Assembly (NCBI RefSeq): GCF_000193375.1
Contig: NC_015315.1
Span: forward strand, 690,622-754,621
DNA from: Thermoproteus uzoniensis 768-20
GTDB taxonomy: Archaea > Thermoproteota > Thermoprotei > Thermoproteales > Thermoproteaceae
DNA length: 64,000 nucleotides
Reading direction: 5' to 3'
In this document: one piece after another, positions 1 through 64,000 of the stretch
Layout of the letters: every line of letters begins with the position of its first letter
Numbering within the stretch: the first letter of the stretch is position 1
The notes under the pieces: model-generated
Seen by the model: the letters and a program-made list of their open reading frames with translations, nothing else
Told to the model about the DNA's origin: nothing
Databases searched by the model: none
Made by a program: the position numbers and the translations under genes

Positions 1-244
1 TCTGTATAACTCTGTCGAAGAGGGCCTTCGCCGAGTCCCATAGATATCTGGCGTCGGGGTTGGCCGCAACGGCTCTGGCGGCGGTGGGCGTGAGGACCAT
101 TTTGGCCTTCGCCGACGACAACACCGACGAGACGTGGCGCCTCACCAAGGCGTCCGACTCCCTCCTCAACTCCTTCTGTTTATAGCCGGCGTAGCCCGGT
201 ATATAGGAGGCTATCTTCTCTACGATGTTGGTGGTCAAACTCAT
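1..244 (-). CDS. Conserved archaeal hypothetical protein, N-terminal part
   Basis: The first 81 codons of a gene that runs out of the window are visible. The ATG lies about 20 nt downstream of an A/T-rich TATA-like element (260-269, minus strand), so the transcript is probably leaderless. The start of the protein contains the string IPGYAGYKQKE followed by a charged ERR-type helix. I recall similar starts in short conserved archaeal proteins of unknown function, but I cannot name the family. The C-terminal part is not in the window, so no function is proposed. Confidence 0.7.
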   Translation of the reverse strand, partial: MSLTTNIVEKIASYIPGYAGYKQKELRRESDALVRRHVSSVLSSAKAKMVLTPTAARAVAANPDARYLWDSAKALFDRVIQ

Positions 245-260
245 GGGGGTATAGACCCCC
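245..260. promoter_or_regulatory. Perfect palindrome between TATA box and start codon
   Basis: GGGGGT-ATAG-ACCCCC is a 6+6 bp inverted repeat with a 4-nt spacer. It sits directly against the ATG of the minus-strand gene and right after its TATA-like element. A protein bound here would cover the transcription start site. It could be an operator or an RNA hairpin at the 5' end; the sequence alone cannot decide. Confidence 0.45.
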
Positions 261-314
261 TTAAATAAGTTTCTTAACCCAACAGCCCGCGTTCTCGACT
301 GCGTGTGCTTGTGC

Positions 315-1217
315 CTAGGCCTGGCCCAACGCGCCCTCCGCTATAGAGGCCACCTTGGCCTCGGCCTTAAGCCCCTCCTCGGCGTAGGCCCTCAGGACAG
401 CGTCCTTGACGGCGTCTGCGTTCTTGTCGTCAACCAGCGCTATGACCGAGGGCCCCGCCCCCGACAGCGCGACGGCCAGAGCGCCGGCCTCCAAGGCGTA
501 CTTCCTCGCCCTGCCGTAGCCCGGCACGAGAGGCGCCCGCGCCGCCTCGACCACCTCGTCCTGCATGCCCCTGGCCACCAGCCCGGGATCCGACTTGGCG
601 AGGCCGGCCACCAGGGCCGCCACTCTGGAGATCTGCCGCACGTAGGTCAGGAACTCTACGCTCTTGGGCAACACCTCCCGCATGGCCTTAGTCTTGTTGG
701 GCATAGGCGGGACTTCGGGGACCCCCACCACGAAGGTCAGCCGCGGGCTGAACCTCACGAGATCTAGAGGCGAGAGGGAGGTTATCACCACGGCCCCTCC
801 CAACGCGGCCCCCGCGGCGTTGTCGAAATGGGGGCTCCCGGCCGCCGCCGCCTCGCCGTGGCCCGCCGCCTCGACAACGACCCTGGGATCCACCTCGAGC
901 CCGGCCTCCCTCACGAAGGCCGAGAGCGCCGCCACGGCCGAGGCCCCGCTACTGCCGAGCCCTCTGGCTATGGGTATTTTGTTGACCACCTCGACCTCGA
1001 CGCCTCTACAGACGCCCAGGTATGCGAAGAGCTTGTCGAAGGCCCTCACGACGGTGTTGTCGGGCCCCGGGTCGAAGCCCTTGAACTTCACGTGCACGCC
1101 GCAGCCCGAGCCCACAGATACGTAGGCCTCGGCGAAGTAGGCGTCGTGGGCCACAGCCACTACGTCGAAGCCGGACCCCAAATTGGCGCTAGTGGAGGGG
1201 GCCCTCCCTATATACAT
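315..1217 (-). CDS. thrB: Homoserine kinase
   Basis: GHMP-family kinase that phosphorylates homoserine to O-phosphohomoserine, the substrate of threonine synthase (thrC is at 27748-28752 here, unlinked). The start [18 protein letters not shown] is typical of archaeal ThrB. The Gly/Ser-rich ATP loop [13 protein letters not shown] is seen near residue 90, and a late GHMP motif ([12 protein letters not shown]) near residue 255. The chosen ATG lies about 25 nt after a TATA box (1235-1247, minus strand), giving a leaderless message and 300 residues, the usual ThrB length. Longer in-frame starts upstream would precede the promoter and are rejected. Confidence 0.93.
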
Positions 1218-1318
1218 CGGAGGGGCGAAATAGAGAATATATATAGTTGGCGCTCGCGTCTGGCCGGCCGCGACCTCTCGCAGCCGTAAGCTTAACAATG
1301 TAGACATCTATGGTAGAC

Positions 1319-1555
1319 ATGAGTTGGGTTGCTGTGTCTACCAAGGTGAGGCGGTCGGTCTTGGAGAAGGCGAGAAGGTACGGGATAAACGTGTCGGAGC
1401 TTCTCAGAAAGGCGCTGGAGGTAGTCAAGAGGAGGGAACTGGAGGAGCTGGCCTCGCTTGCAGAGAGGGTGGCCGAGGGCCTTAGGAAAGCCAGCGCGGC
1501 TTACGGGGAGGACTATGTCGCGAGGAGCGTCAGGGAGGATCGCGCGGCGAGGTAG
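1319..1555 (+). CDS. VapB-type antitoxin
   Basis: Small antitoxin of about 78 residues with a probable ribbon-helix-helix N-terminus (MSWVAVSTKVRRSVLEKA, then NVSELLRKALE) and a charged helical C-terminus that would wrap a toxin. It overlaps the start of a PIN-domain toxin gene at 1515, the standard vapBC arrangement. The ATG at 1319 is about 26 nt from a TATA-like stretch (1289-1297); an ATG at 1310 is also in frame. The partner toxin is broken (see 1515-1871), so this is an orphan antitoxin as sequenced. Confidence 0.75.
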   Translation: MSWVAVSTKVRRSVLEKARRYGINVSELLRKALEVVKRRELEELASLAERVAEGLRKASAAYGEDYVARSVREDRAAR

Positions 1556-1871
1556 GTACGTCTTCGACTCCTCGGCCATCGTTAGCTGGTCGAGCTGAGC
1601 CCCAAGAAGTCGGTCGAGTTGCTGGACGGCCAATACACGGCCGACCTCGCCTACTACGAGATAGGGAACTACATCTGAGCTCCACAAGAGGTCGGCGATC
1701 ACCGACGCGGCGCCCTACGTCGAGTTCATTAACGGGTTCTACAGATACGTTTGGAGGCGCCTCGAGGATCCGGCGCTCCGCGACGCCTACCTCCGCGTGC
1801 TCGAGATGAGGCGCCGCAGGCCCCGGCGGGAGCCCCCGGAGCCGTCGGCCGAGGTCGGCGCCGGCCGCTAG
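1515..1871 (+). pseudogene. Frameshifted vapC PIN-domain toxin
   Basis: Starts with ATG inside the end of the antitoxin gene and reads RYVFDSSAIVS, the first acidic motif of a PIN-domain ribonuclease. The frame then ends at a TGA. Shifting by one base near 1591 recovers LSPKKSVELLDGQYTADLAYYEIGNYI, the second PIN acidic motif region. A second break near 1676 is followed by an open frame to the TAG at 1869-1871. Two independent frame breaks in about 90 bases, plus a C-terminus that does not look like PIN, point to a decayed toxin. Sequencing error in both places is possible but less likely. Confidence 0.7.
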
Positions 1872-1905
1872 GCGCACTGATATAAAGAGGAGGCGCGCGT
1901 TCGGC

Positions 1906-2256
1906 GTGATTAAAGTCAAGAGGGTCTACGATCCCCCCGAGCCTGGGGACGGGCTCCGGGTTTTGGTCGACAGGCTGTGGCCTAGAGGCGTGAGGAGGGA
2001 TGCGGTCGATATATGGATGAGGGAGGTCGCGCCGAGCGACGAGCTGAGGAGGTGGTTCTCCCACGACCCGGCGAAGTGGGAGGAGTTCAAGGCCAGATAC
2101 TGGCGCGAGCTCGACGAGAACCCCAAGGTCGAGGAGCTGTTGAGGCTGGCCGAGCGGGGCGACGTGACGCTCCTATATGCGGCGAGGAGCCCCTACAACA
2201 ACGCCGTGGCCCTCAAGGAGTACCTCGAGCGGCGGCTGGCCGAACGGCGCGGTTAG
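1906..2256 (+). CDS. DUF488 (YeaO-like) family protein
   Basis: 116-residue protein with the signature [18 protein letters not shown] near residues 12-30 and an Asp/Trp-rich middle ([17 protein letters not shown]), both typical of DUF488. Members are small cytosolic proteins of unknown biochemical function. Length is normal. The GTG start fits a TATA-like TATAAAG at 1880-1886. It stands alone downstream of the dead vapC and is convergent with the glycosyltransferase gene, only 3 nt away. Confidence 0.85.
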
Positions 2257-2259
2257 GGC

Positions 2260-3483
2260 TTAAGGCCTCGCGGCCTCCAGAAGCTCGGCGACGCCTCTAG
2301 ACATGAGGAACTCCCTGGCCCTCTCCCTCGCGTTTCTGCCCAAGGACTCCCTCAAGGAGTCGTCCCTAGCCAGCGCCTCTATGGCCCTGGCGGCTCCCTC
2401 CACGTCGTCGGGGCCGCTGACGTGCACCCCGTCGACGCCGTCCCTGACGAGCCACCTCTGGCCGTAGGATGCGCTGGTCACCACCGGCACTCCGCCGTAC
2501 ATGAACTCCAGCTGGGCTATGCCCAGCCCCTCAGACCTCGAAAGGATCACGTTGGCGAGGGAGGCCCTCACGAGGGAGGCCTTCTCCTCCTCCGAGAGGA
2601 GCCCCGCCAGATACACGTTGGGGAGCCCTCTGGCCTCCCGCCTCAGCCTCTCCGCCTCCTCCCCCGCGCCGGCTATCACGAAGGCTATGCCCCGCCCCGC
2701 AAGCCTCTTGGCTATCTGCAGAACGGCCAGGGGGTTTTTCCTGGGCTCCAGCGGGCCTAAATAGGACACGACGAGGTCCTCCCTGATCTTCAGCCTATCC
2801 CTTACGAGGTCCGGCGAGGCCCTATCTATGGCGCCCGCCACGTCGTCGTCTAGGAGCCCCTTGAAGTGGACTATCTTCTCCCCGCCGGCTCCCATGGAGG
2901 CCAGTTCGTCGCACTCGGGAGGGCTGACGCAGAGGACCCGCCCGGCGGCTTGGAGGATTTGGGGAAGCGCCGTGGCGTTCCAAGCCATCCGCAGAGTCCT
3001 CTCCACGGGGCTGAGGCCCGGCTCCGGTGGCCTGTAGTGGGGCATGTAGAGGAACGACGTGGGCCTGACCTCCTCGCCTATAGAGGCCAGATCCCTCTTC
3101 CACCTAGCCCACCTAGCCGCCTCCTCTGGGCCGTTCCAGAAGGTGGAGTGGACGAGAAGGACGTCGACGCCCAGCTCCTCGTCCATCCGGCGCAGGGCCG
3201 AGAAGAAGTCCCTCGCCGCGATTCTCCTGGCAGGTATGGCGGACCGCGAGCTGAGGATCCTCAGAGAGGGGACCCCGGCCTTGGGATCCCTCTCGAATGC
3301 GACGTAGCCCGAGAGGCTCCTCGCCAGATCCCTCTCCGGCACCACGGGCTCCCAGTCGTGGAAGGCGCCGGCGACGAGCCAGGCCTTGTGGCCCAGCCGC
3401 GCCGCCCATTTGGCCAGACGGGCCGCCGTGAGCTCCGGCCCCCTATAGCTGGAGGTCTGCGGCGCCACGACGAAGACGTTCAT
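2260..3483 (-). CDS. GT4-family glycosyltransferase, mscS-linked
   Basis: 407-residue retaining glycosyltransferase of the GT-B fold. The N-terminus MNVFVVAPQTSSYRGPELTA gives the first Rossmann strand and glycine loop; the donor-site motif SRSEGLGIAQLEF (E-x7-E type) is near residue 320. It starts with ATGA overlapping the stop of the mechanosensitive-channel gene upstream, so the two are cotranslated. In Thermoproteus tenax a gt gene and an msc gene are in one operon with the bifunctional trehalose synthase gene; here the matching synthase is at 39890. A role in trehalose-related or other glycoside synthesis is inference; donor and acceptor are unknown. Confidence 0.88.
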   Translation of the reverse strand: MNVFVVAPQTSSYRGPELTAARLAKWAARLGHKAWLVAGAFHDWEPVVPERDLARSLSGYVAFERDPKAGVPSLRILSSRSAIPARRIAARDFFSALRRMDEELGVDVLLVHSTFWNGPEEAARWARWKRDLASIGEEVRPTSFLYMPHYRPPEPGLSPVERTLRMAWNATALPQILQAAGRVLCVSPPECDELASMGAGGEKIVHFKGLLDDDVAGAIDRASPDLVRDRLKIREDLVVSYLGPLEPRKNPLAVLQIAKRLAGRGIAFVIAGAGEEAERLRREARGLPNVYLAGLLSEEEKASLVRASLANVILSRSEGLGIAQLEFMYGGVPVVTSASYGQRWLVRDGVDGVHVSGPDDVEGAARAIEALARDDSLRESLGRNARERAREFLMSRGVAELLEAARP

Positions 3484-4076
3484 CTGCGCACTGCCTGGAG
3501 GACGGCCACGGCCACCATGGCCGCCACGAGGCCCCAGGTGATGGGTATGAGCATCTGGCTTAAGGTCGAGACGTCTATCCCGCCTTGCTGTAGGGCGAAG
3601 GTTATCACCACGAGGTAGAGCACCACCCGCACGTACTCGGCGACCGGCGCCAGGAGCCGGGAGTCCTCCTTGAGTATGGCGCCGCGGTAGACGTACTCCA
3701 CGAAGCCGTCGACCAGGATAAAGCCCACTATGGCGATTATGAAGAACTTCACGAAGCCGTAGACGTAGACGTTGACGACGCCGATAAGGGCGTCGCCCCA
3801 GGCGGGGTAGCCCAGAGAGTAGGCGAGGTAGGCCGCCGCCAGGAGGACGAAGGTGAGGTAGATCAGCCACGCCGCGACAGAGCCGAAGAACTCGCCGGCG
3901 GCGTAGCCCGACCTCAGAATAGCCCGGCCGATGTTGAACCGCTTGAACCAGTCGTCGAAGCCGACTCTGGCCAGGCCTCTGGCCAACGCCCAGCGCACGA
4001 GCCTCCCCACGAGGTACCCCACAGCCGCGATGAGGACGGCGATGAGGGCGTGGAGGGCGACGTATAGCGGCGACAT
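3480..4076 (-). CDS. mscS: Small-conductance mechanosensitive channel-like protein
   Basis: 198-residue membrane protein. The ATG at 4076 gives MSPLYVALHALIAVLIAAVG and lies about 25 nt after a TATA box (about 4096-4105). Four or five hydrophobic segments can be seen, with an amphipathic stretch after the first (RLVRWALARGLARVGFDDWF) resembling conserved TM/TM-helper proteins near MscS. The family releases solutes on hypo-osmotic shock. It lacks the large cytoplasmic beta domain of E. coli MscS, so only the pore-like part is present. It is first in an operon with the glycosyltransferase. The name rests largely on the known msc-gt pairing in T. tenax. Confidence 0.7.
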   Translation of the reverse strand: MSPLYVALHALIAVLIAAVGYLVGRLVRWALARGLARVGFDDWFKRFNIGRAILRSGYAAGEFFGSVAAWLIYLTFVLLAAAYLAYSLGYPAWGDALIGVVNVYVYGFVKFFIIAIVGFILVDGFVEYVYRGAILKEDSRLLAPVAEYVRVVLYLVVITFALQQGGIDVSTLSQMLIPITWGLVAAMVAVAVLQAVRR

Positions 4077-4150
4077 GGAAAAGACGGCGCACGCCGATAT
4101 AAAGGTTTGGGCAAACGCCGCGGCGCACCGCAACACGTATAAATCGGTGC

Positions 4151-4963
4151 ATGCGGTGCACCGTGGATTTCTTACAGGACCTCCTGGAGGGGATGACTCT
4201 CATATACGGACCGCCCGGGAGCGGGAAGACCTCACTCGCCGTCAGAGTGGCGTCTCGAGCCAAGGGAAAGGTCCTCTGGATATCCACCAGCGAGACCGAG
4301 GAGTACTTCTCGGCCCTCCTGAAGAGGCTCAACGCCCCCGAGAAGAAGTTCGACTTCAAGCACTTCCCCAGGACCTTCCGGGAGAACATAGCCAAATACG
4401 CCCTAGACCACGTAGGCGAGTACGACATGCTTGTCGTCGACCCCGTCAACAGCCTAGTTCCCCCCGACTCCGACTCGGCCAGCTTCGTCCACTCAACCTT
4501 CTACCAGGTCTCGCGCCACATGCCGGTCATAGTGATCTCGGAGATGCGCCACAAGCGCCTCCAGTACGTGGCCGACCACGTGGTCAAGATATGGTACAGA
4601 GTAAACTCCATAGGCCACATTATCAGATACGCGCAGTTGGTGAAGTCGAGGAAGAGGCCGCCGAGCCCTCGATATATCTTCGACATAGTCGAGGGCGTAG
4701 GCCTGCCATGGGTCGTGCCGGTAGAGAAGCCAGAGAAAATCTACGTGAACCAGCTAGCTCTGGAAGATAAAGAGCGGGTCGTTGCATTTAAAGGGGCCGT
4801 GATAGGAATCTACTCCTCTAGCGAGTCTGCGTTAGCGCAGAGGGTCCAGCAGTTTCTCGACCACGAGAACTCCTACCTCATCGTCATATCGCCGTTTAAT
4901 ATAGCGAAGAGGCTCAACGTCTCACCTGAGAGGATGGTGTCCGCGTCTACGTTTACGACCTGA
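4151..4963 (+). CDS. RecA/KaiC-superfamily ATPase, main part
   Basis: Cytosolic P-loop ATPase. The Walker A motif GPPGSGKTS is at about residues 20-28 and the Walker B strand YDMLVVDPVNSL near residue 98. A later segment VVKIWYRVNSIGHIIRYAQL resembles the strand-and-loop region of archaeal KaiC-like proteins. The reading frame ends at 4961-4963 just after a reading-frame break near 4936. One base to the side, the sequence reads on as VYVYDLMKFYADVVMEKI into the next feature, so the natural product is probably one protein of about 345 residues. The substrate or partner is unknown. Confidence 0.75.
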   Translation: MRCTVDFLQDLLEGMTLIYGPPGSGKTSLAVRVASRAKGKVLWISTSETEEYFSALLKRLNAPEKKFDFKHFPRTFRENIAKYALDHVGEYDMLVVDPVNSLVPPDSDSASFVHSTFYQVSRHMPVIVISEMRHKRLQYVADHVVKIWYRVNSIGHIIRYAQLVKSRKRPPSPRYIFDIVEGVGLPWVVPVEKPEKIYVNQLALEDKERVVAFKGAVIGIYSSSESALAQRVQQFLDHENSYLIVISPFNIAKRLNVSPERMVSASTFTT

Positions 4964-5193
4964 TGAAGTTCTACGCAGACGTTGTGATGGAGAAGATAAG
5001 GCCGAAATACGTCGTGGCTACCGGATTAGTTCCGTTGGAGAATACTGCCCCGGGCGATTCGAGGGAATACCTAATATTGTTGGGCGTTCTAGCTAATTAC
5101 GCCGAGCTTGTCATAGTAGCAGATGTAGCTGATCTGGAGCAGGTAAAGAAAAGCTATGTCTACCAAGCTATGAACGAAAATATAATTGTTTAG
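4963..5193 (+). CDS. C-terminal part of the same RecA/KaiC-like ATPase (frameshifted)
   Basis: 76 codons that continue the ATPase fold of the preceding feature: a helix, then strands KYVVATGLVPLE and ELVIVADVADLEQV, typical of the C-terminal half of a RecA-like domain. The ATG overlaps the previous stop (TGATGA), so translational coupling of two polypeptides is formally possible. The open frame reaches back past this ATG to about 4937, so a one-base indel in a single gene is the simpler reading. It ends overlapping by 4 nt a convergent small membrane-protein gene. Confidence 0.6.
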   Translation: MKFYADVVMEKIRPKYVVATGLVPLENTAPGDSREYLILLGVLANYAELVIVADVADLEQVKKSYVYQAMNENIIV

Positions 5194-5327
5194 GCTATGC
5201 CTCCGCCTGAAGTTATGCCGGTCGGGTTGATTATGCCGACTAGCGCGAGGACGAATATCAGCACGAGTATTCCTCCCTTGGCGAACCTCAACACAGCCAC
5301 CTTTTTGTTTAGTTCGACCACCTTCAT
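5190..5327 (-). CDS. 45-residue single-pass membrane protein
   Basis: Small gene reading MKVVELNKKVAVLRFAKGG followed by one strongly hydrophobic helix (ILVLIFVLALVGII) and a short Gly-rich tail. The positively charged N-terminus suggests the tail is outside. An A/T-rich promoter (CTATATAG, about 5348-5355) precedes the ATG at the leaderless distance. Size and single membrane segment recall archaeal SecG/Sec61-beta, but the helix is in the wrong place and I do not see the family motif, so I leave it unnamed. Confidence 0.55.
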   Translation of the reverse strand: MKVVELNKKVAVLRFAKGGILVLIFVLALVGIINPTGITSGGGIA

Positions 5328-5421
5328 GTGTTTTTAAACGGTTTACGCTATATAGAAACAAGATAAATATAGAAATATCAAGGAAATATATTTCTTAAGA
5401 TCAACTGATGCTGGCTGGGGC

Positions 5422-6663
5422 ATGGTTTTTAACCGGCTCCCCTCTGGCGTCGTGGCTGAGGTAGAGCCGATTAGATACTCCTACTCACATCTCCTAGACG
5501 GCAAATCCGTCGTCTTAACAGTTACCTCGGGGATATCGCTATATAGGTCTATAGACCTCGCCCGGCTCTTGATTAGGCACGGGGCCGACGTCACCGCCGT
5601 CTTGTCGGATAAGGCGGCGCGCCTCGTCAGCCCCGAGCTGTTTAGGTGGGCCACGGGGAGGAGGCCTGTCTCCAGGCTGACGGGGAGGGCCGAGCACGTC
5701 TCTGTCTGCGCGAGGGCCGACCTGCTGGTTGTCGCCCCCGCGACTGCCAACACAGTGGCCAAGGCCGCTCTGGGCATAGCCGACGACGTGGCGTCCACGT
5801 GCATACACGCGGCTCTGGGGGCCGGGGCCCGGTCGGTGTTTGTGCCGACGATGAACCTAGCCATGTGGCGCAACCCGGCCCTCCAGGAGGCTCTCTCCAG
5901 GCTGAGGTCTTGGGGGGCGTTGGTGGTGGAGCCTAAGATCGAGGAGGGGAAGGCGAAGTACCCCGAGGTGGAGGAGGTGGCCGAGTCCGTGATAGACGCG
6001 TCGGCGCCCCGCGACATGTCGGGGCTGAGGGTCCTCGTGACGGCGGGGCCCACCCACGAGCACATCGACGACATAAAATACATATCTACGCCGAGCTCCG
6101 GCCTTACGGGTATATACTTTGCCCGGGAGGCGGCGGCCAGAGGGGCCGAGGTGACGCTGGTGGCGGGCCCCGGCGTCAAGGCGCCTCCGAACGTCAAGGC
6201 CGTGCCCGTGGTGTCGGTCCTCGACATGTATAGGGCGGTGGCCGAGCTGGCGCCCTCGCAAGACCTCATGGTCTTCGCGGCGGCTCCTCTGGACTTCTAC
6301 GTGGCGGAGAAGGCGTCGGGGAAGATCAGTAGCGACGTGGCCGAGTACACCGTGAGGCTCCTCAGGGCGCCGAAAATAGCGGCTGAGGCCAGGAGGCTGA
6401 ACCCCAAGGCCTATATCGTGGGCTTCAAGGCGGAGTACGGCGTGTCGGAGGAGGAGCTCCTGAAAAGGGCCAGGGCGAGGATGGAGGAGGGCGGCTGGGA
6501 CCTCGTCCTCGCCCACGACGTCTCGGGGCTGGGCTTCGGCACGCTTAAGGACCAATACATAGCGATATATAGCGACGGGAGGGTCGAGAGGCTGGGGCCC
6601 GCCCACAAGAGGGAGCTCGCGCGGGCTGTCCTAGACAGAGCCGTCAAGGCGCTTGGGCGATGA
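5422..6663 (+). CDS. coaBC: Bifunctional phosphopantothenoylcysteine decarboxylase / phosphopantothenate-cysteine ligase
   Basis: Two steps of coenzyme A synthesis in one 413-residue protein. The N-terminal flavin decarboxylase half (CoaC) begins at GKSVVLTVTSGISLYRSIDL, with APATANTVAKAALGIADD near residue 105 and VFVPTMNLAMW (the PxMNxxMW motif) near 140. The C-terminal ligase half (CoaB) begins at RVLVTAGPTHEHIDD near residue 210 and contains AAPLDFYVAEKASGKI. Length is normal. It overlaps the next zinc-ribbon gene by ATGA, so they form an operon. A TATA-like AAATATATTT (about 5384-5393) precedes it. Confidence 0.95.
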   Translation: MVFNRLPSGVVAEVEPIRYSYSHLLDGKSVVLTVTSGISLYRSIDLARLLIRHGADVTAVLSDKAARLVSPELFRWATGRRPVSRLTGRAEHVSVCARADLLVVAPATANTVAKAALGIADDVASTCIHAALGAGARSVFVPTMNLAMWRNPALQEALSRLRSWGALVVEPKIEEGKAKYPEVEEVAESVIDASAPRDMSGLRVLVTAGPTHEHIDDIKYISTPSSGLTGIYFAREAAARGAEVTLVAGPGVKAPPNVKAVPVVSVLDMYRAVAELAPSQDLMVFAAAPLDFYVAEKASGKISSDVAEYTVRLLRAPKIAAEARRLNPKAYIVGFKAEYGVSEEELLKRARARMEEGGWDLVLAHDVSGLGFGTLKDQYIAIYSDGRVERLGPAHKRELARAVLDRAVKALGR

Positions 6664-6884
6664 GGTATCTGGCGGTTGTCTGTCCCCGTTGCGGTATGGC
6701 GAGCGCGGCCAAGTCGGGCGCCAAGTCCCACGTCTGCCCGTTCTGCGGGGCGAGGATAGACCTCGAGAGGGCCTCGGTCATAGCCTCTGGGACGGCCGAG
6801 GAGGTCAGGAAAGCCGTGGCGCGCCACAACGAAGGCCTCAGAAAGCCGGGAGGCGGGGCGAGGAAAACCGCAGACGGTATGTAA
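6660..6884 (+). CDS. Zinc-ribbon protein coupled to coaBC
   Basis: 74-residue protein with two CxxC pairs (CPRCGM at residues 9-14 and CPFCGA at 27-32) that would bind one zinc ion, followed by a charged helix and a Gly/Lys-rich tail. Start codon overlaps the coaBC stop as ATGA, so translation is coupled. Archaeal proteins of this build (DUF1922-like) are of unknown function; nucleic-acid binding is a reasonable guess. It ends 8 nt before the convergent EF-2 gene. Confidence 0.8.
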   Translation: MRYLAVVCPRCGMASAAKSGAKSHVCPFCGARIDLERASVIASGTAEEVRKAVARHNEGLRKPGGGARKTADGM

Positions 6885-6892
6885 ACTATAAA

Positions 6893-9115
6893 CTAGAAGG
6901 CCTCTATGAAGTCGGTGGGCTTCGGTATCTCCTCCTTGAGGCCCTTCCTCTTGCGTATTTGCTTCACGAGATCCGCCAGCATCGCCTCGGGCACCGGCGA
7001 CCATCTGGAGAACTGCATGGACCAGAAGACCTTGCCGGCGGCGGCGGCGCGTAGCTCGTCGCTTATGGTGAAGGACTCAAGGACCGGCAGCTCGGCCCTT
7101 ATCATGGCCATGTACTCCTCCTGGGTCATGTCCAGTATCTTGCCCCTATGCTTGTTGAGGACCGACGTGATGGCGCCTATGTAGTCCGGGTGCACCTTGA
7201 TGTCGAGCTTCAAGAGGGGCTCCAGGAGCGTCGGCTTCGCCGACAGGATGGCGGCGAATATGGCGTTCTTGGTGGCGGGCATTATCTGGGCGGGGCCGCG
7301 GTGGGCCGGGTCCTCGTGGACTACGGCGTCTGTCAACACGACTTTGAGCCCTCTTATCGGCTCCTGGGCCAGCGGGCCCGCCTCGGTGGTCCAGCGGAAT
7401 CCCTGCACTATGTAGTCCCTAATCTCGCGGAGGTACTGAATGCCGGAGGTCTTGTCGACGAGGACGTTGAAGTAGCGGTCGTCTATGGCCCAGATGCCCC
7501 TCGCCTCGTCTGTGTCCCACCCGGCCTTCTCCCTCAATATCTTGGCGCGGTCTCTCGGGTCCATCTCCTCGGTTATCTCCCGCGTCGCTATGAGCTCTAT
7601 CGTCGCGTCGTCGAGAGGCTCCACGTAGAAGTAGAGGCGGTTGTGCTTGTTGGGGGACTTGCCCTCGAACACGTCGGATCTGGCCCTAACGGCCTCGCGG
7701 AACCTTATCAACGGCTGGGACACGGTGAAGTCTATCTTGGTCCTCTCCTTGAGCATCCACGTGGCTATCTCCAGGTGGAGCGTGCCGACGCCCGACAGCA
7801 GTATTTGGCCGGTCTCCTGGTCTATCTTGACCTCGAGGGTCGGGTCCTCGATGACCTGTTCCTTGAGGGCCTCCACCAGCCTGGCCAGGTCGGCGGGGTT
7901 CTTGGGCTCTATCGCCACGGTGACCACCGGCTCCGATATGTACTTCATGCGCTCGAACGGCGGTATGCTGCTAAAGTTGGCCGCCACGATAGTGTCGCCG
8001 GCCCTCGCGTCGTCCGTGCCGAGCAGCGCCACTATGTTGCCGGCCGGCATGTAGGGCACCACTATGCGGGACGGGCCCATGTAGATATAGGTCTGGAGGA
8101 CCTTCCTCTTGGACTTGGCGCCGATTATGTAGACCTCGTCGCCCTCCCTTATAGTCCCCGAGAAGACGCGGCCGGTCGTGATGAGGCCGGCGTGCGGGTC
8201 CACGTTGACCTTGCTTACCGCAATGACCGTGGGCCCGTTGGGGTCAGCCTCGAGGAGGGCCTTGCCGACATCGCTGTTGAGGTCGCCTCTCCAGAGCCTC
8301 GGTATTCTGTACTTCTGGGCCACGTTGGGCGGCGGGATGTGTTCGATTATCATCGACAGGAGGGTCTTGTAGAGCGGGTAGTCGGCGGCCAGCTTGTCCA
8401 CGTAGCCCTTCTCGTAGGCGTCGACTATATTGCTGAACTTGAGGCCTGTCTTCTGGGCCATGGGTATAGTTATGCCCCACTTGTGTAGGGCCGAGCCGAG
8501 GGCTACCTGGCCCTTGCCCGGATCCACCTTCCAGGCGTCCTTGAACTCGGGCGGGGCGAACATGTCTATGAGGGAGTTGAACTCCTTCACTATAGTCAGT
8601 ATCCTCTGCATGATCTCCTGCGGCGAGAGCCTCAGCTCCTTTATCAAGCGGTCTATCTTGTTGATGAAGAGGACGGGCCTCACGTACTCCTCCAACGCCT
8701 GCCTGACCACCGTCTCGGTCTGCGTCATGACGCCCTCCACGGCGTCGACGACGACGAGGCCTCCGTCCATGACTCTGAGGGATCGCGTGACGTGTCCCGT
8801 GAAGTCGACGTGGCCCGGCGTGTCGACGAAGTTTATGAGATACGGCTTGCCGCCGTATTCGAAGTACAGCGATATGTTGGCCGCCTTGACGGTCATCTGC
8901 CTCAGTTGCTCTATCTCGACGTAGTCCATGGCGAGGGCCTTGCCCGCCACCTTAGGCGAGAGGAGGCCGGCGCCCATGAGGAGCGAGTCCGACGTGGTCG
9001 TCTTGCCGTGGTCCACGTGGGCGAGAGTGCCGGCGTTCCGTATCTGGGCGGGGTTCCTAGCTATGGCCAAGATCTCATCCAGCTGCTTCTCGACTATCCT
9101 GACGACGCTGGACAT
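6893..9115 (-). CDS. fusA: Translation elongation factor 2
   Basis: 740-residue GTPase that drives ribosomal translocation. G1 motif AHVDHGKTT is at residues 32-40, G3 DTPGHVDFTGH near 98 and G4 NKID near 150. The C-terminal domain contains VHEDPAHRGPAQIMP, where the His is the site modified to diphthamide in archaeal and eukaryotic EF-2. Length is normal. The ATG at 9115 follows a TATA box TTTTTATATCG (about 9136-9146, minus strand). It is monocistronic and convergent with the coaBC operon. Confidence 0.97.
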   Translation of the reverse strand: MSSVVRIVEKQLDEILAIARNPAQIRNAGTLAHVDHGKTTTSDSLLMGAGLLSPKVAGKALAMDYVEIEQLRQMTVKAANISLYFEYGGKPYLINFVDTPGHVDFTGHVTRSLRVMDGGLVVVDAVEGVMTQTETVVRQALEEYVRPVLFINKIDRLIKELRLSPQEIMQRILTIVKEFNSLIDMFAPPEFKDAWKVDPGKGQVALGSALHKWGITIPMAQKTGLKFSNIVDAYEKGYVDKLAADYPLYKTLLSMIIEHIPPPNVAQKYRIPRLWRGDLNSDVGKALLEADPNGPTVIAVSKVNVDPHAGLITTGRVFSGTIREGDEVYIIGAKSKRKVLQTYIYMGPSRIVVPYMPAGNIVALLGTDDARAGDTIVAANFSSIPPFERMKYISEPVVTVAIEPKNPADLARLVEALKEQVIEDPTLEVKIDQETGQILLSGVGTLHLEIATWMLKERTKIDFTVSQPLIRFREAVRARSDVFEGKSPNKHNRLYFYVEPLDDATIELIATREITEEMDPRDRAKILREKAGWDTDEARGIWAIDDRYFNVLVDKTSGIQYLREIRDYIVQGFRWTTEAGPLAQEPIRGLKVVLTDAVVHEDPAHRGPAQIMPATKNAIFAAILSAKPTLLEPLLKLDIKVHPDYIGAITSVLNKHRGKILDMTQEEYMAMIRAELPVLESFTISDELRAAAAGKVFWSMQFSRWSPVPEAMLADLVKQIRKRKGLKEEIPKPTDFIEAF

Positions 9116-9272
9116 GCGAGGCAGTGAGGCATCGATATAAAAACATTTAATCCGCCGCCGAGATCTAGCCCTATATGCTTAGGACTGAGAGCGGGGGAGA
9201 GGGGACGGCAATTCCGCTAGACATATCAAAATATAACGTAAAGTTTTTATCCTAGACATCGACCATTCTTCT

Positions 9273-9554
9273 ATGTGCCTTACTCGGTCTTTGTTGGCGC
9301 GTTTTTATGGTTCTTTGGATTTTTCTCTTAGGGGTCTTCTTCATTTTAAGTCTCTTGCGGCTTTGGGCTATCCCTTTGATAAGGTTCTTCTTGAAGAGCC
9401 TTGGAGGACATACGACGTATTGACGTCGCTAGTGGGCAGACACAACGCAGAGCTAATACTGACAATGCTCCACAAATGGCTAAACAACAACGGATGCACA
9501 ATAGACCCAGAAACGCTGAGAAAATACCTAACAACAAAGGAGATGTGGGGCTAG
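9273..9554 (+). CDS. Unknown 93-residue protein, paralogue of 30877-31143
   Basis: Mostly helical small protein. It shares the pattern FY-SLD...R..L......LG..F......LE-P...Y..L...VG-HNA........KWL with the gene at 30877-31143, so both belong to one family; I do not recognise it. A TATA-like GTTTTTATCC (9242-9251) gives a leaderless start. Codon use is extraordinary. In codons 1-45 the third base is T or G in 41 cases; in codons 46-93 it is never T and is A or C in 34 cases. The gene ends overlapping the 3' end of carA by 4 nt. Confidence 0.75.
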   Translation: MCLTRSLLARFYGSLDFSLRGLLHFKSLAALGYPFDKVLLEEPWRTYDVLTSLVGRHNAELILTMLHKWLNNNGCTIDPETLRKYLTTKEMWG

Positions 9555-10626
9555 CGGAGGCCGTTTCCAACCATTTTTAGAAACTTGTCGAATACCCACG
9601 TCGTGTCTCTCGGGCCGGGCCCCGCCTCTGGGTGGAACTGGGTCGTCAAGATAGGCAGGTCTGGGTGGTAGAGCCCCTCCACTGTGCCGTCGTCCGGCTG
9701 TACGGCCCACGGCCTCAGCCCGCTCCCGGCCGGATCGACCGCGTATCCGTGGTTGTGCGTGGTTATGTAGGTCTTGCCGGTGAAGGCCAAGTCTCTAACC
9801 GGCTTGTTGGAGGCGCGGTGGCCGAACTTCAGCTTGTACAGCCTCGCGCCGAGCGCCTTGGACACCACCTGGTGGCCCAGACATATGCCCATTACGGGGA
9901 GCCTCATCTCCACCGCCGCCTTGACTCCCTCGGCCACCCTATCCAGCAGATTGGGGTTGCCTGGGCCTGGGCTGAAGAGCACGGCGTCGCACTTGAGCGC
10001 CAGCTCCCACCTCAGACAAGGCACCCTCAAGACCTTGACCCCCCTCTTGACTAGCTCCCTCAATATGCTCCTCTTGACGCCGCAGTCCACGACCCCCACG
10101 CAGATCTTCCCGTCGCCGAGCTCCTCGGGCTCCTTAGGCGAGACCATCAAGGCGTAGTTCACCTCGTCGTACCTCGGCGACTTCCTCACCCTCTCCAGCA
10201 ACTCGTCGGGGGGCTCCTGGCCGACGGCCCCCATCATGACGCCGTGTTCCCTAAGCTTGAGGACGAGAGCCCTCGTGTCTACCCCCTCTATCCCCGGCAC
10301 GCCGGACGCCTTCAGCCACTCGTCGAGAGACATCACGGCTTTGTAGTGGCTCGGCCGCGTCGCCTCGTGGACTACTACCGCCTCGGCCTGCGGCCCCTCC
10401 GACTCGTACTGGTCCTCCGAGACGCCGTAGTTGCCGATGAGTGGGTGGGTGAAGACCAGTATCTGCCCCTTGTAGCTGGGGTCCGTGATGGACTGCGGAT
10501 AGCCGACGACGGCGGTCGTGAAGACAACCTCGCCGACAGCCGTCTTGTCCGCGCCGAACGCCCTGCCTTTTAGTACTGTCCCGTCTTCGAGGACGAGGTA
10601 GGCCCTATGGTTCGCCCCTGGGACAT
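9551..10626 (-). CDS. carA: Carbamoyl-phosphate synthase small subunit, start region frameshifted
   Basis: Glutaminase subunit that supplies ammonia for carbamoyl phosphate (arginine and pyrimidines). The N-terminal domain AYLVLEDGTVLKGRAFGA and VGEVVFTTAVVGYPQSITDP is present. The class I amidotransferase domain shows SPGPGNP, the nucleophile loop GICLGHQ, and the His-Glu pair in QFHPEAGPG. No ATG, GTG or TTG lies in this frame before the conserved N-terminus. The ATG at 10624-10626, at leaderless distance from TATA (about 10640-10649), is one base out of frame. Adding one G to the G4 run (10615-10618) gives MSQGANHRAYLVLEDG. No carB is nearby. Confidence 0.88.
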
Positions 10627-10722
10627 CGCCTCCACGACATTTGACATATATAAGTCTTTCGCGCTATTTTCGATAATATATTGGCAGGCGGCGCGTATTT
10701 ATAGCCGGAGCTCCGGGCCCAC

Positions 10723-12000
10723 ATGGCCCTCTACAGGAGATGGATCGGGGGCTCGAGCGACGTGGTGGCCGGGTACACCTCCAGCATCCAGGACGACGCC
10801 GAGATAGCGAGGGAGGTGGTGGAGGTCATGAAGGCCCATGCGGCCCATCTGGCCGAGGCGGGCCTCGTGCCGAGGGGCGACGGGGAAGCCGTGCTCGCGG
10901 CGTTGGGGGAGGTCCGCGTCGAGGATCTCCTGAGGCCGGGCTACGAGGACGTCCACGAGGCTCTCGAGGACTACCTCATCAAGAAGGTGGGGCCCGCCGG
11001 GGGCTGGGTCGGCCTCGGCAGGAGCAGGAACGACCACGTGGCGGCCGCCATAAGGCTGAGGCTCCTGCGCCACATGGACAATCTGTCCAGAGAGGTCAAG
11101 GGCCTTATGTGCGTCGCGGCGCGCCGCGCGGCGGAATACGCCGACTGCGTCATGCCTTCCTTCACCCACTTCCAGCCGGCCCAGCCCATAACCTTCGGCC
11201 ACTACCTCCTCGCCCTCTACGAGCTTCTGTCCGACCTGCTCTCCGCCCTCTCGGCGGTTAGGCCCATCGTCGACAAGTCGCCTCTGGGCTCGGGGCCCTC
11301 CGGCGGCACTTCGGCCCCGCTGGACCGCAAGAGGCTGGCCCAGCTGGCGGGCTTCGGCGGCGTCGTCGAGAACACGCTGTACGCCTCGTCGAGCCGCTTC
11401 TTCGCAAGCCTCGCGGCGTCGGTCGTGGCCTCGGCCCTCGCCGAGCTCTCGAGGTTTGTGGACGATCTGGTGGCCTGGTCCAGCCCGTTGCTGGGCTACG
11501 TTGAGCCGCCCGCCGAGCACGTGTCAACCAGCAGCATAATGCCGCACAAGAGGAACCCCGTGACTCTCGAGGTCTTGAGAGCCCGTATATCCGAGGCCGT
11601 GGCGGACGCCTCGGCCCTCCTAGCCGTCCAGGAAAAGATAGGGTACGGCTACAGCCTCGACCTCCAGGAGGCGACGCGGCATCTCTGGCGCGTGTTCAAG
11701 ACCGCCGAGGAGGGCGTCGCCGTGTTGAGGAGCTTCCTGGAGGGCATGAGGTTCAACTGCGACAAGGCCTACCAAGACGCCAAGAGGTACCCCACGACGT
11801 CGTCTGACGCCGCGGAGAGGCTGGCACTCGGCGGCGTCCCCTTCAGGGAGGCCTACTTCAAGACAGCCGAGGCTGTGAAGGCGGGCTCCGCCGACCTTCC
11901 AGACCCCCGCGAGGCCGTTAGGAGGCCCGTGCTGGGCTCTCCCGACCCCGAAAGGGTTAGGAACTCGGCTAAGGAGAAGCTCTCTATCTGTCAACAATAA
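10723..12000 (+). CDS. argH: Argininosuccinate lyase
   Basis: Cleaves argininosuccinate to arginine and fumarate, the last step of arginine synthesis. 425 residues of the fumarase/aspartase superfamily. Seen are WVGLGRSRNDHVAAA (near residue 92), THFQPAQPITFGHY (near 147) and the signature SSIMPHKRNP (near 268) whose Ser is the general acid or base. Length is normal. It is divergent from carA across about 96 nt containing both TATA boxes, so both arginine-related genes share a control region. lysX follows 30 nt downstream with its own TATA. Confidence 0.96.
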   Translation: MALYRRWIGGSSDVVAGYTSSIQDDAEIAREVVEVMKAHAAHLAEAGLVPRGDGEAVLAALGEVRVEDLLRPGYEDVHEALEDYLIKKVGPAGGWVGLGRSRNDHVAAAIRLRLLRHMDNLSREVKGLMCVAARRAAEYADCVMPSFTHFQPAQPITFGHYLLALYELLSDLLSALSAVRPIVDKSPLGSGPSGGTSAPLDRKRLAQLAGFGGVVENTLYASSSRFFASLAASVVASALAELSRFVDDLVAWSSPLLGYVEPPAEHVSTSSIMPHKRNPVTLEVLRARISEAVADASALLAVQEKIGYGYSLDLQEATRHLWRVFKTAEEGVAVLRSFLEGMRFNCDKAYQDAKRYPTTSSDAAERLALGGVPFREAYFKTAEAVKAGSADLPDPREAVRRPVLGSPDPERVRNSAKEKLSICQQ

Positions 12001-12030
12001 GCTTATAAAGGTCAGCGCCTCCAGACGGCG

Positions 12031-12863
12031 ATGTCGGGGAAATCGACTTCGTCTACGACTTGCTGAGGCTCGACGAGCGGTTGCTGTTAGACGCGCTCAA
12101 GAGGCGCAACGCCTCCGTGAGGCTCGTAGACGCCGAGAACCTCGCCGCGCCTGACGGGCTGGGCCTCGTGGGCCTTATAAGAGTCGCGGGGAGGTCCAAG
12201 GTCCTCCCGCTGGCCCACACCTACGAGGCGGCCGGCGGCGTGTCTATAAACTCGGCCCAGTCGCTATATATATCCCACGACAAGTACCTGACCTATCTGG
12301 CCTTGAGGCGCGCCGGCGTCCCCACGCCCAGGACGGCGCTGGCGTTCGGCCTAGAGCCCGCCCTCAAGGCGGCCGAGGCCCTCGGCTACCCCGTCATAGT
12401 GAAGCCTCTGGACGGCTCTTGGGGGAGGCTCGTCAGCCTCGCCAAGTCGCCCGACGACCTCGCGTCGATAGTCGCCCACAAGAGGCACCTCGAGTCCTCG
12501 ATGCAGGAGTTCTTGGTCCAGGAATACGTGGAGAAGCCGGGGAGGGACATAAGGGTGACCGTGGTGGCTGGGAGGGCCGTCGCGGCGATATACAGATACT
12601 CCTCGTCGGACTGGCGCACAAACACGGCCAGGGGCGGCAAGGCGGAGCCCGTCGAGATAGACGGCGAGCTTGAGGAGATCTCGGTCAAAGCCGCGGAGGC
12701 CGTCGGCGCGATGTACGCGGGGATCGACGTCGTCGAGTCGAGGGACGGCTACAAGGTGCTTGAGGTCAACGGCGTGCCCGAGTTCAAGAACGTCCAGAGG
12801 GTGACGGGCGTCGACGTAGCCGGCGCCATAGCGGAGGCCGTGCTGGAGGTAGCGCGGCGTTAG
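12031..12863 (+). CDS. lysX: LysW-dependent ATP-grasp ligase (LysX/ArgX type), start region frameshifted
   Basis: Joins the amino group of alpha-aminoadipate or glutamate to the C-terminus of carrier protein LysW in lysine/arginine synthesis. ATP-grasp features are clear: PVIVKPLDGSWGRL, VQEYVEKPGRDIRV, TNTARGG and EVNGVPEFKN. The conserved N-terminus IDFVYDLLRLDERLL is open before the first in-frame start (TTG at 12060). The ATG at 12031 is at leaderless distance from TATA (12003-12008) but one base out of frame. One more G in the G4 run 12036-12039 gives MSGEIDFVYDLL. Its position behind argH suggests a role in arginine synthesis, though lysine is equally possible. Confidence 0.88.
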
Positions 12864-12936
12864 GCGCGTCGGGGAGCCTGCAGGCTCGTCGACGCCGATT
12901 TTCCGAACGGGGCGTTTGGGAGGCCTGCCCTAGCGA

Positions 12937-12975
12937 TTACGAGACGCTCGATACGCTGGGGTCAATTACTATCAC
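12937..12975 (-). pseudogene. Stub of a vapC PIN-domain toxin
   Basis: GTG start overlapping the end of the vapB gene by 14 nt reads VIVIDPSVSSVS and then TAA. The VIVID start is the first strand and first catalytic Asp of a PIN domain. Nothing downstream (to 12864) continues the domain in any frame that I can see. This is the 5' end of a deleted or disrupted toxin gene. Confidence 0.6.
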
Positions 12976-13177
12976 GGTCTTCCCTAATGAGCCTCCAGCT
13001 GGGCGCCGACGCCGGCGGGAGGCCCTCGTTCAGCCTCTCCAGCTCTTTAAGGGCCTCCTCGGCCTCCAGCTGTCTAAGCTTCTCCTCGATAGCCTCGATT
13101 ATGACCTTCTTCCAGTCGACTTTATACCTATCCATCCTCTCTTTCAACTCCTTTGGAATCCTTACGCTCAGCACCAC
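12962..13177 (-). CDS. VapB-type ribbon-helix-helix antitoxin
   Basis: 71-residue protein with an N-terminal strand MVLSVRIPKEL, a helix-turn-helix of the MetJ/Arc kind, and a charged C-terminal helix ending in WRLIREDRDSN, a typical toxin-binding tail. GTG start, with a TATA-like element GTATTTATTG upstream, which is framed by two near-identical palindromic sites (see 13184-13215). The toxin gene behind it is a stub, so the antitoxin has no visible partner. Confidence 0.78.
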   Translation of the reverse strand: MVLSVRIPKELKERMDRYKVDWKKVIIEAIEEKLRQLEAEEALKELERLNEGLPPASAPSWRLIREDRDSN

Positions 13178-13183
13178 GTCAAG

Positions 13184-13215
13184 TTGTATACAGCAATAAA
13201 TACCTTTGTATACAA
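13184..13215. promoter_or_regulatory. Paired palindromic operator around the vapB TATA box
   Basis: TTGTATACAG at 13184-13193 and TTGTATACAA at 13206-13215 lie 22 bp apart, about two helical turns. The second is a perfect 10-bp palindrome. The A/T-rich promoter element of the minus-strand vapB gene lies between and over them. Ribbon-helix-helix antitoxins commonly repress their own promoter by binding such paired sites; autoregulation is inferred. Confidence 0.6.
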
Positions 13216-13263
13216 TGTAGACTGCCCCAGATTCTACGACGCCCCTTGTTAGGGCTTAGAGGG

Positions 13264-14742
13264 CTACAGCGTGTATCTCGCCCCCCGCGAGCCCACCGTC
13301 CTCTTGAAGGCGCTCCATCTGCGGTAGTATTCGGCCAGCTTCTCGGGATCGGCCGTGAAGAGGTCCCTTATGTCCTCTATGCCCAGCAGTATCATGGCGA
13401 CTCTGTCGAGGCCCCAGCCCCAGGCGAGGACTCTGCTCTTCTCGACGCCGAGGGGGCGCGTCACCTCGGGCCTGAATATCCCGGCGCCGCCGAACTCGAT
13501 CCAGCCCAGCTTCTCGTGCCTTGCGTAGACCTCCACGGAGGGGCTGGTGAACGGGAAGTAGGCCGGCTTGAACTTAACCTCGGCCATGCCTAGGGCCTTC
13601 GCTATCTGCTCCAGTTGCCCCAGCAGGTGCTTGAAGGCGAGCCCCGGCCCCACCACTATCCCGTCGAGCTGGTGGAACTCCACGTTGTGTTTGGCGTCTA
13701 TGTGCTCCGGCCTGAAGACCCTCCCTATGGCGAAGACCTTGTAGGTCCCCTCCCCCCTCTCGGCGAGCGCTCTTATGGTCGTCGCGGTGGTCTGGCTCCT
13801 CAAGACCAAGCCTAGGGCCTTCTCGCGGCTCCAGCGGTAGCCCCAGCCGGCCTCGTGCTCCCTCCCCACCCTCTCCATGAGCTCTGGGGGAGGCGGCTCC
13901 GGCGGCCGTCCCTCCCACTCCGCGAAGAACGTGTCGTGGACCTCTCTGGCCGGGTGGTCCTGTGCCTGGAACAACGCGTCGAAGTTCCAGAACTCGTACT
14001 CGAGGATGGGCCCCCTCACCTCCTCGAAGCCGAGCCCCACCATGACCTCCCTCACGTACTCCAGGAAATCCTGGAAGAAGTGGGGGACGGGGGCCGGGGC
14101 GGGAGGCACCTCTATCGTCGCGTCTATGGGCTTGAGGACGATCTCCCTCCAGGCCCCGCTCCTCAGATCCTCAGAGGTGAGCGCGGTCTTCATCTCGGCC
14201 ACACGCAACGACGCGAGATCCGCCGCCGACTCTACATAGATCTCCACCCGCGACGACCTCCTCACAAGCCTCCTCCTCTGGAACTCCTGCAAGGCGTCGC
14301 GCGGTATCTCCCCGCCCGCGGCCAAGGCCTCGAGAAGCCTCTGCCTCTCCTCGACGGCCCTAAGCGCCTTCTCGACTTCGTCCCTCGGAGCCTCGATCCT
14401 CCCGCCGCGGGGGCGCAGGCCGTATCTGGCCAAGTTGGCGAGGACTATCCTCCCCTCGGGAGTGTCCGGCACCTCGACGACGCATATATCGCCGCATTTG
14501 GCGGCCCTCAGAGCCGCAAGCTCCGGCAACCCCTCCCTCGCGTATTTGGCCCCCTCCTCAGTCAGCTCGTAGACCTCGACCTCCCGCCGCTCGACGCGTA
14601 TCAGCCCTCTGGCCCTCAAAGACTCGACGTACCTCATGAGGTCCTCGGGCTTCGTCCCCAACTCGGCGGCTATCTCCCTCAAGCTCCTCCGCCGCCCGGC
14701 CGACCTCAATATCGCGTACTCCAGGGGCGAGACCAAGGCCAC
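13264..14742 (-). CDS. pheS: Phenylalanyl-tRNA synthetase alpha subunit
   Basis: Catalytic subunit that charges tRNA-Phe. 492 residues, normal for the archaeal long form with N-terminal winged-helix domains (residues 1-75, LREIAAELGTKPEDLMRY). Class II motifs are visible: motif 2 region VFRPEHIDAKHNVEFHQLDG and motif 3 GWGLDRVAMILLGIEDIRDL near the C-terminus. No pheT is adjacent. The gene is followed at its 3' side by the vapB locus and preceded by a ribbon-helix-helix gene on the same strand. Confidence 0.96.
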   Translation of the reverse strand: MALVSPLEYAILRSAGRRRSLREIAAELGTKPEDLMRYVESLRARGLIRVERREVEVYELTEEGAKYAREGLPELAALRAAKCGDICVVEVPDTPEGRIVLANLARYGLRPRGGRIEAPRDEVEKALRAVEERQRLLEALAAGGEIPRDALQEFQRRRLVRRSSRVEIYVESAADLASLRVAEMKTALTSEDLRSGAWREIVLKPIDATIEVPPAPAPVPHFFQDFLEYVREVMVGLGFEEVRGPILEYEFWNFDALFQAQDHPAREVHDTFFAEWEGRPPEPPPPELMERVGREHEAGWGYRWSREKALGLVLRSQTTATTIRALAERGEGTYKVFAIGRVFRPEHIDAKHNVEFHQLDGIVVGPGLAFKHLLGQLEQIAKALGMAEVKFKPAYFPFTSPSVEVYARHEKLGWIEFGGAGIFRPEVTRPLGVEKSRVLAWGWGLDRVAMILLGIEDIRDLFTADPEKLAEYYRRWSAFKRTVGSRGARYTL

Positions 14743-14779
14743 GGCTAAAATCTATTCGATTAATAAGAATTGGCCGGGT

Positions 14780-15016
14780 CTAGCGGCCGGTTAAAACCTC
14801 TATTTCCTCGCCCTCCTCGACCTCCTCAGCCGCCGTCTGCCTAGCCGCCGGCTTCAAGGACTCCTTGTAGAGCAGTTCCCTTATGGCGGCCCTTATGGCC
14901 TCGCTCCTATTTGGGTATATACCCCTCCTGACGAGCTCGTCCAGCTCCTCCAACATTCGTTTCGGGACGTGGACAGAGATCAGCGACATCTTCTCCTGCC
15001 CCTTATTCCGAGGCAT
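14780..15016 (-). CDS. Ribbon-helix-helix (CopG/NikR-type) DNA-binding protein
   Basis: 78 residues. The N-terminal fold reads SLISVHVPKRMLEELDELV, then YPNRSEAIRAAIREL, the classic strand-helix-turn-helix of RHH regulators in which the SEAIRAAIRE helix dimerises. The C-terminal tail is acidic (EEVEEGEEIEV). Start at 15016 fits a TATA-like AATTTAAG (about 15035-15042, minus strand); an internal Met at 14989 is the alternative. No toxin gene follows; it is a probable small transcriptional regulator with unknown targets. Confidence 0.82.
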   Translation of the reverse strand: MPRNKGQEKMSLISVHVPKRMLEELDELVRRGIYPNRSEAIRAAIRELLYKESLKPAARQTAAEEVEEGEEIEVLTGR

Positions 15017-15076
15017 AATGTGTAGAAGGGAGGCACTTAAATTGGTCTCCCAGGTAATACGCGTGTATTCCGCCGA

Positions 15077-16483
15077 CTAGAGGGCCACCGACTCGAAGAT
15101 GTGTTTGCGGTAGTACTTGGCCGAGATCTCCGGCCTGGCGTTGGTCAGCTCGTCCTCCGGCAGTATCGAGAGCACGTCCCACCCTATGTCCAGCGTCTCC
15201 TCGAAGGTCCGCCTCTCGTAGACCCCCTGCTTGACGAATTTCTGCTCGAAGGCGTCGGCGAAGCGGAGGTACCTCCTCTCGCGCCAGCCCAAGTTGCGCT
15301 CGCCCACCAGAGTGGCCAAGCTCCTCAGCTCCAGGGCGCGGCTGTAGGCGGCGATGAGCGTGTTCGCCACGTCCTTGTGGTCCTCGCGCGTCTTGCCCTC
15401 GCCAATGGCGTCCTTGGCGAGGCGCGAGAGCGACATTATTATGTCGAAGGGCGGGTAGATACCCTTGCCCCACATGGATCTGCTGAGGACTAGCTGGCCC
15501 TCGGTGATGTAGCCCGAGAGGTCGGGTATGGGGTGGGTTATGTCGTCGTGCGGCATGGTGAGTATGGGGAACTGCGTGACGGAGCCCTTGCGCCCCCTAG
15601 CCCTTCCGGCCCTCTCGTATATACTCGCCAGGTCGGTGTACATATAGCCCGGGTAGCCGCGCCTGCCGGGGAGCTCGCCCTTGCCCGACGAGAGCTCGCG
15701 GAGGCCCTCGGCGTAGTTGGTCATGTCGGTTATGACGACCAGCACGTGGTAGCCGAGGTCCCAGGCGAGGTGCTCAGCTATGGTCAAGCCGACGCGGGGC
15801 GCCAGAATGCGCTCCGCCACGGGGTCGGAGGCGAGGTTTATGACGGCGACTGCCCTCCTCAGAGCGCCCGTCCTCCTGAACTCGTCCATGAAGTACATCG
15901 CCTCCTCGCTCCTGATGCCGATTCCGACGAAGACCACCGCGAAGCCCTCCTCGCTCCCCCTCACGGTTGCCTGCCTCACCACCTGCGCCGCCATGACGTT
16001 GTGCGGCAGTCCTGTGCCCGAGAATATGGGCAGCTTCTGGCCCCTCACGAGGGTGTAGAGCCCGTCTATGGCCGATATGCCGGTCTCTATGGGCTCCTCG
16101 GGGTACTCGCGGGCGTACGGGTTGAGGGGCTCGCCGTTTATGTCCCTGAAGTCTTGGGGCGGCGGCAGAGGCATGTGGTCGCGCGGTTGCCCCTTCCCGT
16201 CGAGGATACGCCCTATTAGGTCCTCGCTGACGCCCAGCCTGTAGGTCTTGCCGTAGAACCTAACGGTCGACCCCTTGGCGGGGAGGCCGAGGGTGGGGCC
16301 CAGGACTTGCGCCACTGCGTAGTCTGTGCCCACCTCGATGACTTGGACGCGGCGGGGCTCCCCGTCGGGCCCCACCACCTCGCCCAGCTCGCCGTAGGCA
16401 ACGCCCCGGGTCCTCTCTATGACGAGCAGAGGGCCCTTGACCTCCCTAACTGTCGAATAGCTGACAATGGGAGATACTTGCAT
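15077..16483 (-). CDS. atpB: A-type ATP synthase subunit B
   Basis: Non-catalytic B subunit of the membrane-bound A1Ao ATP synthase. 468 residues. It shows the alpha/beta-barrel start ([15 protein letters not shown]), [15 protein letters not shown] in place of a working Walker A motif, as expected for B, and [20 protein letters not shown], the family signature. Length is normal. The other ATP synthase genes are not adjacent, a scattered arrangement known in Thermoproteales. It has its own TATA (ATATAAAAAG, about 16502-16511, minus strand). Confidence 0.95.
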
Positions 16484-16516
16484 GGGGCTACGGAAAGGGC
16501 ACTTTTTATATGTTGG

Positions 16517-16954
16517 CTACAGCGTGAATTCCACCATCCCGCTGGTGGCGCCTTCAGCCAACACGTCGTCCTCCAACTCTATGAAGTAGTTTACGGAGGC
16601 GGTGAAGACGTAGTTGTTCCCCTCCTCGCCCGTCGGCTTCTTGGGTATCCTCGCCTGCATGACGGCTCTGCCCTTCACCTGCCCCGCCTTGAGCAACGGC
16701 ACCTCTAGGCCCGCCCTTATCTCGTCGCCGGAGGAATCGGCGCTCCACTTCTTCTCGCCCAGCTCCAGCCCGTAGTCGGAGGCGTACATCTGCATCAGCT
16801 TGTTGAAGTTACTGCCCGACTCGTCGAGGACTAGGCTGAGCCCGCTCTCCCTAGGCCACCTCTCGAGCCTCCTCAGCCTGGCCTGCTCGTCGGCGGTCTT
16901 CGAGATCCTTATGGGTACCTCGACCGACCTCTCGTACACCCTATACATGGCCAC
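16517..16954 (-). CDS. Unknown protein upstream of atpB
   Basis: 145 residues, no membrane segment, no motif I recognise. The N-terminal third is basic (EQARLRRLERWPRE); the C-terminal half is rich in alternating hydrophobic and charged residues (VFTASVNYFIELEDDV), suggesting beta structure. It lies 33 nt before atpB on the same strand, but atpB seems to have its own promoter. Divergent from the regulator at 17035. Start at Met1 (16954) or Met3 (16948) cannot be decided. Confidence 0.6.
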   Translation of the reverse strand: MAMYRVYERSVEVPIRISKTADEQARLRRLERWPRESGLSLVLDESGSNFNKLMQMYASDYGLELGEKKWSADSSGDEIRAGLEVPLLKAGQVKGRAVMQARIPKKPTGEEGNNYVFTASVNYFIELEDDVLAEGATSGMVEFTL

Positions 16955-17034
16955 TGCAGTGCCGTTGGTATATAACCGTTGTTTCGCCGTTGGCTGAAGG
17001 CGGAAACCTTATAAGCGCGGCGCCCCTATCCGTA

Positions 17035-17733
17035 GTGTCTTTGGACAAATATATATCGGCTGTGAGGGCCGTCGTTGCCAAGGAAATGGTTCGGCGGGGC
17101 TTCTCCGTCAACGAGACGGCCAGACTCCTCGGCGTCACCGCCGCCGCCGTCTCGCTCTACGCCAGCGGGAAGAGGGGAGGAGAGCTCGTGGCCAAGATAG
17201 AGGCGGACGACCGGGTCATGTCGATAATCAAGTCCTACGTCGACGCGCTCGCCGAGGGCGGGAAATCCGCCGTGTTGGACCTCACGGATCTGGCCCAGGC
17301 GGTGAGGAACGCCCTAGAGGCGCCGAGCCGCGCCGAGGCCGACGTGTCTCTTCTCATAATGGAGCGCATAAAGCTGGAGCAGGAGACGGCCAACAGGAGC
17401 ATGGCGCTCGCCTACAGGTCGGCCAATCCCCTCGCCAGAGCCCTCTTCATGCAGATAGCCATGGACAGCTTGCGCCATGCCGAGATACTCACCACAATCC
17501 TCGACTATCTGTCCGGCAGGATTAAGGCCGACGAGATCGCGCTGACCGAGGAGGAGCTGAGGGCCGTCTCGGAGGAAGAGAAGGGGATGAGGGAGAGCCT
17601 CGCCGCCCTCTCCAGAGTCGAGGATCCCCTGGTGAGGGCCCTCATAAAATCGATAGAGTTCGACGAGCTGAAGCACTACGAGCTGGTGAGGGCCTTGATG
17701 GCGGTGAAGCCGAAAAGGGCTAGGCCCTCTTGA
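17035..17733 (+). CDS. HTH regulator with C-terminal ferritin-like helical domain
   Basis: 232 residues. Residues 1-70 contain a helix-turn-helix (MVRRGFSVNETARLLGVTAAAVSLYASGK, shown in part) of XRE type. The remainder is helical with repeated Glu/His positions (ERIKLEQETANRS, DSLRHAEILTTIL, SIEFDELKHYELV) spaced as in ferritin-like four-helix di-iron proteins. DNA binding controlled by metal or redox state is a reasonable inference. The GTG at 17035 lies about 25 nt after CTTATAAG (17008-17015); an upstream TTG at 16990 would precede the promoter. Confidence 0.75.
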   Translation: MSLDKYISAVRAVVAKEMVRRGFSVNETARLLGVTAAAVSLYASGKRGGELVAKIEADDRVMSIIKSYVDALAEGGKSAVLDLTDLAQAVRNALEAPSRAEADVSLLIMERIKLEQETANRSMALAYRSANPLARALFMQIAMDSLRHAEILTTILDYLSGRIKADEIALTEEELRAVSEEEKGMRESLAALSRVEDPLVRALIKSIEFDELKHYELVRALMAVKPKRARPS

Positions 17734-18616
17734 ACCTCCTGTATATCGGCATGTTCATGAGCGCCACGTGGGCTCTGCCGGAGTAGAACGCTGTCGAGAC
17801 GCCCCTCTCGGCGAGCGTCTTGTCGACCTCCTCAGCGGTCAGCGCTCTGGGGTCGGCCGAGTCGCTGGCCGCTATGAAGTTGACCGCGTAGCCGAACGAG
17901 GGTATCCACACGGTGTACTCGACCACTATGCGGAAATTCGCCGACACGTTCCTCAACACCGCGTCGTACTCCTCCTCGAAGAAGAAGCTGCTGCCGGCCT
18001 GCGTCACGAAGACGCCGCCGTCTGCCATAACTCCCTTGACCTTGCCGATAAACTGCGCAGAGTAGAGGCCCTGCGCTATCTCGGGGCCGTAGGGGTCTGT
18101 CAGATCCATCACGACTACGTCGAACTTCTCGCCCCGCGCCAAGGCCTCCTCGACGTATTTTGCCCCGTCCATTATCAACACCTTGGCCCGCGGGTCCTTG
18201 AACGCGCCTTGGTGCATGGCCGGCAAATACTCCTTGGCCGCCTCCACGACCTCCCCGTCTATGTCGACCATGACAGCCTCCGAGACGGTCTTGTGCTTCA
18301 GCGCCTCCCTAAGCGCGGCCCCCTCGCCGCCTCCCAGGATGAGGACCCTCCTCGGCGACGGGTGCGCCACCATGGCGGGGTGGACCAGTGACTCGTGGTA
18401 GTAGGGCTCGTCGGCGTACGTGGACTGGATAAAGCCGTCGAGCACCAACGCCCTGCCGAAATCCACCGTGTCTATTATGGCCAGCTCCTGGTATTTAGTC
18501 CGCTTCATGTACCTAATCCCCTCTATCTGCATGGCGAGGGAGCTGTGCCAAGACACAGTCTCTACCCAGACGGGCCTCACCGCCGATAGTAGCTCCTTCC
18601 CCTTCTGGGGAATCAT
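17720..18616 (-). CDS. speE: Polyamine aminopropyltransferase (spermidine synthase)
   Basis: Transfers aminopropyl from decarboxylated AdoMet to a diamine or polyamine. 298 residues with an N-terminal beta domain and a Rossmann domain. Seen are VLILGGGEGAALREALKHK (AdoMet-binding loop), MVDIDGEVVEAAKEYLP and VVMDLTDPYGPE, the catalytic Asp loop. In thermophilic archaea this family makes spermidine or longer polyamines; substrate length is not predictable here. TATA (TTATATAG, about 18635) precedes the ATG. Its 3' end overlaps the regulator gene tail to tail by 14 nt. Confidence 0.93.
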   Translation of the reverse strand: MIPQKGKELLSAVRPVWVETVSWHSSLAMQIEGIRYMKRTKYQELAIIDTVDFGRALVLDGFIQSTYADEPYYHESLVHPAMVAHPSPRRVLILGGGEGAALREALKHKTVSEAVMVDIDGEVVEAAKEYLPAMHQGAFKDPRAKVLIMDGAKYVEEALARGEKFDVVVMDLTDPYGPEIAQGLYSAQFIGKVKGVMADGGVFVTQAGSSFFFEEEYDAVLRNVSANFRIVVEYTVWIPSFGYAVNFIAASDSADPRALTAEEVDKTLAERGVSTAFYSGRAHVALMNMPIYRRFKRA

Positions 18617-18652
18617 ACCAAGCGCCTCGGCGAGCCTATATAAGGATTCCCC

Positions 18653-20356
18653 TCAGCCTAGATAGGCCTTCACGAACTTGGCCACCTCGCCGTATATCTT
18701 GGGCCTGGCGGCCGACGAGAAGACGTGGCCCTCGCCCTCCAGCCTCAAGTACTCGACGCGCCGGCCCAGCTCCCTCAGCCTCGCCACGAGCTGGTCGGCC
18801 TCGGAGACGGGCACCCTTATGTCGTTCACGCCGTGTATCACCAACAGAGGCGCGGCTATCCTATCGGCGTAGGTTATCGGGCTGAGCTTGGCAAGAAGCT
18901 CTCTGTCCTCCAGCCTGCCGTACTCCGCCTCTCTGTGCCGCCTCCGCCAAGGAGCCGTCCTCTCGAGGAACGTGGCCAGATTCACTATCCCGGCCATCTC
19001 GACGCCGCAAGCCCAGAGGTCTGGGTAAAGCGCCAGGGACATCAACGTCAGATATCCGCCGTAGCTCCCTCCCAGCACGCAAGGCCTCCCGGCGACCAGC
19101 CCCTGGCCGGCGAGCCAGCCAACGGCCTCGGCCACGTCCCTCACGGCGTTCAGCCTCCTCTCGCCGTCGTCCAGCCTCACGTAGGTCTTGCCGTAGCCCG
19201 TCGACCCTCTGAAGTTGGGGGCGACGACCATGTAGCCGAGCCTGACCAGGAGCTGCGTCAGGGGCTCGAAATAGGGCCTTGCCTGGCTCTCGGGCCCCCC
19301 GTGCAGTAGGAAGACCGCCTTGTGGGGAGGAGCGGTCTGCGGCCTATACAGCAGGAGCGGAACCTCCAGCCCGTCGCTTGCCTTGAACCTGGCGGCCTCC
19401 GGCACGGCGTTTCTCGACATGTCGACGCCGTACTTCGGCGAGTCGGTGAGCGCCCTGACCTCGCCCGCGTATACGAAAACCTCGTGGCCGACCCGAGGGC
19501 CCGACAGCGAGAAGACGAGCTTCCCGAAACGCCAGCTCAGAGAGGTGACGACGCCCGGCGGGACGGACACCTTGTGCGTGAGGCCCGTCGGGAGGTGCAT
19601 CACGTATAGGCCGGAGTAGCCGTCCTCGTTGGCCACATACGCGAGGTAGTTGCCCCAGATGTCGAAGAGCTCTATCTCTCTGTCCAGCTGGACGAGGGGC
19701 TTCGCCTCGCCCGTCTTCAGATCCATGACGGCGATTCCCCTATACTCGGACCATCTGTCGGTCAGATAGGCGATTTTGCTCCCGCCGAGGCATCGCGGCG
19801 ACGCGTTGACCTCCTCGCCGGAGTGCTTGGTCAAATTCTTGACCTCGCCGCCGGACGCCAGATAGATGTCGCCGTCTCTGCTCGACTCATGGTGCTCCAC
19901 CAATATCCCCTCGTCGCACCAGTCCACGGCCGCGTTTATCCCTTGCAGGTCGGCGACCTTCCGGGCCCCGCCGCCATCGAAGACGTAGAGGGAGAAGTCC
20001 TCCGGCCTCTCGACGGTAGAGGTGTACGCGAGCCGCGAGCCGTCGGGGCTCCACGCGCCGAGGTTGTTGAAGCCCTCGACGGCCACGTCCCTCACCTCGT
20101 CTCCCTCGGCTACGTAGATCCTCCATCGCTCGTCGCCCCCCACATCGGCGGAGAAGGCCACCGCGCCTTTCGGGGAGACGACGTATCCCCCCACCCTCCC
20201 GTCCCAGGGGATGTAGACGTCGTGCCGCCTGCCGTCGAAACGCCATATCTGGTACTGCCCCGTCGCGTCCGAGAGGTACAGCACAGCCCCGTCGGGCCCC
20301 GCCGAGGGCGCCACGGCGCTCTTGACGGACAAGAGTCTGGCCGCCAGCAGATCCAT
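18653..20356 (-). CDS. Acylaminoacyl-peptidase (S9 prolyl oligopeptidase family)
   Basis: 567-residue cytosolic serine peptidase that removes acylated residues from peptide N-termini. The N-terminal two thirds are a seven-blade beta-propeller with repeated WSPDGSRLAY-like blades. The C-terminal alpha/beta-hydrolase domain has VFLLHGGPE, the nucleophile GGSYGGYL, the acid in HGVNDIRVPV and the base in EGEGHVF. The ATG at 20356 follows TTTATTATCC at leaderless distance; the longer in-frame start would precede the promoter. Confidence 0.93.
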   Translation of the reverse strand: MDLLAARLLSVKSAVAPSAGPDGAVLYLSDATGQYQIWRFDGRRHDVYIPWDGRVGGYVVSPKGAVAFSADVGGDERWRIYVAEGDEVRDVAVEGFNNLGAWSPDGSRLAYTSTVERPEDFSLYVFDGGGARKVADLQGINAAVDWCDEGILVEHHESSRDGDIYLASGGEVKNLTKHSGEEVNASPRCLGGSKIAYLTDRWSEYRGIAVMDLKTGEAKPLVQLDREIELFDIWGNYLAYVANEDGYSGLYVMHLPTGLTHKVSVPPGVVTSLSWRFGKLVFSLSGPRVGHEVFVYAGEVRALTDSPKYGVDMSRNAVPEAARFKASDGLEVPLLLYRPQTAPPHKAVFLLHGGPESQARPYFEPLTQLLVRLGYMVVAPNFRGSTGYGKTYVRLDDGERRLNAVRDVAEAVGWLAGQGLVAGRPCVLGGSYGGYLTLMSLALYPDLWACGVEMAGIVNLATFLERTAPWRRRHREAEYGRLEDRELLAKLSPITYADRIAAPLLVIHGVNDIRVPVSEADQLVARLRELGRRVEYLRLEGEGHVFSSAARPKIYGEVAKFVKAYLG

Positions 20357-20442
20357 AGGGGCGGGTGGAGACGGATAATAAAGTTTGACGGAGCGCCGCC
20401 CGACGCGATAAAGCATATAAATGGGGCTTGTCGAGGGGTGGC

Positions 20443-20640
20443 ATGTCGATTAGGGGCGCCAAGCTGTACGGTCCGTCTCCGCCGAGCGATACTATGACCA
20501 ACTGGACGCTGGCCCCGCTGGAGAGGGGGGTCGAGTTCGTCTGCCCCAACTGCGGCAGGTCCACAATAATCAGGAACTACAAGGCTAGGAAGCTGGGCAT
20601 CTCCTACAAGTGCCCGGTCTGCGGGTTCGAGGGGCCCTAG
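20443..20640 (+). CDS. Small zinc-ribbon RNA-binding-type protein
   Basis: 65 residues with CPNCGRS and CPVCGFEGP, two CxxC knuckles forming one zinc ribbon, matching the short archaeal COG2888-type proteins usually found just before EF-1 beta, as here (34 nt). The GXLAP-like LAPLERGVEFVCPNCG is typical. ATG at 20443 is 25 nt after CATATAAAT (20414-20422). The role is thought to be in translation or RNA binding; not demonstrated. Confidence 0.85.
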   Translation: MSIRGAKLYGPSPPSDTMTNWTLAPLERGVEFVCPNCGRSTIIRNYKARKLGISYKCPVCGFEGP

Positions 20641-20674
20641 GCAAAATTTTTAAAGGGTTGTCAAGTCGGCATCT

Positions 20675-20953
20675 ATGTCGGCGGAGGTCGCGTTGATATA
20701 CAGAGTTCTGCCGGACAGCGCCGACGTGGATTTGGCCAAGCTGAAGCAGGAGATAGCCAAGAAGCTGGAGCCCAAGTACAAGGTGGATAGGATAGAGGAG
20801 GAGCCCATAGGCTTCGGCATAACTGCCTTGAAGGTGTACGTAAGGCATCCCGAATCGGACGAATACACGTCCGACGAGGTGGAGGAGCTACTGAGGTCTG
20901 TGCAGGGCGTGGGCAACATCGAGCTGGAGTACTTCTCGCGGCTGAGCTTTTAG
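20675..20953 (+). CDS. Translation elongation factor 1 beta
   Basis: Nucleotide exchange factor for aEF-1 alpha. 92 residues, normal archaeal length, with a ferredoxin-like fold: strand [11 protein letters not shown], helix [30 protein letters not shown] and a C-terminal [12 protein letters not shown]. Follows the zinc-ribbon gene, a conserved archaeal pair, and precedes cdc48. A TATA-like AAATTTTTAAAG is at 20643-20654. Confidence 0.95.
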
Positions 20954-20989
20954 GGTATAGCTTTTTATAGACCTAATGGCTTAAGGCGC

Positions 20990-23182
20990 GTGAGTTGGGT
21001 AGAGCTCAGAGTGGCCGAGAGCAAGGCGCGCGACGCCAATAGGCCCATAGTGCGTATAGATCCCGACGTGATGGAGCGCCACGGCATAATGGTGGGCGAC
21101 GTGGTAGAGATCATGGGGAGGAGGAGGACGGCCGCCAAGGTGTGGAACGGCCTCCCAGAGGACCGCGGCAAGGGCATAATCCGCATGAACTCCATACTGA
21201 GGAAGAACGCCGACGTCTCCCTCAACGAGACGGTCAGGATAAGGAAGGTCGAGCCGAGGCCGGCCCAGTCGGTGAAGCTGGCGCCGGTCTCCATGACCAT
21301 AGCCGTCGACTCCAACTTCCTGCAGTACATAAAACAGAGGCTCCGCGACTACGTCCTAGTAGAGGGCGACATACTCCAGATATACGTATTGAGCCAGCCC
21401 TTGACGTTCCAGGTAGTGCAGGCCCGCCCGGCCAACGCCGTCCTCCTAGTGACCGACGACACCCAGATACAGCTATACGAGAAGCCGGTCTCCGGCGTCA
21501 AGATACCTCCCGTGACTTGGGAGGATATCGGCGATTTGGAGGAGGCTAAGCAGAAGATTAGGGAGTTGGTGGAGCTTCCTCTAAGGCACCCGGAGCTGTT
21601 CAAGCACTTAGGCATAGAGCCGCCTAAAGGCATTCTACTGTTCGGCCCTCCCGGCACTGGCAAGACTCTTTTGGCTAAGGCTGTCGCCAACGAGGCTAAT
21701 GCCTACTTTATCGCGATTAACGGGCCCGAGATTATGTCGAAGTATTACGGGGAGTCTGAGGCGAAGCTTAGAGAGATATTCGACGAGGCTAAGAAAAACG
21801 CCCCCGCAATTATCTTTATCGACGAGATAGACGCCATAGCTCCCAAGAGAGAGGAAGTGACCGGCGAGGTGGAGAAGAGAGTCGTTGCCCAGCTACTGAC
21901 CTTAATGGACGGACTACAGGAGAGAGGACAGATAGTAGTCATAGGCGCAACCAATAGGCCAGACGCAGTAGACCCAGCACTGAGGAGGCCGGGAAGATTC
22001 GACAGAGAGATCTGGATAAACCCGCCCGACTTCAAGGGCCGCCTCGAGATACTCCAGATACACACCCGCAACATGCCGCTCAGCCCCGACGTTGATTTGA
22101 GGAAGCTTGCCGAGATGACTCACGGCTACACCGGCGCCGACATAGCCGCTCTGGCCAAGGAGGCGGCTATGAGGGCCTTGAGGAGGGCCATACAGAGCGG
22201 CGTCGTCGACCTCAACCAGCCCACAATACCTGCGGAGTCCCTCGAGCGGATAAAGGTGACCATGCAGGACTTCACGGAGGCCATGAGGGAGATCGTGCCG
22301 TCGGCCCTCCGCGAGATACACATAGAGGTGCCGAAGGTCAGATGGAAGGACGTAGGGGGGCTGGCCGAGGTGAAGCAGGAGCTCAGAGAGGCGGTGGAGT
22401 GGCCCCTCAAATATCCGCAGATGTTCAAGAAGTTCGGCTTGAGGCCGCCTAAAGGCATTCTCCTGTTCGGCCCTCCCGGCACCGGCAAGACCCTTCTGGC
22501 TAAGGCAGTCGCGACGGAGTCGGGGGCCAACTTCATAGCGGTGAGGGGGCCCGAGATATTCTCCAAATGGGTCGGCGAGTCCGAGAAGATGATTAGGGAG
22601 ATATTCCAGAAGGCCAGAATGGCCGCCCCATGCGTCGTCTTCATCGACGAGATAGACGCGCTGGCGTCGGCGAGAGGCCTAGGCGCCGACTCGTTCGTCA
22701 GCGAGCGCGTGGTGGCGCAACTGTTGGCGGAGATGGACGGGATAAGGACGCTCGAAAACGTCGTGGTGATCGGCGCGACTAACCGCCCCGACTTGGTAGA
22801 CCCCGCGCTTCTCAGACCGGGGAGGTTCGACCGCATAATCTACGTGCCTCCGCCCGACTTCAGAGCGAGGCTGGACATATTCCTAATACACACCCGCAAC
22901 GTGCCTCTGGCCAAGGACGTAGATCTGGAGGAGCTGGCCAGGAGGACCGAGGGCTACTCCGGCGCGGATATCGAGCTCGTGGTGAGGGAGGCCACCTTCA
23001 TGGCGTTGAGGGAGGACATAAACGCCAAGGAGGTCGCCATGAGGCATTTCGAGGCGGCGCTCAACAAGGTGAAGCCGTCGATAACGCCCGATATGCTCAA
23101 GTTCTACGAGAGCTGGCTCGAGCGGGCTAGACAGTTACAGCCCGCCGCCAAGGCCAAGGCCACGCCTCCGCTGTATCTATGA
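20990..23182 (+). CDS. Cdc48/VAT AAA+ ATPase
   Basis: 730-residue unfoldase of the p97 family that extracts and unfolds proteins for the archaeal proteasome. The N-domain (double-psi barrel plus four-stranded barrel) covers residues 1-175. D1 and D2 each show Walker [16 protein letters not shown] (near residues 223 and 495), Walker B FIDEIDA and second-region-of-homology RPGRFDR arginines. GTG start. The next gene overlaps by ATGA. Codon choice in D1 (about 21540-22010) drifts from T/G-ending to A-ending codons, unlike the C/G-ending remainder. Confidence 0.97.
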
Positions 23183-23415
23183 AGAACATAACGGTCGCCC
23201 TCGTCAACGACGTCATAGAGACGATACATAGGCTGAAGAGGCAGGAGGTCATGACCTCTGACGAGATCCAGGAGTTCCTAAAGAGGGCTAGGCCCGACAT
23301 AACGGAGGCGGAGATACGGAAGGCCCTCATGGTCCTCGAGCTCTACGGGAAGATCCACGTGAGGAGGCTGGTCAAGGGCGGCAAAGAGATATACCAGGTC
23401 GTCAAGAGGCGTTAG
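23179..23415 (+). CDS. Small winged-helix-like protein coupled to cdc48
   Basis: 78 residues, start overlapping the cdc48 stop as ATGA. The pattern of three helices ([36 protein letters not shown]) and a two-strand wing ([19 protein letters not shown]) suggests a winged-helix DNA- or protein-binding fold. Linkage to cdc48 suggests a related role, perhaps as an adaptor; this is inference. Confidence 0.8.
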
Positions 23416-23468
23416 GCCGCCCAAGGCCCCTCCAGAGGACCAATATTAAATACCGCGGAACCAACTAC

Positions 23469-24509
23469 GTGGGAGTTACGGAGCTGGGGAAGCTCATACC
23501 GCAGGACGCCAGGCGCGAGGTCAAGCTAGAGCAACTGTCCGGGCGGTCGGTCGCCCTAGACGCCTACAACGCGCTGTATCAATTCCTCGCGTCGATAAGG
23601 CAACCGGACGGGACCCCCCTCATGGACAGCAGAGGCCGGGTGACCAGCCACCTCAACGGGCTTTTCTATAGGACTATAAACCTGGTGGAGGCCGGCATAA
23701 GGCCGGTCTACGTCTTCGACGGCAAGCCGCCGGAGCTCAAGAGGGCGGAGATAGAGTCCAGGAGAGCCGCCAAGGAGAAGGCCAGGGAGCAGATGGAGAG
23801 GGCCGCGGCGGAGGGGAGGGCCGAGGACGTGGCGAAATACGCCAAGAGGGTCATATACGTCACCGACCAGATGGCCGAGGACGCCAAGGCCCTCCTCACG
23901 GCCATGGGGATCCCTTGGGTGCAGGCGCCGAGCGAGGGCGAGGCGCAGGCGGCGTATATGGCGGCGAGGGGCTCGGTCTGGGGCGCCGGGAGCCAGGACT
24001 ACGACTCGTTGCTCTTCGGAGCGCCGAGGCTGGTCAGAAACCTGGCCGTGTCCTCCAGGAGGAAGGTGGGCGAGGAGTACGTCGAGGTCCCGCCCGAGGT
24101 GATAGAGCTCGACAAGGTACTCAAGGCCCTCAAGCTCAAGTCGAGGGAGCAGCTCGTCGATATTGCAATCCTGCTCGGCACCGACTACAACCCCGACGGG
24201 GTCCCGGGCGTGGGCCCCCAGAAGGCGCTGAAGATAATACTGGAGCAGGGCTCTCTCGAAAACGCCCTCAAGACGGTCCTAAAAGGCGTCAAGTGGCCCG
24301 TCGACCCTCTAGAGATTAAGAAGATATTCCTCAACCCGCCCGCCACCGACCAGTACAGAGTGGAGTTTAGGGAGCCCGACGAGGCCAAGGTCCTCGAGAT
24401 ATTGGTCGAAGAGCACGACTTCAGCAGAGACAGGGTCGAGAAGGGGCTGGAGCGCCTACGGCGCGCGTTGAGCAAGGCCAAGACCTCGTCGCTCGACTCG
24501 TTCTTCTGA
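23469..24509 (+). CDS. fen: Flap endonuclease 1
   Basis: Structure-specific nuclease for Okazaki-fragment processing and repair. 346 residues, normal. N-terminal domain starts GVTELGKLI with acidic DAYNALYQF; the I domain carries APSEGEAQAAYMA and SQDYDSLLFG metal-binding residues; a helix-hairpin-helix is at LLGTDYNPDGVPGVGPQKAL. The tail KTSSLDSFF is a PCNA-interacting peptide. GTG start after TATTAAATA (23444-23452). Confidence 0.96.
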   Translation: MGVTELGKLIPQDARREVKLEQLSGRSVALDAYNALYQFLASIRQPDGTPLMDSRGRVTSHLNGLFYRTINLVEAGIRPVYVFDGKPPELKRAEIESRRAAKEKAREQMERAAAEGRAEDVAKYAKRVIYVTDQMAEDAKALLTAMGIPWVQAPSEGEAQAAYMAARGSVWGAGSQDYDSLLFGAPRLVRNLAVSSRRKVGEEYVEVPPEVIELDKVLKALKLKSREQLVDIAILLGTDYNPDGVPGVGPQKALKIILEQGSLENALKTVLKGVKWPVDPLEIKKIFLNPPATDQYRVEFREPDEAKVLEILVEEHDFSRDRVEKGLERLRRALSKAKTSSLDSFF

Positions 24510-24537
24510 CTTATAAATACAGAGCGTATTGTACTTC

Positions 24538-24864
24538 ATGAAGGTCCTGTTCGTGATAATGAGCGGCGACGAGAAGATGGACCTGGCGCTGACGCTAGCC
24601 GCAAGGTCCGTGGACGCCAAGAGGTACGAGGACCTAAAGATAGTGTTCTTCGGCCCAAGCCAGGAGAGGCTGTTGCGTCTCCCCGAGCCCGCCAAGCAGA
24701 TGTTCGAGGCCCTTAGATCTGCCGGCGCGGTGGACTCGGCCTGCGTGAACTACGCCAAGGCGAAGGGCATAGAGGAGGAGCTCTCCAAGATAGTCAAGCT
24801 CCTGCCGGCGGGGGAGCGCATAGCCTACTACCTCAACTCGGGCTACGTCCCCATGGTGTTCTGA
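24538..24864 (+). CDS. DsrE-family protein
   Basis: 108 residues with a flavodoxin-like alternating fold: MKVLFVIMSGDEKM, LKIVFFGPSQERLL and a C-terminal YYLNSGYVPMVF. Such DsrE-like proteins bind or relay sulfur, but I see only one Cys near the middle (VDSACVNYAKAKG), and function in non-sulfur contexts is unknown. ATG at 24538 is at leaderless distance from CTTATAAATA (24510-24519). Stop overlaps the ATG of the esterase gene by one base, so they are an operon. Confidence 0.8.
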   Translation: MKVLFVIMSGDEKMDLALTLAARSVDAKRYEDLKIVFFGPSQERLLRLPEPAKQMFEALRSAGAVDSACVNYAKAKGIEEELSKIVKLLPAGERIAYYLNSGYVPMVF

Positions 24865-25805
24865 TGCCGCTGGATCCCCAGATCCGGCATCTGCTCAAGG
24901 CGCTGAGGGAGGCGGCGACGCCCGCGCAGGCGTCGGTCCAGGAACTCCGGAAGGCTGTGGAGGAGCAACACAAGCCCCTTGTAGCCGCGGCTCGGGAGCC
25001 GGTTGCCGAGACGAGGGACGTGCAGGTGCCGGCGCAAGGCGGCTCCATAAGGGCCAGAGTATACGTTCCGAGGAAGGCGCAAGGGCTTCCCCTGGTGCTC
25101 TACTACCACGGCGGCGGCTTCGTCTTCGGCAACGTCGAGACCCACGACCACATATGCAGGAGGCTCGCCAGGCAGGCCGACGCGGTGGTGGTCTCGGTGG
25201 ACTACCGCCTAGCGCCCGAGCACAAATTCCCCACCGCGGTTCTCGACGCCTACGCGGCGTTGAGGTGGGCCGCCGAAAACGCCCACGAGTTTGGGGCGGA
25301 TCCGGGCAAGATAGCCGTCGCGGGCGACTCGGCCGGCGGCAACCTGGCGGCCGTGGTCAGCATACTGGACAGAGACTCCGGCGAGCGGCTCGTGAAGAAG
25401 CAAGTGTTGATCTACCCCGTCGTGAACATGACCGGGGTGCCGACTAAGTCGGTGGTCGAGTACGGGGCCGCGGAGGACGCCTTCCTTTCGCTTGATATGA
25501 TGGCGTGGTTCGGCAAGCAGTACCTCGCAAGGCCGGAGGACGCGTTCGACGTAAGGGCCTCGCCTATATTGGCCGACCTAGCCGGCCTCCCGCCCGCGTT
25601 GGTGATAGCGGCGGAGTACGACCCGCTCCGCGACGAGGACGAGCTGTACGCCTTCAAGATGAGGGCGGCGGGCTCGCGGGCTACTGTCGCCGTGTTCTCG
25701 GGGATGGTACACGGGTTCGTGTCTCTCTACCCGTTGGTCGACGCCGGGAGGGAGGCCTTAGACCTAGCCGCGGCGTCTATTAGGTCGAGCCTCCAGACTT
25801 CTTGA
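24864..25805 (+). CDS. Alpha/beta-hydrolase, hormone-sensitive-lipase family esterase
   Basis: 313-residue carboxylesterase. The oxyanion-hole motif HGGG is at residues 82-85, nucleophile Ser156 in GDSAGG, the acid Asp253 in EYDPLRDED and the base His283 in VHGF, the complete family set. The N-terminal cap helices are present. Thermophilic relatives hydrolyse short acyl esters; the natural substrate is unknown. Its 3' end overlaps the inorganic pyrophosphatase gene on the other strand by 26 nt. Confidence 0.94.
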   Translation: MPLDPQIRHLLKALREAATPAQASVQELRKAVEEQHKPLVAAAREPVAETRDVQVPAQGGSIRARVYVPRKAQGLPLVLYYHGGGFVFGNVETHDHICRRLARQADAVVVSVDYRLAPEHKFPTAVLDAYAALRWAAENAHEFGADPGKIAVAGDSAGGNLAAVVSILDRDSGERLVKKQVLIYPVVNMTGVPTKSVVEYGAAEDAFLSLDMMAWFGKQYLARPEDAFDVRASPILADLAGLPPALVIAAEYDPLRDEDELYAFKMRAAGSRATVAVFSGMVHGFVSLYPLVDAGREALDLAAASIRSSLQTS

Positions 25806-26313
25806 ACCTCTCGACGGCCTCCATAATGTATTTTTTGGCCTCCTCGACGCCCAGATAGCCCCTCGCCTTGACCCATTTGCCGGGCTCCAGCTCCTTATAC
25901 CTCTCGAAGAAGTGCTTTATCTTCTCCAGAGTGGGCTTGGTCAGATCGAAGACGTCCTTCACGTCGGCGTACGACGGATCTATCTTCTCTATGGGCACCG
26001 CGATGACCTTGTAGTCGAGCCCCTCCTCGTCCTCCATCTCCAGCAAGCCCAATGGCCTCGCCCTGACGACTACCCCCGGCGCGAACTCGGCCCCGCTCAG
26101 TAAAGCGACGTCGAGAGGATCGCCGTCTTCGGAAAGGGTGCTGGGTATAAAGCCGTAGTTGAACGGGTAGACGAGGGCGGTGTAGAGCACGCGGTCGACG
26201 GCGATGACGCCGAGCTCGTCGTCGTACTCGTACTTGACGTTCGAGCCGGCCGGTATCTCGACGAAGACGTATATCTCGTCGGGCGGCTTTCTGCCCGGCG
26301 GTAGCCTAAGCAT
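25780..26313 (-). CDS. ppa: Inorganic pyrophosphatase (family I)
   Basis: Hydrolyses pyrophosphate to phosphate, pulling biosynthetic reactions forward. 177 residues, the normal hexameric type. Seen are VEIPAGSNVKYEYD, YPFNYGFIPSTLSEDGDPLDV (metal-binding Asp cluster), and a DVKD segment later with Lys/Arg anion contacts. TATA-like sequence lies 5' at about 26333-26341. Monocistronic. Confidence 0.96.
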   Translation of the reverse strand: MLRLPPGRKPPDEIYVFVEIPAGSNVKYEYDDELGVIAVDRVLYTALVYPFNYGFIPSTLSEDGDPLDVALLSGAEFAPGVVVRARPLGLLEMEDEEGLDYKVIAVPIEKIDPSYADVKDVFDLTKPTLEKIKHFFERYKELEPGKWVKARGYLGVEEAKKYIMEAVERFKKSGGST

Positions 26314-26359
26314 GGGCGGGCCCCAAATAGAAAATATAAAGATTTTCCCTAATGAAGTA

Positions 26360-27751
26360 TCAAACCGAGGCGGCCGCCCCGTCGCCTCTCACGTCCGCCA
26401 CGGCGCCCACGACGCCGCCTTTCTTGAAGGCCATGGCGGCTACGCCAAGCCGCGCTGGGTAGTCCACTATCTCCACGTCGGGCCCCTCCTCGTAGCCCCT
26501 CTCAGCGACGGCCTTCCAGCCGCCCACCCACATAAACCTAGGCGCCCACACGACGCGCCTCGGCTCCATGGAGTAGTCGACGAGGTTCTGCACCAGCTGG
26601 GCGTATATCACCGGCCTGTAGTGGCCGGCGCTGGAGCCCAACGCGGCCTCCTGGCCTTCCCCCACGGCCAGCACGGCCGAGAGCGTGTGGGCCGGCCTCC
26701 TCCGCGGCGCGGCCTCGTTGGGCCCGGTCGTGAAGTCGAACGCTCTGTTGTTCAGGACAACGCCCCACCTCCCCTCGACGTACTGCGACCCGAAGGAGTA
26801 GTAGATGCTCTGGATAGCCGATATGATCACGTCCCTATCCGCCACGGCGAAATAGGTAGTGCCCCGCGTGGGGGTCGGCGCCTCCGCCTCGCCGAGCTCT
26901 ATACGCCCCCGCAACAAGTCGTCGACGGGCACCGGCCCGTCGCCGAGGTATCTGTCTCTGGCCCAATGGGCCTTTCTAGCCGCCCTTACCACGGCCCTTA
27001 TACGTCTGTAGGAAAAGGGCTCCCTCGGCAACTCGTCCCGCGCCAGCTTGAGGGTAAGGAGGACGGCGAAGCCGAGAGAGGGCGGCGGCGTCTCGTAGAG
27101 CGTCCACCCGCCGTACTCCATCGAGATGGGGTCCTTGACCTCGGCCCTGTACTGCAGAAAATCGTCGCGGGAGAAGTAGTCGCCGGACAGCGAGTCTGCG
27201 AGGGCCTCGTAGAGGCCGTCCGGCCCGTGCTCTCCGTAGATCCGGTAAAGGGCAAGCAAAGGCCCGATCCGGTAAGGGGCGCCCGGCTCGCGCGGTATCG
27301 AGGCGTACAGCGAGGCGCCTGGGCCCTCCAGCTTGGCCCTAGACAGAGCGTCGGCCAGCGAGGGGTGGACCACGGCGCGCTTTTCCAAGAAGTCCGCCAC
27401 GTAGTTTACCAGCCTCCGCCACTCCATGGAGCCGAGAGATCTGTGTAGCTCCCAGAGGCCTTGGGCGAAGCCTGGCACCACCGCTGACCGGAGGCCCGAC
27501 TCGGGAGGCCGTCTGGATATCCCGCTTGGCGCCCAGCCGAGGCCTACCACCGCCTTTACCGATCCTCCCTTACCGTAAAGGGCGAGGAAGTCGCCGCCGA
27601 CGCCGTTGAGGTGAGGCAGGAGGTAGGACAAGGCCAGCGAGACCGCCACGGCCACATCGCCGGCGTTTCCGCCCATCTCGTACACCTTGAGGCCGAGGTA
27701 GGTCGCCTGGAAGCTCTCGGATGCAACCGCTATGGAGGCGCCCCAGCTCAT
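26360..27751 (-). CDS. ggt: Gamma-glutamyltransferase-like Ntn hydrolase
   Basis: 463 residues. Begins with [18 protein letters not shown] and [11 protein letters not shown], as in the large-subunit half of GGT. The small-subunit half should begin at the autocatalytic Thr in [13 protein letters not shown] near residue 305; later [16 protein letters not shown] and a glycine-rich end are recognisable. It would cleave gamma-glutamyl bonds; no signal peptide is seen, so it may be cytosolic. The start ATG overlaps the thrC stop (ATGA), placing it third in yjbQ-thrC-ggt. Overall it is diverged and the substrate is uncertain. Confidence 0.85.
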
Positions 27752-28752
27752 AGCGTCTTCAAGCCGCTCCCTGTGAGGACCACCACGGCGTCCTCCCCGG
27801 CGCCCAGCTTCCAATAGCCCGCCAGCGCCACGGCCGACGACGGCTCGGCCAATAGCCCGCGCCTCGCCAGCCAGCGCCAGGCAGCCTCTATCTCCGGCTC
27901 GGCGACCCAGACGCAGTCGCCGTGTCTCCGCACGACCTCGGCCATCTCGGGCAGTAGGGGCGGGTTCGTCGAGACCAGCGCGTCTGCCATAGACGTCAGC
28001 CGGTCAGGCGGCGTGTACCTCTCGCCCTTTACCGCGGCGCAGAGAGGCCTCACTTGCTCGGTCTGCACGGCCACAAGCCTCGGCATCTCGTCTATCACGC
28101 CGGAGTCGAGGAGGTGTTTGAAGCCAGAGTAGACGCCCAGGAGGAGGGTGCCCGCAGACGTGGGCAGGTAAACCGCCTCGGGCGCCTTGCCGCCCCTTAC
28201 CAGCTCGTAGGCCAACGTCCTAATCCCGTCTCTGAACTCTGGCCTCCAGACGTGCGAGGCGTAGTAGGCGTTTGCCGCCTCGGCGGCCCTCGCCACGGCC
28301 TCTCTGCCGCCCGGCACCCTTACGACCTTGGCGCCGTAGGCCTCTATTTGCTTGAGCTTGCCGCCCCTTGCGGTCTCCGGCACGTAGATCTCCACCTCCA
28401 TGCCCGCGAGCGCCCCGTAGGCCGCTATGGAGGCCCCGGCGTTGCCCGACGAGTCCTCGGAGATCCTCCGCACTCCCCTTTCCGCCAACGCCGAGATGAG
28501 GACGGCCGACCCCCTGTCCTTGAAACTGCCCGTGGGGTTGAGGAACTCCAGCTTGAACTTGACGCCCCCGACCTCGACAAGCGGCGTGTTGCCCTCGCCC
28601 AGCGTCACCCAACGCCTTATGTAGGGGAAGTTCTCCCTTACCCTCTCCCTATACGGAAAGTCGACGACCACGGTAAAGGGCCCTCCGCACTTGGGGCACC
28701 GGAGCTCGTCGCCCTCCCTCTCGTAGCCGCACCGGGCGCAGACCACCCTCAT
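27748..28752 (-). CDS. thrC: Threonine synthase
   Basis: PLP enzyme converting O-phosphohomoserine to threonine. 334 residues. An N-terminal zinc ribbon ([20 protein letters not shown]) precedes the fold; the PLP Lys lies in [27 protein letters not shown] binds the cofactor phosphate region and TSAGTLLLG follows. The start overlaps yjbQ and the stop overlaps ggt, both by ATGA. It complements thrB at 315-1217. Confidence 0.93.
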
Positions 28753-29159
28753 TGGCCAACGACAACGACTACGATGCGCCTCATCCTAGGCCCGTCGAAC
28801 TCGGCGAGGAAGAGCTCTTGCCAAGTGCCCCTCACGAGCTTACCGCCCCTTACCGGGAAGAGGTAGAACTGCTTAAACAGCGCCGAGAGGAGGTGGGCGT
28901 CTGCGTTGTCGTCGATCGCGTTGTGCTCGTACTTGCCCGAGGCGGGCGCTAGCCTCTCGAAAAACGCCTCGTAGTCTCTACGTATCCTCGGCTCGTCTTC
29001 GTTGGCGAATAGGGCCGCGGTTGCGTGAGTCAAGAACACCAGCACGATGCCGTCGGATACGCCGGACTCGGCGACTGCGGACTCCACCTCGCCGGTTATG
29101 TTGACGAGAGCCCTCCGCGAGGAGGTCTTGACCTGGAGCTCCTTGGTGTAGACCTTCAT
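28749..29159 (-). CDS. YjbQ / UPF0047 family protein
   Basis: 136 residues; the family signature is seen as [32 protein letters not shown] and [17 protein letters not shown] with conserved His and Asp residues. Some bacterial relatives have secondary thiamine-phosphate synthase activity, but the physiological role in archaea is unsettled. First gene of the yjbQ-thrC-ggt operon. The tandem TenA genes (31.2-32.5 kb) are another thiamine-related locus nearby, but no direct link is visible. Confidence 0.9.
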
Positions 29160-29180
29160 TAACGGAAAAACCTCCCAAAA

Positions 29181-29402
29181 TTAAATAGTGTATATCTCGT
29201 AGGGCGGGTCGACCAGCTCCTCGTACTCCTCCTTAGTCAATATGACGAACTCCTTCTCCACCTCGCCTCTCCTCAGAACCGCCCTCCGCTCCTCGTCCGA
29301 GAGGGCCCAGCCGCCGAGAGTGAGGGAGCCCGCTATGTAGGGGTAGGTGCGGCTCCCCTTGGACTTGGAGTACAGTCTAAACCTCACCCGCACCAGCCTC
29401 AT
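29181..29402 (-). CDS. Unknown 73-residue protein
   Basis: Basic N-terminal strand-like part (MRLVRVRFRLYSKSKGSRTY) and acidic C-terminal half (EKEFVILTKEEYEELVDPP). Probably small alpha/beta. Located 21 nt before yjbQ on the same strand with its own A/T-rich 5' region (29403-29425), so possibly the first gene of that operon. I do not recognise it. Confidence 0.65.
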   Translation of the reverse strand: MRLVRVRFRLYSKSKGSRTYPYIAGSLTLGGWALSDEERRAVLRRGEVEKEFVILTKEEYEELVDPPYEIYTI

Positions 29403-29465
29403 ATAAGTACTCCTCCCTCAATTTAAGAAGGGCAAAACGATAATACTTGGGGATTCCCTGTAACC

Positions 29466-30845
29466 GTGCAGAGGCGGCTGAGGCTACGCGACCTCGTCGC
29501 GCTGGGGCTCGCTGGGATTTTGCCGGTCGGCGCCCCCATAGGGGTAGCCCCGCTTGTCAAGTACGCGGGTGAGTCGGCGATTTGGCCCGCCTTGCTGGGC
29601 TACGCCATGGTGTTGTTGTCGGCCGTGCCGATACTCGAATACAGCAGGCTCGCGCGGTTCGTAGGCGGCTACTACGGGCTGGCGGAGCTCGGGCTGGGGC
29701 CTCTGGCGGGGAAATACACCGCCGCCGCGAACTACCTCTACTACGTAGCGTGGCAGGCGCAGAACGCCCTGCAGGCAGGCTGGGTCGTCTACGGCATTAC
29801 GGGCAGCCCCGCGGCGTGGGCCGCCGCGGTCGTCGGCGTCTTGTTGCTGTCGTATGCCGGCGCCTCGTCGCAACCGCGCCGCTATGCCGGCGATGTTTTG
29901 ATCCCCGCGCTGGCCTTCACCGCCTCGATAACGGCGGCCCTAGACGTCTACGTGATCGCCGCCTCTCCCTACAGGTCGTTAAGGCCTCTGTTCCCCGGCG
30001 GCTGGAACGGAGTTGCGGTGGCCGCCGCCGTGCAGGGCTTCTGGATGTACGTGGGGTACGGCACGCCGCTCTTCTACAGCGAGGAGGCCGAGAGCCCGTC
30101 GAGAGACGTCTGGAGAGCCGTCGTTATCTCCGCGACAATATCGGCGGCTCTCTACGTTCTGTCGGCCTATGCCGTAGTCGCCGCAGTGCCGCCGTCGACG
30201 ATAGGCGAGGTCGCGGCGTCGCCGATGCCCTATGTCGACGCTTGGTCCCGCTACCTCCCGGCTTGGCTCCTTGCGGCGTATCCCCTCCTCATAGCCCCCG
30301 CCGTCCTCGCATATGGAGGCCCCTCGGGATCCCACGCCAGGTTGCTCTGGGCCATGGCTAGAGACGGCTTCGTGGGCTACGAGAGGCTGAAGGAGCTCGA
30401 CAGAAACGGAGTGCCGAGAAACGCCGCATTGTTCAACTTAGCCGTCTCCTCGGCCTTTGCGGCCGCCGCGGCTACCTACGTCTTCGTCCGGTCGGGCCTA
30501 AGCCCCGCATCTGCCGAGATCGCCTGGCTGTTCGCGTCGACTGCGGCCACCGTTCTGTGGTACGCCCACCATCTGCTCCCCGAGATAGCGCTCTACCCGT
30601 ACCTACTCAGAGCCGGGCCGTATAGGCGGGGCCCCAGAGCGCTCTTAGTCGGCGTCGTCGCCCCCATCGCCGGGACCGCCATATTGGTCTACACGCTATA
30701 CGTCACCGCGTCGACCAAGCTACAGTACACGCCGGCGATCTGCGCCGGCGTCGCGCTGTCGGTTGCGGCGCTCCTCTACACGCTTCTGCGCAAGGCGCGG
30801 GGCAAGCTCGGCTCCAGCACAATCTACTACTTCTTAGAAAAATGA
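29466..30845 (+). CDS. APC-superfamily amino acid permease
   Basis: 459-residue integral membrane protein with roughly twelve hydrophobic segments. The first segment contains the unwound glycine-rich helix LGLAGILPVGAPIGVAPLVKYAG, characteristic of APC carriers, and segment 6 region ALAVQG-FWMYVGYGTPLFYSEEAE is also family-like. It would import amino acids or amines with H+ or Na+; substrate cannot be predicted. GTG start. Monocistronic. Confidence 0.85.
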   Translation: MQRRLRLRDLVALGLAGILPVGAPIGVAPLVKYAGESAIWPALLGYAMVLLSAVPILEYSRLARFVGGYYGLAELGLGPLAGKYTAAANYLYYVAWQAQNALQAGWVVYGITGSPAAWAAAVVGVLLLSYAGASSQPRRYAGDVLIPALAFTASITAALDVYVIAASPYRSLRPLFPGGWNGVAVAAAVQGFWMYVGYGTPLFYSEEAESPSRDVWRAVVISATISAALYVLSAYAVVAAVPPSTIGEVAASPMPYVDAWSRYLPAWLLAAYPLLIAPAVLAYGGPSGSHARLLWAMARDGFVGYERLKELDRNGVPRNAALFNLAVSSAFAAAAATYVFVRSGLSPASAEIAWLFASTAATVLWYAHHLLPEIALYPYLLRAGPYRRGPRALLVGVVAPIAGTAILVYTLYVTASTKLQYTPAICAGVALSVAALLYTLLRKARGKLGSSTIYYFLEK

Positions 30846-30876
30846 GTGAGGGGAGAAAGAGGTTGTAGAAAAACGC

Positions 30877-31143
30877 TTAGTTGCCTATTGCCTTTCTCTG
30901 TAGCCACTTGGCGTACATTATCATGAATACGTCTGCGTTGTGTTTTCCTACGGCTTTGGATAGGGCTTGGTAGATCTCGTCGGGTTTTTCTAGGGCTATT
31001 TCCTCGAAGGTCTTCCCCAAGACTCTAGCCAACCTCACGTCCAGCACAGCCCTATAGCTGCTGTCCAGAGAGCTGTAGAACTCCAACAACTTCCCCCTAG
31101 CCATCCTCACTTCCCCAACCCGAGCCCTCACAACCGCCGACAT
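30877..31143 (-). CDS. Unknown 88-residue protein, paralogue of 9273-9554
   Basis: Helical protein sharing FYSSLDSSYR, a LEKP turn, a VGKHNAD motif and a KWL end with the gene at 9273-9554. Family unknown to me. A strong TATA-like stretch (TTTTTATTTTTAAAGG, about 31156-31171, minus strand) fits a leaderless start. As in the paralogue, codon third positions flip mid-gene: codons 1-44 end in T or G in 34 cases, codons 45-88 never end in T and end in A or C in 36 cases. Confidence 0.78.
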   Translation of the reverse strand: MSAVVRARVGEVRMARGKLLEFYSSLDSSYRAVLDVRLARVLGKTFEEIALEKPDEIYQALSKAVGKHNADVFMIMYAKWLQRKAIGN

Positions 31144-31211
31144 GCCCCCACTTTACCTTTAAAAATAAAAAACTTGCGAAGCGCCGAGAGAACACATCCC
31201 ACATATAAAAA

Positions 31212-31847
31212 TTACGGAGTTGCGCGCCGACACGCGCTCGGATCGGCGCCAGATATTGAGAACCAGAAGGAGCATTCGTACGTCTGTATAGCCCGCGCCA
31301 CGAATAGGTAGCGCTGGCGGTCGTAGTACCTCTCGGCTATGCGCTCCGCTACGGCCTCCACGTCCTCGTAGGGCCGCGAGAAGAGGTCGAGGAACTCAGT
31401 CGACTTGAACCCGTTGGATTTAAGCCAGGCCGAGAGCTGGGCGCATGCGCGGCCCCAGACGGGCAGATTCACCGTCATGGCGACGGCCAGATCGCCCATG
31501 GTGCCGTTCAGGGCCAGCCAAGAGAGGAAGTGCGTGTACGCTACGGCAAATGGGTCGAGCGCATCCCAGCTGAACGCGACGCCGAGCTCTCTCGCCATCT
31601 CGCCGAGGGCCCTAAGGGCGGCGTAGTCGCCGTCCACGAGCGCCTTCAAGAAGGCCAGCTCGACGCCGTCGCTGGCCCTCCCCATGGCGGCCGAGAGAGC
31701 CCTCAAGTCGTACTGCACTATGTAGAGCTGGTTCGCCACAAACCTCTTCACAGAAGCCGTGTCGGGGCTCCGCAACGCCGGCGCTTCGAAGATCCTCTCG
31801 TTCAACGCCGCCAGCTCCCGCCTAAGCTCCTCGATCACGCCGGCCAT
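31212..31847 (-). CDS. TenA-like protein lacking the catalytic Cys
   Basis: 211 residues of the TenA/THI-4/PqqC fold. An Asp-containing helix (FVANQLYIVQYDLRALS) and the late YECSFWFS motif, with the conserved Glu at 191, match TenA. The position that carries Cys135 in thiaminase II (LLPC in the neighbour) reads NLPVWGR here, so the Cys is absent. It may be a TenA of the Cys-less class or a non-catalytic partner of the upstream gene, with which it overlaps by 13 nt. ATG at 31847 is chosen from family length. Confidence 0.78.
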   Translation of the reverse strand: MAGVIEELRRELAALNERIFEAPALRSPDTASVKRFVANQLYIVQYDLRALSAAMGRASDGVELAFLKALVDGDYAALRALGEMARELGVAFSWDALDPFAVAYTHFLSWLALNGTMGDLAVAMTVNLPVWGRACAQLSAWLKSNGFKSTEFLDLFSRPYEDVEAVAERIAERYYDRQRYLFVARAIQTYECSFWFSISGADPSACRRATP

Positions 31848-32488
31848 GTCTCCCCCGAATAGGCGGCGTTCCAGAAGGCCAGCTCGTAGAGGGAGGCGGT
31901 CTTGAAGGGCTCCCACGCCTCGTCGAACGGCGGAGAGAGCGCGTCGAGGAGATCTCTGAGCTTTTTGACGAGCGATCTGTACTCCTCCGAGAGGTAGACA
32001 GAGGCCCACCTCCTATATACGGAGACGGGGTTCTCCGCGAGGAGGCCGCGGTGGGCCTCCGCGATCTCCATGTACGTCCAGAAACACGGGAGAAGCGCCG
32101 AGAGGCATTGGGCGAAGGTCCCCAGAGCGCAGGTCGAGGAGAGGTAGGACATATAGCCGACGTTGGTGGGGCTCGGGCGGGCCCTCGCGGCGTCCTCCAA
32201 CGACAGGCCCAGCTCTCCCAGGAGCGCCTCGTAGCTCGCCAGCTCGCCCGTCAGCTCGCCGTAGGCCAGCTCGGCCATAGCCCTCATCGACCTCACGTCG
32301 GGCGCTCTGGCCGCGGCCAAGGCGAGAGCCCGGGAGAACCCGACCAAGTAGTTGTAGTCCTGGAGGACGTAGTTCTTGAACTTCTCCAGGGGGAGGTCGC
32401 CTCTGTAGAGGCCGACCACGAACGGGTGGCGCAGTATGGCGGACCATATATCGTCTGCGGACTGCCTCAGCCTCTCGGTAAGAGACAT
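31835..32488 (-). CDS. tenA: TenA-family aminopyrimidine aminohydrolase (thiaminase II)
   Basis: 217-residue helical enzyme that salvages the pyrimidine part of degraded thiamine. The key residues match: Asp44 in LQDYNYL, Cys135 in LLPCFWTYMEIA and Glu202 in YELAFW. ATG at 32488 lies at leaderless distance from AATTTATTG (about 32506-32514, minus strand). It overlaps the second TenA-like gene, so both are translated from one message. Confidence 0.92.
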   Translation of the reverse strand: MSLTERLRQSADDIWSAILRHPFVVGLYRGDLPLEKFKNYVLQDYNYLVGFSRALALAAARAPDVRSMRAMAELAYGELTGELASYEALLGELGLSLEDAARARPSPTNVGYMSYLSSTCALGTFAQCLSALLPCFWTYMEIAEAHRGLLAENPVSVYRRWASVYLSEEYRSLVKKLRDLLDALSPPFDEAWEPFKTASLYELAFWNAAYSGETWPA

Positions 32489-32558
32489 ATAACTTATCGC
32501 AAGTCCATCAATAAATTTTTGGCGTCGCAAGCCTTTAAGCACAGCCACAGCGCCGTCT

Positions 32559-33461
32559 GTGGGATACCTCGGCTCCCTCCTCCTCCGCGAGCTGGAGCGT
32601 ATGGGGCTCGGCAGGCCGGCGGTCCCGAGGAGGCTTAGGTGCAGGTACGAGCCGGAGCAGTGCGCGGCTGTGAGGATACTCCTCGGGGGCTACCGGCTCT
32701 GCAAGTTCCCCGACGGCGTCGCGTTGGTGCGGGAGGATAGGCCGTGTCCGGAGCCCGTCGAGGTGCGGCTGGAGCCTCCGGAGGCGCCGAGGATATACAT
32801 AGACCTGGGGCTTTGGGACATCCACACCGACTCCGAGAAGAACGAGCTGGTGGAGCAAGTCGTGGCCTCCATAGCGGCTGTTAGGAGGCAGCTGTGGGAC
32901 GGCAACCTCTATCTATCTAGGGCGCCTCCCGAGTTCTTGGAGAGGTTCAGTAAGGCGGCCCGCGGCATGAGGCACGCCGTGAGGTTCCAGGTAGGCCCCC
33001 CTCCGTCTGCCAGCCTCGTGCTGGATCCCGAGGGGCCGTGCGTCGCCGACGAGGAGGTCTTGAGGAGCGCCTCGGACATAGTACTGGGCGGGATAGTCGA
33101 CAAGGAGCGGATCTATAAGGGGGCGACTGCCCGCCTGGCGGCGTCTATAGGAGTCCCCGACCGGCGCCGTTGCAGGATAGAGCTGAGGGGCTCCACGGTG
33201 GGCGTGCCGGACAGGATAAATAAGATCGTGGAGATAGTCCTGTCGGTGAGATTTGCCGGGGCCTCTCTAGAGGACGCCATAATAAGTGCCCAGGCCAAGA
33301 GGGACAAGGTGTATAGGCTGATGCGGGAGTTCCAGAAGGCGGGCAAGTGCGTCGACCCGGCGCTGGCCGACGAGCTGGCCAGGTGGCTGAAGGCTGACCG
33401 CAAGGCGGTGGAGCTGGCCGCCGCCAAGGCCCACGTGCGGATCGGTTGCGAATCTATATAA
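32559..33461 (+). CDS. Archaeal Trm10-type tRNA position-9 N1-methyltransferase
   Basis: 300 residues with a SPOUT core. IYIDLGLWDIHTDSEKNELVEQ starts the methyltransferase domain near residue 92. DIVLGGIVDKERIYKGAT (AdoMet-knot region near residue 175) and GVPDRINKIVEIVL follow, as in archaeal Trm10. The N-terminal 80 residues with several Cys and Arg would bind tRNA. Archaeal members methylate A9 and/or G9. The GTG start is 26 nt from CCTTTAAGC (32532-32540). It is divergent from tenA. Confidence 0.88.
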   Translation: MGYLGSLLLRELERMGLGRPAVPRRLRCRYEPEQCAAVRILLGGYRLCKFPDGVALVREDRPCPEPVEVRLEPPEAPRIYIDLGLWDIHTDSEKNELVEQVVASIAAVRRQLWDGNLYLSRAPPEFLERFSKAARGMRHAVRFQVGPPPSASLVLDPEGPCVADEEVLRSASDIVLGGIVDKERIYKGATARLAASIGVPDRRRCRIELRGSTVGVPDRINKIVEIVLSVRFAGASLEDAIISAQAKRDKVYRLMREFQKAGKCVDPALADELARWLKADRKAVELAAAKAHVRIGCESI

Positions 33462-33482
33462 ATAGCCGCCGCGGCTATGTAT

Positions 33483-34289
33483 ATGAAGCTGGCTATATTG
33501 GTGGACAACTACCTCACGCAGCTCTCCTCCCTCCGTCTGAGGCTCCTCGGCGAGTGGGGCTTCTCCGCCTACGTCTACGACTGGAGGATACTCTACGACA
33601 CAGGCCTCTCGGGCACAGCCCTCCTCAACAACATGAAGGCTCTCGGCATATCCCCCGACGACCCCGACGTGCTGGTCATCAGCCATAGGCATATAGACCA
33701 CACGGGCGGAGTTAAGGCGTTGCTCTCGGCGAGGTCTAGACCCCTCACCGTGGTGGCCCACGAGAACCTCTTCGCCAAGGCGTACGCCAAGGACGAGATG
33801 GGGGAGGTAGAGATAGGGGTCGACTTCACCCGCGACTTCCTCGAGTCGAGGGGCGCCAGGCTTGTGCTGATAAGGGAGCCCTACAAGATCGCCGAGGGGG
33901 TCTGGGCCTCCGGCGAGATCCCGAGAAGGTGGGGCCCGTCGCACACCGGCGCGGTCTCCGACATCGTGCCGGACGACATGGCCCTCTACATAAGACATCC
34001 CAAGGGCTTAGTGGCCCTCACCGGTTGCGGACACGCAGGCGTGGAGAACATAGTGGAGTACGGGCTGCAGGTGACCGGCGCCGATAGGCTCTACGCAATT
34101 ATCGGCGGGCTCCACTTCATGGGGTTGCCCGAGGCCAGAGTGAGGGAGGCCGCCGGTTATCTGAAGTCGAAGGGCCCCGGACTCGTCGTGGGGACCCACT
34201 GCACCGGCGTGGCCGGCATCGCGGCGTTGCAAGCCGCTCTGCCGGACGTAGCCAAGGCAGGAGGGGCCGGCGCGGTCTTCGAGATATAG
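33483..34289 (+). CDS. Metallo-beta-lactamase-fold hydrolase (COG1237 type)
   Basis: 268 residues. The metal motif HRHIDHTGG is near residue 63, a second His site in LTGCGHAGVENI near 180, and a later GGLHFMG and GTHCTGV. This arrangement matches the dihydropterin phosphate synthase-like group of MBL proteins. The exact substrate is not known. The preferred ATG gives MKLAILVDN; another ATG six bases upstream is possible. TATA CTATATAAAT (33453-33462) precedes it. Confidence 0.85.
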   Translation: MKLAILVDNYLTQLSSLRLRLLGEWGFSAYVYDWRILYDTGLSGTALLNNMKALGISPDDPDVLVISHRHIDHTGGVKALLSARSRPLTVVAHENLFAKAYAKDEMGEVEIGVDFTRDFLESRGARLVLIREPYKIAEGVWASGEIPRRWGPSHTGAVSDIVPDDMALYIRHPKGLVALTGCGHAGVENIVEYGLQVTGADRLYAIIGGLHFMGLPEARVREAAGYLKSKGPGLVVGTHCTGVAGIAALQAALPDVAKAGGAGAVFEI

Positions 34290-34318
34290 CCCTTTAAGGA
34301 GAGGTCTTTTTCCCCTTC

Positions 34319-34747
34319 ATGTACCCGCTCGACGTGGAGAGGGCCAACTCGGTTATATGGGAGACGGAGCCCATAATGGCGTTTATAGGCTATAGGGTGG
34401 TCGAGATATCGCAGGGCCGGGCATGCGCCGAGTTCGGCCACGGCAAGAACGTCCAGAGGATAGGCGGCGTGTTGCACGGAGGGGTAATTGCCGCTGTGCT
34501 GGACGAGACCTTGGGGATGGCGGTCCTCACGGTGAACGACGGCGCCGATCAAGTCACCGTGGAGCTCAAGGTGAACTTCTTGGAGGCCGGGAGGGAGGGG
34601 CCGTACAGAGTCTGCGGACAGGTAGTGAGGAGGGGAGGGAGGATCGTGGTAGCTGAGGGAGAGGTCCGGGACGCCTCCGGGAGGCTGGTGGCCAAGGCCC
34701 TGGGCACTTGGTATATCTTGAGGAGGGAGGTCGGCGCCGGGCGATGA
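34319..34747 (+). CDS. PaaI-like hotdog thioesterase
   Basis: 142 residues; hotdog-fold signature [23 protein letters not shown] with the catalytic-type Asp/Glu, then [11 protein letters not shown] and a late [15 protein letters not shown]. Such enzymes hydrolyse acyl-CoA thioesters. The stop overlaps the rhomboid start as ATGA. Confidence 0.88.
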
Positions 34748-35283
34748 AGGCCACGATAGGCATACTCTTGATGGCCGCCGCCGGCTTCGCGGTGGGCGTT
34801 GCCGTCTACTCCTCAAACCCCTATCTGCTCCCCTACCTGATATTGTACAACAAGGCCGTCCTTTCCGGGTACTACTACGAGCTCGTGACAGGCATGTTGG
34901 TGACGCCGTCGCTTGCCGACTTTCTCCTCAACGCCGTGTCTCTATACGCCATATACGTCATATTCGGCGGCGAGGCCGGTAGGTACGAATACGCCGTCTT
35001 CTTCGCCTCCGGGATCTTGGGGAATATACTTACGGTGCTCCTCTACCCTCCGAACACAATGTCGGCGGGGGCGTCCGGCGGCATATTCGGGCTGTTGTCC
35101 TTCTACATAGCCAGAGGAATGGCCCTATCCCGCGACTTCAGCTGGGTGGGGCCGGCCCTCCTAGCCGCGGTCTTCTTGGCGTCGTCGATATTGCCCAACG
35201 TGAACTACGTAGCCCACGTGGGAGGGATAATAGGGGGCGTAGTTATGGGGCTTCTAGAGCCCCGTAGACTCAGCCGTGGATAA
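34744..35283 (+). CDS. Rhomboid-family intramembrane serine protease
   Basis: 179 residues, six hydrophobic segments. The catalytic dyad is seen as Ser111 in GASGGIFG and His158 in [10 protein letters not shown]. The protein cuts within or near membrane helices; substrates unknown. The ATG overlaps the thioesterase stop, giving translational coupling. The 3' end overlaps the molybdenum oxidoreductase gene on the opposite strand by 14 nt. Confidence 0.92.
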
Positions 35284-37459
35284 GCCTGTATACCTCCTCG
35301 GGAGTCACCGGAGTCGACCTGAGCCTCACTCTCTTCCCCGTGGCCCTCCTAATGGCGTCCTCAAGGGCCTTTATGGCGGCGGCCGCGGAGGCGACCGTGG
35401 GAGCCTCGCCGACTCCCTTAGTGCCCGTCGGGTGGTCCGACCTGTGAGGCGTCTCGGCCAGACGCGGCTCGTACCGCGGAGCCTCCGTGGCCTTGGGCAC
35501 GTGGTAGAAGGCGAAGTTCGGCGTGGCCAGATTGCCGTCCTGGTCGTAGACCACCTGCTCGTAGAGCACTTGGGAGATGCCCTGTAGCGCCCCTCCGTGT
35601 ATCTGGCCCTCCACGAGCAACGGGTTGACGACGACTCCGATGTCGTCGTAGGACCTGTACAGCAGAGGCCTCGCGAGGCCCGTCTCGGGGTCGAGCTCGA
35701 CCACGACCACGCCGACGCCGTAGGGGAACGTGGCCCTCGCCTTATACACCTCCATGGCCTCCAGCTGGGCCCTCACCTTGCCCCTATAGACGGCCTCGAC
35801 GACCTCCCCTATAGTCACCGACTTATCGCCGGACTTGAACGTCCCGTCCGAGTAGGTCGCGGGGCCTCCTAACAGCTCCTCGGCCGCCTTCTTGAGCTCC
35901 TCGAGCAGACGCCTGGCGGCCAGAAGGGCGGCCGAGCCGCCCGCGGTGATGGATCTGCTCCCGTCAGTGCCTATCCCGTCGGGGACCGCGTCGGTGTCGC
36001 CCCACACTACCCTTACGCGCTCTATCGGCACTTGGAGCTCGTCGGCGACTAGCTGGGCTATGCCCGTGGCGTCTCCCTGGCCGTGCGGCGCGATGCCCAC
36101 GGCGACTGTGAAGCTCCCGTCCCTCTCCGCTCTGACTATGGCCACCTCGTGCCCGTAGGTGGTTATCTCTATGTAGAAAGACATGCCCACGCCCAGCACT
36201 CTGCCCCTGGCCTTCTCCGCCTCGGCGTTTCTAACTAGATCGTAGTAGCCCGTGGCGGCGATGCCTCTCTCGAACGTGGCCAGATACTCGCCGGAGTCGT
36301 AGTGGAGGCCTAGCGGGTTGTCGTAGGGGCCGGCCGGCACCAGGTTCCTCCTCCTCACCTCGACGGGGTCGAGCCCGGTCTCGTCGGCTATTAAGTCCAT
36401 GATCCTCTCGATGAAGAACGTCGCCTCGGGCCTCCCGGCGCCTCTATAGGGCCCCAACGGCGGCTTGTTCGTCAACACGGACACGGCGTCTATGTCGAGG
36501 TCCCTCACCTTATAGGCGGCGGGCAACATGGTGGCGGCCGTCGCGGCCAAGTCGAAGCCGAACCAGTCGTAGGCGCCCGCATCGGCTATGACCTCGCCCT
36601 TGATAGCCTTGAGCACGCCGTCTCTCGTGAAGCCCGCCTTGTACCTAAGCATCAGCCCTCTGCCGTACGTCGTCATCTTGAAGTCCTCGCTCCTGGTAGC
36701 TATCCACTTGACCGGCCTCCTCAACGCCATGGCGGCCGCGGCCACTCTGACCTCCTCGGGGTAGACCTGTATCTTGGAGCCGAAGCCACCGCCGACGTCG
36801 GGCTGGATCACGCGGACTGCGGCCAGCGGCACGTCGAGGCTCCTCGCCACCTCGCGCCGCACTATGTGGGGCTTCTGCGTCGAGTCGTATATGAGGAGGG
36901 TCTTGCCGTCGTGGGACGCCAACACTCCGTGGGGCTCCATGGCCGAGGGCACCACTCTGTTGGTGACGAGCTCCTCCTCCACCACTTTGTCCGAGGACGC
37001 CAGGGCCCTCTCGGCGTCTCCAGAGGCGTACTTCTCCCTGCGCGATACGTTGGTGCCCAGCGACTCGTCTACGAGAGGCGCTCCGGGCTCCATGGCCTTC
37101 ACGGGATCCACGACGGCCGGAAGAGGCTCGTAGTCCACGTACACCTTCTCCAAGGCGTCGTAGAGGGCGTATCTGTCGACGGCCACCACCATGGCGACGG
37201 CCTCGCCTTGGTATCTGACCTTGCCGCCGGGCGCGAAGTCGAACGGCTTGCCCGACTGCGGCGTGAAGACGGCCACGACGCCCGGCATCGAGAGGGCCTC
37301 AGACGCGTCTACTCTTCTAACTCTGGCGTGAGCGTACGGCGATCTGACGAAGCCCGCATAGAGCATCCCGGGCAGCTCTATGTCGTCCACGTAGCGGGCC
37401 TGCCCGTAGAGCAGGTGGTAGTCCTCCAGCCTTGGTAGGGGCTTTCCTACGTACCTCAT
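35270..37459 (-). CDS. Molybdenum hydroxylase large subunit (aldehyde oxidoreductase type)
   Basis: 729-residue molybdopterin-binding subunit of the xanthine oxidase family. Seen are PDVGGGFGSKIQ near residue 218, GPYRGAGRPEATF near 335 and the catalytic Glu in KGVGEAPT near the end. The active-site loop lacks AYxCSFR, so this is not a CO dehydrogenase; an aldehyde or glyceraldehyde oxidoreductase is more likely. Forms a three-subunit enzyme with the next two genes. Being next to glucose dehydrogenase, it may oxidise glyceraldehyde in the non-phosphorylative Entner-Doudoroff branch; this is inference. Confidence 0.9.
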   Translation of the reverse strand: MRYVGKPLPRLEDYHLLYGQARYVDDIELPGMLYAGFVRSPYAHARVRRVDASEALSMPGVVAVFTPQSGKPFDFAPGGKVRYQGEAVAMVVAVDRYALYDALEKVYVDYEPLPAVVDPVKAMEPGAPLVDESLGTNVSRREKYASGDAERALASSDKVVEEELVTNRVVPSAMEPHGVLASHDGKTLLIYDSTQKPHIVRREVARSLDVPLAAVRVIQPDVGGGFGSKIQVYPEEVRVAAAAMALRRPVKWIATRSEDFKMTTYGRGLMLRYKAGFTRDGVLKAIKGEVIADAGAYDWFGFDLAATAATMLPAAYKVRDLDIDAVSVLTNKPPLGPYRGAGRPEATFFIERIMDLIADETGLDPVEVRRRNLVPAGPYDNPLGLHYDSGEYLATFERGIAATGYYDLVRNAEAEKARGRVLGVGMSFYIEITTYGHEVAIVRAERDGSFTVAVGIAPHGQGDATGIAQLVADELQVPIERVRVVWGDTDAVPDGIGTDGSRSITAGGSAALLAARRLLEELKKAAEELLGGPATYSDGTFKSGDKSVTIGEVVEAVYRGKVRAQLEAMEVYKARATFPYGVGVVVVELDPETGLARPLLYRSYDDIGVVVNPLLVEGQIHGGALQGISQVLYEQVVYDQDGNLATPNFAFYHVPKATEAPRYEPRLAETPHRSDHPTGTKGVGEAPTVASAAAAIKALEDAIRRATGKRVRLRSTPVTPEEVYRLIHG

Positions 37460-37902
37460 AGCGCCGCCGACTTAATCGCCTCTACTATGTTCTGGTACCC
37501 CGTACATCTGCAGAGGACGCCGCTGATGCCTTCGCGTATCTCCTCCTCTGTGGGCTTGGGCTTGTTCTTGAGGAGGGCGTAGGAGGCGAGCAACATGCCC
37601 GAGGTGCAGAAGCCGCATTGGAGCGCGTGGCGTTCGTGGAAGGCCCGCTTGAGCCTCTCCATGAGCTCGTCGCTGTAGTCGGCGGTTATTATCTCGGAGC
37701 CGTCCGCCTGGACCGCGAGCAGGTTGCAGCTCTTGACGGGCTTCCCGTCCAGCAACACGGTGCAGGCCCCGCAGTTGCCCGTGTCGCACCCGACCCTCAC
37801 GCTCTTTATGCCTAAGTCGTCCCTCAAGAAGTGGACCAAGAGCTTCCGGGGCTCCACGTCGCGCTCGTACCACACCCCGTTGACCTTGACCTTGATCCTC
37901 AT
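37456..37902 (-). CDS. Molybdenum hydroxylase small [2Fe-2S] subunit
   Basis: 148 residues with two [2Fe-2S] clusters. The plant-ferredoxin-like site is CDTGNCGACTVLLDG (near residue 40); the second site is CGFCTSGMLL and CRCTGYQNI near residues 98 and 133. It passes electrons from the Mo site to FAD. Starts and stops overlap the flanking subunit genes by ATGA. Confidence 0.95.
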   Translation of the reverse strand: MRIKVKVNGVWYERDVEPRKLLVHFLRDDLGIKSVRVGCDTGNCGACTVLLDGKPVKSCNLLAVQADGSEIITADYSDELMERLKRAFHERHALQCGFCTSGMLLASYALLKNKPKPTEEEIREGISGVLCRCTGYQNIVEAIKSAAL

Positions 37903-38738
37903 AGCCCCAACGCCCTCCTCACCGCCCTCCTAGCCGCGACGCCGGCCATAGCCCTCCGGTACTCCGCCGATGCCCTCACGTCTGATACGGGCTCCACCTC
38001 CTTGGAGGCGGCCTCGGCTACTTCTGTCAAGAGATCCCCGGAGATTTTCCTGCCCCTAACGGCCTCCTCGGCCTTCTTGAGCCTGACCGGCTTAAGACCC
38101 ACGCCCGTGGCGGCCAGCCTCACGTCCTCCACGGCGCCGTCCTTGACCCACACAGCCGCGGCGACTCCGGCTATGGCGAAGTCGTTGTAGGCCCGGGCTA
38201 TCTTGACGTAGGACGCCTTGGGGGGACATCGGGGTATGGAAATCTCGACGACAATCTCGCCTTGTTGTAGGGCGGTGGAGTAGGGGCCTTGGAAGAACTC
38301 CTCGGCGGGTATCTCGCGGACGCCTGAGGGGCCTCTGGCCTTCACGACGGCGTCTAGGGCCAACACCACCGCGGGCCAGTCGGCGGCCGGATCGGCGTGC
38401 GCGAGGCTGCCGCCTATGGTGCCCACGGACCTTATCTGGGGATCGCCTATCTGTCTAGCCGCCTCGGGGAGGACCCCGCAGGGGCCCGACCACCTCTCCA
38501 GCTCGGCGTGTGTAGCCAGAGCGCCGATGGCCAAGCCGTCTCCGGCCTGCCTGACGTAGCGGAGCTCCTTGAGCCGGCCTATGTCCACGAGCTTGCTGGG
38601 GGCGACTGCGCGTAGCTTGAGCAGAGGTATCAAGCTCTGCCCGCCCGCGAGGACCTTGGCGTTGGGGTCCTCAGACAGCGCCTTGACGGCCTCGTCTATA
38701 GAAGAGGCCCGGACGTAGTCGAACGGAGGCGGAATCAT
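37899..38738 (-). CDS. Molybdenum hydroxylase medium FAD subunit
   Basis: 279 residues of the CoxM/CutM type. FAD phosphate loops are AGGQSLIPLLKLR near residue 33 and TIGGSLAHADPAADWP near 108. It is the first gene of the medium-small-large operon and has its own TATA-like GCTTAAAAG (about 38761-38769) in the 38-nt gap after the glucose dehydrogenase gene. Confidence 0.93.
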   Translation of the reverse strand: MIPPPFDYVRASSIDEAVKALSEDPNAKVLAGGQSLIPLLKLRAVAPSKLVDIGRLKELRYVRQAGDGLAIGALATHAELERWSGPCGVLPEAARQIGDPQIRSVGTIGGSLAHADPAADWPAVVLALDAVVKARGPSGVREIPAEEFFQGPYSTALQQGEIVVEISIPRCPPKASYVKIARAYNDFAIAGVAAAVWVKDGAVEDVRLAATGVGLKPVRLKKAEEAVRGRKISGDLLTEVAEAASKEVEPVSDVRASAEYRRAMAGVAARRAVRRALGL

Positions 38739-38776
38739 TAGAATTCTGGTCGGTCTCCTAGCTTTTAAGCGTTTCG

Positions 38777-39817
38777 CTATTCTATAGACAGCACCGTCTT
38801 TATATCGTCGTGCGTCCAGCTGTAGGCCTCCTGGTAGTTCTCCAAGGTCGCCGTCTTCGTTATAAGCTTCTTGGGCCAGCCGCCGAAGCGGTCGTCGGCC
38901 TCTTTCAAATGCCTCAAAGCCGCCTCGAAGTGCCTAAGCCCGGCGTTGACGGAGCCCACCACGAGCTTGTTGTTGAGGACGGCGTCTGTGAGGAGCCGCC
39001 CCACGTCGTCGAGCCGCCCGCCTGGCGGGTAGACGCCCAGGAGGACCTCGACGCCGCCAGGGCCGAGCCTTTCGAGCCCCTCCAGCGCCACCGCCGACGC
39101 GCCGGTTGCCTCGACCACTAGGTCGTAGGTCCCCGAGATCTTCTCGTGCGCCGCGTCCACGTACGTGCCGCCGAGTTCCTTGACTAGCCTCGCCTTCAAG
39201 CTGTCGGGGGGCCTCGTCGCCACGGCGGTGACGGACAGGCCCGCGAGCCTCAAGACCATGGCCGCGAGGAGGCCCACGGGCCCGGCGCCGAGCACCAACG
39301 CGGTCTCCGGCCTTCTGCCGAGCCTGGACTGGTAGAGGTTGAGCCCCAGCTCGACGCCCTTCTCGACCACCGAGAGGGGCTCTGTCAAGACAGCTATGTC
39401 GGCGATCTCCTTGGGGACCTTGACCAGATACGCGGCGTCGGTGACCGAGTACTCGGCCGCGTGTCCGTGGAGTCCCCATATGCCGTGCTCCAAATATCTC
39501 CCCACGGGGCAGTAGTCTACGGGGAGGCCGCAGTTGAGGGGCCTCCTGACGGTGGGGACCACGAGGTCGCCCGGCGATACGTTGTCCACGCCCGGCCCCA
39601 GCTCCGCGACTTCGGCCAAGGCCTCGTGGCCCAGAATCAAGTAGTCGCTCCCCTCGGGGGCCTTGCCGTACTTCCCCTCTATTATCTCCTTGTCGGTGCC
39701 GCAGACCCCCACCTTGAGAGGTCTGAGGAGGACTTGCCCCGGCCCGGGAGACGGCTTGGGGACGTCCCTAAGCCTCAGAGACTCGGGAACCCCCGGCATC
39801 ACGGTCACCGCCTTCAT
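38777..39817 (-). CDS. gdh: Glucose 1-dehydrogenase (zinc MDR family)
   Basis: Oxidises glucose (and probably galactose) with NAD(P)+ to the lactone, the first step of the archaeal Entner-Doudoroff pathway. 346 residues. Catalytic zinc site VGVCGTDKEIIEG and GHEALAEV; the Rossmann nucleotide loop VLGAGPVGLLAAMVL is near residue 175. The extra GTDKEI motif and C-terminal DRFGGWPKKLI are typical of archaeal glucose dehydrogenases. The 3-subunit oxidoreductase follows downstream; TPSP is divergent on the other side, so sugar genes are grouped. Confidence 0.93.
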   Translation of the reverse strand: MKAVTVMPGVPESLRLRDVPKPSPGPGQVLLRPLKVGVCGTDKEIIEGKYGKAPEGSDYLILGHEALAEVAELGPGVDNVSPGDLVVPTVRRPLNCGLPVDYCPVGRYLEHGIWGLHGHAAEYSVTDAAYLVKVPKEIADIAVLTEPLSVVEKGVELGLNLYQSRLGRRPETALVLGAGPVGLLAAMVLRLAGLSVTAVATRPPDSLKARLVKELGGTYVDAAHEKISGTYDLVVEATGASAVALEGLERLGPGGVEVLLGVYPPGGRLDDVGRLLTDAVLNNKLVVGSVNAGLRHFEAALRHLKEADDRFGGWPKKLITKTATLENYQEAYSWTHDDIKTVLSIE

Positions 39818-39833
39818 GGCCCCTCCACCTCCC

Positions 39834-39845
39834 CAATATAAATTG
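39834..39845. promoter_or_regulatory. TATA box of gdh in the gdh/tpsp divergent region
   Basis: The plus-strand string CAATATAAATTG reads CAATTTATATTG on the minus strand and lies 17-28 nt before the gdh ATG. A second TATA-like TTCTTATAGG (39863-39872) serves tpsp, whose GTG is 18 nt after it. The whole 72-nt gap holds both promoters, so regulators acting here could affect both genes. Confidence 0.5.
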
Positions 39846-39889
39846 TGCCCCGCCGCGTCACCTTCTTATAGGCGTGTGCGAGTTGGGCA

Positions 39890-42112
39890 GTGCGCCTCAT
39901 CGTAGTGTCGAACAGACTGCCGGTGACCGTCGCCGTAAAGGACGGCGAGGTTTCCGTGAGGGAGTCCGTCGGCGGCCTGGCGACGGCCATGAAGACGCTC
40001 CTCGCCGCCACCGACGGGGGCAGGGCCCTGGGCTTTGACGGCGTCCTCTGGGTCGGCTGGCCCGGCCTGGCGGGCGATGCCTTGGACCCCAAGATCTCGG
40101 AGGCGCTCAGATCGCAAGGTCTCGAGCCGGTGCCGTTGGGGAGGGACGAGGTGGAGAAGTTCTACGAGGGGTTCTGCAACTCCACGCTCTGGCCCCTCTT
40201 CCACGGCTTCACGACCTACACGGTCTATAGGGACGATTTCTGGGACTCCTACGTCTCGGTCAACAAGAAGTTCGCCGACGTCCTCGCGTCCGTAGCCAAG
40301 CCGGACGACTACGTCTGGGTCCACGACTACCACTTCATGCTCCTCCCCCTCTACTTGAGGGGCCAGATGCCCGACCTGGGCGTCGGCTTCTTCCTCCACA
40401 TACCGTTCCCCCCTCCCGAGATACTCCAGCTAATGCCGTCGTCTTGGCGGAACGAGATACTTGACGGGCTCCTCGCCTCGGACCTCGTGGGGTTCCACAC
40501 CCACGAGTACTCCTACAACTTCGTGAGGAGCGTCGTGAGGTTTCTGGGCTACGGCGTGGAGCTCGATGTGGTCAAGTCGAGGCACGGCTACACCAAAGTC
40601 GGGGTCTTCCCCATAGGCGTAGACTACGAGAGGTTCCACAACTCCGGCGCCGATCCGCAAGTGGCTAAGGAGATAGAGGAGGTGAGGCGTCTCCTGAAAG
40701 GCCTCAAGGTGGTCTTCTCCATAGACAGGCTGGACTACACCAAGGGCGTCATAAACAGGGTATACGCCTGGGAGAGGTTCTTGAAGTCCAGGCCGGAGTG
40801 GCGGAGGAAGGCCTCTTTCGTCCTCGTCGTGGTGCCGTCGAGGGCCGGAGTGCCGCAGTACGAGGCGATGAAGAGGCAGATAGACATGGAGGTGGGCAGG
40901 ATAAACGGCGAGCTGGGCGAGCTGGATTGGGTCCCCATAATATACCTCTACAGGTTCCTCCCGACGCCCACGTTGCTGGCAATGTACAACCTGGCCGACG
41001 TCGCGTTGATAACGCCCTTGAAGGACGGCATGAACCTCGTCTCCAAGGAGTACGTCGCGTCGCGGAGGGACTGCCGCGGCGTTTTGATACTGAGCGAGAC
41101 GGCGGGGGCCGCCAAGGAGTTGACCGAGGCCATCATCGTCAACCCCAACGACGTGGAGGGGATGGCCAAGGCCATAGAGAAGGCCTTAACCATGCCAGAG
41201 GAGGAGCAGTGCAGGAGGATCCAGGAGATGCAGAGGAAGCTCAAGGCGCAGGACGTGGTGAAGTGGGGCGTCGACTTCATACAGAGCTTGATGGGGGCCA
41301 GGCTGGAGAGGGCCGAGAGGGAGAGGAGGCTGGCGACGGCCATACCGCTGGAGGGCGAGGAGCTCGACCGCATGGCCGCCGCGTACCGGTCCGCCCCCGT
41401 CCGCCTGCTGTTCCTCGACTACGACGGCACCCTCGTCCCCCTCTACCCCTACGCCTACCAGGCCGTGCCCGACGAGGAGCTCCTGCACCTCCTCGCCGAG
41501 CTTGCGCGGCAGGGAGGGACCTACGTCGTTGTGGTGAGCGGGAGGCCCAAGGACTTCCTGGACAGCTGGTTCGGGAAACTGCCCGTATACCTCATCGCCG
41601 AGCACGGGTTCTGGCTCAAGGAGCCGGGCGGCGGCTGGGCCCCCACGGCCAGAGTCGACCTATCCTGGAAGCTGAAGGTCAGGAAGGTGATGGAGGAGTT
41701 CGTGGAGAGGGTGCCGGGGACGTACATAGAGGAGAAGGAGTCGTCGATAGCCTGGCACTACAGAAACGCCGAGCCGGAGGCCGGCGAGAGGGCCGCGCTG
41801 GAGCTCGCCGATAGCTTGACCGCCATGTTGACCGGTAGCGGCGTGGTGGTTATGAGGGGGAAGAAGGTGGTTGAGGTGAAGCCGGCGGGCGTGAGCAAGG
41901 GCACAGCCGCCAGGTCGTTGGTCGAGCTGAAGAGGCCCGACTTCGTCCTCGCCGCAGGAGACGACGAGACTGACGAGACAATGTTCGCCGCCCTCCCGCA
42001 GACCGCCTACACGGTCAAGGTAGGGCCCGGCAGATCTCTGGCGAAGTACTACCTCCCCAACTACAAGGCCTTGAGATCTGTCCTTAAGCGGCTCGTCGAG
42101 AGCCAGCACTGA
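39890..42112 (+). CDS. tpsp: Bifunctional trehalose-6-phosphate synthase/phosphatase
   Basis: Makes trehalose from UDP-glucose (or another NDP-glucose) and glucose 6-phosphate, then removes phosphate. The 740 residues have an N-terminal GT20 domain (SNRLPVTV at residue 6, [11 protein letters not shown] near 277 with the Arg/Lys pair, [12 protein letters not shown] near 375). The C-terminal HAD phosphatase shows LFLDYDGTL near 506 and [10 protein letters not shown] near 688. In T. tenax the fused gene sits in an operon with gt and msc; here they are 36 kb away (2260-4076). GTG start, leaderless distance from TATA. Confidence 0.96.
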
Positions 42113-42179
42113 TCTGCGGCCGGCCGCCGCGCCGTCGGGGCCGGACGAGTTGCTTTTAATTCGGGGTCCGGAGAGTTCC

Positions 42180-43382
42180 ATGGCAGATCTTCCTCTGGAG
42201 GGCGTCCGGGTTGTCGACCTCACCTCGGCCATGGCGGGTCCGTTCGCCACAATGTTGCTGGCCGATCTCGGCGCCGAGGTGATCAAGGTGGAGCCGCCCG
42301 AGGGCGACCAGTCCAGGGACTGGGGCCCGCCGTTCTACGGGGAGAAGTACAGCGCCTACTTCGCCAGCGTCAATAGGGGGAAGAAGTCGGTGGTGGTGAA
42401 CCTCAAGAGCGAGGACGGGAGGCGCGTCGTCTATAGGCTGGTCGAGAGGGCCGACGTCTTCCTCGAAAGCTTTAGGCCCGGCACGGCGGCTAGGCTCGGC
42501 GTGGACTACCAGACCCTCCGCAAGTTGAACCCCAGACTGATCTACTGCTCCATATCGGGCTTCGGGCAGTACGGCAGATATAGGGACCAGCCCGGCTACG
42601 ACCTCATCGCGTTGGCCATGAGCGGCTTGATGGACCTCACGGGGGAGCCCGACGGGCCTCCCGTCAAGTTCGCCGTGCCTATCGCCGATATAGTCACCGG
42701 CATGTACTGCGCGGTCGCGGTGCTCGCGGCGTTGAGGGCCAGGGAGAGGACGGGCGAGGGGGCCTACATAGACATGGCCCTCCTGGACAGCGCCTTGGGC
42801 ATATCCACGCACCAGTCCGCCTCCTATCTGGCCAGCGGGAGGGTGCCGCGGAGGCTGGGCAGCGCCCACTCCAGCATAGCGCCCTACCAAGCCTTCAAGG
42901 CGGGTGACGGGAGGTACTTCATCGTGGCGGTCGGCACAGAGAAGCTGTGGAGGGACTTCTGCAAGGCCATAGGGAGGGAGGATCTTGTCGACGACCCCCG
43001 CTTCGAGACTAACGACAAGAGGGCCGTAAATAGGGAGGCGCTGGCGGCGGAGCTGGAGAAGGTCTTCTCCCAGAGGCCTGCATCCCACTGGGTTGAGGTC
43101 CTCAGATCTGCCGGGATCCCCGCCGCGCCTATATACAACATCGCCGAGGCCCTCAACGACGAGAACACTAGGGAGAGGGGCATGTTGCTGGAGTACGCCA
43201 CTGCCCTAGGCGCCGTGAGGGTGGTGGGGAGCCCTATAAAGATCGACGGCAAGCCGCTGGCGGCCTCGGCCCCACCGCCGCTCCTCGGCCAACACACCGT
43301 CGAGGTGTTGAGGGAGCTGGGCTACTCGGACGAGGAGATAGAAAGGTTAATAAAGGAGGGGGCGGTGGGGACATGGCGGTGA
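42180..43382 (+). CDS. Family III (CaiB/BaiF) CoA-transferase
   Basis: 400 residues. Signature start [20 protein letters not shown] and [18 protein letters not shown]; the catalytic Asp is expected in [12 protein letters not shown] near residue 175. It moves CoA between carboxylic acids; acid identity unknown. First gene of an operon with a crotonase and an amidase, overlapping the crotonase by 10 nt. ATG at 42180 follows CTTTTAATT (42153-42161). Confidence 0.93.
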
Positions 43383-44098
43383 TAAAGGAGAGGGTAGGCG
43401 ACGTGTTGGTGGTCAAGCTGAGCAGGCCCGAGAAGAGGAACGCGTTCAACCTCGACATGGCCCGCCGCGTCCTGGAGGCCCTAGACGAGGGGTGCGCCGC
43501 GGGCGGCGTCGTCATAACTGGGTCGGGGGGCTTCTTCTCCTCGGGCCTCGACCTCGCCGAGATATACGGGCTTAGGAGCTTGGAGAGCTCCCTCGAGTTC
43601 TTCGGGACGGTCAACAGAGTCTCCAAGAGGATCGTCGAGTGCCCCAAGCCCGTTGTGGCCTTCGTCAACGGGCCGGCCTTGGGCTACGGCACCGAGATGC
43701 TGTACTTCGTGGACTACGCCGTGGCCGTGAAGTCGGCCTACTTCTCACTCCCCGGCGTTAGGTACGGCCTCATGACGGCCACGCCCGTAGTGGCGCCGCT
43801 CTTGTTGGGGCCGAGGGCCCGGTCCTTCCTCGACTGGGAGTTCAAGCTGACGGCTGAGGAGGCGCTTGAGTGGGGCCTGGTGCAGAGGCTAGTCGACGAC
43901 GAGAGGCAGGGCATGGAGGTCGCCGTAAACATAGTCAAGAAGATAGGCGAGGTCCCCAACGCCTCGGCGATAAAGAGGCACTTCAAGGCCGTCCTCAAGC
44001 TGGTGGAGAAGGACTGGGCGGAGTTCGAGAAGCTCGTCGCCGAGGCCGCCGTAAACCGCGAGGTGAAGTCCAAGATAGAGCTCTTCCTAAAGCGGTGA
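43373..44098 (+). CDS. Enoyl-CoA hydratase/isomerase family protein
   Basis: 241 residues of the crotonase fold. Seen are [12 protein letters not shown], the oxyanion-hole segment [15 protein letters not shown] and [17 protein letters not shown]. The usual catalytic Glu pair is not obvious, so hydratase, isomerase or other CoA-ester chemistry cannot be separated. Overlaps the CoA-transferase upstream and the amidase downstream (GTGA). Confidence 0.9.
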
Positions 44099-45447
44099 TA
44101 GACGAGAGGAAGGTCCTGGATCTGTTGACCGAGCCTAGCTTCCGGCCCGGCCTCGTCAAGGTAGTCGACGAGGTGCGTAGAGGCGTCGCGGACCCCGTCG
44201 AGGTCGTGTCTAGGTCTCTCGACGCGGCCAAGCGCTACTCTCACCTGAACGCCTACATAACGCTCCTGGACGACGTCGCGATGGAGAGGGCCGAAAGCCT
44301 CAGGAAGGCGCTGAGACGGGGTCTCGATAGGGGGCGCCTCTTCGGGGTGCCCGTGTCTCTGAAGGACAACATACTCACTCGTGGAGTAAGGACCACTATG
44401 GGTTCCCGCATATTCCAGAGCTACGTGCCGGCCATCAACGCCAGAGTAGTCGACGTGCTCGAATCCCAGGGCGCCGTGGTGGTGGGCAAGGCCAATCTAC
44501 ACGAGTTCGCCTCTGGCGTCTCTAACAAGAGCTCCGTGGCAGGCCCGGCCCGCAACCCGCACGATCCATCACGTATATCCGGCGGTTCCAGCGGCGGCTC
44601 CGCCGTGTCCGTGGCGATCGGCTCAGCGTACATCTCGGTCGGGACGGATACGTCAGGCTCAGTGAGGATACCCGCCGCCTTATGCGGCGTGGTGGGCTAC
44701 AAGCCCACATACGGCTTGATAGATATCTGGGGAGTGTTCCCCCTGGCGTGGACGCTCGACACCGTCGGCGTGTTGGCGAGGAGCATCTCCGACATAGCCT
44801 ATTTCCTATACGCCGTCACTGGCGATCTTGACTACGTGGTCCGTATCTCCACTGATCTAGATATAAGAAAGATCACAATAGGTTATTTGGAGCTCGACGA
44901 GAATAACAAAGTTGAAAAATATATTATGGATATTATCTCAAAATTAGATAGTGAAGGCTATAATATAAGAAGAATTTCTATAAATATTGAAAGCTATATT
45001 GAGACCCAGAGGGTGATAAGGCTCGCCGAGGCCTCCGCCATACATAGAGAGCTCTATAGGGAGTATAGGGACCTCTACTCGCCCGATGTGGCAAACCTCA
45101 TAGAACAAGGCTTTAAGTATTCGGCCGTGGATTACCTCGCGGCGCAGAGAAGCCGTAGCATTCTGACGCAGAGCTACAGGAGTGTATTTAAGTCCGTGGA
45201 CGCCGTCGTGACGCCCACAGTACCCGTAGTGGCTCCGCCCATAGAGCAACTAGACGAGATGGCGTTTAGGGCTCTCGCGACTAGATATACCACCGTGGCC
45301 AACCTAGTCGGCTCACCTGCGCTCTCCCTGCCCGTAGGCCTTGTAGAGGGGTTGCCTGTGGGTCTCCAGCTCCTAGGCGATGTGGGCCACGATGCCGAGC
45401 TCCTTGCGATAGCCAAGTCGATAGAGGTCGCGGTCTCTAAGACGTAG
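44095..45447 (+). CDS. Amidase signature family protein, compositional mosaic
   Basis: 450 residues. The Ser-cisSer-Lys triad is visible: Lys in VSLKDNI, GGSSGGSAV and GTDTSGSVRIPAA. It hydrolyses an amide bond; a GatA role is not excluded but the operon with CoA-transferase and crotonase favours catabolism. GTG start overlaps the crotonase stop as GTGA. A stretch at about 44851-45000 (residues 252-302) is very A/T-rich with A/T-ending codons, while the flanks are GC-rich; this suggests a replaced segment. Confidence 0.9.
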   Translation: MIDERKVLDLLTEPSFRPGLVKVVDEVRRGVADPVEVVSRSLDAAKRYSHLNAYITLLDDVAMERAESLRKALRRGLDRGRLFGVPVSLKDNILTRGVRTTMGSRIFQSYVPAINARVVDVLESQGAVVVGKANLHEFASGVSNKSSVAGPARNPHDPSRISGGSSGGSAVSVAIGSAYISVGTDTSGSVRIPAALCGVVGYKPTYGLIDIWGVFPLAWTLDTVGVLARSISDIAYFLYAVTGDLDYVVRISTDLDIRKITIGYLELDENNKVEKYIMDIISKLDSEGYNIRRISINIESYIETQRVIRLAEASAIHRELYREYRDLYSPDVANLIEQGFKYSAVDYLAAQRSRSILTQSYRSVFKSVDAVVTPTVPVVAPPIEQLDEMAFRALATRYTTVANLVGSPALSLPVGLVEGLPVGLQLLGDVGHDAELLAIAKSIEVAVSKT

Positions 45448-45488
45448 CGCTCTTAAACAGATGGCAGCTATCGCGTCACCGCCTTTGA

Positions 45489-46658
45489 TCACTGCGTCGT
45501 AACCTCGACGAACCCCCCGAAGGCGTCCACGCTCACCTTCACCACCCCCTTGCCGCCCGGCTTGTTCTGGGGCAACTTGACGTAGCCTCCCGCCGAGTTG
45601 CTCGACGTCAGGAGGCCGACCTCTTCGGGCAACTTGAGGGCTATTTTGGCCATCCCGCCCGACACCTTCAAGCCCACCGACGCCTCGCCCTCGAAGGGCC
45701 TATAGCCGAGCTCTGCCGAGAGGAGGCCCCCCTCCACATCCGCCGCGATCTCCGACCTGCCCAGCTCCGCCTTGAGCTCGACGACGCCACCCTCCACGTC
45801 TAGGTCTGCCTTGCCGAATTGGACCCCCTCGACCTCCGCCTTGCCTCCCTCGACCACTATCTTGAGCTCGTCGAGCTCTCCCACCTCCAGGACGACCTCG
45901 CATCCGTCAGCCTCGACGCGGCCGGGCCCTATCTCGAAGTCCTCCTCGTCTCCGCACAGGGCTCTCGCCCGGCCGGCCCCAGGCCTTATCTCGATCTTGG
46001 ACTCCTCCGCCTCGACGGCGAGCGATCTGCCGTGGGCGAACGGCCCGTCGTAGACCACCTTCTTGGCTTTCCGAATTCCCTTGAAGGCCCCCAGCCGGAG
46101 CACCGACCCCAAGATGCTCACCCCCTCCGTCAGCAGATGCGCCAGTCCCCCCTCGCCGATTAGGCCGACGTCGTTGGCCTTCAGCTCCACGTACGGCCTA
46201 AGGCCCTTGGGCGCCTTGACGAGCGCCACCTCTCTAATGGACTCGACGACGTCCATGAAGAGCCCGGGATCCACGTCGTCGGCTATCTCGACTATCGCCG
46301 AGTCCTGTACCACAAGCTTCCTGCCCTGCCTCTTGACGTACTCCAAGAGCTCTTTATTTATCTTGACGGCTATTCTGTCTTCGAGGACTAGAGGCGGCTC
46401 GGGCCCCTTCGCCTGCCCGCCGCCCTCCGCCTGGAGCGATCTGACCACCTCAAGCGCCTTGGCCCCCATCTGGGTCAGCCTGTAGAAGCCCCTCTCGTCC
46501 TTCTCCACGAGGCCGTCGAGCCTCTTTAGGTGGAAGGCCAGCGTGGGGCTGTCCACCGACAGCGCGTCCATCAGCTCCGAGTAGAGGCGCGGCCTGTCGG
46601 CCAACAGCTCCAGTATCCTGCGCCTTATGGGATTCGCGAGGGCCTCAAAGATGTCCAT
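45489..46658 (-). CDS. ArsR-type HTH protein fused to a DUF4097-like beta-solenoid domain
   Basis: 389 residues. Residues 1-75 form an ArsR-like winged helix (ALANPIRRRILELLADRP, then LAFHLKRLDGLVEKD). A middle helical part follows (ALVKAPKGLRP). Residues about 235-389 are short repeating strands rich in Val, Glu and Gly (VEGGKAEVEGVQFGKADLDV, GGVVELKAELGRSEI), resembling the DUF4097 / adhesin-like right-handed solenoid. No signal peptide or membrane helix is seen, so it is probably a cytosolic regulator. Ligand and targets unknown. Confidence 0.8.
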   Translation of the reverse strand: MDIFEALANPIRRRILELLADRPRLYSELMDALSVDSPTLAFHLKRLDGLVEKDERGFYRLTQMGAKALEVVRSLQAEGGGQAKGPEPPLVLEDRIAVKINKELLEYVKRQGRKLVVQDSAIVEIADDVDPGLFMDVVESIREVALVKAPKGLRPYVELKANDVGLIGEGGLAHLLTEGVSILGSVLRLGAFKGIRKAKKVVYDGPFAHGRSLAVEAEESKIEIRPGAGRARALCGDEEDFEIGPGRVEADGCEVVLEVGELDELKIVVEGGKAEVEGVQFGKADLDVEGGVVELKAELGRSEIAADVEGGLLSAELGYRPFEGEASVGLKVSGGMAKIALKLPEEVGLLTSSNSAGGYVKLPQNKPGGKGVVKVSVDAFGGFVEVTTQ

Positions 46659-46730
46659 GGGAGGAGGAACGCGGAGGGAAAAGAGCTTTTCCGTAAAGTA
46701 GGCTGGACATCGCCGGGTCGAGGCGCCGGC

Positions 46731-46756
46731 CTTTTGTCGAGAGGAATAGACAAAGG
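46731..46756. promoter_or_regulatory. Imperfect inverted repeat upstream of nadM promoter
   Basis: CTTTTGTC at 46731-46738 and GACAAAGG at 46749-46756 form an inverted repeat of seven pairs with one bulged T, around a 10-nt spacer. It lies just before, and overlaps by five bases, the perfect repeat around the TATA box. Together they look like a compound operator. Weak as a stand-alone call. Confidence 0.3.
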
Positions 46757-46780
46757 CGCGAAGTATATAAACGCGCCTTT
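46752..46780. promoter_or_regulatory. Perfect 9-bp inverted repeat enclosing the nadM TATA box
   Basis: AAAGGCGCG (46752-46760) and CGCGCCTTT (46772-46780) are exact reverse complements. The 11-nt spacer AAGTATATAAA holds the TATA box of the NMN adenylyltransferase gene whose ATG is at 46791. A repressor dimer bound here would mask TBP; a cruciform is an alternative. The right arm ends 10 nt before the start codon. Confidence 0.6.
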
Positions 46781-46790
46781 ACGTATCTAC

Positions 46791-47324
46791 ATGCGCGCGT
46801 TGTTTCCGGGCAGGTTCCAGCCGCCGCATTGGGGCCACGTCAAGGCCGTGAAGGCGATATTGGAGGAGGTCGACGAGGTCGTCGTGTCTGTGGGATCGGC
46901 GCAGTTCAACTACATACTCAAGGACCCCTTCACCGCCGGCGAGAGGATCTGGATGTTGAGGGAGGGGTTGAGGGAGGGGGGCGTCGATCTGTCCAGAGTG
47001 ATCATAATCCCCATACCCAACGTGGAGAACAACCTGGAGTGGCTGGGCCGCGTGCGGTCCTACGCGCCGCCCTTCGAGGTGGTCTACACAGGCAACCCCT
47101 TCGTGGCCAAGCTGTTCAGAGACGCGGGGTACGAGGTGAGGCAACAGCCCATGTTCGAGAGGGATCGCTACGTCTCCACGCGCGTCCGCGAGCTTATGCT
47201 GGCCGGCGACCCGAGGTGGGAGGAGCTCGTGCCGAGGTCCGTCGCCGAGATAGTGAAGACGATAGGCGGGGTCGAGAGGTTGAGGATAGCGGCTGGGGGA
47301 GAGGCGGAGCCCCACATGTGGTGA
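46791..47324 (+). CDS. nadM: Nicotinamide-nucleotide adenylyltransferase
   Basis: Archaeal NadM makes NAD+ from NMN and ATP. 177 residues, normal. Nucleotidyltransferase HxGH motif in RFQPPHWGHVKAV at residues 8-20; the ISSTxxR-like motif reads YVSTRVRELML near residue 125. TATA at leaderless distance, enclosed by a perfect palindrome. The stop overlaps the ATG of the next gene by one base (TGATG). Confidence 0.93.
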   Translation: MRALFPGRFQPPHWGHVKAVKAILEEVDEVVVSVGSAQFNYILKDPFTAGERIWMLREGLREGGVDLSRVIIIPIPNVENNLEWLGRVRSYAPPFEVVYTGNPFVAKLFRDAGYEVRQQPMFERDRYVSTRVRELMLAGDPRWEELVPRSVAEIVKTIGGVERLRIAAGGEAEPHMW

Positions 47325-48859
47325 TGAGGGCCGTCCCCGCGCTTCTGGCCTTGGCCGCGCTGGCCCTCGCGACGGCGACGCCCATATCGCATGTCGTGAT
47401 AGTGGTCGAGGAGAATAGGGCGTTCGACAACCTCTTCGGCCTCTACCCCTTCGGCTGTCCCCCCATCGTGAACAACATAACGCTCTCCGTCATGTGGCCC
47501 TACGGCCTATACGACAACTACAGCCAGCTTGAGCATAGCTGCGCCGAGATTCCGTGGATATCGGTGCCGGAGATCCCCTGGGCTCCTTGGCTGGGCCAGA
47601 GACACCCCCGCTACGCGGGGTCGGCGGTCGAGGAGAACCCCACCGAGGGCTGGGCGCAGTACCACGGCGACTACTGGTTCGGCGAGCCTGTGGGCTTCGT
47701 CTTCTACTCCGGCCCCCAGTCTCTCGAATACCTCTCCTACCAACAGGTCTGGCCTCTCTGGGATCTCGCCGAGGAGTACGTCCTGGCCGACGCGTTTTTC
47801 GCCCCCGTCTTGGGCCTCACGGATCCCAACAGAGTGGCGGACCTCATCGGGAGGCCGCCCGGCTTCTACACAGACAGCGCAGTCGGCGTCGTGCCGTTCG
47901 AGCAGTCTGTGATGTACCAGCTCGAGAAAGCCGGCGTGTCTTGGGGCTACTACGTCTACGGCTACCGGGGAGGGGTGCCGTACCCCCTCACGGCCTTCTC
48001 CGGCGCCGAGAGGTACGTGGGCCACTACGGGGACTACGGCGACTTTCTGGCGAGGCTCGGCAACTGCTCCATACCGGCGGTCTCCTGGGTCATGTTCTTC
48101 GGCGGTTCCAGCGACGAGTACGACATGCACCCGCCGCACAACGCGACTGCCGGCGCCCTCGCTGTCTTGAGGCTCGTGGAGGCGATAGAGCGTAGCCCTT
48201 GCTGGAACTCCACAGCCGTCTTCATAACCTTCGACGAGGGCGGGGGCTTCTACGACCAAGTGGCGCCGCCCGCCGTGGACCCCTTCGGGCTGGGCCAGAG
48301 AGTGCCCCTCATAATAGTCTCGCCGTACGCCAAGGAGGGCTACGTGGACAACCACACTATGAGCGACTACACCATCCTCGCCTTCATAGACTACAACTGG
48401 GGCCTGCCCTATCTGACGCCCGAGGTCGCCAACAGCGACCTGCAAGGCCTCCTAGACGCCTTTAATTTCTCCGCGCCGCCGCGGCCCCCGCTCGAGCCGT
48501 CCAACTGGACCTATCCGTTGCCCCTCCAGTACCCAGTCCACTACGGCTATATAGCCGCCGTGCCGAAATACGCCACCTACGCCGACGTCTACAGAGCTCC
48601 CGGCCTAGACGCGTTGCCGTGGCTCACAGCCGCCTTGCTGGCCCTCACCGCCGCCTGGGCCGTCTCGCGGAGGAGGCCTCTCGCCTACGCCGCCGCGGCC
48701 ATCTCGGCGGTCGAGGCGCCGCTCTCGGCCTATATCTACTACGCCTGGCCCATGTACCAATTCATCGCGCAGTACTACGTCGCCGTCTCCGGCCTGGCGC
48801 TGGGCGGCCTCGCCTTGTGGACGCTGGGCCGGACAGCCAGAAGGCTCCGGCGCGGCTAG
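47324..48859 (+). CDS. Exported phosphoesterase (phospholipase C/acid phosphatase family), membrane anchored
   Basis: 511 residues. N-terminal signal peptide (ALLALAALALATAT), then the PF04185-type core: HVVIVVEENRAFDNLFG near residue 24, later WGYYVYGY, and FITFDEGGGFYDQV. At the C-terminus, after residue 425, three hydrophobic segments follow, so the catalytic domain is held outside the membrane. It should hydrolyse phosphate esters in the cell envelope; substrate unknown. Linked to nadM by a one-base overlap, but a functional tie is not clear. Confidence 0.85.
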   Translation: MRAVPALLALAALALATATPISHVVIVVEENRAFDNLFGLYPFGCPPIVNNITLSVMWPYGLYDNYSQLEHSCAEIPWISVPEIPWAPWLGQRHPRYAGSAVEENPTEGWAQYHGDYWFGEPVGFVFYSGPQSLEYLSYQQVWPLWDLAEEYVLADAFFAPVLGLTDPNRVADLIGRPPGFYTDSAVGVVPFEQSVMYQLEKAGVSWGYYVYGYRGGVPYPLTAFSGAERYVGHYGDYGDFLARLGNCSIPAVSWVMFFGGSSDEYDMHPPHNATAGALAVLRLVEAIERSPCWNSTAVFITFDEGGGFYDQVAPPAVDPFGLGQRVPLIIVSPYAKEGYVDNHTMSDYTILAFIDYNWGLPYLTPEVANSDLQGLLDAFNFSAPPRPPLEPSNWTYPLPLQYPVHYGYIAAVPKYATYADVYRAPGLDALPWLTAALLALTAAWAVSRRRPLAYAAAAISAVEAPLSAYIYYAWPMYQFIAQYYVAVSGLALGGLALWTLGRTARRLRRG

Positions 48860-50022
48860 ACCACGCCGTACCTCCTGGCGATATCCCTCGCCATCTCGAC
48901 GAGCTCGCGAGGCCCTAGAGAGAGGTCGGCGACGTCCGGCGGAGTCTCCGCTAGGCTGACGAGCCCGGCCTTTTCTGCCACCTTCCTCAGCCTGGACGCG
49001 GCCTCCCTCGCCTCGCCCGCGGTGAACGGGCCCATCTTGACCTCGAAGGCCCATATACGCCTCCTCCCCCTGGTCAAGACCACGTCTACGTCCTCGCGGG
49101 GCGAGTACCTCTGCGTGGCGCCGAAGTGCTCGGCCAGCATCTCGCCGACGGTGAACTGGGCCTCCCTCCCCAGAGGGAGCTCCGGCGGGGTCGAGCCCAG
49201 ATCGCTCACGTTGTATTTGGCCTCGGCGTAGAGGATCAGAGACAGGGCCGGCGATCTGACAGCGTAGTACCGCTCTCTCCCCAGCGTGGGGATCGCCCTC
49301 AACACGCCCATCTTGGCGAGCCGCGCCAAAATCGACGAGGCCGAGGCGAGGCCGCCCCTCAGCCCGAGCGCCCCGGCCACGTCGGAGCTCTTCCAGTACC
49401 CCGCCGCGACGAGCAAGATGGCCCTCCAGTAGATCTCGGTCAACTCCCTATCCTCCTCTGCGAAGACTTCGCCCACAAGCCCTCTCGCGGCCAGCGCGAG
49501 GTCCCGCGCCCTAGCCCTCAACTCCTCGGCGCTCCCGATATGCGGTATCAGCCAGGGATCTCTCCACAACATGGAGAGGACGGGATCCCCGACCTGGGGC
49601 AAGATGTCGCTGTAGGCTATGATGTCGACGTGGAAAGGCGCGAAGAGGCCCAAGAGGGGGCTCGAGCGGTCGAAGACCTTGCCGAGGACGCCGTGGCTGG
49701 AGCCGCTGGCCACGAGCACCCCGTTGGGCGCCCAGCTGGCCAGAAGATCCCAAAACCTCGCGGGGAGGCGCTGGAACTCGTCCACCACGGCCACGCCGCC
49801 CCGCCGCAGAGTTGCGCCGACCTCTCTAAGGGCCGACTCCACCGGCACCAGCTCGCCGCCCAACACCGCGGCGCCGCCGCCTTGGCCAACCAACACGTAG
49901 ACGTCGTGGCGGACGCAGTTCTTGACCAAGGTGGTCTTCCCGACCTTGCGCCTGCCGTACAGCAGAACCCAGCCGGAGAGCTTGGAGAGCGCGGCGCACT
50001 CCCTCCGTTTAATTAGTCTCAT
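48856..50022 (-). CDS. Archaeal P-loop ATPase with C-terminal nuclease-like domain
   Basis: 388 residues of the PF01637/DUF234 group. Walker A GRRKVGKTTL at residues 23-32, Walker B VAVVDEFQRL near 82. A winged helix lies near 220-270, and the C-terminal part shows a PD-(D/E)xK-like pattern (DVDVVLTRGRRRIWAFEVK). Such ATPases are common, mobile and poorly understood; some are in defence or toxin-like loci. Two copies of AGACTAGTC sit right before the start codon, suggesting autoregulation through the winged helix. Confidence 0.85.
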   Translation of the reverse strand: MRLIKRRECAALSKLSGWVLLYGRRKVGKTTLVKNCVRHDVYVLVGQGGGAAVLGGELVPVESALREVGATLRRGGVAVVDEFQRLPARFWDLLASWAPNGVLVASGSSHGVLGKVFDRSSPLLGLFAPFHVDIIAYSDILPQVGDPVLSMLWRDPWLIPHIGSAEELRARARDLALAARGLVGEVFAEEDRELTEIYWRAILLVAAGYWKSSDVAGALGLRGGLASASSILARLAKMGVLRAIPTLGRERYYAVRSPALSLILYAEAKYNVSDLGSTPPELPLGREAQFTVGEMLAEHFGATQRYSPREDVDVVLTRGRRRIWAFEVKMGPFTAGEAREAASRLRKVAEKAGLVSLAETPPDVADLSLGPRELVEMARDIARRYGVV

Positions 50023-50023
50023 C

Positions 50024-50047
50024 AGACTAGTCCAAATAGACTAGTCT
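50024..50047. promoter_or_regulatory. Repeated palindromic operator before the ATPase gene
   Basis: AGACTAGTC at 50024-50032 and AGACTAGTCT at 50038-50047, 14 bp apart. The core GACTAGTC is itself palindromic and the second copy is a perfect 10-bp palindrome. They lie between the ATPase start codon (50022) and its A/T-rich promoter (TTTTTAG on the minus strand, near 50048-50054), an ideal place for a repressor. Confidence 0.55.
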
Positions 50048-50064
50048 AAAAAGTTTAGTGACGG

Positions 50065-50403
50065 CTAGAACCTCCTCTCGTTCTTCTCCAGCTTCTCGAA
50101 GTAGGCCTTCTCGAGGTCCATCCCCAGAAGCCCCGCTATTGTGAGGACGTAGATGAAGACGTCCGTTATCTCCTCCTCCACATCCCGCCGCACGTCCTCC
50201 AGCCTCAAGTCGCCGTGGCCGTAAACCGTGCTCCTGACGACTTTCTTCACCAGATTAGCCGCCTCGCCCACCTCCCCCGCCAAGGCGTTCGTTAAGTACT
50301 CCAGGCGGAGGGCCAGATCCCGCTCGTCGCCGATTTCCCAAAACCGGGGGAACTTCCTCCGCGAAAACTCGGTCTGTATCTCCACGAGCTTTTTGAGATC
50401 CAC
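50065..50403 (-). CDS. MazG-like nucleotide pyrophosphohydrolase
   Basis: 112 residues; the helical all-alpha NTP-PPase core shows the metal-binding ExxE...ExxD pattern in ALAGEVGEAANLVKKVV and DVEEEITDVFIYVLT. It would hydrolyse non-canonical or excess NTPs to NMP and PPi. TATA-like GTTATAG (about 50427-50433, minus strand) gives a leaderless start. Same strand as the ATPase gene but 43 nt apart with a separate promoter for the latter. Confidence 0.9.
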   Translation of the reverse strand: MDLKKLVEIQTEFSRRKFPRFWEIGDERDLALRLEYLTNALAGEVGEAANLVKKVVRSTVYGHGDLRLEDVRRDVEEEITDVFIYVLTIAGLLGMDLEKAYFEKLEKNERRF

Positions 50404-50574
50404 GTGTCCGGCTGATGCCGTAGCTATAACGCCTACTCGTAAAACTGGGCTGAGAAATAACGGAGAACGCGTAATGCGATTTATTGGCCTAGAGAGGCCG
50501 GGTGAGCTTGCACAAGCCCGATTTACCAGTTAGCGCAGTCGCCGGATAGCGAAGCCCGCTTTAGAGAGAACTAT

Positions 50575-50640
50575 TTACTGTGTTAAAATTGTTTTCGATA
50601 GATTATCCGATAAATAAGCTTTTTATAGTAACAGTGTTAA
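50575..50640. promoter_or_regulatory. feoB promoter with repeated WACWGTGTTAA motif
   Basis: TTACTGTGTTAA (50575-50586) and TAACAGTGTTAA (50629-50640) match at 10 of 12 bases and lie 54 bp apart; the second contains the perfect 11-bp palindrome TAACAGTGTTA. The TATA-like CTTTTTATAG (50619-50628) lies between them, directly before the second copy. This A/T-rich region precedes the ferrous iron transporter, so an iron-responsive (for example DtxR-like) repressor is plausible. The rest of the gap (50404-50574) has short hairpins but no RNA gene that I can name. Confidence 0.45.
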
Positions 50641-50647
50641 TAGACAC

Positions 50648-52345
50648 GTGGCGAGGAGGATAGCGTTCGTCGGCCCGCCCAACGTCGGGAAGTCGACGTT
50701 GTTCTACGCCTTGACCGGGCGCTACGTCAAGACGGCCAACTACCCCGGAAAGACCTTGGAGATGAACGTGGGGAAGATCAGAGGGACGGAGGTGGAGCTT
50801 GTGGACCTCCCAGGCGTCTTCAACCCCCAGAGCCCCAAGGACGAGGACGAGGCGCTGGCTCTGCGGGAGGCGCTCGAGGGGCCCTACGACGGCGTTGTGG
50901 TGGTCGGCGCGCCCCACGCGATCAAGGAGGCGCTGGCTCTCGCCGAGCACATAGGCAGGAGCCGGCCCGTCGTCCTTGTAGTAAACATGGTCGATCTCGG
51001 CGCTCCGGAGATGCCCTCCGAGGAGCTGTCGGCGAAGATGGGGATCCCCGTCTTCTACACATCTGCCGTGAAGGGCCTCGGGGTCCTCCAGCTCCGGCGT
51101 TTTCTGGCCAGCTGGGCTCCGGCCGGGCCGACTCCCGTGAAGGCCTTGGAGATACCGGTGAGGCCCTCCGCCAAGCTGGCCGGGGCCTTGTTCTCGCGCC
51201 CGTCCCTGGCGTTCGCCGCCGTCCTCGCGCTGTCGGTAGCCACAGTCCTCGCCCTCTTCGTCGCCTTAGAGGGGGCCGGGCCTTGGCCGGGCATCCTCTC
51301 GTATATAGAGCCGGCGCTCGACGGCGTGTCGGACGCAATAGCGTCGGCCGGGTTGCCGCCGGCGCTTGCGTCGTTTCTGGCCGACGGGCTGTGGCTGGGC
51401 GTGTCGGCGCTTGTGGGCTTCCTGCCATACATGCTCATTGCTCTGTCGCTCGTGGTGCTCTACGAGGAGACCGGCGTCATAGGGCTGCTCGGCAGAATGC
51501 TGGAGGCCAAGATGGTCTCCCTCGGCGTCCCCGGCCGGGGGATTCTCTGTCTGATGATCGCCTCGGCGTGCAACGTGCCGGCGCTCTCCACCGTGAGGGT
51601 TATGTGGGGGAGGGGCAACAGGCTCATGTCCGCCCTTCTGGTGCCCTACGTGCCGTGCGCCGCCAGGCTCTCCCTCTTCGTGGCGGTGTCCGCCGCCGTC
51701 TTTTCGGCCAAGCCCTATCTGGTGCCTCTCGCGGTCTTCGTCCCGTACGCCGTCGCCGCCCTCGCCGTCTTGGCCGCCTCGCTGATCTACAGAAAGGCCT
51801 TCGGCGTGGTCCCCCGCGTGGAGGGGCTCCCGCCGACGCCTCTCATGGTCCCCAACTTGAGGATATACGCGTTGAAGGTGTGGGCGGGCTTCAAGGACTT
51901 CCTAGTCAAGGCAGGCCTCTTGATAGCGCTGTTCCCCGCAGTTGTGTGGCCCCTCACGCACTTCGGGCCGTCGGGCTTCGTCTCGGATATCTCGGAGAGC
52001 TGGCTCGCCGAGGCCGGGAGAGCCTTCGGCGCCCTCCTCGCGCCCGCGGGCATTCCCTGGCAGATATCGACGTCGTTGATAGCGGGGTATATCTTCAAGG
52101 AGGTGGTGTGGGGCTTCATGGTCGCCCTCGGCGCCGACTCTCTTCTGCCCAGTCTGTCGATCCCCGCCGCGCTCGCCCTCATGGCGTTTATGGCCGTCTA
52201 CTCCGCGTGCGTCGCCACTGTGGGGGCCATGGTCAAGCTAGTCGGCTGGAGGCTGACCGCCCTCTCCTTGGCGGTCCAGCTCGCCGTGGCCTTGGCGGCG
52301 GCCTACGCGGTGTACGCGGCGGCCTCGGCGTTGATCTATATTTAG
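50648..52345 (+). CDS. feoB: Ferrous iron transporter B
   Basis: 565 residues. N-terminal G domain: GPPNVGKST at residues 8-16, DLPGVF near 57, NMVD near 114. The membrane part has about eight helices with Gate motifs (LIASACNVPALSTVRVM and the mirrored VYSACVATVGAM). It is shorter than bacterial FeoB (about 770), missing part of the helical linker. No feoA is seen nearby. GTG start about 20 nt after a TATA-like box. Regulation by the repeated motif upstream is inferred. Confidence 0.93.
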   Translation: MARRIAFVGPPNVGKSTLFYALTGRYVKTANYPGKTLEMNVGKIRGTEVELVDLPGVFNPQSPKDEDEALALREALEGPYDGVVVVGAPHAIKEALALAEHIGRSRPVVLVVNMVDLGAPEMPSEELSAKMGIPVFYTSAVKGLGVLQLRRFLASWAPAGPTPVKALEIPVRPSAKLAGALFSRPSLAFAAVLALSVATVLALFVALEGAGPWPGILSYIEPALDGVSDAIASAGLPPALASFLADGLWLGVSALVGFLPYMLIALSLVVLYEETGVIGLLGRMLEAKMVSLGVPGRGILCLMIASACNVPALSTVRVMWGRGNRLMSALLVPYVPCAARLSLFVAVSAAVFSAKPYLVPLAVFVPYAVAALAVLAASLIYRKAFGVVPRVEGLPPTPLMVPNLRIYALKVWAGFKDFLVKAGLLIALFPAVVWPLTHFGPSGFVSDISESWLAEAGRAFGALLAPAGIPWQISTSLIAGYIFKEVVWGFMVALGADSLLPSLSIPAALALMAFMAVYSACVATVGAMVKLVGWRLTALSLAVQLAVALAAAYAVYAAASALIYI

Positions 52346-52361
52346 GCGATTCGGGAAGTGC

Positions 52362-53285
52362 GTGAGGTATAGACAGTACGGCGACTTGAGAGTGTCGGAG
52401 ATAGGGTTCGGCGCTTGGGTGCTCGGCGGCATGTACGGCGAGTTGGGCAGGGACGGGGCTAAGAGGCTTGTGGAGAGGGCCTTGGACCTCGGCATAAACT
52501 TCTTCGACACCGCCGACGTCTACGGCAGGGGGAAGTCGGAGGAGCTTCTCGGCGAGCTTCTGGCCGGGAGAGACGGCGTCTACGTCGCGACGAAGGTGGG
52601 GTACGACTTCTACTCGAGCCCGGAGAGGCCTACGCGCCGCTACGACGCCGAGTATTTGGAGGCGGCCTTGAGGAGGTCCGCGGAGAGGCTGGGCAGGAGG
52701 CCCGACCTCGTCCAGCTCCACAACCCGCCGAGGGAGGAGGTGGAGAGGGCGGCCGCGTATTTCCTCAAGATGAGGGGGGTGTGGGCCAGATATGTGGGCG
52801 CCGCGCTGGGGCCGGAGGTGCAGGTTCTGGAGGAGGGGAGGACGGCTCTTAGGGCCGGCTACGACTCCATAATGTTCGTCTTCAACATACTGGAGCAGGA
52901 GCCCGGGAGGATCTTGATAGAGGAGGGGCGGGGGAGGATGCTCCTGGCGCGGGTCCCCCACGCGAGCGAGGTGTTGACGGATAGGTTCAAGCCGTCGTTT
53001 CCCCAAGGCGACCACCGCTCGTTGAGGCGCGCCGAGTGGCTGAGGAGGGCTAGGGAAATCGCCGAGAGGGAGGTAGCTCCGCTGGCCAGAGAGCTCGGGC
53101 TGACGCTGGGCCAATACGCCCTCAAGTTCGTCCTCTCGTTCCCCGTCACGTCTGTCCTAGTCACGGCGACCTCGGTGGAGGAGCTTGAGGAGTACGCAGA
53201 GGCCAGCGACGGCAAGCCGCTCCCGGAGCACCACCTGGAGGCCCTCGCCGAGCTGTGGAGGAGGCACGGGAGAGAGCTGGCTTAA
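52362..53285 (+). CDS. Aldo/keto reductase family protein
   Basis: 307 residues, TIM-barrel type. Begins with YGDLRVSEIGFGAWVLGG, then NFFDTADVYGRGKSEELLG with the catalytic Asp and Tyr, and VATKVG with the Lys. The usual catalytic His is seen in VQLHNPP. It reduces carbonyls with NADPH; substrate unknown. Follows feoB by 16 nt and may be cotranscribed. Confidence 0.9.
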   Translation: MRYRQYGDLRVSEIGFGAWVLGGMYGELGRDGAKRLVERALDLGINFFDTADVYGRGKSEELLGELLAGRDGVYVATKVGYDFYSSPERPTRRYDAEYLEAALRRSAERLGRRPDLVQLHNPPREEVERAAAYFLKMRGVWARYVGAALGPEVQVLEEGRTALRAGYDSIMFVFNILEQEPGRILIEEGRGRMLLARVPHASEVLTDRFKPSFPQGDHRSLRRAEWLRRAREIAEREVAPLARELGLTLGQYALKFVLSFPVTSVLVTATSVEELEEYAEASDGKPLPEHHLEALAELWRRHGRELA

Positions 53286-53597
53286 GCCGCGGCGCCTAGG
53301 CGGAGCCTCCCGCCGCGTTGCGACCGCCTGCAGAGATATATCCTCCGCAGTACGACGCCAGGCAAGACGTCTGGCGAATTTACACGCCGAATCTCCGCGA
53401 CCGGCGCCCTCACCGCCGCGTTTCAATAACTAGGCCATCTCAATACACGAAGGTGGCCGATCTGCTGGGCACAAGCGCCTGCGCGCTTAGACGCTACGGC
53501 ATCTCGCCGAAACGGCTATCTGGAGGCGGCGGTGGAGGGACCGAGACGCGCGGCGCCCCACCTGGCCGAGCTGGTGAGAGCCGCGGCGAGGAGGTAG
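53286..53597. other. Intergenic stretch with degenerate coding remnants
   Basis: About 310 bases with no intact gene. Broken frames give weak protein-like pieces, for example KVADLLGTSACALRRYG around 53455 and EAAVEGPRRAAPHLAEL around 53525, which suggest decayed genes, but I cannot assign a family. Confidence 0.4.
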
Positions 53598-54170
53598 CTA
53601 AATGTCAAGTTCAGATACACACCTAAGGGCTACGCCGAAACTTACCAAACGGCTCTGCTGGCTATGAGGAATAACTCTAGGGAGTACGACGTGATGTACT
53701 TCGACGAGCCGTGGCTGTATACCTTCTACACAAACGGCTGGCTGTCGCCGATCGGCAAGACGGATCTCTCGGGGGCGCCGGACCTAATTGCCCAGTTGGG
53801 CTACTACAAGGGGGAGCTCTACGCGGTGCCCATCACCGGCAACTTCAACTTCTTGTTCTACAACAGGGCCGTGATCGAGTCGGTGGGGGAGAACCCGCCC
53901 AAGAGCTGGGACGACGTGGTGAGAATAGCCGAGACGGTCCAGCAGAAAATAGCGCCCAGGACATGCGGCCGGTCTGGCAACTACCCCGGCGGAATTACGT
54001 CGGACGTCTACCTCACCGTGCTGTTAAGCCTCGGCGGCGCCATGTTCGACCCAAGGGGCAGAGTCGCCCCGGTGCTGGACAGCAACGAGGCGGTTGAGGC
54101 CCTTAAGCTAATCGCCTATCCAGCCAATAAGGCGGGGCATCCAAAGACCACCTCGTGGGTGAACTCCTAG
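53598..54170 (+). pseudogene. Remnant of an ABC sugar-transporter substrate-binding protein
   Basis: An open frame of about 190 codons without a good start. The text DVMYFDEPWLYTFYTNGWLSP, ELYAVPITGNFNFLFYNRAV and PPKSWDDVVRIAETVQ is characteristic of family 1 extracellular solute-binding proteins for sugars. The signal peptide and first lobe strand are missing and the frame ends at a TAG after HPKTTSWVNS, where intact proteins continue for another 200 or so residues. No permease or ATPase genes are adjacent. This is a relic of a lost transport operon. Confidence 0.8.
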
Positions 54171-54328
54171 TCCCACAGCCACGCCGACCGTGACCAGAAC
54201 CGCGCCTCCCGCAATTCGGCCACCTACAGCTCTACTTCTCAAGCGGCCGCTAGCCTATCTTCTCCTACGCTTTCTGGCACCATCATTGGCCACTTTAAGG
54301 ATTTTTAAAAGGGGAGGCCTTCTCATCT

Positions 54329-54820
54329 GTGACTCTGCTAGTCCACCCTTGGAGGGATTTGGGGAGGTATGTGGAGATTAGGCTTGAGGAGGCGAGGTAC
54401 GAGCTCGAGCTTGCTGAGAAGTTTACTAGAGAGGAGATGTACAGAAATGCGGCTGGCAAGGCGTTTCAGGCTTGGAAGTCGCTGATGGCGGCGCTGGCGG
54501 CTGTACACAGAGAGGCGTTGGCTAGGCACTACCCCGGAGCTGTCAGGACGCGCGACGGCCAGGCGGTGGCCAGGGTGGATTGGCTAATAGCCTACATGCC
54601 GTCTAGTAAATTGCGGGAGGTTGCTCAGAGGCTCAGAGACGTAGTAGACTTCGACGTGGTGTCTCTAACAGACCTCGCCTTAAATCTCCACGAATTTCAG
54701 TACAACGGCGTGGATAGAGAGGCTCTGCTCAGCAGGTACACCTCCCTAGAGCTGGCGGTGGAAGATCTCAAGCTTTTCTTGGCCAGGTGTAGAGAAGTGC
54801 TCCAGAGAATTAAGACGTAG
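54329..54820 (+). CDS. PaREP1-family protein
   Basis: 163 residues. Opening PWRDLGRYVEIRLEEARYEL and core YRNAAGKAFQAWKSLMAALA identify the PaREP1/PaREP8 family, a Thermoproteales-specific multigene family of HEPN-like helical proteins. Function is unknown; toxin-antitoxin-like or RNA-related roles have been suggested by fold only. A second copy is at 58700-59227. GTG start about 27 nt after ATTTTTAAAAG (54299-54309). Confidence 0.85.
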   Translation: MTLLVHPWRDLGRYVEIRLEEARYELELAEKFTREEMYRNAAGKAFQAWKSLMAALAAVHREALARHYPGAVRTRDGQAVARVDWLIAYMPSSKLREVAQRLRDVVDFDVVSLTDLALNLHEFQYNGVDREALLSRYTSLELAVEDLKLFLARCREVLQRIKT

Positions 54821-55238
54821 CGCCCCGCTACGGCTCTTGTATATGGGTTCACATCTCGTAATGCCCTCTGTATAGAGTAGCTCGGTATTTGTACGATATA
54901 GCCGTCTTAGTCGAAAGCTGTGGTTGCTGGTCTAGAAGAGCTGTCGATGCGGGCGAGTTGATGAGGAAGATAGTAGTGTCTCCACGAGTATTATCTTTGA
55001 GGTAAATAAATCTCGGCGGTCCCCAAACCACGACGCGCAGTGGACGATACCCGATACTCGAAACCGAGAGGCCGCTCTGTGAGAGGTGAAGTAGGCGAGG
55101 GAGTTCTCGGCCGATTTCACAGATCGCGGAGCCGCCCTAAGCGCGTGGAGGGGCTGGCTGAGAGAGGCACAGCGGTCGCGATGAGAGCGCCGGGGCGGAG
55201 GCCGCTCGCGTCGGGCGAGGCGCCGCAGGTCCGCGGGC
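54821..55238. other. Gap of about 420 bases without an intact gene
   Basis: No frame gives a convincing protein. The left part (54840-55010) is more A/T-rich than its surroundings and has several TATA-like strings; the right part is very GC-rich. I see no RNA gene or repeat. It may contain decayed coding sequence on the minus strand, but nothing I can name. Confidence 0.4.
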
Positions 55239-55817
55239 CTATCTGCCGCCTCCCGCAGTGCGGCCGGGGACGATGTGGTGTCTCCTGCATCTGGCCTCGT
55301 AGGTCTCGCCGCCGCCCACGAGTATGCGGGGGCCGTCCGCCGGGGCCGGCCTGCCGCCGATAAGCCTCTGGGTCCTGGTGGCCGGCCGCCCGCAGACCTT
55401 GCACACAGCGGTCAGGGAGACGACCTTGTCGGCGTAGGCCATAATCCTCATGGTGGTCTCGAAGGGCTCTCCCCGGTAGTCGAGGTTCAGCCCGGCCGCG
55501 ATGACGAGCCTCCCGTAGGCGAGCCGGTCGAGAGCCTCTGCGAGAGACGGCGGGAAGAACTGAACCTCGTCGACGGCGACCACGTCGTACCTCTCGCCCT
55601 CCTCGGCTATTGCTGCGACTCCTGACTCGTCGGGCGGCACCACGAAGGCCTTCAGCCTCAGCCCGTTGTGGGCGGCCACCGAGAGGGCGTCGTAGCGCGA
55701 GTCTATAGACGGCTTGAAGACAGCGGCGGACCTCCCGGCGATTATCTGCCTCTCCACTCTCCTGATGAGCTCCGTGGTCTTCCCGGCGAACATGGGCCCC
55801 ACTATTGCGACCAACAC
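55239..55817 (-). CDS. tdk: Thymidine kinase (type II)
   Basis: Phosphorylates thymidine in salvage. 192 residues: P-loop GPMFAGKTTELIRR at residues 7-20, Walker B VVAVDEVQFFP near 80, the lasso region with zinc-binding CKVCGRPATRTQR near 140 and a final C at CRRHH. Complete in length. It sits in the accessory region and could have been acquired, though its base composition resembles that of its neighbours. Confidence 0.93.
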   Translation of the reverse strand: MLVAIVGPMFAGKTTELIRRVERQIIAGRSAAVFKPSIDSRYDALSVAAHNGLRLKAFVVPPDESGVAAIAEEGERYDVVAVDEVQFFPPSLAEALDRLAYGRLVIAAGLNLDYRGEPFETTMRIMAYADKVVSLTAVCKVCGRPATRTQRLIGGRPAPADGPRILVGGGETYEARCRRHHIVPGRTAGGGR

Positions 55818-55879
55818 TGACTGCCGGCCTCCGCCTTTATAGGGACTGCATTGATTTATTTACGGGAATACGGCATTAT

Positions 55880-56416
55880 ATGGACCCCGTTGGGAGGGCC
55901 CTCAAGGCTCTGGATCAGCTAGTCCTCAAGCCGCTGGAGGACATAGCCAGCGGCGCGGAGGGGATAGTGGAGGCGCTCGCCGAGCAGCTCGACGTGCCGA
56001 AGCCCAGAGTAGCCGCCGTCGCGGTGCCCCTCGACGAGTGCGGAGGCCAGCCCGGCGGGCTCTGTAGAGGGATAGCCGGGGTCTACGAGCCCGGCCTCAT
56101 AAGGATAAGCTACAGGTCTTCCCTCCCGTCCCTCCTGCACCTATTCGCCCACCACCTCCAGGCCGTGGAGATGGGGGAGAGGTTCCTACAGGCGAGGCGC
56201 GCGGAGGCCGAGAGGCTGCCGTGGGAGTTGAGGCCTCTCGAGATAGCGGCCGCCGTGAGGGCCGCCCAGCTCGCCAGGAGGGCCCCGCCGAGGATTTTAA
56301 GGGTGTGGGAAGAGGAGATAAAGCCCAAGATCAAGGAGCTCGACGAGAACCTAGCCCAGCTGAAGGCCGACGTGGAGCAGCTCTACAGATACGCCGAGAT
56401 ATACGCGCGGCGTTAG
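55880..56416 (+). CDS. Unknown helical protein with a degenerate HExxH motif
   Basis: 178 residues. The segment LLHLFAHHLQAVEMGERFL (residues 85-103) looks like the zinc helix of small metallopeptidases (HEFxHH), but the Glu after the first His is Leu (His87-Leu88-x-x-His91). A later LPWELRPLE would supply the third ligand. The C-terminus is a coiled coil (KIKELDENLAQLKADVEQL). ATG at 55880 fits a TATA-like GATTTATTTA (55852-55861). It may be an inactive protease relative with a structural or binding role. Confidence 0.7.
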   Translation: MDPVGRALKALDQLVLKPLEDIASGAEGIVEALAEQLDVPKPRVAAVAVPLDECGGQPGGLCRGIAGVYEPGLIRISYRSSLPSLLHLFAHHLQAVEMGERFLQARRAEAERLPWELRPLEIAAAVRAAQLARRAPPRILRVWEEEIKPKIKELDENLAQLKADVEQLYRYAEIYARR

Positions 56417-56652
56417 CCATCTGCCGAGCGCTAAGGACGCTGAGAACGAGGCGAGAGCTCTCCCAGCCGTGCGAGGCACGGCGCCGCGAAGGCCGGGAGG
56501 AGCGGTGCGGGGACAGGTCTGGTGAAGGCGGCCGCGGACTCGTCAGGAGATCGCGCCGATCCTGTCCGGCCGAGCATATCCTCGACTCGGCGCCCACAGC
56601 TATTGCGTATCCTTCCAGTAGCGCGGCGACTGTCAGCGCGATCAAGCCGGCC

Positions 56653-56775
56653 TTAATCTCGCCTTATTTGCGAGGATGTCGATATTTCAATCGGCGCGAA
56701 CGCGAAGCATCCCGGCAAAACTTCCGCGGGCAACAAGACAGCGATCAAAAGGGCTATGACGGCTATCGCGAACAA
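56653..56775 (-). CDS. Putative 40-residue secreted or membrane peptide with one Cys
   Basis: Hydrophobic N-terminal helix (AIAVIALLIAVLLPA), then EVLPGCFAFAPIE with Cys23, and a polar basic tail ending RRD. The TTG start is at leaderless distance from a good TATA box (GCATATATAAAG, about 56787-56798, minus strand). It follows the M48 peptidase gene by about 80 nt on the same strand. The peptidase's own N-terminus has a similar hydrophobic-then-Cys layout. Short and with TTG start, so only moderately supported. Confidence 0.35.
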   Translation of the reverse strand: MFAIAVIALLIAVLLPAEVLPGCFAFAPIEISTSSQIRRD

Positions 56776-56852
56776 GGCCGCATAACGCTTTATATATGCC
56801 GAGAGCGCGAATACGACGATACTGTGCGCCGGGGGGTAGTAGAGGCCGCAGA

Positions 56853-58349
56853 TTAGAGGAGGCCGAGGCGCCACATTGCGACGAGGCCTACAAGGAAAGA
56901 TGCCGCTAGGAGTATCGAGAATGCTATTAGGGATAGCAACGAGGCCTTCTTGTCGTCTTCTGTGGCGATTCTTGAGCTCAAGAACAACGTAATAAAGGCA
57001 AGCGCTAGGGAGGCCGCGAGGAAGGGAGGACCTATAAAGACGACGCCCGGCATAGGGAGCGAGACAGTGGCTAGATATGCCGAGGAGAGCCAAAGCGATA
57101 TCTTAAAGGGATCGACCGAGGAATACCTCGCCACTATAGGTTTCAAGATCAGAGCTAGGAGGAATGCAATAGCTAGACCCAATAGAATTAATGAGACAAA
57201 GTTTAACAATAAAACTCTCATATTTGATATGTTAAGGAGAAGTCCCAGTGAATAAGTCAAGCTCCCAGCAAAGGCCGGGAGCCAAGGGGCGGCGAACCTA
57301 AGCGCTCCGGCAGGCCTCGTCCAGTCGTCGGCAAGGGATCTCAAATATCTCTTCGCCTCTTCGAGATCCGCGGGAAGCGATGGATACAGCAGGCCGAGGA
57401 CGGCTCTCACAACAGCCGTTGCGAACTTGCCCCTTCCGGAGAACTCCCTTTGCATTACCTCTACGAGGCTCCTCGCCCTCTCCTCCACGGCCTTTTCGCC
57501 GAGGCGCCTCACTGCGAACGCCTCGGCGTAGAGCTCGTCGGTGAAGTGAACGGCGTACATCAGGAAAGCCGAGAGGGCGAAGCCTAACGCCCAGAAAAAA
57601 GCTTGGTTAAAGTACAGCTTTCCGTAATTAGCAAGCATGGCTCCAATCATCGCGAAAAGGAGGGCCTGGAAGGCGGTTGCGACGAAGTACAAAAACCTAG
57701 ACCTCGCGTGGCCTAGTTCATGCATTAGGACGACGGCGTTGTTCCTATGCCGCGGGGCGATGAAGACGATAGGCCGGCCTATTATCATCGTGGCCGATGT
57801 CAACAAGGGCCTATCGACATAAATTACGGCTACTCCATCCACGATCTCTTTACGCGGATATCTCCTTACTAAGATTTTATACAATATTAAAGAAACCAAA
57901 AGATATGTTAGCATATATAATAACATAGCTAGATAGGAAGATAGAAGAAGAGAATATAGAGTGGGGCCTCCCCTGATCAGATACTCCCTTATCGGAACCA
58001 CGACTAGGTACATAACGGCTGCTACAGACAATAGAGGAGGATTAGATAGGAGCGATAGATATGTATAAAAGTCAAAAACTTTTAGGAGGGACCCCTTCTC
58101 CTGCGCCATTTTCGCAACCCCAGCTACGAGCCCCGCCCAACCGAGCCCGAACAATATTAGTGCGGCGGCTGTTAAGTCGCTGGCCATTTGCGCTCTCGTT
58201 GTAGCGCCGGCGGCTCCGGCACCGGTGGCCGCCCCGCCAGCCGCAGATCCATTTGGGATTACGCACCACGCCAGAACCTGCGGGACAGATCCGACGTACG
58301 CTATTAGTATCAACATCCCTATCGCCGCTTTTATCTTATCGTTCACCAC
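56853..58349 (-). CDS. Integral-membrane M48 (HtpX-like) metallopeptidase
   Basis: 498 residues with many hydrophobic segments. Zinc motif HELGH at residues 210-214 and the third ligand in TDELYAEAFA (Glu272 or Glu276). Up to four helices precede and seven or so follow the catalytic part, a larger membrane portion than in HtpX. A Cys and a Gly/Ala-rich loop follow the first helix. Such enzymes cut membrane proteins or mature peptides. The part at 57840-58090 is richer in A/T than the surroundings, suggesting transfer. GTG start with TATA-like GTTAAAAAATG. Confidence 0.88.
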   Translation of the reverse strand: MVNDKIKAAIGMLILIAYVGSVPQVLAWCVIPNGSAAGGAATGAGAAGATTRAQMASDLTAAALILFGLGWAGLVAGVAKMAQEKGSLLKVFDFYTYLSLLSNPPLLSVAAVMYLVVVPIREYLIRGGPTLYSLLLSSYLAMLLYMLTYLLVSLILYKILVRRYPRKEIVDGVAVIYVDRPLLTSATMIIGRPIVFIAPRHRNNAVVLMHELGHARSRFLYFVATAFQALLFAMIGAMLANYGKLYFNQAFFWALGFALSAFLMYAVHFTDELYAEAFAVRRLGEKAVEERARSLVEVMQREFSGRGKFATAVVRAVLGLLYPSLPADLEEAKRYLRSLADDWTRPAGALRFAAPWLPAFAGSLTYSLGLLLNISNMRVLLLNFVSLILLGLAIAFLLALILKPIVARYSSVDPFKISLWLSSAYLATVSLPMPGVVFIGPPFLAASLALAFITLFLSSRIATEDDKKASLLSLIAFSILLAASFLVGLVAMWRLGLL

Positions 58350-58699
58350 GACTGCAAGTAGTGACGGGCATTTTTTAACGTTCGACTTTTAAAGAAGAAA
58401 TGACTTCGATAACTGACGTATTTACGGCGGGTTGCTTGGCGCGGCGGCCTATCGCCAGGCGGTTGCTGGCGACGCCGGCTCTCGAGCCGCTTAAGCGCCC
58501 GGCGCTCCGCAGAGGGCGACGTACAGCCACCCCGTCGCAGGCAGGATGCGCCGGCAGCCAAGGGCTTGGCGGATCTAAATCTCTAGGTACAGTCGCCCAG
58601 CCATATAGACGTATACGACGTTCTGCGAGAGGGAAAGGTGCCAGTTGTTAGGCGCGTCTTTGGGGTAATAAAGTTATAAGAGGAGGCAACAACGGCACT
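58350..58699. other. Gap of 350 bases with a gene remnant
   Basis: The left end carries the M48 promoter. Between about 58597 and 58680 one frame reads SHIDVYDVLREGKVPVVRRV and then stops, which looks like the tail of a lost protein gene, but I cannot name the family. The rest shows GC-rich sequence without an intact frame or RNA gene. Confidence 0.4.
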
Positions 58700-59227
58700 G
58701 TGGAGTTCCCAGTATTGGCTAAGCCTTGGAGAGACCCTGGGCGGTATAGGGAGGCGCGTATGAGGGAGGCGGAGATCGAGTGTAGGCTGGCGTTGGAGTT
58801 TCTCTCCGAGGGCTTGGTGAGAAACGCCGCCGGCAAGGCTTTTCAGTGCTGGAAGGCGTATCTGGCGGCTCTGGCAGTGGAGGGGAGGGATATGCTGAAG
58901 GCTAGGTTTCCCGGCGTCGTTAGGTTGCGTAAGGGGGAGGAGGTGGAGGAGGTCGAGGACGTCGATGTGGTAATCGCCGTGATGCCGACTACGAGGATGG
59001 CCGAGGTCGCGGCTTTGCTGTCGCGGCGGTTCGGCGAGGAGGTGTTGAAAAACACATTTCTCGCGCTGGAGCTACATAGGTATCAATACAACGGCCCCGA
59101 CCCCGAGGCCGTGATTTCTAACGTGCCGGACGACTCGACGGCGGCTAGGCTTATCTGCGTCTTGACGGGATATCTGGCGATGCGTTCAGAAGATCTTAAA
59201 AAGATATACGTCAATATCTGTAAATAA
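58700..59227 (+). CDS. PaREP1-family protein, second copy
   Basis: 175 residues. PWRDPGRYREARMREAEIE and LVRNAAGKAFQCWKAYLAAL match the PaREP1 pattern and the copy at 54329-54820; the two are clearly related but far from identical (for example an inserted acidic EEVEEVEDVDVV near residue 78). GTG start after AATAAAGTTATAAG (58667-58680). Function unknown. Confidence 0.85.
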   Translation: MEFPVLAKPWRDPGRYREARMREAEIECRLALEFLSEGLVRNAAGKAFQCWKAYLAALAVEGRDMLKARFPGVVRLRKGEEVEEVEDVDVVIAVMPTTRMAEVAALLSRRFGEEVLKNTFLALELHRYQYNGPDPEAVISNVPDDSTAARLICVLTGYLAMRSEDLKKIYVNICK

Positions 59228-59474
59228 ATTTGGACTAGTCCTCGTAGATTGCCGGCCACGACTTGATGCCGTAGCTGTGAAAACTGTATAGGCGGCTTAG
59301 GCAGGGGAGTGGAACGAGTGGGGCGCCAACACCGCCGTTGTTCTGTCCGTCACCAGCCGGGCTTCTCTGTATCAGCTGTATAGGCTCTATCGCCGCGACG
59401 CCTATCTATCCAGGCACCGCGCCGGCCTCTTGAGCGGGGCGGTGCGTTTTTATATCCTCACCGGTGTCTGGGGC

Positions 59475-60329
59475 ATGAAGGTCGGGTTTATCGGCTTGGG
59501 GATCATGGGAGGGCCTATGGCGAGGCACCTCCACAAGGCCGGCTTCTTGGCGGCCGTCTACAACAGGACTAGGGCCAAGGCCGAGCCCTTCGGGAAGCTG
59601 GGGGTCTACGTCGCCGAGTCGCCCGCCGACCTCGCGAAGAGGGTCGACGTGGTGATCGAGATGGTGTCCGACGCGCCCGACGTGGAGCAAGTCCTCTTCG
59701 GGCCCGGCGGCGTGGTGGAGGGGGCTAGGCCCGGCCTCGTCGTCGTCGACATGTCGACGAACTCGCCCGATTGGGCCAGGAACTTCGCCGAGCGCCTGGC
59801 GGCGCGCGGGATAGACTTCCTCGACGCACCTGTCACGGGCGGCCAGAAGGGGGCGGAGGAGGGGACTCTCACCGTCATGGTGGGGGGCCGGGAGGATCTC
59901 TTCCAGCGGCTCCTCCCCGTGTTTAAGGCCTTCGCGAAGGAGGTTATCTACGCGGGGCCTGTGGGCTACGGCCAGGCCATGAAGCTCGTGAACCAGGTGG
60001 TCATAGCCCTCAACACAATAGCCATGGTCGAGGGGCTGAGGCTCGCCGAGGCTCTCGGGCTGGATATCGACAAGGTGGCGAGGCTCTTGACGGTGGGGGC
60101 GGCCAGGTCGGGCTCCATAGAGCTGTATCTGCCCAAGCTCCTCAAGGGCGACCTCTCGCCGGGGTTCAAGGCGGCCCACCTCAAGAAGGATCTGGCCTAC
60201 GCCATGGAGATAGCCAACAGGAAGAGCCTCTCGCTCCCTGCCTCGGCGCTCGCGCTGGAGCTCTACAAGAAGATGGTGGAGAAGGGCCTCGGAGAGCTGG
60301 GCATACACGCCTTGGGCAAGGCGTATTGA
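59475..60329 (+). CDS. 3-hydroxyisobutyrate dehydrogenase family oxidoreductase
   Basis: 284 residues. Rossmann start MKVGFIGLGIMGGPMARHL; DMSTNSPDWARNFAE; substrate loop DAPVTGGQKGAEEGTLTVMVGG; catalytic Lys in GYGQAMKLVNQVVI near residue 171. Family members reduce or oxidise beta-hydroxyacids (3-hydroxyisobutyrate, tartronate semialdehyde, succinic semialdehyde or glyoxylate). Substrate not predicted. ATG at 59475 follows TTTTTATATCC (59447-59457). Confidence 0.92.
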   Translation: MKVGFIGLGIMGGPMARHLHKAGFLAAVYNRTRAKAEPFGKLGVYVAESPADLAKRVDVVIEMVSDAPDVEQVLFGPGGVVEGARPGLVVVDMSTNSPDWARNFAERLAARGIDFLDAPVTGGQKGAEEGTLTVMVGGREDLFQRLLPVFKAFAKEVIYAGPVGYGQAMKLVNQVVIALNTIAMVEGLRLAEALGLDIDKVARLLTVGAARSGSIELYLPKLLKGDLSPGFKAAHLKKDLAYAMEIANRKSLSLPASALALELYKKMVEKGLGELGIHALGKAY

Positions 60330-60368
60330 GCCCTCCGCAACTATTTAATATCCCGCCTCGGCGGGTCC

Positions 60369-60704
60369 GTGGGCTTTCTCCTAGAGAGGTCGTTCTGGCG
60401 CGCGGCCGAGGCCATGTTGGAGGCCGGCGAGTACAACCTCGCCCTCTTCCACATAGAGCAGGCGTTGTAGCTCTGCCTTAAGTACAAGATCTACGAAAAG
60501 TACGGGGACTTCCCCAAGACGCACAGCCTCAAGCTCCTGTTGGCGGAGGTCGGCGTCCAGATCCCGCTGGATCCCGTGGTGGTCGACCTCCTCGAAGACG
60601 CCTATATAGGCTCGCGGTACCTCCCCGTGCGCTACTCGCAGGAGAGCGCGCGGCGGGCCTACCGGGAGGTAGAGAGGGCGCTCCGCGCTCTGTCATATCT
60701 ATAG
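60369..60704 (+). pseudogene. HEPN-domain toxin-like gene with an in-frame amber codon
   Basis: The frame from GTG at 60369 reads LLERSFWRAAEAMLEAGEYN and LALFHIEQAL, then TAG (60468-60470), then LCLKYKIYEKYGDFPKTHSL and on to a normal TAG at 60702. Both halves are continuous HEPN domain; intact relatives have Gln at the stop position, so a CAG to TAG change is likely. A TATA-like element (CTATTTAATAT, 60342-60352) is kept. It is followed directly by the nucleotidyltransferase partner. Confidence 0.75.
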
Positions 60705-61033
60705 AGCTCTTCAGACGGCTCTGGACGAGGAGGGCCGAGGAGCTGGAGAGGCTCTGGGCCGCTCTAGAGAGGCTGAAGGCGCGGGCCAGAGAGCTCGACC
60801 CGGATGCCCGCCTCTACGTCTTCGGGAGCTTCGCGCAGGGGAGTCCGAGGCCCGACAGCGACGTCGACGTGCTGGTGGTGACGCGCCTCGCCTCCACAGA
60901 GGAGGGGCGCATACGCATGAGGGCCGAGCTCGGCGGCGTCCTCAGCCCCTACTCGCCGGTGGAGCTTCACGTGGTCTCGCCGGAGCAGTTCGGGTGGTAC
61001 CTCCAGTTTATGGACGCCTTCGTGGAGATATAG
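60701..61033 (+). pseudogene. MNT-type nucleotidyltransferase antitoxin-like gene without a start codon
   Basis: 110-codon frame overlapping the HEPN stop. The minimal nucleotidyltransferase motif YVFGSFAQGSPRPDSDVDVL is complete (GS...D-x-D) and VELHVVSPEQF follows. No ATG, GTG or TTG lies in this frame between the HEPN gene and the motif, or in the preceding 70 bases. With the stop in HEPN this suggests a decaying HEPN/MNT toxin-antitoxin module; use of a rare start codon is the alternative. Confidence 0.65.
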
Positions 61034-61181
61034 GTCGTAGGGAGGCGACGGGCTTGTGCCCGCGCAGAGCGGCGCGTCGCCGAATCCTCGGCCGTTGCCC
61101 GGCCCTCTATCGGCGCGGTCTGCCGCGGCAAATACGCCCCGCGGCGTGACCTGCCGGCGGTGGTCGAAGGCGCCCGGCCTG

Positions 61182-62300
61182 TTACTCGACGTCGAGGAGG
61201 GCTTGGTATATCGCGGCAGATGCCGCGGAGAGGGCCCCCGCAAATATCCAGAGCGCCTTAAAGCCGATTGTTGCGACTATCGCCGAGGCTATCGGCGGCG
61301 CCACCGCCCCGCTCAATTGCCAGAACAAGTTGGCCGTGCCGGCGGCGCTTCCGGCCGACTCGCCGCCGATCTTGGAGACCGCCGTGGAGTTGGCGGGCGT
61401 TATGACGAACCTCACGAAGCCCATAGCCGCGGCGACGGGGAACACTGTGGCGGGGCCCGCGGCGAGGGCGGCGACGAGCGCGCCGTAGATCCCCTCGAAC
61501 GCCACGAGCGTCCTCTTGACGCCCAGCCTCCTTATGACGTACCCGGCCGCAACGGTCGCGGGAATGCCGAGAAGCGCCGTCATGGAGTAGGCGAGGCCAG
61601 CGTAGTAGTCGTTGAGGCCTATGTCCAGGAAGTACTTATACGCGTACAGCGTCACCGTCCAGTACGCGGCGAAGAATAGGAATCCAGCCGCGCTCACGAC
61701 GGCCACGCCGTTGCCGAGCGAGGGCCGCCTGGCTTGCCCCGCGCCGACTACGGCGGATACGCGCAGGGGCACATACGCCAGCGCCAGGGCGGCGGAGGCC
61801 GCCGCTATTATGTAGTAGTCCCACCTCCACCCCAGCGATATGCTGACCGCCGGGAGGGCCAGGCCGGAGAGGACGACGGAGAGAGGCCAGGCAAGGCTGT
61901 AGTAGCCCATGGCGACGGGCAACTCGCCGCCGCGGAACTCAGAGCTGAGGAGCTTGACGGTGGCCGGGTATATCCACCCCGCGGCTAGCCCCATGGCGAG
62001 GCTCGCGGCGTATTCGACCTCCATGTCGGGCGCCAGCCCCGAGAGCGCGGAGGCGCCAGCTAGGCCGAGCAACGCGGCCGAGGCGACGCGGGCGGGGCCT
62101 ATCTTGTCGGACAACACGCCCGCCGGTATTTGGACCGCCACGTATCCTGCAAAGAACAGGGCGAAGACTACGCCGTTTTGGTAGACAGTCGGCCGCAAGT
62201 CGGAGTAGGCCGACGCTATGCTCCAGGCGAGGCGGGAGAAGTAGCTCATGAAGAAGGAGGCCGAGGCGAGCGCCACCAAGGCGGCCTTTCTTGGGCCCAT
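61182..62300 (-). CDS. Major facilitator superfamily transporter
   Basis: 372 residues, about twelve hydrophobic segments. The loop between helices 2 and 3 has GVLSDKIGPARV, the MFS signature, and its echo RRLGVKRTL occurs in the second half. Opening FFMSYFSRLAWSIASAYSDL resembles carriers of the anion/cation symporter or UhpT-like group. Substrate unknown. Its stop lies 159 nt from the MNT remnant on the other strand. Confidence 0.88.
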   Translation of the reverse strand: MGPRKAALVALASASFFMSYFSRLAWSIASAYSDLRPTVYQNGVVFALFFAGYVAVQIPAGVLSDKIGPARVASAALLGLAGASALSGLAPDMEVEYAASLAMGLAAGWIYPATVKLLSSEFRGGELPVAMGYYSLAWPLSVVLSGLALPAVSISLGWRWDYYIIAAASAALALAYVPLRVSAVVGAGQARRPSLGNGVAVVSAAGFLFFAAYWTVTLYAYKYFLDIGLNDYYAGLAYSMTALLGIPATVAAGYVIRRLGVKRTLVAFEGIYGALVAALAAGPATVFPVAAAMGFVRFVITPANSTAVSKIGGESAGSAAGTANLFWQLSGAVAPPIASAIVATIGFKALWIFAGALSAASAAIYQALLDVE

Positions 62301-62333
62301 TCCCCAACCTACCCGTATATTTTTCGATTTCCT

Positions 62334-63836
62334 CTAGACGTAGCCCTCCTCGGCCAGCTTGTCGGCGACCCAATTCCAGAGAGGCGCGCCCGCCGCAACC
62401 GCCACGGCGAGCGACGCGGCTGAGAGCGCCAGAAGCGCGCCGGTCCAGACATCCGCGGCCAGCAACAAGGCGGCGGACAGTTGCGGAAGTCCGGACGCGG
62501 CCACCGCCATGGCGAAGGGCGCCATCGTGGCGGCCACGTACGCGAGCCCGGCGGCGCCGATGAGTGTCGCCTTCAACGAAAGGGTCTGTTGCCTCTGCGG
62601 AAGCCCCAGCTCTCTGATCTGCGGCACGCCGATATACGCGGCGGCGATCCAGCCCACGAGCGGGTAAAGGAACACGGCCGACGCCAGGCCTGCCGCCAGA
62701 TACAGCGAGGGCCCGAAACGGAGGCTCTGCACAGCGTAGGCGGCTATCCAAGGCGCGAGCACAGCCGCGGCCGACGCCGCTCTCGCCAACGATCTGTATC
62801 TAAAGTAGGCGTAGGGATCCGCGGAGAGGCTGAGCCAGAGCCGCTCCCCGGCGACTGCCCCAATAGAGAAGCTGGCTATAAGGAACTGTATTATGTAGTA
62901 GACAAAGCCCGCGGCGATGGCTAGACCTATCTCGTCGTTGATAAATAGGGTCGCGGCGTAGTACAGAGCCGCAGTGGCCGCCGAGATGTATACCCCCAGC
63001 TTCAAGGCGTTTATGCGCTGAAGCACCTCGACGGAGCCGTAGGGCGTTTTGACCGTCTTGACTCTGGCGCCGAGGGCCGTCGTTGCCCAGACGACCTCCC
63101 ACGGCGTTCTGCCCAGCTTGGGCCGGCCCATCATGACGGCCTCCGCCATCCGTCGAGGATACGGCGGCATCAGCTCCGAGGGCCTCCCGAAAAGCCCGTA
63201 GGCGTTGGTCGCCAGCTCCTCCACGTATTTACGGGGCATCACGACGGCCATAGCGGCGGCCAGCGCGGCCGAATACGCCGCGTATATCGGCGATGGCTCG
63301 ACGAGTCCGTAGAGAGGCGACAGCGGAGGGTCGACGAAGGACAGGGCCGCGGCCGCCGCGAAGTAGGCCAGATAGAGCGACCTGGCCTTCCAGGGAAGGA
63401 GGGGGGCGCCTGCGACTGCCAGCGCAAGGGAGGCCGAGTTGGCCAAGAGCGCCAGGGCGTACCAAGGCGCGTTGGAGAGCGTCGTGAAGGAGAAAGTGAA
63501 GGAGGCAAGCACCAAGGCGAAGCCCAGACCCATTACGGCCGCCCTCATGAGGAGGTACTCCCACGGGCTTATGGGGGCGGCGAAGTAGAAGTCTATCTCG
63601 GACTTAGATACGACGAATCTCCCGCCTATGGCGGAGGACAGAGCCGCCAGCGCCATTAGAAAGCCCAGTAGCTGGACGGCGGCCGCTGGGCCTATCCCGG
63701 CCCCTCCCCTATACACGAAGACGGCCAACGCGACGAGGAAGACGATGGAGGCGATGGAGCCCCGGCCGGCGGACTGTTTGAAATATAGGTAGTACTTCCG
63801 CCAAGCCCTCCTCCACCGCCCGCCCGGCCTAGACAT
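62334..63836 (-). CDS. Polytopic membrane protein, ABC-2-like, tandem paralogue 2
   Basis: 500 residues with 10-14 hydrophobic segments and a charged central loop (about residues 205-265). Near the N-terminus it reads FVVSKSEIDFYFAAPISPWEYLLMR, a feature of ABC-2 type exporter permeases and their archaeal relatives. The C-terminus ends in NWVADKLAEEGYV. The upstream gene ends with a very similar segment, so the two arose by tandem duplication; they overlap by 8 nt (ATGTCTAG). The ATPase partner would be expected further upstream, outside the window. 33 nt separate it from the MFS gene. Confidence 0.75.
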   Translation of the reverse strand: MSRPGGRWRRAWRKYYLYFKQSAGRGSIASIVFLVALAVFVYRGGAGIGPAAAVQLLGFLMALAALSSAIGGRFVVSKSEIDFYFAAPISPWEYLLMRAAVMGLGFALVLASFTFSFTTLSNAPWYALALLANSASLALAVAGAPLLPWKARSLYLAYFAAAAALSFVDPPLSPLYGLVEPSPIYAAYSAALAAAMAVVMPRKYVEELATNAYGLFGRPSELMPPYPRRMAEAVMMGRPKLGRTPWEVVWATTALGARVKTVKTPYGSVEVLQRINALKLGVYISAATAALYYAATLFINDEIGLAIAAGFVYYIIQFLIASFSIGAVAGERLWLSLSADPYAYFRYRSLARAASAAAVLAPWIAAYAVQSLRFGPSLYLAAGLASAVFLYPLVGWIAAAYIGVPQIRELGLPQRQQTLSLKATLIGAAGLAYVAATMAPFAMAVAASGLPQLSAALLLAADVWTGALLALSAASLAVAVAAGAPLWNWVADKLAEEGYV

Positions 63837-64000
63837 AGCCGTTTTCGGAGAGATAGTTGACGAAGCGGTCCCACACGGCGGAGGCCTTCGGCGAGACGGC
63901 TGTGAGGTAGAAGAATAAGGCCGACAGCGCCAGCAGGATGGCGGCCGCTACGTCGGCGGCTAGGTAGAACACCGGCGCGAGGACTACGAGGCGCGACGCC
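63829..64000 (-). CDS. C-terminal part of tandem paralogue 1 of the membrane protein
   Basis: 56 codons up to a TAG. One or two hydrophobic segments (VVLAPVFYLAADVAAAILLA) lead to an end WDRFVNYLSENGYV, closely parallel to the end of the downstream gene (WNWVADKLAEEGYV with the same preceding ADV-LLALS pattern). The remainder lies beyond the window edge. Confidence 0.75.
   Translation of the reverse strand, partial: ASRLVVLAPVFYLAADVAAAILLALSALFFYLTAVSPKASAVWDRFVNYLSENGYV

Follow-up and report, generated by a model that had tools for sequence, protein, structure and literature searches.

A keto-to-amino composition switch in two small Thermoproteus genes, probably a scar of ectopic gene conversion

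Two paralogous genes with a mid-gene switch in codon endings

The window is a 64,000-nucleotide stretch, positions 690622-754621 of the single 1,936,063-base contig of Thermoproteus uzoniensis 768-20 (hereafter, G000). At 30877..31143 on the minus strand it carries a gene for an 88-aa small helical protein with a weak resemblance to the NitrOD5/archaeal Death-domain-like type, and at 9273..9554 on the plus strand a paralogous gene of 93 aa. Both change their codon endings near the middle. We refer to T and G as keto (K) and to A and C as amino (M) bases, and to a keto-rich half followed by an amino-rich half as a K->M flip. In the 30877 gene, codons 1-44 (31012..31143, minus strand) end in T or G in 34 of 44 cases (G 26, T 8, C 8, A 2), and codons 45-88, which together with the stop codon occupy 30877..31011, end in A or C in 36 of 44 (A 18, C 18, G 8, T 0). 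In the 9273 gene, codons 1-45 are T/G-ending and codons 46-93 mostly A/C-ending, with T-ending codons dropping from 27 of 44 to 0 of 49.

A preliminary description of this DNA had reported the reading frame, strand and half counts of the 30877 gene, the motifs FY.SLD, LE.P and HNA...KWL common to both genes, the recurrence of the flip in the paralogue and a switch within about a dozen codons of the homologous place. All of these stand: the counts are exact, the motifs are present in both genes, and the switches, at codons 44 and 45, are 13 aligned codons apart. It had also argued that replication direction alone cannot account for a flip in genes on opposite strands. The pattern is indeed not an ordinary replication skew, but the strand argument itself is uninformative, because reverse complementation leaves a keto-left/amino-right switch unchanged.

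In simulations based on the codon usage of G000 and with a free cut point, none of 20,000 trials reached the flip of either gene, and with a fixed cut the flips of the 30877 and 9273 genes stood at 6.3 and 6.8 SD. Called genes were ranked on amino-acid-corrected residuals, with synonymous codons permuted within each gene, and the strongest two K->M flips among 1,294 genes (1.26 Mb, 65% of G000) were the 30877 gene and its twin elsewhere in the genome (z 5.8); gene calls were mechanical, and the 9273 gene, absent from the called set, had a z of 6.0 on a simpler scale. Besides third positions, codon positions 1 and 2 are polarised, and in the 30877 gene the compositional shift extends about 60 bp into the 5' non-coding DNA.

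The similar place of the flip in two diverged paralogues might point to a constraint intrinsic to the gene or family, such as a translation ramp, mRNA structure or codon choice linked to the protein. The transcripts also form slightly more stable structures than their shuffled versions (z -1.5 and -2.0), as would be the case if the keto and amino halves paired. Such a constraint fits poorly with the polarised codon positions 1 and 2 and 5' non-coding DNA, and an mRNA hairpin was rejected as the cause, since these folding scores are small and it leaves the tract limits described below unexplained. The preliminary description had favoured a family-wide, gene-linked property. We gathered relatives of the small-protein family from 61 genomes: the orthologue nearest to the 30877 gene, from Thermoproteus sp. 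CP80 (L034, 72% amino acid identity), has no flip, the CP80 orthologue of the 9273 gene (L051) has none either, and in the rest of the family, the third lineage within G000 (L003) included, nearly every member has uniform or even opposite codon endings. Uniform members were the outcome that the preliminary description had itself named as telling against its proposal, which is further contradicted by unrelated genes, CC1-like and RfcS, that in this and related genomes have the flip if a homogenised copy is shared, and nowhere outside the shared part. We therefore consider an intrinsic constraint very improbable.

Homogenised tracts around these and unrelated genes

Gene conversion between copies had been singled out in the preliminary description as a thing to test, and both genes do have in-genome twins within bounded tracts. 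The tract around the 30877 gene (30876..31219, 344 bp) is 98.5% identical to genome positions 1103361-1103704 in inverted orientation and spans the gene plus 76 bp upstream, with the flip about 35 nt off the tract centre. K is 0.56 in its left half and 0.33 in its right half, with 0.48 and 0.50 in the flanks. The tract around the 9273 gene (9218..9548, 331 bp) is 92% identical to genome positions 790613-790939, and its flip lies about 25 nt off centre; K is 0.61 and 0.41 over the left and right halves, compared with 0.49 and 0.54 in the flanks. The flanks of both twin tracts are unrelated between the copies, the arrangement of near-identical sequence within divergent surroundings that characterises ectopic conversion tracts. 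Twins have nearly all flip sites in common, and the differences between them are too few for a polarity test; they are not independent observations, because the flip either predates the duplication or is common to both through conversion.

The direction of substitution was determined by parsimony against outgroups for the G000 branch. In the keto half of the 30877 gene there were 11 M>K and 1 K>M changes over all codon positions, and in its amino half 1 M>K and 12 K>M. The branch totals were 23 M>K versus 2 K>M in left halves and 2 versus 18 in right halves (Fisher 3.5e-8), so that the changes lie on the top strand to the left and on the bottom strand to the right, with a single switch, as in strand-switch clusters. 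The polarised changes are derived on G000's own branch and include amino-acid-changing sites, and codon choice alone is therefore not the explanation.

The next strongest coherent flips in G000 are in a gene with three near-identical copies, which we take to be a CC1-like chromatin protein, and in the gene for the small subunit of replication factor C (RfcS; Pfam PF08542), of which the genome also carries an ancient paralogue. The RfcS paralogues have an identity of about 0.9-1.0 over codons 1-150 and about 0.5-0.65 thereafter. Within the tract, K3 (the keto fraction at third positions) falls from 0.8-0.96 at the left end to 0.04-0.3 at the right end, with the crossover near codon 75, and past the tract it takes values of about 0.5; the amino half thus stops where the paralogue identity stops, at codon ~150 of ~320, and not at the gene end. 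Of 12 genomes, 10 have this pattern; RfcS orthologues of different species do not count as independent observations. In G002 and G017 the tract is likewise homogenised but has no flip. At the RfcS loci (L114 and L132) and their orthologues, codons 1-150 are near-identical in 12 of 12 genome pairs, apparently through long-lasting gene conversion.

For the CC1-like gene, homogenised copies had a mean difference D of 0.45 (n=27) and diverged or single copies one of 0.08 (n=11; P=8e-5), in a comparison that left aside G001, G002 and G005. The contrast also holds inside single genomes: in G007, G009, G012, G014 and G016 a flip is present in the homogenised CC1 copies and absent or slight in the diverged one. 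Homogenised CC1 tracts without a flip were seen in G001, G002 and G017, and the flip is weak in G005. Since homogenised but unflipped tracts exist, a genome-specific factor is needed. Loss of uracil or inosine repair was rejected as the cause in the unflipped species, as EndoV and UDG occur in flip and non-flip genomes alike.

At p<=0.001, the called genes of G000 include 11 with a K->M flip, 6 of which are among the 16 multi-copy genes of the 1,294 (Fisher 6e-10), compared with 0 of 4 M->K flips. In G011, of which one third (0.6 Mb) was sampled, 5 of 33 flips fall in 10 multi-copy genes (P=8e-5), with no such enrichment of M->K flips here either, and the gene with the top flip, apparently single-copy in the sample, has nevertheless a 690-bp twin, 95% identical, outside it. 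We also picked repeat families mechanically (at least 80% identity over at least 100 bp; 1.26 Mb of G000 and 0.6 Mb of G011). K was higher on the left in 15 of 17 families of G000 (Wilcoxon P=1.4e-4), in 11 of 13 once the four discovery families were removed (P=0.002) and in 6 of 7 families of the independent genome G011 (P=0.016). Tract flanks had no left-right difference in K, random length-matched segments were centred on zero, and repeats longer than 800 bp had little polarity.

Chance or replication skew would require two unusual genes among thousands, one of them duplicated. The non-independence of the twins lends it something, but p is below 1/20,000 per gene, the flip recurs in unrelated families and genomes, the held-out repeat families are polarised, and K in genes has no autocorrelation beyond a few codons in the five genomes compared; we give this explanation almost no credence. 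The same absence of longer-range autocorrelation rules out a genome-wide keto/amino patchiness. In most of these five genomes, the amino-acid-corrected K3 correlation between neighbouring codons was positive at lag 1, negative at lag 3 and weakly positive at lag 5.

The sampled stretches of G011 (L106, L217, L218 and others; genome size 1,769,823 bp) contain 51 K->M and 9 M->K flips at p<=0.005, the majority of them in single-copy genes. The lean of its single-copy genes alone (44 vs 9 at the same threshold), together with a gene-averaged K3 that falls from 5' to 3', would suit an asymmetry linked to transcription, with a surplus of keto bases close to the sense promoter and one of amino bases brought about by antisense transcription at the 3' end. 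Against this, the RfcS amino half ends with the paralogue identity rather than with the gene, diverged CC1 copies lack the flip, and the average gradient is negligible in G000; we hold such an asymmetry to be improbable as the source of the strong flips. Many flips in G011 are nonetheless in genes without a second copy at the DNA level, so that either lost partners or a second, gene-oriented source must be invoked; these genes may tend to lie near multi-copy genes (suggestive, p=0.051).

Conversion scars and candidate mechanisms

We conclude, with a probability of about three in four, that recurrent ectopic gene conversion between near-identical paralogous copies has left the flip as a scar in base composition. 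The strong flips are concentrated in homogenised tracts, are bounded by the tract and not by the gene, and switch near its centre. They are always keto-left/amino-right, on either strand, and consist of lineage-derived substitutions at all codon positions. In the proposed sequence of events, a break or invasion point would lie somewhere within the shared tract, and the invading or annealing 3'-ending single strand would be the top strand to the left of the break and the bottom strand to the right. A and C on this 3'-ending strand would drift to T and G. Many events spread over the tract would, when averaged, leave a keto-to-amino gradient crossing at the centre: a base nearer the left end would more often be left of the break, so a centre-crossing gradient is predicted, as is seen. 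Since the switch reads alike from both strands, it marks the place where the favoured strand changes sides.

Which biochemical step imposes the bias is less certain. The leading candidate, which we put forward tentatively, is a mismatch-dependent biased conversion in which keto bases on the invading strand are kept. In the heteroduplex, G.T-type mismatches with the keto base on the invading strand would be kept and A.C-type mismatches corrected to the donor, which would give symmetry of T/(T+C) and G/(G+A) on the two sides. In RfcS, both ratios do shift from the baseline outside the tract, in opposite senses on the two sides.

Direct mutation of the exposed 3' single strands during recombination, through heat-driven deamination of A and C, would have the recombination part in common with conversion and would hit A and C on the top strand to the left and on the bottom strand to the right. 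Its polarity fits bidirectional resection clusters in yeast, in which mutated C lies to the left and mutated G to the right, depending on resection, and the opposite order is rare (PMC6786661). C>T is the commonest exposed-strand change on the G000 branch (C>T 24, A>G 7, C>G 5, A>T 5), and the G000 tracts are AT-richer than the genome. Per available site, however, A>G is about equal to C>T, and the RfcS ratios move both ways, so plain cytosine deamination is insufficient. GC3 inside the RfcS tracts relative to outside is lower in G000 and even raised in the AT-rich G010, the consistent axis being keto/amino, and nearly all genomes checked encode enzymes that act on uracil and inosine. We regard deamination as somewhat less probable than mismatch-dependent conversion, and as its closest competitor.

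A further possibility is selection or drive for GT-rich 3' strands, on which RadA filaments would be stabler. Bacterial RecA prefers TG-rich single-stranded DNA, and yeast Rad51 is reported to do likewise (PMC3763553, citing Tracy 1997); a K->M switch renders both facing 3' tails GT-rich. G002 and G017 are, however, fully homogenised without a flip, and GT-rich tails are therefore not needed; moreover, a drive on the broken (recipient) copy should erode, not enrich, hot alleles. This explanation appears distinctly less probable than deamination, if not as remote as an effect of transcription.

Returning to biased conversion, single-strand annealing offers a precedent in that mismatches there are resolved according to the strand that bears the longest 3' flap (PMC9001825). 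By analogy, such strand-dependent resolution makes keto retention plausible, short of proof. Here, as there and in GC-biased gene conversion (PMC6715734), recombination between copies would bias which base is kept. Unlike in GC-biased conversion, the keto/amino bias flips with the side and is not directed towards GC, and the RfcS tracts have no net AT-to-GC excess. The yeast break clusters (PMC6786661) are similar in that the affected strand switches once, with the same polarity, in connection with homologous repair. They are bursts of C damage, whereas the pattern described here is evolutionarily fixed, extends over 150-700 bp, involves A and C to the same degree, is linked to the homogenisation of paralogues and is visible only as fixed differences between species. 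Near-identity of copies within a cell is also known from concerted evolution in archaea, as for methanogen mtrA (PMC4632066) and copy equalisation in Haloferax (PMC11276520), the abstracts of which, in contrast, do not mention strand-polarised composition. In the literature searched, which included few subscription papers, we found no previous description of conversion tracts with a keto/amino polarity.

As a working proposal that we hold somewhat short of even odds, the Thermoproteales may have a strand-polarised biased conversion in which the invading 3' strand keeps keto and loses amino bases, an activity lost in G002 and G017. Every tract that recombines recurrently would then come to mirror itself, keto to the left and amino to the right, so that its centre and ends could be read from the sequence, and loss of the activity in some lineages would mean that a single factor may govern the polarity. 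If this is correct, genome sequences of these hyperthermophiles record the sites of ectopic recombination, the tract lengths and the strand acted on, without crosses or mutation-accumulation lines, and species with and without the flip form a natural genetic contrast for locating the repair factor. Strand-polarised recombination bias could then also drive amino-acid changes, as in the 30877 and 9273 genes, and a within-gene switch in codon usage can be a recombination scar and not a translation signal.

The small proteins and their neighbourhood

The predicted structure of the 30877 protein is a compact bundle of five helices (pLDDT ~95 over the core). The NitrOD5 profile (Pfam PF11537) matches at E 0.003 with 18 bits, below its cut-off of 27, and four of eight family members match it weakly. 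The NitrOD5 domain has been assigned to an archaeal Death-domain-like family (PMC5847659). The proteins resemble this family in the weak Pfam match, the all-helical predicted fold, the multiple stand-alone copies and a KaiC neighbour at the 790664 copy, and differ from it in the sub-threshold Pfam score. A fold search of the predicted model against the PDB matched no solved Death-domain structure; the best match was the uncharacterised Pyrococcus protein PH0832 (2p9x), a weak one (E 0.36, TM 0.53). A sequence search of the PDB returned nothing significant, with PH0832 again weak by profile (E 0.43). A viral origin was rejected, as no relative was found among viral contigs.

Directly downstream of the 790664 copy, the twin of the 9273 gene, lies a gene for a two-domain KaiC-like ATPase (L009:1773-2888; PF06745, E 3.5e-28), and no such neighbour was seen at the 30877 or 9273 copies. 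This suggests that the 790664 copy and the ATPase gene represent the ancestral operon context, which is missing at the 9273 copy. The small proteins are plausibly adapters in KaiC-type signalling, a role that would be unrelated to the flip. Next to an intact copy at genome position 311417 there is a further, degraded family member (311775-311948; L006, L013), which has an internal TAA.
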